NCBI RefSeq assembly: GCF_040954835.1
Contig: NC_090706.1
Coordinates: 33,985,148 to 34,049,147 of the forward strand
Source of the DNA: Lepisosteus oculatus
Taxonomy: Eukaryota > Chordata > Actinopteri > Semionotiformes > Lepisosteidae
DNA: 64,000 nucleotides
Reading direction: 5' to 3'
Positions 1 through 64,000 of this stretch are shown piece by piece; the stretch's first letter is position 1, and each line of letters begins with the position of its first letter. The translations under genes and the position numbers were made by a program. The notes under the pieces were generated by a model. It was not told the DNA's origin. It was given only the letters and a program-made list of their open reading frames with translations, and searched no databases.

Positions 1-3000
1 AGTGAACAGTTTCTAATATATTTATAGTCCAAGATGGCTTTGGGACAAAATGTGACAGAACATTTACTTTGACAAGATTTTCCACCTTGTTTTACTAGTG
101 TGTAAAGCCTTCGGTCTTACCTTTGTCCATCAAATATAATAAATAAATAAATAAATAAGATCACTTTATTGGCCATATACAATTTCTTGTATTAGGAATT
201 TATCTTTTTCACATGCCCCACCTTGCTCTCCATGAGACACACAAGACAGGGAGAAAAGCTTGGGGTCAAAGCGCAGGGTCAGCCATTTATACGGCGCCCC
301 TGGAGCAGTTGGGGTTAAGGGCCTTGCTCAGGGGCCCAAAGAGTAGGATTCCTCTGCCGGCCCCGGGATACAAACCGGCAACCTTCCAGCCACAGGCACA
401 GATTCTTAGACACTAAGCCACCGCACCATGAATGTAGTCTGGTATGTGAACAAATGATTGTAAGAGATACAAATCAGGAAAGGTCATTTGGCTCACCTAA
501 GTATTTTGGTTGCAATTAATCCAGGTCTTTCCCCTTGAATTTCTTAGAAATTGGTGTAACATGGTAACATTTTCATGACATCAAGAAAGAGGAGAATTGT
601 GTGGAACAACATGGCTCCTTCAAGACTCCTTCAACTTATTGAGTAAAAAGTGCCTCCTGCTCTCAGTTTTAAATGCACGTTCCCATAGTTCGCATTTGTG
701 TTCTCTGGTTCTTGTTTCACTGTTAATTTTGAAAGTCAGTTCTCACACCATTAAAAGAAGGATATTAATGGCCTCCAGCATGTTCATCTGTGTATGTCAA
801 GTTTGTTACAACGACACCTGTATAGAACATTGCTCCCCCTTCCACATAAAATCACACATTTATGAGGTATCCAATTACCTTGGCTTGTGTCTAGTTATTT
901 GTTCTCCTCAGATTACATCCTCGGACAAAGTATATCTGCTAGTAGCTATGAATATATATGAGGTCTTGTTTTCCTTCCTATCTGAAGTTCATATACTCCT
1001 CTCTCAAGGCATTCCACCTTTTGTATCTTATCTGGCTATACATTATCATAATTATTGAAAATATTACAATTCCCAGCCTGCCTCAGAAATATAAAGCTCA
1101 AAGCAATATTAACCCTAAAGAGGACACCAATCCTTCAGACAACATGCACACACACAAACTACTTTAAGGACACCAACTGAACCAGGCAACAATTCTTCAG
1201 AAGATTGGAAGAAACCCAGAAGTGCCCAGCGAAAAACCAAACCTCACACAAAAGGTACAGCAGTCCACAAACAAACACATGACCCAAACAGCTATAAGGA
1301 TGTGGTATTAACTGCCTTGCTACTGTGATACCCCAGAGAGAATATCTGTATCATCTATTGACCTGTTTAGTTAGGTATAGACAACATGATACTGCTCCCT
1401 CAGTGACCAAGAGCAGGAAATCTACAGAACAATGAGCTCACACTAAAGGGTCATCTGACAACTGCTTCTAAGAGTAATTCTTTTTTTTCCCTTTAATTTA
1501 ATCTCACCATGCTTGGCACCACTGTTGTGGATCAATAGGAAAAACAAATTCCATGCCCCCAGAAGACAAAACAGAGAATCTTATAAAGCAGGTTTGGTAC
1601 CTAACCAACACAATAAGACAAACCAGATCTGAGAATGAAAACAGTCTTTTAAACATTTTGTACAGCAGTAGTAGAAACACATGATGTATTTATCCAAAAC
1701 AGATACAATGTAAGAATATTGGGGAAGACTTCCCTCAATAATTAAAAAAAACACATCTATAACTGCAATTAACAAGAATCAGGGCAGGATTAAAAAAAAT
1801 AAATTCAGTTTGACGCAAAGTAGTAGCTAGAAACTGTACAGCACTTTCTAATATTTTAGAGGTTCTTGGAAATGCAGCTACTGTACCTTTGATTTCCATT
1901 GAGCCATTATCCATTAATTTATTAACAGGTAGTGCCACCTCCTTTACCTTGCTTAATACAAATTAAAAATGATAAAATTACCATGCATCATTCTGTACTT
2001 ATAAAATAGATATCATATTAAACACTTAATGTTAGCTATTCAGACTTTTTCTAGAGTGTCCTTTAATGTATAAACATATAGATATGAACTATAAATAGGT
2101 TATTTCCTTTCTGGTATTGTCTCGCAATACCAGAAGGTGAAAGAGTGAAACGCCATTTATATCAATAGCACAGAACTAGGAAGAATACACATACAAATAG
2201 TTACATGTACAGTACAGGGAAAAGAAAAAAATGCAGATTACACAACAGCAAAACGCAGATTATGTATATTTCTCCGACGGTTTCATAATCCCTCTAGGGA
2301 ATATGGCAGGGTTGTGGCTGGAGACAATGAAAAATGGGGTGTCCTTTCAAACGGCAGTCGCTAAGTATAAATGCTATTTTACTGAATTGCAGAGTTCATT
2401 CTTAATCCTATTGTCTGAACTATGTAAATAACCGATATTCAATACTGTTCTTACTTTGGCCGTATCCCCTACTTAAGAAAATTTGAGATGGCTATAGGAA
2501 TCAATCCAATCCACCTTGGCGCAATACAATCTGTCGGTTCAACTCCGTCCCTGAGAAGAAAAGCAATTTCCATCCTCCCACTAACAGCCACCTGGATCTA
2601 ACAGTATGGCAAACTACGTGGGGTGATGCATAATACGTTCTTGTTGAACAGGATTCACACTATTAAGAATCGGCGTTATCATCGTCAGTTTTTCATTTCC
2701 GATTATATGTAAGCTTTTGTTTGAAGTTACTTAAATAAAGAAACAGTGACAAACTTTAAAAATGTACTTAAGCAATTAAAAAATGTAATGAGTTTCTAGT
2801 CTACTGTTGTTATCATAATTAGCTGTCACATTGTGCAAATCAAAAGTGAAATCAAAGTTTCTCTGAAGCACCGAATAGCTACATTTTGCACGTTAGAGTC
2901 CCCACCGCCCACTTTAGGGCGCCTCATTAAACTAATAGCAAGTGGCGAAGTGTTTCTATAAAACGTTTATTAGTAAAACCATTAGTGTTGCCTTGTTCAT

Positions 3001-4254
3001 TGTTTTAATTCGTCTAGGAAGAATCATTCAAGTACAACATCTCATTTAGAACAGTCAGGCAACAGCTTGCCTGGTTTTTTTTATTTGGTGTTGATGAATT
3101 GGTCTAATACCTTGCTTTACTAAAACTCAAACTTTACCCCTACGTCCCTTAACATAGTAATTAGTATACAGCTAATAGAAAACGAATACGTGAAACCCAC
3201 CGCGTGCTTTCAGGTTACAGGTTAATAGAAACACGAGCAGAGAAACTCGGGAAAACAAGCTTGATGTACTTTAGAATAACCAAATATACAAACTTTCAGC
3301 GAACATTACATCGTGAGATGAGAAGAATGGTCTTTATAATAACACTTACATGCGTGTTGATACAGTTAGGGTTTTGTCCCGTGAAAACACCTCTAATGTT
3401 TTTCAGTGTGTTGTAAATCCTGAGTTTGCCACTTCCAACTGTGCGATCTAATTTACATTAAGACAATAATACGAACACGCCGTTGTCATTTGCACTAGAA
3501 AACAACACATTGGATACATTAAATGGTTGTTTAAAGAGATACGTCATGGTGGATAAAAAGCTATTGAAAACTCCACAAAAGACACACACCTGCATTCGCT
3601 GGAAACTGAATTTCATTAGTCTTATTTAAAAACAAACGTGACTGACAGGTATACTTCAGGTCTTAGTTCTAAAAAAGCCTGGCTGTATTCATATTTAAAA
3701 CTAAGTCCTTGATTCACCCACCCAGCACTTACACACTCCTACTCAAAGCTCTCCAATTAAAAAAACAAATGAGAAAAAATTAGAGGCCCTGTATATAGCT
3801 GGTATACAGTGCAAGATTAAAAAAAACACCGTCCAAGTTAGTACCTTAGCGAATACTGACCGACCTATGCTGTGAATCTTACTACTTCAAAATCTAAGGT
3901 ATAGTAGGTATTAAATTCACAGCTCATTCAAGATCTCAAAGGGGCATGAGTCTAAGTAGCATTTTTACCCTTACTTATTTCAAACCAATTAAACACGAGG
4001 CTTTCTACACGGAGACTCCTATATACCTGATCCGTAAAGCAATGTGCAGCAGAACACAAGAGAAAGTATCCAGCGCTGCTTATTTGCTTCATCCTCAGAT
4101 GTGATGCGTAAAACACACACAAAAAAATGATTAGGCTACACTATACAGACAGCTCAGCGAAATGAAAGCTTTGCAAACGCTGGAGAAAAAAAAACACATA
4201 TCTTGCATTCTAGCAGAGGACAAACTTAAACCTTCCAGTGTCTGAAGACATTAC
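1..4254 (-). other. mgat4b: mgat4b intron 1 (partial), no exon seen
   Basis: This stretch lies downstream, on the minus strand, of the splice donor of mgat4b coding exon 1. I looked on both strands for the next mgat4b exon (the coiled stem region) and for other conserved coding blocks and saw none. The open frames here are short, AT-rich and resemble no family I know. Apart from one SINE near the left edge and short A/T runs it looks like ordinary intronic DNA, so intron 1 is longer than about 4.2 kb. Confidence 0.7.
137..428 (-). repeat. tRNA-derived SINE, near full length
   Basis: Read on the minus strand, the element begins near 428 with a tRNA-like head (GGTGGCTTAGTG type A-box region) followed by a B-box-like GGTTTGTATCC. 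It then has a body rich in GGCCCTTAACCCC-type sequence and ends in ATTGTATATGGCCAATAAAG and a (TTTA)n tail at 137-160. This architecture, RNA polymerase III promoter boxes plus a short simple 3' tail, is that of a SINE. I recognise the body as a family widespread in ray-finned fish genomes but cannot name it with certainty. Confidence 0.75.
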
Positions 4255-4351
4255 CTTTTGGATTACTGAATGCGGTGTACCAAGAAAGCGAGATGAAGCC
4301 GCATAGACCGAACAAGATGACAGTTAGGAAGGTGCCATTTCGGAGCCTCAT
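4255..4351 (-). CDS. mgat4b: MGAT4B, first coding exon (N-terminal membrane anchor)
   Basis: The product is alpha-1,3-mannosyl-glycoprotein 4-beta-N-acetylglucosaminyltransferase B (GnT-IVb), a Golgi type II membrane enzyme that adds a beta1,4-GlcNAc branch to N-glycans. This exon starts at ATG 4349-4351 and encodes MRLRNGTFLTVILFGLCGF and onward through SLSWYTAFSNPKG. That is very close to the start of mammalian MGAT4B, with a short cytoplasmic tail and a hydrophobic signal-anchor at about residues 7-25. The exon ends in phase 1 at a clean donor (CAAAAG|GTAATG). An upstream in-frame ATG at 4499-4501 exists, but family alignment favours the chosen start. The stem and catalytic exons lie outside the window to the left. 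The gene is divergent from sqstm1, as in human. Confidence 0.9.
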
Positions 4352-6029
4352 CTCCGGATCACCGGGATCATGTCCGAACCGAAAACGGGGTGGTGGTTGC
4401 TGTGTTCGGTTTCGTTTCACCAGAAGAGGGAGAATTCCTCGGAAACAGGAGCAGGGATAAGGGGTTATAATTCCGAGGAGATCATGCACATTCACAGGCA
4501 CCGAGAGCGGAGCCTGACTCGGGGTGGGGAGTAGAGAAAAGGGGGAAGGGTTTGCTACATGGGTTTAGAGTGAGGAGCTCCTTAAAGAGAACGAGTCATG
4601 TATAATATTCCGGGCGTTTAGATGTTAGCCAACAGTTCAGGACTCATTTCAATCTGGCGCTCATATTTTACAGTGCGACACTGACTCGGTTTACAGATGC
4701 TATTCCAATTATTTTCTGAGCGCATGCGAATGCTATGTATCCAAGTGTATATCTAAAACAAACGTCAAGAGCGTAATTTTCTTTTCTAAACGTGGAAATA
4801 ACACCGCAAAAACATGCGTTTCAAATGTAAGCAAAGGTCCGCAGTAGTTTTTAGGTATTTGCAATATTTACAATAAGAGAATTAACAGTTGCAATAACAC
4901 TGACATTGTTGGGAAAAGAGGTGCACGGAAAATGTATATATTTTTAGCTCCAGTTAACACATTTATACTCACAAAATACCCTTTAAATAGTTTGTAAATG
5001 CTATGCTTTTAAGCAGTCTGTCGAAAAACTCTAGAATGCAATTTTTTGATACTGCACTCTAGCATTGGAGAACACTTTTAGATTGTTTTAAATGTTGCAT
5101 AATTTGTACGCATTTGTGTTAAACATGTATAATGGTGGTTTAGGGTTGTACACCTGTTTATACTTACTCAGATTCACAACTTCAGGAAATTGAAAGATGA
5201 GGAAAAAACGAAAAAAGCCCTAAACGAAAAAATACAGGCCCGATCTTCCTATCTAAATGCTTACGCACGCAAATTCTGACCAATACATAACACGTATGCA
5301 TAGGTTAACTAAGTACTAAAGAACGGCGAAGAGCTTTTTTTTAACATCGTTGTAGGCTACTGATACGAACATTTTTTTTCCTTACTTGAACGTTTTTTTT
5401 TCTTTACAGCTATTTAAAAATAGGATATGCAGTGCTATTGGCTACTAACGTTTTTCTCGGTGACAATATGTGGTTGTCTTTAATGTTTTAATTGTATTTG
5501 GTTTTTATATTTTAACAGGCGCTTTAAGTGGCCCGTGCCACAATTTGGTTGTGTTTAAACCACGTTGCTCATCATATTTCTTTGACAGGAAGCTTAAATA
5601 TGTGTTACTGAAAACAAATAGGGCCAAAGTTAAAACTGTTTTCTGCAAAGATACATTTTTTTTGTATCCGGGTACGTAGCGTAAATATGAAAATACTAAA
5701 ATACTAAAAGCATAAAATTATTTATAATGAATTGTTGTTCAAACAGTAAACCGATTTTCTAAAACAAATGATAGTCCTTCACATAAAGAATCACATTTAC
5801 TAGGGCTTTACCAATAATGTCAATGTCACAGGCATGCGTCCGATTCACTTTCGCACAAAACCTCACTTACCTCGACTTTTTAAGACTAATAGGAATATTA
5901 CACACTCGCCAACGGTGTTGTGGAATAGCCTACATAAAACAACGTAACTCAAAAACCCAAATAGTTTTGTTAAGTTGTTGTTTGTAACCTCAGGAAAGGC
6001 ATGGTGGACGTAGTATTAGGAAAATATTA

Positions 6030-6145
6030 CTTCAGGTGGGTAGCTGCGTCAGCATGCGTAGGCTGCAAAGTAACAATAGGTTTATTCCATGCTGAAAAGA
6101 GAAGAAAACACAACATTTCGGCCGTGGAGCCTTCTTCAGGTGTGA
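6030..6145 (-). mobile_element. Penelope-like or retrozyme-type retroelement remnant with hammerhead-like core
   Basis: On the minus strand this segment matches a second copy at 24647-24770 and a truncated copy at 45666-45704, so it is a dispersed repeat. It carries, in order, ACAC, CTGAAGA (6139-6133), a short GGCT/GGCC hairpin, GAAA (6119-6116), then TGTT and GTGT (6111-6108). These can be drawn as hammerhead stem I (ACAC/GTGT), the CUGANGA core, stem II, the GAAA core, a minimal stem III and a GUU cleavage triplet. One extra A between the core and stem II is non-ideal. Hammerheads of this minimal type are known from Penelope-like elements. The unit ends about 104 bp later at another CACCTGAAG. 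No reverse transcriptase is visible. Confidence 0.5.
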
Positions 6146-6596
6146 GAAAGACAGGGCAGTAAGCAAATGTGAAATATTAGATTTAAGGCAGAATATTAAA
6201 TAACCTGGAAGAGCGTTTTTTTTCCAAAGCACTTTCACCTTTGTTTATAAAGGTATTGAGGCTGAAATAAAGTGATAAATATCTCATGATGTCCATTAGA
6301 CAACTAACGTTCACTGCATTAACGTGTCATCAGTTTGCAGCCTGAGTCTCGTATTGTTCAGATATTGGACGCCGTCTACATAAACTGCTTGTCATATGAC
6401 CTAAAAGATAGTGTGAAGTTTTTACGGCAACGTATTAAACGGAACGTTTTAATGTCGAAAAAGAGTATTTTTACGTAACCATAAGCGCTGTCCACCACTA
6501 GCGACTGTTTCTTATGGGCATTTATTGCCACCTTGTGGTTGATTAAGTTAAGTTAAATTCTGTGAATTATTTCACAGCATAGTGAAACACGCTGTT

Positions 6597-6745
6597 ATAA
6601 TAGTTACACTTATATAGCGCTTTTCTGGACACTACACTCCGCTTTACAGGTATTGGGGACTCCTCTTCTTAACCACCAATGTGTAGCCCCACCCGAATGA
6701 TTCCCCAGGACGCTCACTACATTTCAGCTACTGTCACCGCCGTGT
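6597..6745 (+). repeat. Dispersed fish repeat fragment (SINE-like)
   Basis: The segment begins with TTACACTTATATAGCGCTTT and continues with a sequence I recognise as a moderately conserved dispersed repeat of fish genomes (TTTACAGGTATTGGGGACTC, then AGCCCCACC). The same opening recurs at 9902-9921, directly after a long (AAT)n tract, suggesting that the tract is the tail of this family. The copy is diverged and truncated. Confidence 0.5.
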
Positions 6746-7399
6746 GCGCGTACATTTGTTAGCAGGATACCCCTTCGCAATTTGGATTTTTCCATATAAT
6801 CCTGCAATCTCAGTATTAAATTAGAGAATCTATCAAGCTTTTAAAATGTATTCGATTATTTAAATTTACGTAAAACCAGAAATTATTTATAAGAAAGATT
6901 CTGCATTAGCCCGAATGTTCCATTTTATCAATGTCCATTTGCTCAAACATGTTATTAAGCGCACGCAAAACAAATGCCACTCATATCGTTGAAGAAGTGT
7001 CCATAATTTCCTTTTTTTAAACTTCAGACGCTCTTAGAGCTATCTAGCGCTAGGTTTTTGGGTAACAAATGCATATACGTTTTTCAGAAAGCCGTCTGTA
7101 GATGACCAGACCAGTCCCGAAACAAACAAGACACACGAAATGCTACAGGCATCTTGGGTTTTAAGGAGTACAGCCTGGCTTACCAAATACAAGTGTTTCT
7201 AGAACACGCACGTGTTTGTAGCAGCTCGATACCTGCTCGAACTGTAGGAGTTAAGCACGAAGAGGTCGTAAAATTTCAACTGTAAACAAATTACAAGTTT
7301 TGGAATGCATAAACTTAATATTTTAATACCTTCGCAGTTTTTATTCTCATGGCGCCTCACTCGATATTACCCTTGGGGCGATGCATTTAATACTATTGT

Positions 7400-7510
7400 A
7401 ACGCATACGGCCACCATCGGCTGTGAGAGCCGGCTTACCAGCGCGGTGACGTCAGGCGGCAGCGGCGAGGGCGCATACCCACGTGAACCCCGTAGCGCTA
7501 CAATACTAAG
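7400..7510. promoter_or_regulatory. GC-rich patch with a full CRE and an E-box
   Basis: A local GC-rich and CpG-rich stretch in otherwise AT-rich DNA contains a complete cAMP response element TGACGTCA at 7447-7454 and a CACGTG E-box near 7481-7486, plus GGCGGCAGCGGCG-like sequence. It lies between two divergent genes and about 300 bp left of the palindrome array. It could be a distal promoter or enhancer, or part of the mobile element that carries the array. No transcript can be inferred from sequence alone. Confidence 0.3.
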
Positions 7511-7766
7511 ACATGACGCATGCCAACACGTTAACCATCTGTGACATAAACCTGTGTTTGTAATGTATGTAAAATCACCGTGATTGTAAGATATATGGTT
7601 TTTATTTTCTAAGGCACGTTTTCCTTTTCTTTCCCTACCGTGACACGCTGTTGCCAAGCCCATAGCTGTGGGATACCATCGCGACAAGTTATGATAGGGA
7701 CCCCATTTATATTGCGGCAGTGTATATCACGACTGGCGCCTTGCTTCCATGCCACCCTGGCACCGC

Positions 7767-8345
7767 TGTCGCAACAAAGGTCTCATATCAGGACATGATA
7801 TACCCAGACAGGTCGTGTCGCGATATATGGACTTGTGTAGCGACATGGGTTCAACATATCTTGCCAGGGTGTATCCTATTGCAACATATGGACTCCATGT
7901 CGTGACATGGGACAGGGCATTTTTGCCAGGGTACGCCATATCGCGATATGAGGGCTCCATGTCGCGACATGGGGCGGGGGGTGTTTTGTCATATCGCGAT
8001 ATGCGGGCTCCATGTCGCGACATGTGGGCGGGGCTTTTTTTCGGGGGTATGTCATATCGCGATATAGGGCCTTTCATGTCGCGACATGGGGTGGGGGCAT
8101 TTTTGCCAGGGTACGCCATATCGCGATATGCGGGCTCCATGTCGCGACATGGGGCGGGGTGTATTTTTCATATCGCGATATATGGACTCCATGTCGTGAC
8201 ATGGGGCAGGGGCGTTTTGTCGGGGTATGTCCTATCGCGATATATGGACTTAATGTCGCGACTGTGGCACCGTGACAGTGATGGGTATCGCGATGTAATC
8301 GTGATGCGAGCACTCTTATCGTGACATGCTATTGGAGTCGTGAAC
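7767..8345. repeat. Array of alternating CpG palindromes with helical spacing
   Basis: Two palindromes alternate: A = CATATCGCGATATG (perfect at 7937-7950, 7990-8003, 8117-8130; one end mismatch at 8053-8066 and 8169-8182) and B = CATGTCGCGACATG (perfect at 7958-7971, 8011-8024, 8075-8088, 8138-8151; CGTGA variants at 7896-7909 and 8190-8203). Thirteen TCGCGA cores, two TCGTGA cores and two decayed cores give 17 centres. A to B is 20-22 bp; B to the next A is 31-32 or 41-42 bp. Spacers are G-rich (GGGCGGGG, often with TTTTGCCAGGGTA). Both strands stay open and encode repeated RDM and SRY-type peptides, an effect of the palindromes rather than evidence of a gene. Edges decay gradually; an isolated TCGCGA also occurs at 7679-7684. 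Confidence 0.9.
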
Positions 8346-8548
8346 GCGCTGTGAATGCCATGACATTCTTTGTCTGCTATTCAGTTTTGACCTCAGTGCG
8401 ACTTCTCTTAGATTGATAAGTTATTGGAAACCAATGAATGTCTTACTGTATATCCAGCGTGCTCATAGAGCACACACGGTTAAGCACGACTACAGTATTT
8501 GGGACCAAGAAGAACCTCCATCACCTGTGTATCTGCATGTTCTCGGTA

Positions 8549-8634
8549 CTTCCAGGTGGCGCTTTACCCAATCAGAGTGTCGATTCTCACTCTTCACCCA
8601 ATCGCGGCCCGAGCTGTTCGGGGGTTTAGCCAAT
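8549..8634 (+). promoter_or_regulatory. CTCF-like site followed by three evenly spaced CCAAT boxes
   Basis: CCAAT boxes occur at 8568-8572, 8598-8602 and 8630-8634, all in the same orientation and 30 and 32 bp apart. Just upstream, 8549-8562 matches the CTCF core pattern at 12 of 14 positions. Multiple CCAAT boxes about three helical turns apart are typical of NF-Y-driven promoters. No coding exon is recognised within 4 kb downstream, so this may drive an unannotated transcript or be a relic of a mobile element. Confidence 0.35.
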
Positions 8635-9267
8635 CACGGGTCTGAGAGCTGTTCAAGGAAGCAGCGCCAGGTGGATCGGCTTGTTTACTGTCAATGAGAA
8701 TCTATTTTTAAAATGCTTTACTTATTTGCAAAGTAACTACATCGGCTTGGTTTTTAACGCCTTTATTGATTCACAATGTCCCGTGCTCTTCGAAATAAAT
8801 ACATTTGTATTTGCAATATAACTGTCTCCGCTGCTTTCTGTAATGAATACATCGTATTTGTACAATTTGATCGTGTATTTAAGGTAGGGGAAACACCTCC
8901 TGCTTTGTACTTAAAAATGAATAGAGATGTAAAGCCTATGATCATTATATTATTATGCTCGTGCTTCAAATTTTGTTTTTTATTGTTAAATTATATCGAT
9001 CTTGAAACTAATACCTAAAAATGTGAATATGGGCTCTCGTGTTGTACCAGCGGTAATATGGAAACTGGGGTCTCTTCACCAATGCATGGAGTACACAAGC
9101 AATACATTTTCGAGAACATGGTTAAAAATTAAAAGAAAACACCTAACCCAATGAACTAACTCCTCCCTAAATGTAAGACAGTTTATTCGTGTAAAGGCTG
9201 CAAAGTCTGGGGTCAACTGATCAAAAGATCACAGCTGAAAGATCTAGTCGTGACTTTGCTGTTTTGT

Positions 9268-9286
9268 ACGTCACGGAGTGACGTCA
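9268..9286. promoter_or_regulatory. CRE dyad
   Basis: ACGTCAC and GTGACGT form a perfect 7-bp inverted repeat with a 3-bp spacer, and the right arm overlaps a full TGACGTCA (9279-9286). This is a plausible CREB/ATF binding site in the sqstm1 upstream region, about 3.6 kb from the start codon. The function is inferred from the motif only. Confidence 0.3.
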
Positions 9287-9505
9287 CAGCCAGGAAAAGA
9301 AAGCGTGAAATGAGCCATACAGGAGATAGCTGTGTGAATCTGTGGGTTTGCAATAGACCAAAGCAGAGAGTCGGTGATGGGTAATGGATAGGTTTATGTC
9401 TAGAAATGGAAGAGTGATGGAAGATATGTTAACTGTATATTTGAGGGACTGGTGGAAGTTGGTGAAGTGATGCAGGAACTGCACTAGCTGGTCATTAGAG
9501 CATGA

Positions 9506-9845
9506 ATTATTATTGTTGTTGCTGTTGTTGTTGTTAACAATGCATTTAATTTACATAACACACTACATTACAGCGAACTTCAATATGCTTCACATAAAAG
9601 ACAAAACTAAAAAGAGAAGTCAATAAACATACCAATAACTAAGGTGGAAAAAGAAAAATGAGTCTGCAGTACTGAGGTTTTAAGGTCTCTTTTAAAAGTA
9701 AGTTGCTAGCAGTCAATTAAAACCAGAACCGCCCAGTATTTGTACAGCCTCTTTCCTAGGGCTGCCTTTTTGCTTAACCTGAATTCCTAGCTCTATGTGC
9801 ACTGTTGCTGTTTATTAGCGCTTCTTGTCTGATATACAGTATGTA

Positions 9846-9900
<55 letters not shown>

Positions 9901-9922
9901 TGCTTACACTTATATAGCGCAG
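9506..9922. repeat. Microsatellites and SINE-like tail
   Basis: A TTG-rich tract lies at about 9506-9538 and a nearly pure (AAT)n tract of about 18 units at 9846-9901. The latter runs straight into TTACACTTATATAGCGC, the opening of the dispersed repeat seen at 6597. The tract is therefore probably the end of a retroposed element rather than a free microsatellite. Confidence 0.7.
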
Positions 9923-10417
9923 GAAAATTCAGTATCTGGCACAGGATTCAAGCTAACTTCTAACCCCATCCTATTAAAGAGCAGAAACTGCTAAAACAGT
10001 TCAATAAACTTGATTAAGAAAGAGCTCAGAAAGAAGCAGACACAGGGATAGTTCTCTCTGTTCCAGGGCTGAAAACAATGTGCTCCTGTGTCACTCAGTC
10101 TGTGTCTTATATTGTACCTGTATTTTGTAGTCCTCTATTGTAATTTTACCTTTATTACATCACTATATTGTACTTCTGAAGGTATAGATGAAATTTTGAA
10201 TCTTCTTTGTACAAATTGGAATTCTTTTTTGTAAATTGCTTTGGGTAAATACGACAGCTAAATTACTGTGATTATCAATAATGGATTTTACTACGTCAAT
10301 GACATACACTCATGTAAGGAACCTTGATTCTTTTATTTAAATCCGAAAGGATGACAACAAATAAGCTGTATTTAAATGCCATCATATTCTAATACTTTTA
10401 TGTTGTAATGCTGTATA

Positions 10418-10783
10418 TTAGCGTCTAGACATTGTTTCATTTGACAACAGTACCTCTGCCTTGAATTTACACTGCGTTGCTTTATAGGAGTAAAGAGGAG
10501 ACAATGACAAGTCGTTTGGCATGAACTTCTGGAACTTTCGTGATCTTTTCTTTAGTGATTCATAGGAGGTCCTGGTGGAAACGCGATACAAGAGAATAGC
10601 AATAGAATCATATGATTCGGATGAGTCATAGTCAGGTGACGTTACTCCTTCAGGAGGGGGAAGAGAGGGGGGGGCGAAGGGGGGTATTGCGACATACAAT
10701 AATTCATAGCAACTTTCACTCTCTTTCGTCATTTTCAGGTAAAGGGGCAAATCAAGGCCTAGGCTCTCATGGTGATGCAGCAT
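10418..10783 (-). CDS. Uncharacterised open reading frame, probably not a gene
   Basis: A 121-codon frame on the minus strand contains a proline-rich stretch (PPFAPPSLPPPEG) followed by an acidic/serine stretch (DYDSSESYDS) and a basic segment (KKRSRKFQKF). A TATA-like CTATAAAA lies just upstream of the first ATG. The composition looks less random than neighbouring frames, but I recognise no family, see no exon structure, and a frame of this length can occur by chance in 64 kb. It could be a domesticated mobile-element fragment or noise. Confidence 0.12.
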   Translation of the reverse strand: MLHHHESLGLDLPLYLKMTKESESCYELLYVAIPPFAPPSLPPPEGVTSPDYDSSESYDSIAILLYRVSTRTSYESLKKRSRKFQKFMPNDLSLSPLYSYKATQCKFKAEVLLSNETMSRR

Positions 10784-11087
10784 TTTATAGTATAGCTTTG
10801 TTAACCGATTTATAAGCTTATCAGCATCACATGCTTTTATGCTACCTGATGCAACCTCTTGTTTGTTTCTCTACACAGGACTTTATTATTCTCAATTTAA
10901 GGAAGATCCATAAGCAAATAAAAAAGAAAACTAAACCCAACTGCAGGTTGGAAATTATAAACCAGAACTGGCTTCCCGAAGCACAATTCATCAGGTTTTA
11001 TGGGTCAATCTTAAATCCTCAAATTCTGAACCAGTAAGTTGGATTAAGTTAATTTTCACTACTGTAGCAGGTGAGGTGTTCAGCCGT

Positions 11088-11342
11088 TATCACCCATTAT
11101 CAGGCAGATGCCTTTTTCTATAAGGGGCAGAATCTTTGTGTTGCCTATCCCAGGTGCAAGGTGAGACTGTACTGCACGAACCAGTTATCCTAGCCAACAG
11201 GCCCTTAGAAGGTAGAAATGGAGAACCTGAAGAACAACAACAGAAAAGGAGCATATATACTCCATAGAGGAGATGCCCCTGTCTGGAATCCAACCTAAGA
11301 CCCAAAGCAGTAAGAAAAGTGGTCCTAACCACCATGCCACCA
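11088..11342 (-). repeat. tRNA-derived SINE, diverged
   Basis: On the minus strand the element starts with an A-box-like TGGCATGGTGG (11339-11329), then a B-box GGTTGGATTCC (11295-11285). A body follows with the GTTCTCC / CTTCTAAGG / GGCTAGGATAACTGG blocks characteristic of a large fish and vertebrate SINE superfamily. The copy at 55190-55565 belongs to the same superfamily. The right-hand part is eroded. Confidence 0.6.
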
Positions 11343-12755
11343 CAATGTAATTTCATTTTTTGAAATAGAAAACACCAACATTTTGTAGCTCTCAAGGACC
11401 ACAGTCAGTCATTTCTGACTCGGCATCACCAATTAATTTGCTGCTCATTCGCCGTAACTGTTGCTTGAAAAGCTGCACAGAACAGTTCCATGCGGTGAAT
11501 GAGCTAATACAGAACCTGACTGACGCAACGTGTTAAACTGATCTGACCGTAAACGTGTTGCACGTCTTCAAAAACCTACGGGGTTAATTACTAGGGCCAG
11601 GGTTGTCCACCACCTGGTTACAAACTCAGGACCTGATGGCAGGTTTCTGTGCGGCTTCTTCTCTCTCGCCCTCCAGTACTTGAGTTTGAAACCCGCGGTG
11701 AGACAAAGTTGTCGATTCTGCCAGGCCTTGATAAGGCTCCTGCATAGTCTAGGCAAACAGCCGATACTCATAGAAGAGTACATACACACAGCCACGGCTG
11801 TTAAAAAGGCTGTTCAATATGTGTTGAACAAAAATGTTCCAAAACACAAGTTTGTGCCAATTTCCAGTGACTCATCTTCAACATGAGAGGGTGGCAGGTT
11901 CTGTACCTCGCCAACGCGCAGGAAAGACATTGAGGTGGATCTCTTACTTCATGCTGACTTGCAGATTGCCATCTTGCCTGATAAACAGAGGTTATTAGAT
12001 AATGTGAAGACGGTCCCCCTAGTCTCTCTCATAGTGAAAATGACTGGTTATGATTTACTTTAAGTCACATTTCTTAAGATAACGAGGTACCTTCAAGTGA
12101 AGTTGAACAGGCTTTCTAAAACATTTATGTAGGTGGAAGGAAAATAGGTTTCGTCAGGGATGCCCGCTTTATACTGACTTCTGTACAAACCAGTGTTGTT
12201 TCTAATACTGAAATTGATACAATTCTAAAAAAGTATTTCCATTTATAAATTAAAAACATTACTGGCTCTGAATTTTGCTCCCTGAAATTAATATTTCCAG
12301 TCTTTTCTGTGTTCCCGCGAAAATCTTGAGTTTAGTTTTTAGAACCACTAGATGATACATAACTAATGTAATTGATAATTCACTCATGTCTTGCTTTTAA
12401 CTCGTATTCTAACATGTATTTTCATGTATTGCATGTACCTCAGTAGTAGGATCATTTCTTTCTCGTATTACAGTTCCTTTTTTTTATACTGAATATTTTC
12501 TGTTTTACAGAAGCTGATATTTCCATTCTGTTTTCCCGCGCTGGGATGTCACTGTAAAAAAGTGCTTTGTCATTCTTCGACCTTCAACAACCCACTTTGA
12601 ATAGGGCTCCATTCTGTTTACTTTGCTAAAGACTGGCTTGTTAGTAAACGCGAAGAAAAAAAGTGCGTTTTTTTACCAGACAGCTGGATTTCCCCCTATT
12701 CTCATAGCAACACCCTTTTAATTTTTTAGGATGCACAACCCCTGAAGAAATGCTG

Positions 12756-12779
12756 ATTGGCTGGGGTACAGCATAAATA
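12756..12779 (+). promoter_or_regulatory. sqstm1: sqstm1 core promoter elements
   Basis: An inverted CCAAT box (ATTGG, 12756-12760) is followed by a TATA-like CATAAATA at 12772-12779. Transcription would then begin near 12800, leaving a 5' UTR of roughly 110 bp before the ATG at 12917. Placement is by motif and distance only. A TGACTCGGCA antioxidant-response-like core lies further up at 11416-11425. Confidence 0.5.
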
Positions 12780-12916
12780 CTAGCAAGGAGGCGGAACTAC
12801 AACACAGCAGACTAGAAAGCTGCAGAAGTACAGTAGCTGGTTTATTCAAGTGCGCAATAAGGTTCACGGGTTCTCGTCGGAGCTGGTCAGGTGAAGATCG
12901 AAAAGAAGAGGTAACC

Positions 12917-17593
<4,677 letters not shown>

Positions 17594-18291
17594 ACTTTCA
17601 ACATGACACCCCAGCAGAGCAATGGCAGTTCCTACCTTTCGCTTTCCTGTAAAACTTCAGCAGGCATCACTGACAATAATACAAAGTCTCCAGATCACTT
17701 CTTGCACGTACAGTAGGGCTGAAGTTTTAAAAATGTAACAACTAGGAAAATATCCTAGAGTGCTAGACAGCCTACCCGCCGTTTTGGGAGAGATGTTGTA
17801 ATGTCTTTTATTCTGACCCTTTTCCGACTTTGGCAGGAAATACCAGACCATTTTAGCATCCGTGGGATTCTGTCATCTTAAGTAACCCATCTGATTTCCA
17901 AATTTGATTTTATTTTAAATGTCCCAACTTTCTGAAAGAACTGGTAGCAATATATACAAAGAACGTTTATTATTTTTTGTTTATGGCCCAATCACCCTAC
18001 ATTTTTTAACTTCCCTCTACCTTAGAAAAATGAAAAAGTACAGATAACGTAACATTTAGTTAAAAACAAGAATTGCTTGTACAACATGTTATCCTAATTT
18101 ATGACTGTGTAGCCAACTGAAATGATCTTACTATAATAGTTTAGGTTCTGGTTTCAGAGATGTGAAATATTATTGCCAGTGATGTTCATGAAGTATTTGC
18201 TGAATTGTGACAAAATGAGATGGAGGTTCTGATTTATTACAGCTTGATTGTTTAACAGTCTTAAATTTATATCTGTCCTAGCTTTCGGCAA

Positions 18292-18297
18292 AATAAA
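18292..18297 (+). terminator. sqstm1: sqstm1 polyadenylation signal
   Basis: AATAAA at 18292-18297 lies about 700 bp after the stop codon, is preceded by AT-rich 3' UTR and is followed within 30 bases by a long T-rich tract (from about 18319), the usual downstream element. Cleavage is expected near 18312. Confidence 0.75.
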
Positions 18298-18312
18298 TTG
18301 CTTATGCAGCAA

Positions 18313-18742
18313 AATGTCTGTGCATTTTTTTTTTTATGAAAATATTTTTTTAGGAAATGCTTTGTAATTTCACTCCGTTCTATCGTGGACATGAACGCAC
18401 CAAGGACTATTTTTACACATGTATTTTAATATACATTTAATTAATCATACATTCTGCAACAGCAGTTTAAAATAAGTAATGAAGCTTCTGTGATTGTTAT
18501 CTGAATATGCACTAAAGGTCATAAGTAAAAATGGTTAACAACAGAACTGTTATTCCAAGTTATTAAACAAATTAATCCACATTTACACATTTGAGATATT
18601 TGCCTTCTAAGACCTAATTCCACAATCAAGCAAGTAATCGTTTAATCTATGTACATCCAGTTAGGAGAATAGTGTACAGTAAGAAGGGGGGAAAAAAAAC
18701 TTTGAATATCATTTGAAATTACCACAGAGGCTTGACTGAAGG
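18313..18742. other. Short convergent intergenic region / mrnip 3' UTR
   Basis: Only about 430 bp separate the sqstm1 cleavage region from the mrnip stop codon, and the two genes converge. On the minus strand ATTAAA variants occur at 18425-18430 and 18436-18441 and could polyadenylate mrnip; no minus-strand AATAAA was found. The two 3' UTRs may overlap, as the human genes do. Confidence 0.5.
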
Positions 18743-21700
18743 CTACAAAAAATCATCAAAGTCCTCATCTGTCTGGAAGAGAGACGACATGGAAGAATAT
18801 TGTTTTCGAGCTGGATTTATCTTACCATTAATAGTAGAGGATGGAAATAATGGATCTTGGCAAAGTTGGGATTCACTAGTACAATCGGAGCTTTCTAAAT
18901 TTAATTCAAAGTTGCTGTGCCAATCGCCTGTTTTTGCTGACAGAGTACGAATCTCTGTGGCATTCTGGTACATGATGGATGAAGTTACAGTCTCGGGCAC
19001 AGTTTCAGGAAATAAACATTGATTCTGTACTGTAGATATTTGATGTGTCTTATTTTCACAATGAACTTCTTGGACTTTGTAACATCTCCTGTCTTCATAA
19101 CTGTCATCAGCAATGGATTTAACAATAGAAAATATATCACCTTCCAGCCTCGCATCCGTGGTAACAGTAATTTCCCTTTCTCTCTGCCCCTGAAAGTCTC
19201 TTTTCTCCTTTTTATCTTCTGAAGGAAAAGAAAGGTACTTATCCCATTTCAAAGCCTTGAGCTCAGAGTGCTTTGCGTTGTATCCAGGGTTAGATGAAGC
19301 CTTAATTGCTGTAGAGACTCTCTTGGCAGCTGAGGCACCAGGAGAACCTGTTGTTGATGATTCCAGGAGTTTTGAATTTCTATTTATTAAAGTCAAACTT
19401 CTTCTCTCATCCATCATTGGCTTCTCATTCTTCTGTTATCACAGGACACACAATAACCTATTAATGCTCATAATATATGTATATATCATCTCTAATGGGA
19501 GGGAAGTTAAAACAAAACACTATTCATGCAGCTGCTAAAATAATTACTGGCTCCCACCATAGCAATCAAGGTAATTTGCTAACTTATTAATGGTCATTTT
19601 TAGTTTTTTTTAACAATATCTCTCCTAGGGTTACGGAGTACTAGTTCGTCATATTTACAATTAGGATGTAGTGTACCAATGTTAATATCTGCCACTAACT
19701 CAACGCTTGTATAATTGCACATCTACATGCACAGTTTTCTATAGAGTTGGGTGTGTATCATCTTTATTTACCTCTTGATCACTGCATTTTTTCCAGACGC
19801 CTTCATAGAAGACATGATTTGTAAATTCCTTAGTTGGTGTATTGGCAGAATCCCAGCTCTTCTTACGTTTCCTGTTATTACCAAATAATGGTTAATGGTC
19901 AACAAATGCTGATAAGATTATTCTAAATGTGTAGTTATACTGGATGATGGAAACAACACTGAGAGAGTACAACTGGCCAACTCAAACTGGGTGTGACAGA
20001 ATAAACCCCACTGCAACATATTTGTTATGTTATGTATTACTCTCTGATCTTACAATAGGTGTTCTAATAGTGGTAACAGCCGCAAGAAAGAAAAGCTGAT
20101 CTTTGTGATTTTATAAGAGAATGCTGGGAGACAAATAAAACTATAAATATATAATCTTGATAGTGTCTTTCTGGCCCATGAAATATCTTACTTTGTGCTT
20201 TTTATAGACTGATACCCTAAAACAAAGGGTAACTGCATATATCAGTCTCTGCAATAGATGGATATGATTGACATCTGTTTAAGGTTCATGTGCAAGAGGT
20301 TTGCCCTAAGTTAACATTCTAACACTTTATGGAGAAAGAACAATAATTAGGTGATCAAAGTACTGAAGGTGTATAACACATAGCCTTCCTTTAAGAACCA
20401 TATATCAACACAGAATAATTATTTAATACTAGCTTTTTCCCCAAAAGTTATATTCTCAAAGGCACTAGACTTTACTGTTACTCATGTTACAGTAAGAAAT
20501 CCAACTACAATACCTTGAAGTCTTATTGATGACATTCTGTACATTAAAGCAGCTACTGTCAGTGTACAGATTATCCTCTTCACTCCTCGTTGTCTCTTCT
20601 CTCGACTCCTCAGTACTGTCCTGCAGATAGTTGCTCCAGCAACTGGCTTCTTTTTCTGCTTCCACATTCTATGGGAATACAAATCCCAAATCTAAAGGTA
20701 AATTATACAGTACATATATTTGGCTGTGTAGTTACAATTAAAGATAAGTTTTAATGCAGCATCCAAAGATCCCTTCGTCTACAGAAAGGCAAATCAATTA
20801 AAAAACCATTTGGACATCTGTCATCTATACTTAACATTGTTAAAGATAATATATCTGTTACAAGTTTTAAATACTCTAAGGAGCTCATGGGACAGTCCTT
20901 GAAGTTATGTTAGTTATCCTTGAAACTATGAGGTGCAGTTCTATAGATCTAATATAGATTAGCAATTATCCTGAACTTGTTTACTTATATTTAACATTTA
21001 ATTCAGTCATATAGTTTATATGCCATATTATATAAGCTATATTCTTAGTCAGTTGTTTTATTTGTTTGATGTTGTTAATCTAAGACATTTTTAGACAACT
21101 AAAAACCTGCAATATATCCTTCTTTTCAATTCTGGTGATTGTGTGTGAAGGATAAAAAATGTAGTCGTACCGGTTCAACTGCGATGCTCAAATTTTCATC
21201 TTGTGACTGAATGTCTTCTGAAAACCTAGCTTGCTCACTGTTGAATAAACACAATACACAATAAATACAAAGATTTATATTTTTATGAACACATGAAGTA
21301 TTCACAAAACTACAAGTCACTGCTATATGCTAGCTTTGGGTAAACATCAATGTATATTATGGGCTAATTAATTAAATTACAACTCATTGCATTTGTCAAC
21401 CCTGAAAATGTGATAAATTAAAAGATAATGATAATGGGATAACCTTCAAATACTGTACTACCATTATTATTAATTCTGCTAAAAAATGCAATAATTTTCC
21501 AGTAGAATCTTCACAGTCCCCTTTATATCAGGTCACCGACTTGACAAGGAGTATCTGTTAATTTAAACCAATTTCTCTGTTAGAAAATGAAATCTTTATG
21601 CATTTTTAAGCATTTAGAAACTGTGTAACATTTGAACAAATGAAACATCCATTTCTTTTAATAAGGAATTACATTTTTCCTCAAAAAGGTTAAGATGGAT

Positions 21701-22770
21701 ATAATTAGTAGTATATTTGATGCAATTCTCAGTTCCTCACATGTAATCCCCCCACTCAGGTATACAGTACAATAGAATTCAGTACGAATGTCGAGTTTCT
21801 TAAGCAAAATCCAGGAGGTAAAGAATTTTCTCCATAAACATCTGTGGGCAAAACTGTGGAATGTAAAAATCATTCAAACAGGCATACCATGCATGATCTT
21901 CTTCTGCTTGTATTATTTCTCCACGCATTGCATTGAGTTTTTGAACATGGCGCCTGCAGTCAGCACCAGAGCCCTGTCCATATATCTGTAAACAAACAAC
22001 AGTGAATTACATAGTAAACTCTTCTGAGGAGCATTACTTATTAGTGTTTTCTGTAGTCTGCTTAGGAATATGGTACAAAATAAACATTTCCTGACAATTT
22101 ATGAATCTAAATGTTTAAGAGTTGTCCAGGTTACCGTGTGATTGGAAAGCTTTTTCAAGGACTGCTTTGGAATGCCAAACTAGGAAGAAAATACAACATT
22201 CTGCAAAGGAAAGCACAGCATTTCTAAGGTGTTTCAAGAGTACTGTATGTGCTTGTGTACTTTTGCAGTCCAAGAAAACAAGTAACCCAGTTCTGACAGA
22301 AACATGCAAGGTCAACTGTGTCTATTTACATTAGAGAATTGTAGAGTATTAAGTTAATGTTGCCTGTCACTTGGTGTCATACAGTTGACAGTTCCCATAC
22401 CTTCATTAGGGACTGTTTTTCTCCACACATTTTGCAGTTCCACTTATTGCTCTTTTTCACCTTAAGCAAACAACAAAACCGCAGGAAGTTATAGAAAATC
22501 AATATAGGGCATAATGAATTGTATAGGACAATTGTGCCTATCTTATACACAATATACATATAGTTGCTTATAATTATAATACTACGACAGAAATCATCGC
22601 GAGACAAAAAAAAACCCTTTTAGAAGAAATCTCCGAACAACAGCTAGTTTCTATTGCATAGTGATCGAAAACCGGTTACAGGTCATTACTGTTATCAAAA
22701 TGAAATTTACCTGATGGACTTGGAAGGTTTTGCATGTGAAACATCTCAGGACCTGAAATTCCTGCACCAT
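18743..22770 (-). CDS. mrnip: MRN complex-interacting protein (7 coding exons)
   Basis: MRNIP is a nuclear protein that associates with MRE11-RAD50-NBS1 and supports ATM signalling after DNA damage. Coding exons (minus): 22711-22770, 22401-22460, 21888-21985, 21171-21237, 20514-20668, 19772-19871, 18743-19432. Phases close exactly and give 409 residues (human 343). The N-terminus has the family zinc-ribbon Cys pairs C10/C13 (VLRCFTCKTFQVHQ) and C29/C32 (WNCKMCGEKQ), then YGQGSGADCRRHVQKLN, the most conserved block. An acidic Glu/Ser region and a basic RKRKKSW follow in exon 6. A large, poorly conserved last exon ends in SLFQTDEDFDDFL, matching the acidic C-terminal motif of the human protein. 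The first ATG after the promoter and before the zinc ribbon was taken as start. No breaks seen. Confidence 0.92.
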
Positions 22771-22885
22771 GACTTTGCTTACTCCACAATACACGTTGTT
22801 ACACTTACAGTAAAAAAAACTAGCTCCAACGTACAGTAGGAAGAAAAACACTACGCCTTCTTTTCCCGGCAAGCTAATTTGAAAA

Positions 22886-22922
22886 ACGTCACTTCCCTCT
22901 ACGTCACCCCAGCGAGGATTGG
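22886..22922 (-). promoter_or_regulatory. mrnip: mrnip promoter: ETS/CRE elements and CCAAT box
   Basis: About 115-150 bp upstream of the mrnip ATG are two CRE-like ACGTCA motifs (22886-22891 and 22901-22906). The first lies next to an ETS core so that the minus strand reads GGAAGTGACGT, a recognised composite. An ATTGG (22918-22922 on plus) marks a CCAAT box. This is a typical TATA-less housekeeping promoter layout. Confidence 0.5.
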
Positions 22923-23571
22923 CTGATTTAGGCGTCCCAGGTCTATCACGTTGTCACCTGTTTATACACAGTTATGTAGACTTGCAAGACTTTCTCTTTA
23001 AGTGTTTAAAGAGAAAGGAATTTGATATTAAGTCAAATTTTGCCAAGTATAATGTGGAAATAGAACACTTACTTATAATTAATCTGTTGGTAATACTGGG
23101 TAGATACTGTACCAAATTCACTAAACAAAATGGTTAAACGTTACACCCTGCTTTAATGCTTAAAAGGTGGAAATGCAATATTAACTAAACTCCATTAAAA
23201 CATGAAAATTGGCAAGGCAAAACACAATTGATGGATGTAAACAAGCTAAGTGTTAAGATCTGTTACTCCCTTTGTCAACATATTGTTTTATATTTTTCTT
23301 CTGTTCGCTTGTTCTTTGTGGATACCTTTTCTCCTTTGTACAATGCAATGTTTCGATAAAACATTGTAAAAAAAATCAGCCAGGTAGATCGAATTCGATC
23401 CTGCAAGAATGAAATCTTTTTTATGTAATTTCACTGTTTCTGTCATTCTCGGCTTTCTATGTACTACAACGAAGCTGGTCTGTTGATTCTATTTTTTTCT
23501 ACAGCATTATACTGTAGTCGAAAATCAAATCAGCGTTTGGGTGACGGTCTGTTTGAAGAGCAGGAATGTTA

Positions 23572-23585
23572 CTGCCACCTGCTGG
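23572..23585 (-). promoter_or_regulatory. CTCF consensus site
   Basis: The minus strand reads CCAGCAGGTGGCAG, matching all 14 positions of the vertebrate CTCF core CCASYAGRKGGCRS. It lies in the gap between the mrnip promoter and the 3' end of tbc1d9b, a sensible place for an insulator. Occupancy is inferred. Confidence 0.55.
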
Positions 23586-24057
23586 CCCTGCTGAGACTAC
23601 ATTACTGTATTTCAACCAGGTTAGAAAAGCCGTGAAATCTTGCGGCACCCCCTACCAGTGAGCTAAAGGTCGCATGGTTGGACTGCACTCACGCAGGTCA
23701 GCCATTAGGAACTAATGAGAAAACAGGAGAAAACAGACTCAGCTGAATAAGTATGCTTAAGTAGATTCTTGGGCTTAAAAGAATGTCTTACTCCAGCAGC
23801 CTAAAACAACTAATCTTTTTAGTTCTGAAAAAAAACTATTAGGGGCCGTGATTCACACAGTATATTCAAAATCCTCAAAGTCTCTGAGAATCCAATGGAC
23901 CTTTTCAGAATCAGCTGTGATTCGGGCAAGTTCATTTGAAAAGAAGAACAGGAAGCTTTCTTGCACGAACTGTAGTTGTGGGAACATGGAACGAGGTAGG
24001 CCAATCATGTTGTTAAAGCTGATATCCTGACTTCTGTCAAGAGATCTGTATCTTTAG

Positions 24058-24134
24058 ACCACTTCCATAGATACTAGCAACATACTGAGCTAGATAGACC
24101 TTATAGAGTAGCCTCTTCCCATCTGTAACCTTCC
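24058..24134 (-). repeat. Fragment of dispersed fish repeat
   Basis: On the minus strand, GGTTACAGATGGGAAGAGGC followed by TCTATCTAGCTCAGT resembles the opening of an abundant repeat seen in ray-finned fish. Another piece of the same type is at 59288-59345. Recognition is from memory of the family pattern and is tentative. Confidence 0.3.
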
Positions 24135-24646
24135 TTGTGTTTATACATCAAACTCACCTTAAAACAGCAGAATCATAAGCAAAGCATATTCTTTTTTACA
24201 CTTGCAATTTCCCTCATTCTCTATAGGCTGCACTTCTGTTGCATTTTTCCCCCAAGATACTTTCCTCTCCCTTCAGTTCCGATTTGGCTTGGTCAAGCTG
24301 CAGTCCTGGGTCATCTTTAACACCAGTGATGATAACCATTGCCTTGACAGTGAAGGGACCTGACACTGTGGTTGGCACAGCTGTCTGTTGTTATACAGTT
24401 GTAGTGGTGCTGGGTTGGGCATCTAGATTTGGAAGGGTCTCTGGTGCAGAGATTGAAAGTGAGTTAGTTACCTAGCTAGAACATCTAGTTCCTTATTGGG
24501 TAGTTGGCTCTATTTGATGTCAGAACTACATTTTTTTTCCAAACACATGCAACCTGTTCCCGAAATGTAAATGCCTTCAAGCTACTTATGTCATTTGTGT
24601 TAACACCAAATCATAAGGAGGAATATAGAATATATGAATAATCAGG

Positions 24647-24886
24647 TCTCACACTTAAAGAAGGCTCCACGGCCAAACATTGTGTTTTCTTTCTTTTCTT
24701 TTCAGCATGGAATAAACCTATTACTTGTTCCTTTGCAGCCTAGGCATGCTGACGCAGCTTCCCACCTGAACTACATAAGGAGGAATGCTTAACATGGTTA
24801 AGGCTCATTGCTAAAAGACAGTACTTAGTTACTGTTTTCTTTCTTCTTTTTTTCAGCATGGAATAAACCTATTACTTGTTCCTTTG
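24647..24886 (+). mobile_element. Penelope-like/retrozyme-type remnant, tandem partial copies
   Basis: This is the plus-strand counterpart of the 6030-6145 element. It carries CACAC, a degraded core (TTAAAGA in place of CTGAAGA), the GGCT/GGCC hairpin, a shortened AAA, then ATT and GTGT. The shared body AGCATGGAATAAACCTATT follows, then GCATGCTGACGCAGCT and CCCACCTGAA at 24761-24770. A second partial unit repeats the body (CAGCATGGAATAAACC at 24854), 151 bp after the first at 24703, so the copies are in tandem. The hammerhead core is clearly broken here. Confidence 0.55.
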
Positions 24887-27800
24887 CTGTACTTAGTTAT
24901 ACATGATTTGATGCATGCTACTTTCAGATACAGTCATAATGAGGATACTTCAAGACACAAACCTAGCTTAAAAATGGCAGAAAAAGTTAGTTTAATTCAG
25001 CGCTTTTATTACATGATCATAGATACATCAGACATACTGTACAGTACAGTCTTTTCAAGGACAATTAAAAACCCCAGGTCAGCACTAAACAGATGCATGT
25101 AAATAAATAATAAATTAGAGAAGTAATGTAGGACAAACAGCACATCTAGCAAAGCCTGAGGTTACATAGCCAAAAGGGAATAGTTGCAATAAAAACAGAT
25201 GCAGTTTAAAAGAAAAAAAAAATCAGGAATAGTTTCTGCCCACAGGCATTTTTTTTCATTAGTGTCTTTTAAATCTGAATAATTTTCATGTTGATTTGTG
25301 TATACATTAGTAATATAGTTGAAAGTGAAAGTGTATGAGTAAACCTTGTTTATGATATTTTCATGTAATAATTAAAAACTGTTAAAATTTATGAGAAAGG
25401 AGTGCAGTATAAAATAGGTCCCATTCTATGTGATTGGTCATAAATGGTAATAAAATAAATGGTGCACACAAAGACAAGTAGTAAAGAAATTAAAACATGA
25501 TAGATGACCAGCACTCACAGACACATTATTCTGCATTATCTGGCTTTGTAGATCAAGTGCAAAATTCTGCTCTTGGAGTTATAAATACAATAGTTCCGGG
25601 ATCTTCAAGAAATTCCATAACTACCTTTGCATTGAATATGCCAACATGAAAAGAAGAACTATGCATCATAAAAAACACCTGCTGAACTATCTACAGTATC
25701 AGGGATATATGCACTTCTACAGCTGCAAACAGAAGTGGACATGTTATGCTTTATTTCTAAAGCCCCTTCAACTTTGTACATGTTTTTCTGCATCTATTGA
25801 CAAGACCTGCATGAGCATGAAAGAAGCAAATTACGTAACGCCTATTACTCCGTGACCATGAATATCATGAACATCAAAATAAAGCAAACATCGATGCTAT
25901 ACAAATTCAAAATCTGTGTTCTCAAGTCCCAGCTAAAACATTCACACTTATCGAATACCTAAGGCTTTTTTATTTTTTAAATGAAAAATGTACATAAACA
26001 TGGGTGTGTCGCTTAAAAAGTACAGTGAAGTACCTTGAAATTGTTTCCTAAGATTTCCTACTCTATAAAGAAATTACAGCATGAACGGAAGTGAAACAAA
26101 ACTCCATATTGCAATTAGAAAAAAAAAACACTGAGATTTGAATAATGCTTAAGAATTCATAATATAATTAAGGAAACTATTATGGATAGTAATTCATAGC
26201 TTATGACATCTACAGCTCATACATTCAAACTAGACAAAGTAATTATAACACTGAACTCCAGTTCTCTATTGTGCAAACTCTCTTAACCAAGAGACTATGT
26301 TAATGTTGGATCACACTATGGAATTTAAGGAAGTACAAACTCTACAGTTTTCCGACTACTATTGTAAAGCAGCATGAAATGCGGTTTGCAAAACTGAAAA
26401 CATTTATATATTATTCTGATAGTCATTTAAATGTAGATCATGCACAGTCAGAAAATAAGCTCCCAGTTGTGGCAGTAACACCTTAGGACCTTGATGTATA
26501 TTTGGGCTGTGATTCACAGTGTTTCTAAAGGTAAACATTAATCACGTGATTATTCCATGTGGAACTCTATGTAATTGGTTAGGTTTTAATATGGAAATTA
26601 TGCAATATTGCAAACTGTTGTACAATGGCAATTCCATCTTTAAACAAATTATCTGAAGATAAAAGTCTTGCCGGTACCTTATAATTCCAGGTCACAGTTG
26701 GATATTTAATCAGAGCAATTTAAACAGTTTTAAGGCTTGGAAGCAGCATTAATTCCAGGTCAATTGATTCTAAGGCAAAACAGCTCATATTAAAGTGTAT
26801 GTTTTATAATACACGTTAAATGATAAAATCAAATTGATCTCCCAGTGATTAAAATGCACATCAGACCCAAATACATGAGAATCCTGAAACACCTGATGCC
26901 GAGCACATCACAATAATGATGTTCCTTGCATTCAATTTACCTTGTCTTAAAGATAATCCAGCAAAGGGCTGTCTGATAGAAGACCACAAATCCAAATATT
27001 TTTACCTATCTACTTAACAACAGTCTTGCTAAAATAGTTCTTCCTTCTTTCCACACAGTCAATCAATCACAGTAAATCTGATAATAAAATAAGTACATCA
27101 GTTAAGGCTAGATCTTTAGACAATAAAAGGCAAGTGACGTTACATTTACTGTATGTTGGGCTATCATTTATCAGGGAAAAAAACTAAGCAGAGAATGAAG
27201 AAAAAAACAAACTAACCAACATTAGAGACTATCAGAGGTAGTTTTATTTGATTAAAATAAGTTTAAAATGATCGATATTAGATTTGCCTGTAGACAACAT
27301 TAAGCTGTTGCTCATGACTGAAATCACTATAGCAGCTTCGTGCTTTTCTTTAACCTCTGCTGGAATACTAACACGTTCTCAGAGCTTTTCTGCATGCCTC
27401 TGCCCCAGGTGTGGTACAAAACGAGATATTTAAATGTGATCTTTTGTATCTTCAGAGTCTAAAATATGCTTTTCTCAAGTGACTGAAATCCAGCTTCACA
27501 TGGGGTGCTGTACATGTGTGTACATTTTTCATATTTACGCATATATTTGTAGGTTTAATATGCAAAGCCTTTTTTCTTACATCCTGTTATTTGTAAACCT
27601 TTAAAATTAACATACTTATCGAATAATACCTTTGGTATGACACAAGCGTAATTCCACCAATATTCTCAGTTTTAGGAACATGAGAACAAGATGCATTGAA
27701 AATACTGTTCAGTGTGTAACTGTGGATTCTGGCAATTAGATAATGTGCAAATCATGAAAGTCAAACTAATATTAAATTGTTTCTGAAGAAATTTTTATAC

Positions 27801-28003
27801 ATATGTTTTAAAAAAAAACAAACAAAATAAACAAAAATCCTAATAAAGCCAGTAGGTGTAGCTGGAATCAGGAGTAATACGAGCATATCCCAGGTTTAGC
27901 GGTTATCCCAAACTCTGGGTGTTCCAAGGCCGTCTGAACCAAAAAGGGGAATGTGGAAGGTGGTTAATGCATCAGCGATATCCGTGACAGATTAATCAAA
28001 TCA

Positions 28004-31000
28004 TCAGCCCGAGAGCAGGGGTAGCTCACATTCACTGGAGGAGCTAACCTGCCTCTCCACTGTCCGCTGGGCCTTGCAAGCTGCCATCTTAGCTCTAATG
28101 TCCACCTTTTTCTCAAAGTAATCCACCAGGGGGGATTCGGTCAGGATGGAGGCTAAGATTTGCTCAAACGAGATGGACCAATCCCCATCCAGGCTGCTGC
28201 CCCTGCGCTGATCTCCGCAGCCAATCAGCACTGTGTCATCGGAGATGTCTTCACACTGCAGGGAGCCTGCGCTTACCATGGAGTACGAAGACACAGAGGT
28301 GTCATCTTTGGTATCTTCATCTGAAGCCGGCAACTGGGGTACCTCTGCCGGTTCTTCAGCAGCCTGGGAGACCTGAGCCTCTTTGGGATTCCCTCCTGGG
28401 CTTTCCGCTGGCCTCTCCTCTTCAGGCATGTCTGAGACCGGGCCTGCGACATCATTGTGTTCGGGTTTTTTCCCCCCATTGCTGGAGAACTTCTTGCCAA
28501 CCTCTCCTATTTGCAGCAGGAGGCTGGCCACTGTAGCAATGGAATGATACAGCTCCTGTTCACATGAGTCTTCACTGAACATATTGTAGAGGGTTTTGCA
28601 GAGCTCAATAAACTGCTCCTGTAGTGGGCAGAAAGATTTGAAATAAACAAACAGCTACAGGTAAACCTTTAGTACCCTTGAACAAGGTGTAGAAAACATC
28701 ATGTCACACTCATATGGTCTACCTTAGATGGCTTCATACCATTTAAAAAATGTTCCAGCAATAATATTGGCAGAGGTCTCAATAATTGTTCTATGCGTTT
28801 TAATTTATCTTTGTAAGACTGCTGCTATGCAGATTTATGTCTCTAAGGTCCAGAGTAATATTTCAAGTGTACTTAAAGTAATTTGAATTGACCTTTTCAT
28901 TTGTTGTAAACCTTAAGAGCTACTTGACATGAAATCAATTTGAATATATGCACTTCTCTTTGAAAAATGTATTTTATTTTGAAGGGGAACTGATACAGGA
29001 AAAGAGAACTTTGGATGCATTTAGAATATAATAAAAATAGTTTTTGTTAATGTAGAAAATTTGAAAAGTACTTATTATAACTCATATGTTTCTTTCCATT
29101 TTCTACCTGGTTCATCTTGGGCAGATCTTTAATAGTCTCTTTCTTGGGTTCCCTTTCCTTGGCCCACATTCGAAGATAATATTTGTAATCCTGGGGCTTC
29201 TCCTCTGCCAAATGGAAAATCACAGATAGGAATTCTGTCATTGTCTTTCCTTGCTGCAGCAGACTGACGCGGCTACATGAATGCTTGGAAGGTGGAAGAT
29301 CACATTCTGGAATCTTTTACCATGGAACCTGTCTTCATCCTTCTCCAAACAAACATAAAAAAATCTATGTTCCCATTTTCATTTACAAGCTCTTAGATGT
29401 TGGACTGCCGTACTCCTACAAAAAGGACAGGTCAAGTGTTCTACGTTTTCCCATTGTCTCAAAATCTGAACTGTACCCCCTGTCAATCAGTATTCAAACC
29501 ACCGCACAGGGCACACTGCCATAATGTGAGCAGTGACGTAGTGTCTGTGGCTCTTAAAACAACTTAAGGAATCCACATATACCTCAAATATGTGCTAATA
29601 TCTGTCACTTTCCAATTGATCCAAGACCAATCAGGCCATTTCACGTTTTGCTTATTTCTTAAACACCTTGTTTTTTGCTTCACCTTTTAATGGTCTACAG
29701 CTGCCTTTTAATTGTGTTGCTTTTTACCTTGGTCTTAAACGTCCTTGCGATTACCTGAAATTAACACAGAACCTTGAGATGCAACGCATATAAGAATAAA
29801 TTATAAATCATTGACCTAAACAAATCCCAAACTACTGCAAGACCAAACCATGTAAAAGACATCACGAAACAGGCAATTATTTTCTTTAACTGCCACTTTA
29901 CACTTTACCTTTCTTGTTTTCTGAATTTCCATTGCTTGTCCCTTCTTCAGTTGCAATAGGTTTGGCATTCTCCCCTACAGAAAACGACAGGACAGACAAT
30001 CCACTGAGCACTAGCATTGTAACTTAATTATACCCAGTTCATTACTTAATAGTCAAAAACCTTAATGTTTTATACAGCCTAAGCTTGAAAACCACAGTGA
30101 CATGGTGAAAAAAATTAAAATTTTTTTCCTGTCAATTCCCTTACTCTTGATACATTTCTCCTATCTGTCTGCTCTCCATCAATAATTAAGGAACACAGGT
30201 AACTAAAATTCCAGAGGGAGAAGTCTTTAAAGTCACTAAACTACTAGACATAGTTAACAACATTTTACCAGCCAACTCTAACCAGAGAGATAGGAAAAAT
30301 ACATTTCAGAGCAGAAATCCACAGAGCAAGACATCAGAGACAAACCTGAGATCACTTCCTGCAGCAGGAAGTCCATTTCAGACAGGAAGGGAGAATCTGA
30401 AGAAGCAGGGAACAGGTCACAAGCAGAGTGTAACAGAAAGGAAGACAGATCAGGAAAGCGAGAAAAAGGCAGAGTTCACAGAACAGCGTCTTCAAAATCT
30501 GATCATGCTGCTTTGCCACCCCTTTTCCCTGAGAACAGATTTCTTCTAACAGATTGTAACAAAAGCAATAAAATGAGATTTCATTAGTGACAGAGTGCCT
30601 TCCAGCTAAAAACAAAATCAAAAACCTTACTTTGAACTATCTACCACCGAGCCAAGGACTTAATAACAGGCAACTAAGATCAAAGTCATGTTTTATAAGG
30701 CATTTGTGTGGAGGGACATACCTTGTGGGCTGGCATCATCTGTGAAGAACTGAGTGGCCTCTAGTGCCGATTCTGCCTCTTCTGGACAAAGGGCTGAAGA
30801 GCAGGCAGGAGAGATGACAGGACTCAGCACTATACCCTCATTTATCCTACTACATGTAACAATTGTTAGGAAGCTCGAAAGAGACTTCAGCCATTTTGAA
30901 CCTAAACACTCTATTTCAAAAGAAATGTTAGAAAAGTTCTTATGTTACCTCAGTTTCCAACCACCAAATTATTAGACTGGCTTGTGTGGGCTTTTACCAA

Positions 31001-34000
31001 TCCTTACAGCTTTCACACCCCTTTATAGAAAGCTAACATAAAGAACAAACGATATATTTTACTGTGCATTCATTATTATTTTGACATGCGCTTAGATACT
31101 AAGCACATAGAGATCTAATTAATCTTTTATTATTTTATAAGTCCACTAGATTACAAGTTTAATTGCTAACATGAAACAGACCATTTTGTATAGCAAGTTG
31201 GAGAACAAAAATCTAGTTACTACAAGAATACACTGCCAGAATTGTTTTGTTCTTTTGTTAGCACAATGGGAAGTAACACACGAAACAATAAAAAAGCTGT
31301 TCAGTAAAACACAGTAATTATTTTTAAAGCCAGGTTCCTTTAAAAAAAAGTAAATATTGTACTTCTTGTGGTGACCTTTGCATAATAGACCTGGGCATGA
31401 AGATAAGACAAAATAATTCGTTTTCTAAAGTGACTGGAAATGTTTAATCATTAGAGGGCACTCATAATGACACAGAAAAGTTCTATAATTCCAGGGCAGT
31501 GCTTTTCCTGTGCTTGATTCACCATACCTGGAGGCAAATGCAGTTTGAAAAGCATCTTGAGTTTTTCAGTCATGTCTCCATGGTACATCCCACCTGACAG
31601 ACAAGACCAGAGTTAACATGGGAGGCACCTCATGACAGACTAGATGTAAGGTCCACAGCTTCATAATTCATATTTAACCCAAATTATTTTAATTTTGTCT
31701 TTCTATATGCTGTATATTCCACAGGTTTTGTATGACAATGTCCAGTCGAGCACTGGCTCCGGCACCCTGAGGGATCACTTACTGAGGCCGGTGACAAACT
31801 CCTTGAAGTTGATGAGGCCGTCCTTGTTTTGGTCCAGAAGCCGGAAGAGGCGTGCAGCAAGAGCGAGGGTGTGCACCCCGCAGCTCCAAGGCGTGAGCGC
31901 CCCAAACAGCTGGCTGAACTGACCCATGTCGATGCGGTACTGCTCCAGGTAGGGCAGGCTGGGGTCATGGCGCTCTGCTGCGCTGGAACTTGCCCCCCAG
32001 TAGCAGCTCATGATGTGTTTAGCCTGCACACCGCCAACCAATCGCAATGTTAGAGTCAGATGTTACAGCAGTGTTAAGAGTCAGATCCCACATTATAGTG
32101 AGACATGTACTGCTGTACTTTTCTAACATCAATAAAACATTGTTTTCTTTTTCTCAACTCTCTTCTGAACATGCTAGTGGTGGGATGTGAGTTTAAAGAT
32201 CTTCACTGAGAATCAAGGGTCGGCTTTGGCTAGGAGTGATGAATGAAAAGCCTTCACTCAACCAGAGAGCGATCGTGGTTGCATGAAGGCTTTAGTTTCA
32301 TTTTACTTACAGTACTTCTCGCCATTGTTCAGCTACACAGGACTGCACACAGTAAAGCAGAGGAAATGTACACTCACCTTGAAGAGAACATACAGCTCTT
32401 CCAGCTCATCTATACCGAAGGCTGACTCAGTCATGATAGCTCTCACCTGAAAACAGACAGAAAATATTACACCTTAACAGGAATGTCTGACTGTGTTCAC
32501 ACAAACAGTACAGTTCTACAGGCCCATGCCAAAGGGACCTCAGTCATTTTACAATGACTGAAATAAATTTGTTAGATTGTTCATTTTGCAGCCTCTCATC
32601 AAACTAGGCAAACTGGTTGCACATGTACATTTAACAAGAATTAGAACCTACTATATATAGTACCACAATCTTTCTGTATGCTGTACTCACCACACTTCGT
32701 TTCGCTGTATCCTCTAATGACTGAATCACTTTCAGCCTCTGCCTGAATCTCATCTGCTCAATGACATCTGCCCGCAGAGTGCCAAATTTCTACATCAAGC
32801 AAGAAAGACAAATGAATGAATGATTCAGCAAAACAATATGCATTATAAGCTATTGAGGGGAACATATCAGGGACCACATAATGCAATTCAACATGCTGTG
32901 AAATTGCAAGTTCAGTTTCTAAATTCCTTTACCTTAATGTAATTATAGCAAACTGAATTTAGCAGTGTGGTTACAATATAATACCTAATGTAGACAACAA
33001 ATGTTTCTGTAGCAGGTACCACTTGAATAAATCTGGTAATTGTGAAAACTGCCTTTGGTGTCTTTTTACATCTGATTCCTTGGCTACAGCCTCTCCCTGC
33101 TCTACAGGTACAGTACATAGAGGAAGACGTCTTTGATATGAACCCGGACCTCGTAGGATGACTTTATGAGGTCAAACACATCTATTTCAGGTGGTGGCTC
33201 ATCCCCGCTCGTCAGTAAGGCATGGAGGTGAGGGATGGGTGGAGAGGGGGTCTGTTTGTTCACAACATTGTCCAGGTACCTTTGATGAAAAGGACAGAAG
33301 AATGAATGCCCATGGTGGCAACACTTACATCTCTCAAATAATACAAAAGCAATAATTTGGCTTTTGATTTAAGTGAGAAAAAGTTTGCTAAATATAAATT
33401 TAACATTTTTGACAACTAATTATGAAACAAAATCATGGCAAAACACGTGAAAAATCTTGGGAGTGTTACTTAGTAGAGGCCATTCCAGCTCAACAGAAAT
33501 ACCTTTGCGTACTGTGCTATAACTGTCAGACCACTTTTTATGTATTGCTATGTGTATATAATAACATAAAAAAGTGAAACTGTTCACATTCTATTTCATG
33601 GTGGGGCTTAGGCTGTGGAAACTGAAAGGCTTTAGTTCAAGTCCACAATATGCACAGAAGAACTTTATCCTAAACATAAGATTTTGATTCCCAACTAGAG
33701 ACCCCAGATTTCTGTGAATATAAAACTATATGGTCATATTTATTATTGTATCATAGATACAGATAATATGACCAACATTATCAGCTGTTTTCTGGAAGTA
33801 TGAAACCTGAGCTCCACAGATTTTCATATATGTTATATATTTTTGTTTATGTTATACACACAAATAAGCTCATTACATTAAGGTACAAGCCTTTGGGAAA
33901 TCAGTAAGCACAGTCCGGATGTCATGCAGGATTGTGCTTAAACCCTTACTGACCTCCCCAGGATAGTCATGGCCTCTCCTTCATCACTGCAGGCCAGAAG

Positions 34001-37000
34001 CTGCTCCATGTTGGCGTGGAGTACAGCCAGAGACACCTGAAAGATGAGCTTGATGCCCTCATAGAAAAAACAGTCGACGACCAGAACCGCGCTTTCGAAG
34101 GGCATGACGCTGAGAAAAAGAGTGAGGAACCAGGAGAGTGAGATGGTGGAGATGACGCCAAGCTCCTGCATGCGCTCGTACAGAAGGGGAAGGCATTCCC
34201 GTGTCAGCTCCTCAAACACACCCTGGTCCACCAGAGCTCCTGAGGAACATGGACACAACAAGATGCCCAAGTGAGACGCACATTAAACAGTCACAGACGA
34301 GATAGACCCCCAGGTAAAAGAGGGAGTTATAGGAGACACAAGTAGAACTTAAGGTAATTCAAGCTGAATTAATGTTTACAGACACAATTGATCCAGTAGA
34401 ACAGAATGTTTTGCAGATCTCCTTCTGCAAAAGTTACTCCACAATTACAACAAACTAACAATACACATGCTTTTCACTGAATACAGAAGAATTACAAATG
34501 GGTCATAAGTCACCTTACAAACAGGTCACAAGTCAACTGTGGTCTAAACAGAGTCAATGAATATTCTAGTTTCCTCAAAGCAGGCAGATAAGTTTTTTAA
34601 AGCTCAAGTTAAATGTGTGATGCATCCTACTTACCAACCACCCTGGTGTTGTAGTAGTCTGGCAACATCCTCTCACACAGAGCCACCAGCAACCAGAAAG
34701 CCTGCTCCTCACTGCAGTACAGCAGCAGCACCGAGGTGACAATATTCATTGCCTGGGTGAACGGGAAGCAATTTCAATTACTGGGCATTGATTAGATTAG
34801 TTGTTAATACTTTAACAGTTTACCCCTTTCTTTTTGATATGTCAGGACTTCATTTTGCAAAACAGTTTTCTAATGAGCATTTGTCGAGTCCCACAAATAC
34901 ATATATTTTCTGTGATGGTGTATTCCAAATTGTGTCATTTAATTCACATTCCTCATAAGTTTTCTTTTGTGTCGACCAATAGAAGCTAATTCCAAAAAAA
35001 GGCTTGCTATGAATCAGCCGTCTCATTCTAAAACCTTCCAGTATTACTTCTCTAGAACTGTTTACAACCTAAAATGTGGAACCCAGGCAATGTTTTTGAG
35101 AACAAATATCAAAAGTCTTGAGCAGCTGAAGTTTTCAAATCCTCTTTAAATATTTTTAAGACTTAAAGACCAGATTGTAAGCATGGCAAAAGCGGCACAA
35201 AACGTTATTGAATTAAAAGCAGTTTTTCTTCTTGTTCTTTCTTTAGATCCTATCTCCAGAGTTTATTTGTCAAGCTTTCCAGTACAGTCTTTTTTTGTTA
35301 AAGACGGGACTTGAAGTAAATACATATGCCCTGAAAGTGTGCATTTCCTCACAATAACCCTTACAATACAATTGACAATTGTGCTAACATCCACGTATGT
35401 AACAGCGCTTGCGCCAATGCCTGCGGTAGCCTCTGACCTGGCAGTAGCCAATGTTAGGGTTGCGACAGGCGTAGGCGGTGAGAACGCGGCGCAGGGCGGC
35501 GATGCCCATCTCGTTCTGGAAAGCGTGGTGCTCAGGCATCGAGCGGTGCAGGTCCCTCTCGATCTCCTCTGTGGCCAGTGTGCAGCGCCCCATGGACTGC
35601 TCCACCAGCTCGGCGTAGTAGCCCGGATGTGTTGCCATTTCATTCTGTGCCCCTGCGGGAAGCCAGAAGTGCCTTTCATTTCATGCCGTCAACGTAGTGT
35701 AGGACTTGTTGGCATTCTTTTCTCCCCACGCCCCCATTTCCTTTTTTTTTTCTTATGACTGATTCCATGTGACCTAGAGTTTAAGTATTTAGATAAAAAC
35801 GTGGATCATAAAAGTGATTTCAGAGGTTTTTGGTTATTAACGATTTAAGCAAATTCTAACTGGAATCTGTGGATGTTGGGTCCTCGCTGGATCAGAAAAG
35901 GGCAAAAATGAAAACCACACCATACATTTTAGCAGAAATGAAATTTAAACTTTCTTTTCAATGAGATATACAGTAAAGTGGTGAAAGTGAACAGCTCACC
36001 ATGGAGTTTCCAGTGCAGATTCTGAGGATTTCACTTAGAAAAGAGCTTTTGGGAACAGAAACCAAAGCTTGGGATAAGCAAGATTCTCTTCCTCACAAAT
36101 TTTACTTAACTAGAACAAATGCTTCTGTTTCATAACTTGCCTTCATATATAAATAAGTATTTTCTGATTATATTTAATCATACAGATTTCAGTAATAATT
36201 ATATTATTATTCAGTAAATAATTACATTTAATTATAAATAAAGAGATTATAATCTCTTTATTTAGAGACTATTACAAATGATACATTGTAAGAATTTGTA
36301 AAAAGCTTTACCGTTTTAAATTTCCAAAAAGTAAAAAATGTATAAGGACCATGACAGTGAGAGCCCAAAACAGCTCTCACGACAGATGAACTACTAAAAT
36401 ATGTCTTATTTATCACTATTTCTATGATAACTGGATAGTGCTTAATAAGGAAACTTCAGCCACAAAAAGGCAGGTCAACTAAAACAAATAGGTCACTTAG
36501 AAGGCCATACATGAATGAGAAACGCTTTTAAAAAAGATTAAAGATGTGTTACCCTTACAGTATCAGCAATATCCCTTTAAATACTATTGGTCTAATTTAG
36601 GCCTACCCTCTTGTAAACACCTCACCTACCCTTGAGACACTGTAGGATTTCTTGTTAGATACACAGTATGCAGTAACACCTTCAAAAATTAAACAATTTT
36701 GTATCCGATTGAAAATTTGGATAAAAGACAAAAGCTTTCATCATCTGAACATTAGCAGACGCAGCTCAAATGCCTGAATACCTGAGAACAGCAACCACAG
36801 CTCTCCTCGGAGGCTGTCAGGAATGCCTTTCAGGACCAGATCCCGCGTCTTTGATGTGCGGTACATACACACCCCCCGGCCATACTCAAAGAAATGGATA
36901 TTCCACAACTCCTCCTTCATCTTCTCCTTGGTCTTGTCAAAGGAACAGACGTGGGAAAGACAGGATTACGCAATTAGAGGCTGCTTCGCCGACATGTTTC

Positions 37001-40000
37001 CAGAAAAGCAAAAACATGAAAGAAAATCACACACCATGAAGGCTACAAAAAGTAGGAGGCCATTTTATGGAATTATTAAACCTGGTCCTTGTGGATCACA
37101 GCCTAGCAGGTTTTATCTGAGTTTTTCAACAGACAACATCTTAAAATAATACATTGAGCAAATACTTGCTTGATAGTTGGATTGATATCTTGTAAGAAAA
37201 AAAAGGCAGTACACCCTGTAGCCTTTAAGATGTACAACATTTCGCTATGAAGAAAGCACATTTGCATTATTTGCTATGTCCTGTGTTTTCCTGACCCGCG
37301 GTGGTGGACACTCACTGCTTTGGGCCCCAGGTCCTCAGGAGCGTCCCTCCTGAAGATGCTGAGGAGGCCCTGGGCAGCAGTGGGCAGGTCAGGACTGTAG
37401 AACCGTCCCGGCTGGCTGGAGCCAGGTGACGGGGGGCTGGCAGACAAGGGGAATCCAGGACTGGGGGGGTCCTAATGAAAGAAAGAAAAAAATATCTCCA
37501 TGTCTGACCATTTCTCTTTAATACTATTTTAAGTATTAGATTACCAGCATGGGTGGAATAGCCTTAATTAGCAATTTGTTTCAATTATTAGGGTCTCACT
37601 TGTATACATTATCCTTTATGTACTACTTTATACTAAATTCCTTTGCTGCAGTCATTCCCCTAGAGCACTGCAACACTAGAAAGATTTTCAACAAGAAAAT
37701 AGAGAGCTAATGGCATAATGTCACTGAAAACGTACATGAGCTTATAAAGTGCCAAATGTGTCCCCTGCATACAGATGTTTTCATAGAAACCTATTACTCT
37801 CACCTAATACTTAGGGATGTTACTAACATCCCATAAGACACCGGATTTAATATTAGGAACAAAAATAGTGCACAAAAGAGAAGTGAGAAATCAGAGTGGA
37901 CAAAAAAGGAGGGTGGAAACTAACCTTAGCAGAATGCTGAAATAACAGAATGGGTGAACTTACAGACTGCTCTTTCCCATTGTGCCACAGTTTCTCGGGG
38001 GTACGCTGCAGGAAATCAGAGATCCTCTGCACCAGAAAGTCCTGGTCCTTCAGATTGGCAAACAGGAAAGTCATCTTGCTCTTCGTGCTAATGGACAGGG
38101 GGCTAGGCAGTACACTGCTGCTGTCTGCTTTCTCTACAATTGTCACCTACACAGCAGGGAACAGGAGGCAAAGGTTACCGCCCAACTTCCAACAGGTAGT
38201 GTGAAAGGCGGAACACACTCCAGTGATTTCTACCACATAAGCCCTCAGTTACATTTAACCACAATTTTGCATATTCAGTCAACTCACTACTTACGTGCTC
38301 ACAACTTACATGCTCGGCCCCAGAAAGTAAAAAATATTGAAAAAATTGTTTATTCCCTGAAAAATCCGTCAAGCACGTCTATATGAGCCAGTTTAGGAGC
38401 GTATAGAGTAATCTTATTTACGTCTATTTACTGTTTTTATACTTACGTTTAATATATTAAATTACCATAAGAGGTTAGTAGGGTTTTTTTTATAGGGCTT
38501 ATAAGGGTAAAATTTGACTATACTCATTAAAGTTGTGAGTCGACTGTACTTAATATGTAACATTGTGAATCATATTGAAACATTTGGAATTTGTGTCTTC
38601 AGAGCATGTAAAAAATAAGTAAATTTTACTCAAATCAAGTACTTTATATTCCCCCCAATGATCCTTATTGCATACAATTCAGTTTGAGCCCAATAATACG
38701 CTCACCTCTCGTAATGGGATGATTAGCTGGCAAAAGTCCTCTTCCTTGCTGGAGAAGCAGATGTAATTGTTGGAGACGTACATCTGTCCTGCCACATGCA
38801 TCTTGCTGAAGGGGGTCCACAGGGTGCAATCTGTGTGACCATCCAGCTTCTCATCTTGAGTCAGCCGGAAAGTGGCTCGGTACCTCTCGTTCTTCGCACG
38901 TGCATCCAGATCCCTGAAACCACCCAGACGCAACCAATCAGAAATCAGCTGCTAAAATCTGTGTGATGTGAAAGACACACAGATTCCACACCTTAATGTG
39001 ACCTTAACCTCCCGGTTCCTCAAATGCTTTCCACATTCTCAATCTCAGGAACTAGCAATGCACTTGTGAAGCCAATTAAGGCAGAATGCAAATATAGGTA
39101 AATTAACTGAAACTAATCTCAATCCACATAATGCTATCTCAGGAATATTTTCCATCTGCAGGTGTACTGTACGTAACCATCTAAGCTAAAGTAAAAAGTA
39201 ATATATCTGAAAGAACTCCCCACTCAAGCATTTGTGAAGATGATTAATTTTGAAGGCTTTCTGTGGCCATCTGCCAACTTCCCTCTCTTTAATTGTTTTA
39301 AACCACCAGTGAGAGCAAATAATGCTTCTATTCCTCTAAAGCAGGGATGTGAAACTAAAACCTGCAGTGAGATGTAACATGCATTCCTCTGAGAGATGAT
39401 GCCTATTGAAATTTATTAACTATAGTTTTCAATACATGTAAGATCTGACCAAACTCTTTTTTCTCTTCCAGCAACATACTGTCCTATCGGTAAGTAAATT
39501 CTTTATAGACAAGGGATGAAAATATCATCGAAGTTGTGGTCAAAACAAACTGTTAAACATGTATTGTTTAAAATTTATATATTTTTGGTATTATTTGTCT
39601 AAAACTTAACCATATAACAAATAATGCAGCCCATGTAAAATACATGCTCCTTCATGTATCAAGTCACTAGTGCTTCATAAAAAAAACAACGGTGAAGAAC
39701 TGTTTACATTTAAAAGGGGAAGTGACTTGAAGACGTACATAAGATGCAACAAAGATAAATGACTGTACCTCTTCAGTGCAGAGACATTTTTCAGAGGTTT
39801 GCAAGGCCTGGGGAGTGAGCGGTCAGCAGAGAAGGACTCGTTGTCAAGCAGCTGCCTCATGGCGATGTTGGCCAGCTGCTCCATCAGTTTGAAGGTCTCA
39901 TTGATATTGAGGAACATGGAGAAGTAGTGCTCAGAGTCCCGGGTGCTGACGCGGATGCTCTCTGGGAACAGCAGAGTGGCGTTCTTCTCCAGCTGAGTCA

Positions 40001-43000
40001 CATCAGTCCACTGGACCACCAGCGTCACTGCAGGGAAGGGGAAGAACAAAAACGGTTAGCGAATGGGAAAGTTTTGGCAGATGCAGCAAGTAACAAAAGA
40101 CCGCACACTACCAATGTCAGTGACTTCTATGTCCTACGTTCTTATTAAGTAAAACCTGACAATCAAGAAGGTTGTCAAGAAGGCCAAGACCATTATGGAG
40201 GGCCTCACCTCCTATATTGTGAACTTACACTACTCCCATCTGTGAGACACCTCTGTGTCCCAAGGTGTAACAGTAACTGACTCAGGAAATCTTCTGGTCC
40301 CACTGCAATATCATTCTCAGACAATGTAAAGAAACGTGCTTATTTCCTGTAACACTACTGCATCACCTTCTCTGCTGGTAACGTTTGTAATGTTTGTATT
40401 GGACAGTGCAGTAAAACAATTATTTCCCACGTGAATTCTGAAACAAGATCAAATGTAGCCCCCCTTCCTATGTGTCTGTAAGGAAAGACTAACTATTCCA
40501 CATGCCTGATATCTAGCACCAAAACCTTGCTGGCTGATGGATAAAGCACAGCACAGGGTTCCCATGTGAACGATTCTCCAGACACGTCTCTCACCTTCCT
40601 TGCCAAGCAGGAAGGAGTAGAAACAGAGATGATTGACACTCAGGTAGAGCCAACCCTGGCGAGGGACACGCCCCTTCCAGTAGCTGCAGGAGTAGTAGTT
40701 CACCAGTTTCTCCTCATCGGGCATTCCAAACAGCTTCCGCATCTTCAGCTCTGCCTCCCGGAACTTCCCTGAATCCTCTTCCTCGGTCGTCTCTTTGCTC
40801 TTGTTCTCCTCTGCAATGATTCCCTGGAGGTTATGAAGGAAATAAACTTTGGTAATCAGGCTTTCACATGTAACCGCAAGCACCCACCACCACACAAAAC
40901 AGCCTGCATTTTCATACCTTGTAGTCCTGCAGTCTGGGTTGCATATGAACATATTTTCATGTTCTATTTTTGAAATTGTACTATGGATAGAAATAAGTCT
41001 TCCATCAAAACATTTAGCATAACAGATTTTTAGTATTCTACTATTTTAAGTTGATCAGTGCAAGGCAGTACCAATTTGTAATGCATGAACAGTCAGGAAG
41101 AGAAATAAGACCATCTAGTCCACCCACACCAGATTCTATGGATAGAAATAAGTCTTCCATCAAAACATTTAGCATAACAGATTTTTAGTATTCTACTATT
41201 TTAAGTTGATCAGTGCAAGGCAGTACCAATTTGTAATGCATGAACAGTCAGGAAGAGAAATAAGACCATCTAGTCCACCCACACCAGATTCTCCTCCTTC
41301 AGCCTGACCTACCTGGATCTTGCCCTTGACAAAGGTTGTGATGTCCTCCTCATTTTCGAAGATGGAGAGGGTCTGTAGCAGGTTCGCCTCCAGCCACTCC
41401 CAGTGCTCTGTGATTTCCTTACGGGATGAGCCTAGGAAAAGGCAGCAGGCGTCTATGTTAATAATATTCCAACAGAGATTTCACTGTGACCTCCAGAACC
41501 AATGTGAAACTTTTGTCTTCTAGTAGTTAAAGTGGGAATCCAAATACTGCACATATCCAGCATTGCAATATTACTACTTAACCACACAGTGGGTGGTGTT
41601 ACTGGGATCTGTTAATTTACCCTTCAGCAAAAGTTATGCTATGATGAAATAAAGCTGACTTTAGCAGCGACAGTGACTAAACTCTACATAACAAAGAACA
41701 GGACCAACACCCATCAACAGGATAAAGCAGATCAATGTCTGCTGCATATCAAAAGGCAAGACTTGGAGCAGGGCAAAGCAGATCAACATGAGTTACATAT
41801 CAAAGGACAGGACAAATATCCATAACAATCCATAAAACTGTGAAACCAAACTTCCTTAAGAAACCATACTGTATATAAGTATTGGAAACGCCTTTCAGGG
41901 TGTCTGTTCTGCAGGACAGAACCATCGTGCATTGCTGTCTTTATCGAGCTCCATAAAACTGAATCTGCACAAGACTGTGTCCTGCTCCTCTGATGAAGAA
42001 TTTCACACAACATGGTGAAGAACATCCACACTGATTAAAAGGTAAAAAGCCCTCAAAAACTGTACTCACCACATGCAATGCTCCAAAAAATCTGGGAGTC
42101 CTGAGTTTGGTGGAGTATCCTGTAGGGGGCAACTCTTGCACTGGAGTCCAGAACGACATCTAAGGTACCCACCAGCAAACCTAAACACAACACAAACAAC
42201 AAGCAGTGAAGAAGAAAACCAACAAACGCACAAAGAAGATGGATACTCTATCTGTTACTATACAATAATGAGCAAAATTACCAGTTTTTAGTGTGTACTT
42301 TAGAGCAATATTAAAATAATAGTTACCATCTGCCATGGGAAACATGACCAGTTGTAGTTAAGAGATGCATGTGCAATTACACACTGCATGTTCAGAGAAT
42401 TAAATACAAATTCCAGTGCCACAAACTGTATTGGTTTATCTGTACTACAGAACGACTTCAATGCAAATTGCTCAGGACACTTTGCAAACACAGTTAAGCA
42501 CACATCTACTGACAAACGTAAAACAAAAATGGGTAAAACAATTTTCTACATTAAAATTATTGAATGCATGCCCATGTGACCTCATTAGCTGTTTTAAATT
42601 CCTTCAAAATTAATATCGATTTCACATGCCGTAAAGTTCCAGACAACTTTTTTCTTGTTACTATTGACCTACATTTTGTTTTTGAAGTTTTTTTAGAGAG
42701 TTTATGATTTCTACTGTCACAACTTTTATAGTATCAGCTTTCACTTAAGGAAATGGTACTCTCTGGTATTGAATGTTTTCGTCGAAAATTGTCATTCATA
42801 TAAATCCAGGAGCATCTGAATTAAAGACAAAAAGAAACGTAACCTGCCATTCATCATTGAGCCGAAACCACATGACCTCTATCGCTGTCGCAGAATAAAT
42901 AAAACTGGCCCATTCACTTCAGAGGAAGTCATATTCTAAAGAATCATTAGTGTGCTTCAAATGGCCTGCTGCAGAACACAATTAATCTGTGCTGTTTTTA

Positions 43001-44418
43001 AAGTTAACCGGCTTATAACAAAAGTGTTTCACTTTTCAGTTTAAGAAGTTCACCTTACAGTGTAAATACAGTGTCAATAAGAATGTTGAAAAAATAGCAA
43101 ACTATTACAAAAATATTTATGATAAAGCCTGCTGTAGTTGCTGGAATACATCATAAATAAACAGTAATAACCCTTCAAATCATTGTTTTAATGTCACTGG
43201 CACTATGAAATCACGTGAATGTTATATTACAACATGCACGAGCAATTAGGTAAAAACAAACAGTACTGTAATTTGTAATAATGCACACCACGACAACAAA
43301 GTTAAGAAAGTGGAGTGAAATCCAGTACTTCCACATTTGCTTTTCTCAGATATGTACGATTACTGAAAAAAAAAAATAACGCTGTTGTCAGGTGATCTGA
43401 ATGACAGAATCCTCTTCCTTCAGATTGACAAGAAAATACACCAAACCGAAAACACGATTCCCAGCTCTTCCCCAATCGGAAAAGGGGAAGAGGTGGGACT
43501 CCTAAAATTACATGACACCCTTTGATATCTCAGTATTTGGCCTATAAAATTCCAGCCTTAGAAACACTGAGGTGACGTTCCAGAAAATCGAACTTAGCAG
43601 CATCACGAGAAAAACACAGACCTCGACAGTATTTTAACCACCTGTGAGATTCACGTCAAGAGTTCAAGCAGTTCCTGTTTGCGTCTTCGCCGAGAATAGC
43701 CTAATTATCTTCCCGTGAGAGAAGAAAGACAAGCTGCTGTTGAAACGCTTCTTGTTGTTATACATTGTGTTTAATTACTGTGTTTACTAACGATGCCCCC
43801 CCATAAAAAGTACAACAAAACCCTTCCGGTCTCTTTACAAAACATTTTTAAAAGATGTTATCATTCAGTGCCTCAGCATTTTTAGCTGAATGTTTAAGTC
43901 TGTTTTAGGCTATATACACACACGCAATAATAAACTTATATACTTCAAATGAATCTTGATTCCTGACAGTGCTGTCGCGTAAGCCTTTATATTCAATGTT
44001 TGGTTTCATTGTATATAGGCCAACCGTCAAACTTAAGAACATGGAGAGATCAACTAAAAAAAACGCTACATAAACCAGCCAGTTTGCGAAGTCGTTTAGT
44101 TGCCTTTTCTAGGTAAGCAGGTTTGCTGTCACTAGTTAAAATGCCTGGTTTACTGTACAAGAAAAACAAGCACAATCACTTGGGGCAGTAACATTATTTT
44201 TATAGCACACCCCCTCGGGCGTTAAGCTGATCTGTCTAAACAGAGCCGAAGAAGAAAGAAAACGTATGAATAATCAAACGTTTGCAGTTTAATCTCTTAC
44301 CTGTGAAGCCCCCTCCCTTACCGTGCCCCTTCCTCCGCTGGAGAATGAAGAACGGGTTCGCCCTTTCGCTAACCCACAGCGCGTTGGCCAGCAAAACCTC
44401 CTCCGGTACGATCCACAT
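28004..44418 (-). CDS. tbc1d9b: TBC1 domain family member 9B, Rab GAP (22 coding exons)
   Basis: The product is a Rab GTPase-activating protein; the mammalian protein acts on Rab11 in recycling traffic. Exons (minus): 44301-44418, 42070-42180, 41313-41431, 40595-40823, 39769-40027, 38706-38913, 37964-38146, 37316-37471, 36782-36932, 35438-35652, 34635-34752, 33954-34239, 33150-33279, 32691-32789, 32378-32446, 31783-32023, 31528-31593, 30722-30793, 30346-30396, 29909-29974, 29107-29204, 28004-28618. All phases agree; 1,219 residues (human about 1,233-1,250). Visible: two GRAM-type blocks (about 140-215 and 285-355), TBC domain about 500-720 with the arginine-finger motif IERDLHR and glutamine-finger GYCQ, and an EF-hand about 877-897 ([12 protein letters not shown]). 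An acidic variable tail follows. Start MWIVPEEVL matches the family; an ATG two codons earlier (44424) is the alternative. Exon 13 has a weak donor. Intact. Confidence 0.95.
36235..36264. repeat. 30-bp perfect palindrome in tbc1d9b intron 9
   Basis: Fifteen bases, ending in AAAGAGATTA, are followed immediately by their exact reverse complement, with no spacer. It lies in AT-rich intronic DNA. It could extrude as a cruciform or form an RNA hairpin with almost no loop; no function is implied. Confidence 0.9.
40981..41290. repeat. Exact 155-bp tandem duplication in tbc1d9b intron 3
   Basis: Bases 40981-41135 and 41136-41290 are identical by eye over the whole 155 bp, beginning CTATGGATAGAAATAAG. 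The second copy ends only about 22 bp from the donor of exon 3 (exon 41313-41431, minus strand). Complete identity means either a very recent event or an assembly duplication. Confidence 0.92.
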
Positions 44419-45653
44419 CTGCACGTTGGAAAAAGACTTTCTCGACTATCAAAACAAATAGATCTTGGGTTTTTTTTTTTTAAAAGGCAGGTCGTGGGAA
44501 GTTTACTGTCGTTCGTATGCCGCAGACGTTCTGCCTGCCCCCCCTATTTTTGTTTTGTTTTAATTTACTCCATGGGCCGCCCATGCGATCTTGTGTTGTC
44601 TGGTGCTGCAGTGAGCCGTCCCCCCTTGCAGCCACTGACGAAAACACAGCCCCAGCTACCCTGGCGTCACGCTGTATCTTGGAGGCAGTCCAGAAGAATA
44701 TCCAAGAGAAAGGGGGGGGGGGAAACACACGGTTCAATTCGGTTTATTTGGCAAAATTCATAATAACGAAGCTGCCATGAACAGTAAAACGGTTTAACTG
44801 CTATCAGGATGCACGTCGAGTCTGATATATCGTGCACTGTGGCTATGTACTGTACTGTAGGAATGAAGATGCATGACGTTTGTTATGGCTGAACTGGAAA
44901 TGTAATTTTAAGGCCGTTTAACGACTTCTGCTCTTGCTGGTTTTGTTTGTGGTTTTTTAAAAGGGTTTTCTAAAGACATTACATTTCCAGGGTTGAGGTT
45001 CATTTTTTTAGGATGTGCGTATGAGGACCACGAGCATTTACATTTCCCGATTAGAGATAATGCAGTTTATTATTCAAGTTGGAAACCGAAGAAAAAAAAG
45101 TGGAAATAATAAAAAATTCCATCGGGTAATATTAGACTTTACGTCTCCAAGGTAACTTTCTTCCCTTACTAAATTTCGCATCTCCACCAACACTGTTTAA
45201 CTAATTTAGGAGATCCCCCTAACCTATTTTCAAATATTATACTAGCGGTTTCACAAGAAAGAAACTCATTAGAAAGTACTTTTTTAATTGCAAGCAAGCA
45301 AAATGAGTTTTTTTTAATCAAATCAAGAAATAGCAAATGCAAAAGAAAATTTCAATTAAACAATGAATAAATTCTTAAAGCGATTGTTTAATGTAACTAC
45401 TGAGGTAGTCATAAACCGACATATCCTCATAACTAAGAGGACTGCGAAAACCTGGGATTTCACTAACTCCAAAATTTTAACAAGAACAACGGTCTAATTA
45501 CAGTATATAGTATTTGAAGCCCAATAAAGGTAGAGGACTCACATTCTTTTCTGTTGGTAAGCAGAGCGGAGCTTTCAAGAAAAACTGAGAGTAGAAAAAA
45601 GAGTAGAATCTCTTGTACCTTAAGTCATTTGATTATTATATCTATGTAAGCTA

Positions 45654-45716
45654 TTATATCTATTAGTACAAGTAGGTAACTGTGTCAGCATGCGTAAGCT
45701 GCAATTATATCTATTA
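45654..45716 (-). mobile_element. Truncated Penelope-like insert with 12-bp target-site repeat
   Basis: TTATATCTATTA occurs at 45654-45665 and again at 45705-45716. Between them are 39 bp that, on the minus strand, match the 3' part of the repeats at 6030 and 24647 (TTGCAGC, GCATGCTGAC, ending at the CACCTGAA-equivalent). A 5'-truncated copy framed by an exact direct repeat is the expected product of target-primed retrotransposition. Confidence 0.6.
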
Positions 45717-45849
45717 TACTGTATATTCCTTTATGCAAATATGGAAAAAAAAACCTTTCTTGAGAAATAATTTTGTCAGCGGTCCTTATCTTTATGTCGA
45801 AAATCACTTTATTTGCTGACACATTTGACATAAAGGAGCCAGGTGAGAT

Positions 45850-46545
45850 GAATCCTTTTATGTGGCATAATAGAGTTAGACTGGAAGACAACCCTCCAGT
45901 CAGGAAAGAATTGCTGCAATGTGGGGTTAAGATGATCACTCTGTACCATTAAGTTGTGATCAGACTCAACTTTGCATACTGAACCAACGATTTCACCCAA
46001 TCCATGCCAGGAACATGTGCTCTACAACACTACAGAACAACACGAACGCTTCACTGTTGAAACTGCTCAGCACTCAGTGTTCTTTAGGTCGGTGTCACGT
46101 GTCTACTTTCCAAAGAACATGGCAAAACATGATATATCATGAAAACAGCATATCACGTTTTTCCACTTTTGGTACTCCATTGTCTGGGCTCTTTGCAGAC
46201 CTGGGCTCACAATTGTGCATTGCCAGGTGACGAGCGGTTTATGCATCGTAACCCGACTATGGTATCTCACTGTGGAGTTCTTGGTGGACCAATTGTAGTT
46301 AAATTGGTCTAAAATCATGCCCCATAGAATAATGGCTGATGATGCCCGAGGTTGAAATTTGCAGTCAATTGATCTGCAGATGTCACCTAGTTTTGCCTGG
46401 CACTTCGATTTAATTCACTGGGCATCACAACATCCTGGACATCCTGGAGTGTGAGCTTCTTCCCACTGTTGCCTTTTGGTGACGATACACATTCATACTC
46501 CAACAATCACTTTTCTTTCAAAGTCACTGAGGTGTTCTCTTGCAT
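45850..46545 (-). pseudogene. Decayed Tc1/mariner-type transposase
   Basis: Read on the minus strand in shifting frames, short blocks match Tc1-family transposases in the right order. They are REHLSDFER near the N-terminal helix-turn-helix (about 46540-46515), then VTMHKPLVT and a KWKNVI block in the middle (near 46250-46150). A degraded VVFQ...PHKR block follows (about 45890-45855), where the family has its FQ-DNAP-H motif. Frameshifts and stops interrupt it and the catalytic acidic residues are not preserved. Terminal inverted repeats were not found. It is dead. Confidence 0.6.
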
Positions 46546-48977
46546 TATTATTGACAACCATGCCAGTTGTTTCCATTTTGTGCCCATGACCAGAACATCA
46601 TTAACAATTACTTACTGACAACAGAGGCAGAACAAATGGACTGTACTCGTACAAAGTATCACACTGTCTCTAGGTTTCATTACAAATAGGAATGTGTATA
46701 AAGTAGTTTTTGTGGTGATAATTAAAAACATCTTGCACTTTTTTTTTACTACTCACTTTTTAAAATGTATTCAACTAGGAACAAGTCACTAGTGTTTTAG
46801 GTTTTGGTGTAGAAAAATAAAATAGATACATGTTTGTAAAAAATATAGAGGTTTGTTTGTGAGATTCAGCTTTCATTTATTGACACCATTGCCTATTAAT
46901 ATGTCACTTAAACAATGGATACATAAATACTATTAAAGCTTCTCAGGAAGGATGAGGTGTGGTATTAAATTGTAGTTACATAACAAGAGATCAATTTAAT
47001 AAAGAGTCTGTAACTTTCTAATATGAGGTGCAGCTGCTCAAAACACACACAAAACTCACACACTGTCCAAAGATACTGATGTGCAGGCACTTGTATCGCA
47101 CACACATACAAGAAACATACAAGACTTAAAGTAAAATGCAATACAAAGGCAACTTTTTCAAAATGTTTTAATCTGAAGTCTGAATACTGCAAAGAGAGAC
47201 AGAAGGAGAAAAGACAAAGGGAATTATATTCAAAGGCACACAGTGAAACAGTGACCCAAACCATAGAGCAAGACCAAAAGACTGAAGCAATATTTGCCAT
47301 TCACATCTATGACACATATAAAATGAAGATAATAACCAGCTTCTTCTTAAACATTAACATCACCTTTCTCACACATCGTTGCTTGTCACGTACCATATGA
47401 ACATGCGTTAATGAAACAATGGTGAAGGATTCAGAGATCAAATAAGAATACTGCTAAATTTACAGAAGAATCAGCTTTGCATGTCTTGTGGCAATCAACA
47501 ATGACACAAATGTCCCAAAGAGGAATTTCTGTGTACTTACACTCACAGCATTAAACATTCAATGAATTCCTGCCAATACTCAAATAACCTGAAATCCCAT
47601 TTTCAACAGTGCAGAAAAACAAAGTTTGTGTGCTACACATTCTGTGCTGCAGATTATCATTAATTACAATAGAGGCTCCATATATCTCTGCAAATTTAAC
47701 AAATTGTTACTGCTGGTTTCTAATTAGGAGCTTTTAATGACTGAGTAACATTCACTGGCTCCAAAGCAGGCTAATGGCTTGTCAATAGCCAGTATAGTCA
47801 GCTCATAGGAGTCCATATGCATAGGGAAGAACTTATTTAGAAGACACCAAAAACACATTGATATCCCCAAGCTGAAAGTATTATAGTAATTGGAATGTAC
47901 AGCTGTCCTCCACTTTATACCTGGTTACGGTCGTCAGTCTTGCACTTTAGGCAGAGGAATGCTATTTTAGATCTCCAAGTGAAAAGGCAGAAGGGATGTA
48001 GTTACATGTTTCAAAAATAAATACCAGAAAATGAGACCTCAATTAACATTTTTGTTTTCTACACTCGGTTCTTCCATTTTATTTTAAAAAATGTATTTGA
48101 AAGACATCAACATTTGAGATGCATTTTAACTGAATAATAATCATAATATAAAAACAAAACTCTACACCCATTGTGACATTCAAACCAGGAAATATTATGG
48201 ACACTGGTTGGGCTGACAGGTGAAGATGATAACTAGCTTTAGTGTTCAATGAGACAAAGAAGACTGGTAAATATGGCTGGTAAACAGAAGCTGGATTCAA
48301 ATTTAAAAAAGCTTATAAAAACATAAGAGGGTGATTAACAACTGCTACTCCAATTGTAGTAACAGCTACAGCCATCACAAATTCATTTATTTTTCAAAAG
48401 TTATTTATATTAATTATTGTATCAATTCTTTACTCTTTACAACCTCTTAGAGTCTCGACATGGGAATTTTCTTTCCAAATACAGTTTAAATAATTGGGAG
48501 AATTATCATTAATTCACATATATTTTACAGAAAATCAATTATTTTTGCACATATTTTTTCAAAAATCACTTTTAAAAACAAAGCAAATGCAATTATTTTG
48601 TATACATTTATTGCATTTAAAATCTGCAGTAAACGTTTTCAAATAGGACACAAGACAAATAGTAATACAGTATGTACTATTTTAAGCAACATGCTTTGGT
48701 TTGCATGTGAACAAGCTTAATAGTATAATCTGTATTGGGGAACATTATAAAGAGACACCTCAATTTAGCTGGTGAATCCCATTGAAATTCCATACATATT
48801 TGGACACTTTAAAATTGCCCTGAACCTTGCTGCAATGTTTTGCAGTATACAATGCTAAAACCTTTGAAGAGGACTTAGACTCTTTTGTATGTGAAAGGAA
48901 GCATACTTGCAGAAAGAAATAATGAGCAGGGCTCTCCACATCCTAATCTCTTTACAAAGCCCTAGACTGTTCTGGCT

Positions 48978-49033
48978 TTACATGTACATGAATTAGTATG
49001 TACATGTACATATACATGTAGTACATGTACATG
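48978..49033. repeat. Cluster of TACATGTA palindromes
   Basis: ACATGTACAT-type self-complementary words recur several times within about 55 bp, in AT-rich DNA. It looks like a decayed short tandem repeat; no function is apparent. Confidence 0.6.
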
Positions 49034-51471
49034 ATTTAGTAGTAACAGTACTGTAGGCTACTTCTTTTGTACAGTATCTTGGCCACAATATGTAAAAATG
49101 AGGAAGATCTTATTTTATCACCACTACTGATTTCACTCTGGAAAATCTTCCAGAAGTGTCTGATTTTTTGTATAATCCATTTTTCCACAGTTTGTCAGGA
49201 AAACACATTGGCATACATCCTTTAATATTTAGTAATTTACTGTAGGTGCAGTTCAGAAGTGTTAAAATAATATTTAGAGATGAGTTCACTTTTAAAAACA
49301 ACTCTTTCTTTCAGTACAATATCTGCAGCTTAGGTTTCTTTTGAAGTAACTCCCCAAGAGGACATCTCTTAGGAATGTAGTTAGTGATTGTTATAACTAC
49401 ATTATATGCTACAGCATTCTAAATACATTTGCTGGTAAAGCAGAACCACAAAGAAGAAAGTGTTAATTATGGGAGATAGAGCACTTCCAGAATAAGTGGC
49501 TATGGGATGCATACGTTCATTTCTTTAAAAGGGCAGCCCAGTAAAGGAATAACCCCTTTTCAGTGTTCCATAAGGTCAGCACCACATTCTCAATTCAATG
49601 CAAAATCCCCTTTTATTTGTAAAGGACTTCCTGGCTTCACATTAGCAATAGCAAATAGGTATGTATCCTAAACATATAACGTTTATTAGTGCATAAAGCC
49701 ACACACCAAGAAGGTGACACTTTAAAATCCAAGTTCCACATAACTTTATGAAGGTGTGATAAAATTTGCTGCAAATGACATATCACTTTTTAAACACACA
49801 TATTAAGAACAAAAATGTAATAGAAAATTAACTGTAATTTTTTCTGGAACAATTGTAGATTTTTTGTAGGCTATGGCACTGAGTTGTTTTGTTAACAGGA
49901 TTTTTTTTAAAACCTGAAAATCAGGAATTTGTCCGCGCAATTCTGGAAGTCCAGACTGTACATTCTTGCTTCAAAAGCGAACTCCAATAGTTCTTGAACT
50001 TAGCCTCAGAGGCAATTCACTGATATAATAAATATATTCAATGCTGAAAAAGCCCAATATGGCATTTTTGTAGATTGTTCTAGTACCACACATAAACGTA
50101 ACTTGTGTATACATTGACAGATAATTCTACTTGTTCAGATTAACTTGTTCAGATGTACCCTTGATTTATTTTACCTGATTTACCTTCAGTACCTTCTAAG
50201 AATAAACTGTGTGACTCTTTAATATCTCAATACAGTAATGAAAAACAGTAAAATGAACTGACATACCATGGCATTATATACTGTTTAGTCTAGTAAATAC
50301 TGATTGGTTATTTCCTTTAGATTGCTCTGACCTATCTGTGCCATTGTCTTCATCCTGGTCACTGAAATATCAGCCATGTAAGAAAGCATGCTTTTTGGTA
50401 GCTGAAAATTATTAGAACTCTGTACTATTAAAATTGCATTTCAAAAGCAATATTAGGGGACTACCAGGGAAATACAATTGATTAATGAGAATTATATACA
50501 GCTCGTCTATAAAAACTATACCTTATGCAAAGCACAAGAACAACAAAAAACCTCCTAGACAGTTCTAAGTGAAATAAAACTGCACACACAGGTAGCCCCC
50601 TTGAGAGGTTTTGAAGATTCAAGACAAATTAGAGGCCAAGTTATTATGTGGGCTTAAAAAAATCTTTTGGGCAGCTATCTTATTTGACACATGGAAAGGT
50701 TAAATACCACGACATACTGATCCACCAAAGAAATTTGTGTGGTGCGAAATGCAAAATACTCTTCAATTAAATATCTTTCAGGTTCAATAAGCCAAGTCTT
50801 TGAATCCAGTACCACTTTAACTGCCTCAAGTCAGAAGACAGGCTGTGAGAGATGACTGGAGTTTCTTTGCCAGGCAGCTAAGGGTGGGCAACCACACTGG
50901 CAGCAGAGACAGCGTATTCTGATGCAGTATGTCTGGCTCATGACTGGCATACCCACAACAATGTCAGCTGTGTCAAGGCAGTCTCATTTTCTTTCAAAAG
51001 ATCCTCTTGTTCTGACAAAGGTCTGTTTTGTATTTGAGAAAACAAAATCAGCTAATCATAATCACAGATGCTTGTGGATTATCTAAATATACTTAAACGC
51101 ATGGTTATGAGGAATTCGGTTTAAAATCCAGGCAATGCAGATGATTCTTTAGTAAATATTGTTCTTTTAAAAAAAAAAGAAAAAAAAAGAAAAACAGCAA
51201 GGTACTTCCCACACTCCTATAATGACATCAGTTCACTATCAAAGATTCTCTTTCATCAGAAAAAAGAATTAGCTGGGAAGAATAATTCTAACAATGATAA
51301 ATGAAAACCTGAATTATTCCTTTCTTCTTTCGCGACAGGTATAGTACATTCTGTAATGACAGTATGTTGTTTTCACAAGGTATAGGGAAGAACCCCACAT
51401 TCCGGGTTTTTTGTGCTCTGAGGTTTTGAAGCCTATCCCGGATTGGGGGAACCTGAAGAATGGAAGAGACC

Positions 51472-54400
51472 TCAGGATTTATTTTCATCGTACAGGTCCA
51501 AAGAAGTCTGGATATCCGGAAGCTCAATTTCACACACCACATTCCGAGGAGACAATGAGTTTCGGTTGAAGAAATGACCACCTGAAGCGAGAGAAAAAAA
51601 AGAGAAATACTCACATATACATATATCAAAGGAATGAATGAATTAGCACTTGCTGTTTTACAACAGAGAACAGAAGAGAAAAAACCGAAGAGAAGTTGCA
51701 TACAACTGTTTCATGCTAATTAAAAAATAAATACACATTTCATACATTGAGGAAAGGATTCTCTGTTATACCAGTTGAAGAACAGTAGGTTAATTCTGAA
51801 TTATAAATTTTGTGGCATTATTGTGTGAAGATAACACTAAAATATACAGAACCTTCCTCATAATTCACAAGCAACGTTCGTGTTAAGTGAAACCTTAGTC
51901 ATGGATGTGGTTCTTGCAGCTTAACTAATTGGTCACAGAGAAACGTTTTAAGAAGGAAATAACTAAAGTTCTCTTAAGTTGAGAGGAGGCATGTAAACAG
52001 TGCAGTCATGTGGTATTTTCAGAAGCCAGGATTTACAGCAATGCCCTGCACATGACGAGCTTGAGATTCAGTGTTTACTGTAGATAATTCATTTTTCCAT
52101 TATTTTATTCTGTAACCTACTACTCATATTCTGTCATATTATTTTAACATATGGACAAAGGGCAGGAACTGAAATATAGTGTAACTACAATGAGGAAACT
52201 GTGTAGTATAGCACTACTGTACTGAATTATAGTTTTCTAGCATGCGCAGAAGCGCGCCATCTACTGGTACACAAACAGCACTAGCAGTCATCTCGAGTTT
52301 GCCAGATGACAAGACACATACTGTACATACCGCATCTTGTTTGAAAGAGTTTATTGCACACTTCAAGAAATCACCCACTTTCTTGAACTCCTTACTTTAT
52401 GCTAATAAAAACTTATCTCCGTAGTGGTTAAAGGATGTCTCTCAAGATGACAGGAAAACATAATTCCTTTAATACTGCAGCTGTTTCAAAGACAGCTCCA
52501 CTGGCCTTCACTCCCCAGAGGTCTGCAACTAGAGAGATTACTGACCAAAAGAAACCTTCAAACCTAAACATTTTATAATGCGAGATGAGATTGCAACAGA
52601 ATGCAAGCTTATATATATAAGTCAAATTACCTTTCTCAGGGTATACAAGAAGATGAGGCACATATTCTGTAATTTTCCAGCTTCTCTGACTAATGTTGTG
52701 ACACCCAAGAACACATGCCCTGTCACCTGCTTCTTACAGTTCTCCTTTATTCTTTTTCACACAAGTCATTCATTAGTGCCAAACACTCCCTTTCCTTCCA
52801 GAAACCCTTCAATTTCATACACAACTTCAATCAGATATCTGTGTAATAATTCATATTTTTCTGTTTTAATGTAGAGAATGGACACTGTAATATAACAATA
52901 AAGCAGGCTCCAAATGAGATGTGTAATTTGAAAAATACACAAACTGGCACTAAGAAAAACCTTTTGTCCAAAGAGAGTGGAGACTTATAATAAAACAAGG
53001 AATCCCGGTCAAGGTTTTAAAAATATTTATTATTTAAAAGCATTATTTTTCACTAAAAAACTACCCTCTTTACAAAAGCATTATAAAAACATATGGTTGA
53101 ACTAGAACTAAACAGTGGAGCTTGATTGCAGAAACTTCATCCAAAAGATGATTCTTCAATACCACTCGACACTGTAAAAGATAAGAGAGAACCAAGTCTT
53201 ACAAAAAGAACAGACTTGTACTGATTTACATTAGATTATCTCAGTTCTTTCAGGTGTTTACAGAAAGGAGACATAATGGAAGCATGAATACGAGAACTAT
53301 GCAAATGATATACTGCATTTAACACGTATCCATCCCTAGCAAAACAAAGATTTTTAATTTTCTCCTGAATGTGTGTCATCTCACCAATTAGAGGAAGGAA
53401 TGCTATTGCAGAACTTTCAGAGCTCTTGTAGAGGTTCTGTATCAATCCCCCAATAACATCTGACCAAGTTGCACTTTAGTGTTTTTGCACAGTCACAGCA
53501 GAATAAGGCACATCTATGTAAGACAGATGTCTTTCTGCGAATTCCAGCATTTTGGAGGTCTGCATAGAAAAGTGCTGACTAGAACCGGACATCCTTCAAA
53601 ACAACATATATATACAGCATATATAAAATGGTTCCATGAATATAAGTAAAATAGTCCTTAGCGTAAGAAGATATTTAATCAAGGTAGTCTGATGTGGTGG
53701 AAATGGAAATAAACTAAACAGTATTGATGAAATAGATGTTTGGATTCTCCACTTCTATCCCAAGAGCATTTTACTCCTGTCTACAGCTCAGATAAAGAAT
53801 CCCTGCTGGACAATACAGCTGGGTGATTCCTTTGACTCAAGAGAAGTCACTGACCAGCCTTGCTTCCTTTTAAACAAGACATGTCCTGTCAGTTATCACA
53901 CACAGCTGAATGAGGGGGTAGGAGGAATGCAAACCCTGTATGTCAAAGTGGTTATACTTCCTATTTCAAGGACACAGAGATCCCCCAGATTATCTGTCTT
54001 CATGCTATTAAGAAATGCCACTGTGCTTTGTCCACAGATTTGACTATGAAAAGGAAAAATTAAGTGCAATATCAAATGTCTTTAAATTAAGCCTGAATAT
54101 TAGTGTTCGGACATCCTTTATGCTTTGAAGTATGTACATCAGTACATAATTTAAACACATTTTATATATCATTTGTAGTCTTTAATGCTGAAAGAATTTA
54201 AAGTTCTAATATTTAATGATGTAGATATTTAACCATTATTGTGTTTTACAGTTTGTTATTTAAAATGAGTTTTTAACATTTTCTCCTTTAACAATTTCCT
54301 AAAGATACTGTGACTCTTAAGTCTTTATTACATATCTATTATTAGAGTACATTATGCAAGTGATATATTGCTCTGTAACTTGAAAAGAAGCTCTTGGTTG

Positions 54401-57400
54401 GCATCCTAATTAAGCAGCCACTCTTGGCTGAGATCCACAGAGGCTCTTTGTGAACTGTCAATGCACAGAACCTTATCAAAGTCAGGCTGAGATTGATTGA
54501 GCTTAATTTGTCCAACAAGGTTAATTACGTCCTCTGTACCAGATAATGTCCTTCCATGTCACTGCATCACCAAGTACTCTTTTCTTTACTCAGAGCAATT
54601 TATGTAATTTTTTATGAAATCTAAATTCTACCTTGTTTTATAAGCCATGAAGAATGACGGATTGTGGTTTCATCTCCACAAACAGTGTGCCATTCAAACC
54701 AATCATTCCAGTTAATGGACTTTATTAAAAAACAAACAAATATATCCAAGGCTGCAACTGAGAACAATTGCAGGCTGCACACTCTCTTGCAGGGAGGTTT
54801 AGGGATGATTATAATTAATTTGCAAGTCACATCAGTCTATTCCCAACCAAGCAAAAATTATATAAAAATAAATCACAATATGTATAAACATAATTTAACG
54901 TGGTACAACAAAAGAAGAGGAAAATACAGACAACAGAAATTAGTCCTACCATCATGAGGTGCTTATAAGCTATTAAGTTCCAGAAAACAAGGTTTCTTTA
55001 CTGTAAGTACTTTAATGAAATTTTGTGCGGCAATATCCTTCCCTAACAAGTATGAAGAATAATTTTCTTCTACTTGTTAGTTTCCAGTCACTATATAACC
55101 CTAGTACCGTACATCCAAGGACTTAAACCAAAGATATACAATACATGAGTTTACTTATACTTGGCCACTGAAGTGTCATTCATACTTCAACCATCTATCC
55201 ACCCAATTTCTAATTGCTTCTTCCAATTCAGGGTTGTGGGGAACCTGGCGCCTATCCCAGCAAGCAATGGGTAAAGGGCAGGATACACCCTAAATGGGAT
55301 GCCAGTCCATTGCAGGGAACACACAAAGACAAACACAGACATGCACACACTCACACCTATGGCCAATCTTCCCAGAAGCCAATTAAAGTACCAATATGTT
55401 TTTGGACTGTGGAAAGAAACCAGAGAACCTGGAGGAAAACCACACAAACATGGGGAGAACACACAAAATGGGGAGACAGCAACCCAGGTCTGGAACTGAA
55501 CCCAGGGCCCAAGCACTGCGAGGCAGGAATGCTAACCACTGTGTACAATGCAGCCCAAACTATCACTCTTACTCCCAATTTGAAATAGAGGATTAGAGAT
55601 CATGCTTTCAGGCATGGTGTAATGGTGTAAGAAGATTGTTAACAAAGTGGCTTAGTTTCATACCAAGATGAAAATGAAACTGAAAAATGTATTATATATT
55701 ATTTATTAAATTTATTAAATCTAGTTTAATAAGGATGCCCAGTTCCACCTTAACTCATGGAGTTTCTGGTTTGGTTTCTGAGGAAGCAGCTTCACTATTA
55801 GATACACTTCACTCAGTAACCAATTAACACACAAAAAACAAAGTTACAACAAAAGCCATTGTCTTGCACTTTCATGGTTAGAAGAGTGAGAAAAGGGAGT
55901 GAGAGATGAAGGGTACTTACTCAGATGAAGACAAGCTAACGGTGGCCTTGACGATCATGTAGCAGAGGGTGAGAGCGCTGAGAAGGCCGAAGCTGGCGAT
56001 AATAAACCATTCTTCTGTCAACAAAGGAAAGGGGAAATCACTGTGGAGGGGCAACTCTAGGTGAGGCCCTGGAAGTCCTGCGGCACAGTGAGCGAGTGTG
56101 GCATTCAAGCTCATTTCAAAACACATTGAGCAGAAGAGAGCTGGAGAAACGGACAAAAATGGAAGCACGTGGGGAAAAAAACGGAGAGACGCTGACAGAG
56201 CGCTGGTGAGTCTGGACAGTGGAACTGCCAGCCTTTTTCTCCACTGCCTGTTGGAAGAAGTGCATAAAAAAAACATTTTTCTGTCTTGTTTTTTTGACAC
56301 ACTCCATTTCTAATGCAAAAGCTACTGTTTTAGAACATAATTCTGTAAATGAGTAAAACACAGCTTGTCTTTGCTTAGACTGTTTAGAAAAATAATTCAG
56401 TTAGAACGCTTGCTTTTCCTTTAATTTTGCCTTAATTACAGTGAAAGGACAGCAGAGTGGAAAAGCCTGATGGGCAAATTCCAGGAAGCAGATGGATTGC
56501 CTTAAGCCTTTTAGGGAAAAAAACTGCTGTATTATGACAGAAGGAATCTCTGACGTCTTACCAGCGTTTTGCAATTAAGATCAATAGGCTTTCAGTCTAA
56601 AACAGTACTCTTGGAAATCTGTGATCAGGTTTGAAGTACAAAAACAGATTACATAGATTTTACAGTTCATGGTATCAGAAAAAGTGTAGATGACCTTAGA
56701 TGTAAGTCTGTCTCATGCTACACTTTGAAGCTTGTTTCATATTCTTTCTCATCAAGTTAATCGCATGGCGTACTTATGTTTGAACAAGAGGCAACCAGTA
56801 TCACATCCTCTGTTAATAAAGGCATTGAAAAAGAGAGATGACATCTTCTCATAACCTTATAGTATGATGATTTGTAATTTTTTTAACGTTTCATCCCCTC
56901 CTATTTGAAACTGTCAGAATGTACTGGGTTTGATCTCTGATGGAATCTGACAACTCTGTGTCCATGTCTTCTGACACCTCAATCCTCCCTCTGCAAAAAT
57001 ATCCTTGTGTTTTCCCCACCAAGAAAAATTTTCATATCATGTGAAATTTAAAAAAAAACAAGCAAATTATAATTTTGTTTGTGACAACCTGATCTTAAAT
57101 CGGGTATGATGCAGGAAATATTCCTTGGGATCATCAGGACCTCCTTCTATTTCCTCTCAGTTGACAGAATAAATGTGTTTATTTGCTTCCTTGATGAGAG
57201 AAATGGTTCTTTTTTAGACATTAAGTGTTGGAGACCTTCACTGATTATCTGTTGGCTTGTTATTATTACCATTTGTACAGGTTGTGTACAGAAGTTAGTG
57301 AAAATGCTCGTGAGCTAATCTCTGAGAGCAGACATCAAATTCTCGTTAATTCCGAGACGGAAAAGATGTTCTCAAAGACCAAATTTCATTATGCCTATTG

Positions 57401-60400
57401 AAGTAATCAGATTGCCTTGCAGTGGGTTTTATTTTGTCAACACTGGCAGCATCCTCCAGATGAAAGAAGGTTAAAAATGACTGAGGGAGATATTCCGGAC
57501 ATTGTTTGCTACACATTGTGCCGTTTTTCCTTGAGATGGAGTTTATGGGGCAAGGTTATGCCACAGTGTATCCGATGGTGAAAGTAGACATGCCAGTTTT
57601 GGTAATTCTCCATAATTTCCAGTATGTAATGTACATATCCATATCACATAAAGTTACTTACGTGTCCTGTAAACTGTTCTTATTATAGAGGACTGAATTA
57701 GAATATTTCTTCTTGCAATTAACTTTGAAACATACTAATCTGGTATACTAACACTGTAATGTGAAGCTAAACAAAATACATTTACTGTAGTTTTATTAGT
57801 GCACAACAACAGTGCAAAACTCTACATCCATGTCTATGGTGTGTGGAATTTTATCAATAAATTGTGACATTAAATTAAAAAAAAACAATTTGGGCATGTG
57901 CAAAATTCAAGTTCACAACAAATCTACCACATTAATAGCACTTCTGTTGTTGCCAAGAAAACCAATATGTCCCATAAGTCTGTGGACACTTTTTTATCTA
58001 TTATATTTTTAAGGTTATCTCAACTTTCTATTTCACAAAATGTAAAAAAAAATAATCATTGCTTCTTTAACAAAAGGCCCCAAACTACTGTATTGGCTAC
58101 TTGTAATAACTAGAAATGTCTTCTGCACAGATTCAACTATGGAGATATGGATCTTTAATAAGCCAGATGCAATGCGAAGGATGTTTCTATCTTCTGAATT
58201 ATCTGCAAACTCCCACCACCAGAAGATCACTAATTTTAACAGACAGTTCTTCTAAGTGAAAACTCTCTCAAAGAGACTCAATATTCTGAAAAAGCAGTTT
58301 AAAAAGCTTATTTTCTTACATTGCTCAAACTCTTCACAAACACAACTCTGTATTGCATGGCTTAAGCCTTTTTGGATTTCTGGTTTTAGGAAACATAGTA
58401 GTCTAATGTTTGATTGCAGATTATGTGCCCTAGATTTAAATCTAGTGTAAAAGATACAGAAAGATCTGTAGAACATGGCTATCTATATGATTTCAGAGTT
58501 ACCAGTAAATGCCAAAAATATGGCTCATAAAATATTAGGCTATAGGGGATAGAAAAGAACAAAAGGAAAGCAAATGCAAGCAAAAGCACTGCAAGGTTAG
58601 TAAGCAGACATACCCACGAGACACCAGATTTGACTCTGTGATAAGTAAAAGGCTTAGCGTGGTCAGGTTATTATAGCAGGCAAAGGCAAATAATTTATTT
58701 AAAAATTGAAAGGTTTGAAATTTTGACTGCTGGGTGAATTGTATTCCTTCTATACTAATATCACTTGTGATTTGCAGCTCTGACTGTGAAAGTCATGGAT
58801 ATCACACATTGTACTGTATGTGAAAACCAACTCCGACCCACCACTTACATTTCTTAACTGTTTCTTCAAGCAAAGAAACTTGTATTTGCCCTTTTATTAC
58901 AGAGAAAGCCTAATGTGAGCAGACCACAAACAAGACACCGGTCAGTTAATCCTGAATAGTACTTGGACTTCCTCTTTTCAGCTAATAGCTGTATAGCTAA
59001 TAGTTGATAACTGTTAGGCTGACATGCTTAGAAAGTCCCCATAAATCACTAGTGCAACCCATAGTTTGCATACAGATCCTGCCACGTGTGCTTTTGCAAG
59101 TACTGGATAAGGAGACAATGCAGGTCTAAGAACAAAGGTAGCCATTTTTTCTTTCAGCACTGTTCACAGAATGTTCTTGAACCCACACTCTGCAATAATG
59201 CTTGTATGACCTGTTGAAGCCACTCCGGGCTGTGCTGTGGTGAAATCGCTGACATTAAATATTTAAAAGGTTCCGCTTATGAAGGCCTGAGAACATGAGA
59301 GAAATGACAGCAGGGCATTCGACCCATCTAGCTTGTTTGACAGCTGCAAGGAGATTTTTTATGGTGAGGGAAAAAAATCTATAAAATCTGGCACTGAAGA
59401 CCTACAAATAAGTGTGTTATCTGAAAGTAAACAATGTAATCTGATTAATAGTAGAAGAAGGTTCACAGTGAATATAGCAATTCTAACAGTAAGCTTTAGT
59501 GGATGACAGTACTGGGCAAAAGTTCAATTCTTAATAGCTTTATTGTGCAGAAGCTTTTAAGAGTGCAGCTTTTCCAGCTTCACACATTCCAGGTGCAATC
59601 ATGTATGGCAACTGCATGAGAAAACCTCTTACTAGTAACAGCAATGTTGATCTCTCCCGTGCGTGGCGTAAGTTCCCCCTCTGATGGGATTTGGGAGGTC
59701 CCAGAATGCCTCAGTGGTTCCAAGCTAATTGAGTTCTCATTGGATAGATCCCCTAAGGCTGATCTCTGATTGGCAGCCTGACCTCGACCTATTCTGTCCA
59801 TATCAAAGGCCACATTGTCCACACAGGGCAGGTTTGGCTAAAAAACAAACAGGCAAACAAAACACGGTTAAGATGAGCAAAAAATGTTAATGTTTGATCC
59901 TAGTGCCCTTTGGTCTGAAAATCACTGAAAGCTACATATCAGAAAAGCTTGGCGTGACAGAAAATTACACAGTGTTAAAAAGTACAATAAACATGACAGA
60001 GTACTAAAACTCATACCTGACTATAATTACAAAATATCTTACCAGAACATTTCAACCAGCAAGAAAAAAAATAGCAAATACAATCAATATTTCTGCCAGA
60101 AGGTGGCAGTAGCTTCTAGGTTTTCCTTTGTCACAAAGGCGAGTTGCATAACATCAAAGCTGGTATCAAGGGCTGTTTCATAGGACATCCTGGAACATTC
60201 TTAAAGTCTAAGCAACAATATTTATTTACATTTTTATAGATTCATTTTTGCTGAGATATGAAAGAATTTGCAGACTGGATTTTACATTTCCCTGTCACCT
60301 CAGTCACATATCCTCCTTTATTTGCACTTGGAAACACAAGTGGCCTGTTGCTTGATTGCAGTTGACTTATAACATTTTCTAAATCTGTTTTGTTGTATAA

Positions 60401-60875
60401 TGGGAATAAAATGTGTTTATCAAACAGGAATGAATATATGTTATTAATCCTTACTAAAAGAACTAGGGTTTTTGGCCTAACTACATACAATGCTGTTGTC
60501 TATATGTGAGCCACAATTTTAAATAAGGATTTTAAGGACAAAAGAGCTTGTGGAGAAAAGCTACTTAAAACCAAGGATAGTTACTGCTTCAGGGGAAGTG
60601 ATTACAAATCATGTGGTCTGTTATATTACAGGCTAGTAGAAGATTTTTACAGACATCTACGTTTAAAGTTTAAAGTAGAACTCAAACAGTGAATGGCATT
60701 AGATTTATTTTATGGCAACAGAACACTCTGGAAACATTAGGCCTATGTTCTACACAACACTTCACGTACACTGCTTACCATTATTCCTAGAGCTTTCAGA
60801 ATATTAAGTTTGCACATAGGGCAGGTACAGTGCTCATTCAGCCAGGGGTCCACACATATTTTATGGAAGACATGC
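51472..60875 (-). CDS. rnf130: RNF130 (Goliath-type E3 ubiquitin ligase), 3' exons only
   Basis: RNF130 is an endosomal single-pass PA-domain/RING-H2 ubiquitin ligase. Exons seen (minus): 60779-60875 (second half of the RING finger, [18 protein letters not shown], then [15 protein letters not shown]); 59633-59837 ([15 protein letters not shown] ... [15 protein letters not shown], phase 1 end); 55921-56014 ([20 protein letters not shown], a hydrophobic C-terminal segment that either stops at TAA 55917-55919 or splices on at a strong GA|GTAAGT donor); and 51472-51581, an alternative last exon entered in phase 1 that encodes [20 protein letters not shown] and ends YDENKS. The PA domain, main transmembrane helix and first half of the RING lie right of the window. 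Introns at 51582-55916 and 56015-59632 hold only repeats and a CTCF site. Family match is strong; which C-terminus is used is inferred. Confidence 0.88.
52254..52267 (-). promoter_or_regulatory. CTCF consensus site in rnf130 intron
   Basis: The minus strand reads CCAGTAGATGGCGC, matching all 14 positions of CCASYAGRKGGCRS. It has the same orientation as the site at 23572. A 13 of 14 match on the plus strand lies at 60096-60109. Confidence 0.55.
55190..55565 (-). repeat. tRNA-derived SINE, near full length
   Basis: On the minus strand the element starts near 55565 with a tRNA-like head (CAGTGGTTAGCATTCCTGCC; B-box-like GGTTCAGTTCC). It continues through the widely shared fish SINE body (GTTCTCCCCATGTTTGTGTG, GGACTGGCATCCC) and ends with a GATGG-type tail at about 55192. 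It sits between the two 3' exons of rnf130. Confidence 0.75.
59288..59345 (+). repeat. Fragment of dispersed fish repeat
   Basis: GAACATGAGAGAAATGACAG followed by GGCATTCGACCCATCTAGC resembles the start of an abundant ray-finned fish repeat. The family also appears, on the other strand, at 24058-24134. Tentative. Confidence 0.35.
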
Positions 60876-63800
60876 CTGAAAAAAAGAACAAAAGACAGTG
60901 AGCACGAACCAATCAAGGCCCGTCTCATAATAGCAGATTTTGTTTCTTATTCCACTGTGTCAAACCACAATCATCCACACAGTGGATTATCTACATAGTT
61001 CATTTGCACATTCTGATCCACAGAGTACTACTATTGTTTTATTTCAGACGGACAATCAGGAACAATATCTAGTTGAATTTTCTGTTGTAATGCAACTTAA
61101 CAGGTAGTTAAATCCAGACATTTTAGTTTTTAAATTTAAAAAAGCTTTCATAAAAAGTAAACCAATATGGAAATACATCATGCAGTGCATTGGAGAGGGA
61201 TAACATAAAAATAACTGCAAACAACTTCTAGGGCAACGGTTTTCTTATAGTCATCAAAGACATGTTATGCGTCTGCATACAGCGAGGACTGTTTTTTTTC
61301 TTTCCTTGTTTTCATGTTTGTCAACTGATTGTTTTTGCAGGATTTTGTTTCACAGTAAGATTCTAGAAAAAAATAATGGTTTTACCCTGATCTGCTTTCA
61401 TGTCAAATAACAATAACATGCAAATTAATTAATGTTAATTGTATATTGATAATCTACATTTGGAAGATACATGCACTTGGATGACTGATGTGACAGTACG
61501 CTAAGCCATAGTTTATTTACGGTGTTTAAGCCCCTGTACTAAACCTAAGAGCAAAGCAACCATTTTCAAGCATCTTCAGTAATGTTTAGTAATTTGTCTG
61601 AATCACATATATCCATATGTTCTTTTTTATAAACCACTTACAATGCAAAACAGGGTCACAGTATGGTAGCACATGTTTCTGAGCCCAGGAACTATTACCC
61701 ACTGACCTACTCCAGTTAGCTCACTGTAATGGGACTGACAGTAGTCAGTGTCAGCCCCAGATGCGTCTCTGGTACTCAGTGGTCCATAACTAGCTTACTC
61801 CTCTTACACTGACACGCATAGTGAATATGTGATGCACTGTTACATACGCAGTTCATGTTTAAATAATTCAGCACGGGCTGCTTGGAAAAATATAATCTTT
61901 GATTTCCTGTGCTGGGCAAGCTTAGAAAACTCAAACTGACTTCTACCTCACAAGAGCATTAGTAGGTAACCTAATCTTATCTTGCAGGAACCCAGAGAGA
62001 CACAGGGTTTCTGAGATATATAAGCTTGACTGTGCCTGTAAAACAAATTATCCTTTAAACGTCACCTCTAGGCAGGCAGTCGTTACAGAGGGGTAACAAA
62101 AGAAGCAAGGGAAAAAGATGCAGTTGCACACACAAATCTACACATTCCCTTGGCCCACAATGTAGGCATGACATGGGATAAATGCCAAAAACACCCCAAA
62201 AACCAGTCTACCTACTGGAGAAGTGCTGCCTCATTAGCATTGCAATAGGTACTACAGTAGTCACATGGTCAGCCTGTGACTGAATGCTTTTTAACCAGAT
62301 TATCTTTAAATTGCTAAAAAGATTTTCCTTTACTAGAAAATATAAGTGTAAAGTACTAATACACTGACAGCAGCAAACCTAAGAGCAAAGCAACCTTTAC
62401 ACCAGTTGAAATTTAACTGATCAGTATAAGAAGCATCTTCAGTCATGTTTAGTAATTTGTGTGAATCACATATATCCATATGTTATTTTTTATTAACCTT
62501 TTACAGTGCAAAACAGGGTCACAGTATGGACTTTTACATTTTCTTTGCTGTAAAAAAAATACCTCCTGGTTTTGTGACTTAGCAAACTGTGACTTATTGG
62601 AATATCCACCTGTAATACAGTATGTGTGCTTTTGGGATGCTCCCACAGTTATGCTGTAATGAAGATAAGGTCAGGGACATACTGTAGATCTCTAAAATGG
62701 ATATAGATCAGTCTTCCCATGCTTCTACTTACATCATGAACACCAAAATTAAAAACAAAATTATTTTCTGCTTTGAGAAAACTAACAGGCCCACCTGGGA
62801 TCAAAATACGTAGCATATCACCTAACATTTATGAAGTGAAAGGTATCAGAAAGTTACCCCAAAAAAGTTTATTTTGTATTCTTGTTTTTGGACATTTAAA
62901 AACAGGAATATTTATGTTCCACAACTTGCACATTTCACAAATATAACATCTCTCCCAAAATAGTAGGGAACCGCGTGCAGTGATTTTGCAATATATTAAA
63001 GACACAAGCAAGAAGCTGAAGGTCTCAAGCAAACACTGACCTTGCACCCCCTCAGACCTATTATTTCCCCACCATGAGAACACACATTCTCAAATGAAGC
63101 TGATTTGCTTTCACAGAACACAGGTAACAGCCTGTCAGATGTATTTTAAATCTCTTCAGAATCATTCCAATTCTGAAACCGGGCCAAGGTTATGCATCAG
63201 CTGTACCTTAATATACCAGAACAGCCAACATGCTAGTAATACATCATTGTCCTTAGGGAATGGACACCACCAGATCAGAAATGGGCCCCATCCATTAGCA
63301 GGCTCCTTCACAAGCACAACTGCAGACTGGCACCATGCAGCTAGCTGAACGTGTACATTTTAAAAACGTATGAGATTAATGTGAACTCCTGCATGCCACA
63401 GATATATCACCTAAAGGCTTGGTAAACAAATGGGACTGTGGAGAGAAATGCTATATAGAGTACCTTAATTCACAAGTAACAAACATTTCTGAAAGAAAAT
63501 ATTTTGCAGAGTCCCTACATTTTTAAATTAAAAAAAGTAAACCAAAAGAATAATAATTTTTTTTTAAAAGCAAGAATTGAATTTAATGAATGTGACAATG
63601 CCCTGACAATATTTTCCTGACACCAGACTAATAAAATAAATGGACCACATTACTACCAGAAAACAAGCTTGGCTTAATTCTTATTTATGTTATCTGATAC
63701 CACATGGATGGTAGTGATATCCCTACATCTACAAAATGTCAATAGGCATAAAGCAGCCCAATGCAATTAGACTGTGATTACCCTGATTCTTCAACTAAAG

Positions 63801-64000
63801 CATTAGACCTGTGCAAAACAGATTATAATACCATTAGGACAGCACTGACCTGTGTCTCAATATCCATTGCACATTTAACCAGCTTATCACCTGACACATT
63901 TGAAACTGTTCACTTTAAAATCCAAGCTAACAAGAATTTTGTAAAATCCAAAATCTTATGAATACATCTTGTAGCAAAACTAAAAATAGACTGTAATATG
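60876..64000. other. rnf130: rnf130 intron upstream of the RING second-half exon
   Basis: I looked on the minus strand for the preceding rnf130 exon (first half of the RING and the basic linker) and found none, so the intron runs beyond the window. The stretch is AT-rich, contains a diverged pair of related segments (61541-61666 and 62375-62529), and its open frames show no recognisable family. Confidence 0.6.
61541..62529 (+). repeat. Diverged duplicated segment pair
   Basis: 61541-61666 and 62375-62529 share, in the same order, AAACCTAAGAGCAAAGCAAC, AAGCATCTTCAGT, GTTTAGTAATTTGT, GAATCACATATATCCATATG and TGCAAAACAGGGTCACAGTA. The second copy has an extra block of about 29 bp. This is an old local duplication or two copies of one dispersed repeat. 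Confidence 0.75.

Follow-up and report, generated by a model that had tools for sequence, protein, structure and literature searches.

An array of CGCG palindromes in a dispersed non-autonomous DNA transposon of Lepisosteus oculatus, a candidate enhancer-like platform for a dimeric protein

The window, by which we mean the whole stretch of 64,000 nucleotides that was analysed, corresponds to C11:33985148-34049147 of a 1.2 Gb assembly with 813 contigs. At 7812..8299 it contains an array of alternating A (CATATCGCGATATG) and B (CATGTCGCGACATG) palindromes, for which no strand is assigned. The sequence-only reading had placed palindromes at 17 centres, and a related TRTCGCGAYA site is indeed found at all 17, with weaker sites extending past them on both sides of the array. 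The TCGCGA core is exact in 13 sites, while the remaining four read TAGCGA (centre 7840.5), TTGCAA (7881.5) and TCGTGA (7902.5 and 8196.5). When all 14 bp are considered, seven sites are perfect palindromes, four more have 6 of 7 positions paired and six have fewer. The centre-to-centre steps are 20, 41, 21, 41, 21, 32, 21, 42, 22, 42, 21, 31, 21, 41, 21 and 32 bp (sum 470 bp), in agreement with the earlier description of steps of 20–22, 31–32 or 41–42 bp, i.e. about 2, 3 or 4 helical turns.

The density of sites in the array is far above chance. The background (the window and fetched flanks with the element excluded, 156,609 bases) contains TCGCGA 6 times, whereas the array regions of 19 fetched copies, 22,800 bases in total, contain it 232 times; strand matches to the hDRE consensus, in which each palindromic site is counted twice, number 0 and 202 in these two sets. 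In its strict form this consensus is TGTCGYGAYA (excerpts of PMC6192621 and PMC8775481). Seven of the 17 sites in the window match it, spread over 7816..8201 (unstranded; starts 7816, 7898, 7960, 8013, 8077, 8140 and 8192), and six of the seven are of the B type. With seven of 17 sites fitting, the specificity for ZBED1 looks weak. A 191-aa frame at 7749-8324 was considered as a possible coding array and is probably incidental to the repeat. Searches of the whole window found neither a tRNA nor, at gathering score, any Rfam family. Elsewhere in the window, a 155-bp unit is present in two tandem copies with 100 % identity (40981-41292), and an open frame on the minus strand (40452-40952) encodes a GRAM domain (E = 6.4e-15).

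Beside the array, on the plus strand at 8568..8634, lie three CCAAT boxes in a promoter-like arrangement (8568, 8598 and 8630, i.e. 30 and 32 bp apart). All three boxes are present in 18 of 20 copies and their exact spacing in 16 of 20. The mean divergence per box is 0–2 % versus 4.9 % for the segment, and a fourth CCAAT located upstream is unconserved, with a divergence of 7.2 %. The protein binding these boxes is presumably NF-Y.

The array is not confined to this locus. We counted 445 exact A-B palindrome pairs and 387 exact B-A pairs genome-wide, and the reversed control patterns of both gave 0 matches genome-wide. Searching the genome with 7767-8345 returned at least 57 matches (best 40 of 182 candidates scored) and with 8556-9305 at least 40 (best 40 of 201 candidates scored). 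Twenty copies were fetched with approximately 4.5 kb of flank, L012 and L013 being near-duplicates. Judged by BLAST blocks and by coverage of the 20 copies, the window is homologous to other copies at 7024-7389 and 7502-9305. The second interval (7502..9305, plus strand) is the body of the array-bearing transposon copy, whose right end is lost near 9305; the array itself is covered by 20 of 20 copies, and mean coverage falls from 15 at 9200 to 11 at 9250 and 1 at 9300. The stretch at 7390..7501 (no strand) is barely common to other copies (coverage 1–2 of 20) and lacks the left terminal inverted repeat. The first interval, the left block (7024..7389, plus strand; blocks 7024-7313 and 7312-7389, about 78–97 % identity), is a fragment of a second repeat, most of which is covered by 8–11 of the 20 copies. 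In many genomic copies this left block hosts a nested copy of the transposon, and in such composites a CAAGGTAAA-like duplication next to the AGCTCC terminus marks its end. Since many array copies are nested in the second dispersed repeat (left flanks of L009-L028; L030-L041), it appears that the composite was dispersed as such. The copy in the window is likewise nested, and both of its ends are gone; the terminal motif, allowing up to 3 mismatches, is absent from 2001-12000.

Other copies continue outward into inverted repeats ending in AGCTCCGTGAAGTTG; the termini read AGCTCC...GGAGCT. The inverted repeats measure about 140–540 bp in the family, for example 141 bp with 86 % identity in L011 and 544 bp with 90 % identity in L029. 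A 207-base terminal-repeat query (best 40 of 1078 candidates scored) gave 40 listed matches, of which 33 begin with the second base of the query, four with the first, two with the third and one with the fourth. Perfect 9-bp target duplications flank copies on C3 (GTTGACAGA) and C1 (CAGAGAAAC), both of which contain the array, and the duplication of L011 matches at 8 of 9 positions. Solo copies with a duplication, three in all, measure about 2.4–2.75 kb. In composites within the second repeat, CAAGGTAAA-like duplications were recognised by eye, matching at 8 of 9 positions in one C8 copy and at 7 of 9 in the C26 and C12 copies. No duplication was found for L017 and L029, nor in the searched flanks of L014, L019, L020 and L025; the check leaves out the C9, C19 and C17 copies, the other C8 copy and the left side of L022, where the second end was unlocated or the flank unfetched. 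Copies contain 18–33 sites (up to 2 mismatches), and in L011 the distances from the sites to the two ends are about 460 and 1240 bp. The array is therefore a repeat inside a DNA transposon that is non-autonomous and dispersed in the genome. Of the young minisatellite considered in the sequence-only reading, the repeat array stands, but it is not a lone minisatellite because it sits inside this transposon. In addition, terminal modules of about 110 bp occur two to three times at one end in L014, L017, L019, L022, L024 and L026. The fetched sequences also contain a 742-codon open frame resembling a LINE reverse transcriptase by eye (L022:793-3018), a piece of an Ig-type gene with CEACAM as the best PDB match (L055, E = 3.6e-6) and a LRR piece seen by eye, the latter two being indicative of a vertebrate.

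Relatives without the array share the right-hand part of the element, which begins in the window at 9157..9305 (plus strand). The best characterised of them, L029 on C14, is 5.1 kb long, bounded by the 544-bp repeats mentioned above, and contains no TCGCGA. Window 9198-9305 aligns to its positions 3976-4095 with 76 % identity, and L029 also matches L011, L017, L022 and L025 more widely. Remnants of coding sequence, all decayed, lie inside it on the minus strand. Pfam searches with 10 of these pieces gave only hits below the cut-off, none of them to hAT/BED or PHD, and the structure predicted for a 112-aa piece had too low a confidence to be informative (mean pLDDT 32.5). One decayed piece (L029:668-1003, minus strand), with 80 matches in the genome, shows sub-threshold likeness to ubiquitin carboxyl-terminal hydrolases; with E values of only 0.17 and 0.09 we make no claim of such a domain. 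No transposase of the element was identified in the searches of the genome and of the L029 pieces. Eight further copies on C14 (L043-L050) also lack TCGCGA in the 1.3 kb read. Together with L029 they have multiplied along this 60-Mb contig with a nearly identical left flank, and as the 20-base left flank of L029 is common to all of them with small differences, they look like one amplified unit rather than independent insertions. In L051, L060, L061 and L063, which lie outside C14, TCGCGA is absent from roughly 1.3 kb next to the same end.

Regarding the affiliation of the element, the 9-bp duplications differ from the 8 bp (5–7 in variants) of hAT transposons and from the 8 bp of KDZ/Zisupton elements, as given in excerpts of PMC12730594. 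Together with the AGCTCC termini, they contradict the hAT origin proposed earlier, and the 8-bp duplications with terminal inverted repeats expected near the array were not seen: the window copy has no ends and other copies carry 9-bp duplications. The same length falls within the 8–11 bp range of MULEs (PMC6446971, in part), which also agree with the element in having long terminal inverted repeats. The terminal modules reiterated at one end resemble plant MULEs with multiple TIRs (excerpt of PMC3310237), and an internal minisatellite is described for Rehavkus and the aphid Phantom in the excerpted text of PMC6446971. The minisatellite of Rehavkus precedes the 3′ TIR; here, too, a minisatellite is internal, and either end of the element may be the 3′ one. 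Rehavkus encodes a PHD-finger transposase, and the L029 pieces searched gave no PHD hit. The MULE transposase domain PF10551 had 0 genome matches at E 0.001 (8 candidates scored), with a control positive in 3 of 14 genomes, all prokaryotes, so that animal MULEs may have escaped it; the KDZ transposase domain PF18758 also had 0 genome matches, with a control silent everywhere. Given 0 matches and controls that are weak or silent, we stop short of assigning the element to the MULEs and regard it as MULE-like by its ends only.

We characterised the conservation of the sites on 126 near-complete units out of 171 found with a profile. The 12 non-CpG columns of the core diverge by 3.4 % and the 31 linker columns by 15.7 % (Mann-Whitney p = 0.0035), while the CGCG positions diverge by 8.3 % and the outer palindrome positions by 13.0 %; single-copy flanks of the element diverge by 4.5–5.0 %. 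At the sequence level, the low divergence of the core relative to the linkers supports the conserved multi-site platform proposed earlier, although part of the contrast could come from the slippage-prone G/T linkers. Because the outer positions vary like linkers, it is the inner ten bases that are held and not the whole 14. Compensatory changes at mirror positions were found neither within A nor within B units. Covariation appeared only at the C/G pairs of CpGs, which represent CpG decay pairs (p = 0.006 and 0.026, uncorrected). The absence of compensatory change speaks against a hairpin or cruciform constraint and fits either a protein site or a homogenised repeat.

In the window and 19 copies, the A-B distance is 19–22 bp in 126 of 130 cases, and the B-A distance is 30–32 bp in 20, 40–43 bp in 105 and other values in 9 of 134. 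Similar classes were obtained from the first 100 of the 445 A-B matches (C1-C6; 14–36 bp allowed), with 81 at 20–22 bp and 19 at 30–32 bp. The first 100 of the 387 B-A matches (C1-C6; 28–56 bp allowed) include 21 at 30–32 bp and 74 at 40–43 bp, the remainder being three at 38, 39 or 44 bp and two at 54–55 bp. Among the matches listed, spacings in other genomic copies therefore cluster at 19–22, 30–32 and 40–43 bp with few exceptions, as the sequence-only reading had anticipated. Its suggestion that spacing rather than unit length is kept thus withstands the refuting condition set for it in the matches listed. The copies, however, are of common descent, and the 10-bp length class may be explained by deletion between TGTC...TGTC direct repeats 10 bp apart; 11 of 20 short linkers, counted by eye, end exactly in TGTC. 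Selection for helical phase is for these two reasons only suggestive. Indels in the flanks comprise 38 of 3–9 bp versus 6 of 10–11 bp. The p value for phasing depends on how many short linkers are assumed to be independent (5.5e-8 for 20, 0.008 for 6 and 0.13 for 3), and it was computed with five off-phase linkers, omitting two at 27 bp, an omission that favours phasing.

The spacing and conservation data have to be weighed against a neutral origin, in which a minisatellite carried by the transposon arose once, spread by unequal exchange and only appears conserved owing to recent expansion and linker slippage. In L010, L018 and L021, linkers that follow one another at 63-bp intervals are identical or nearly so, in keeping with such a process, and the TGTC-ended short linkers, the variable outer positions and the missing compensatory changes fit it as well. 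It accounts poorly for a non-CpG core that is far less diverged than the linkers and even slightly less than the single-copy flanks. We consider the neutral origin a serious possibility, somewhat short of probable. The subterminal repeats of hAT and CACTA elements are transposase-binding sites, and a dense motif in the interior of an element that has TIRs and target duplications might similarly be a docking array for the element's own transposase. The same end without TCGCGA at the four places outside C14 and the distance of the sites from both ends of L011 argue against docking, as does, for a hAT enzyme, the length of the duplications, and we find it very unlikely. The more specific version, a hAT transposon with subterminal repeats for ZBED1 or a hAT transposase, draws on the B palindromes that match TGTCGYGAYA; set against the 9-bp duplications, the AGCTCC ends and the L029 pieces with no hAT or BED match, it is hardly credible.

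An anti-silencing function deserves separate consideration. In Arabidopsis VANDAL elements, non-coding tandem motif arrays are targets of VANC proteins, which remove DNA methylation (PMC5735166, in part), and, according to the same excerpt, these are dense short motifs in fast-changing tandem repeats of non-coding transposon DNA, as here. An element or host protein bound to the array might likewise keep the transposon unmethylated. In the flanks of the element, C-to-T and G-to-A changes amount to 3.4–6.1 % at CpG versus 2.9–3.1 % at other C and G, and by a second way of counting decay affects 7–12 % of the CpG cells at a divergence of about 4.7 %, compared with 38 % at 7.1 % in a single control family (8 rows, L2-like by eye). 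A search for control repeats yielded 10 tiles, 8 of them from L016, and two further families were tabulated. L014a (6 rows), with a ratio of decay to divergence of 3.01, lies above the element, but it is of the same type of stretch as the 8-row control and thus not independent of it; L019b (6 rows), apparently a local tandem repeat, lies below the element with a ratio of 0.31. Over 15 CpG columns of the terminal repeat, 19 of 210 cells are decayed in 14 array copies (8 of the 20 first copies and 6 later ones) and 45 of 135 in nine array-less C14 copies. Protection from methylation by the array seemed a good explanation against these C14 relatives and failed once four array-less copies from elsewhere were added (8 of 60), as low decay evidently does not need the array. 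We see a VANC-like role as unlikely, and the likeness to VANC target arrays extends to the working principle only.

The reading we prefer, at a probability of roughly 0.5, is that the palindromes make up an enhancer-like platform, within a non-autonomous cut-and-paste transposon, to which a dimeric protein specific for CGCG palindromes would bind. The array would be a self-expanding internal repeat of the AGCTCC...GGAGCT element, each palindrome would offer a two-fold symmetric site to a dimeric protein reading TNTCGCGANA, and the run of sites together with the adjoining triple CCAAT promoter could form a high-occupancy enhancer for the element. Binding and the enhancer role are the most likely explanation of the conserved palindrome cores and CCAAT boxes seen in the dispersed copies, and the binder may be either a factor of the host that recognises CGCG palindromes (ZBED1-like in the case of type B) or a protein of a lost autonomous partner. 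As in hDRE and CGCG promoter elements recognised by ZBED1/hDREF, the core is a CGCG palindrome and promoter-like boxes adjoin it, with type B fitting TGTCGYGAYA; the A type TATCGCGATA, however, strictly fits neither hDRE nor TCTCGCGAGA. The promoter of the DENR gene has three CGCG elements (excerpt of PMC6192621), in contrast to the tens of sites inside the transposon here. The variation in site number between copies (18–33) at a largely constant A-B spacing of 19–22 bp counts in favour of the platform, and so does the strong enrichment of sites over background. The array-less relatives with the same end (L029, L043-L051, L060, L061 and L063) count against it, as do the linker-like outer positions and the mirror positions free of compensatory change. 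Further points against it are that low CpG decay also occurs in copies without the array and that the transposase searches named above found none.

A bolder form of the platform is a helically phased enhancer in a vertebrate 9-bp-duplication transposon that recruits a CGCG-palindrome protein to escape silencing, as an animal counterpart of the VANC array. Dozens of dimer sites would then face one side of the helix next to the CCAAT triplet, and their register would be kept as the array grows or shrinks. We judge this form quite unlikely. With hundreds of array variants occurring naturally in one genome, the importance of helical phase for a densely occupied binding platform could readily be tested. 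The element also has a Mutator-like end structure in a vertebrate, and the excerpted text of PMC6446971 leaves the presence of MULEs in vertebrates an open question. If the array does recruit a host factor, this would also be a case of a transposon that spreads strong CGCG sites together with CCAAT promoters across a genome.
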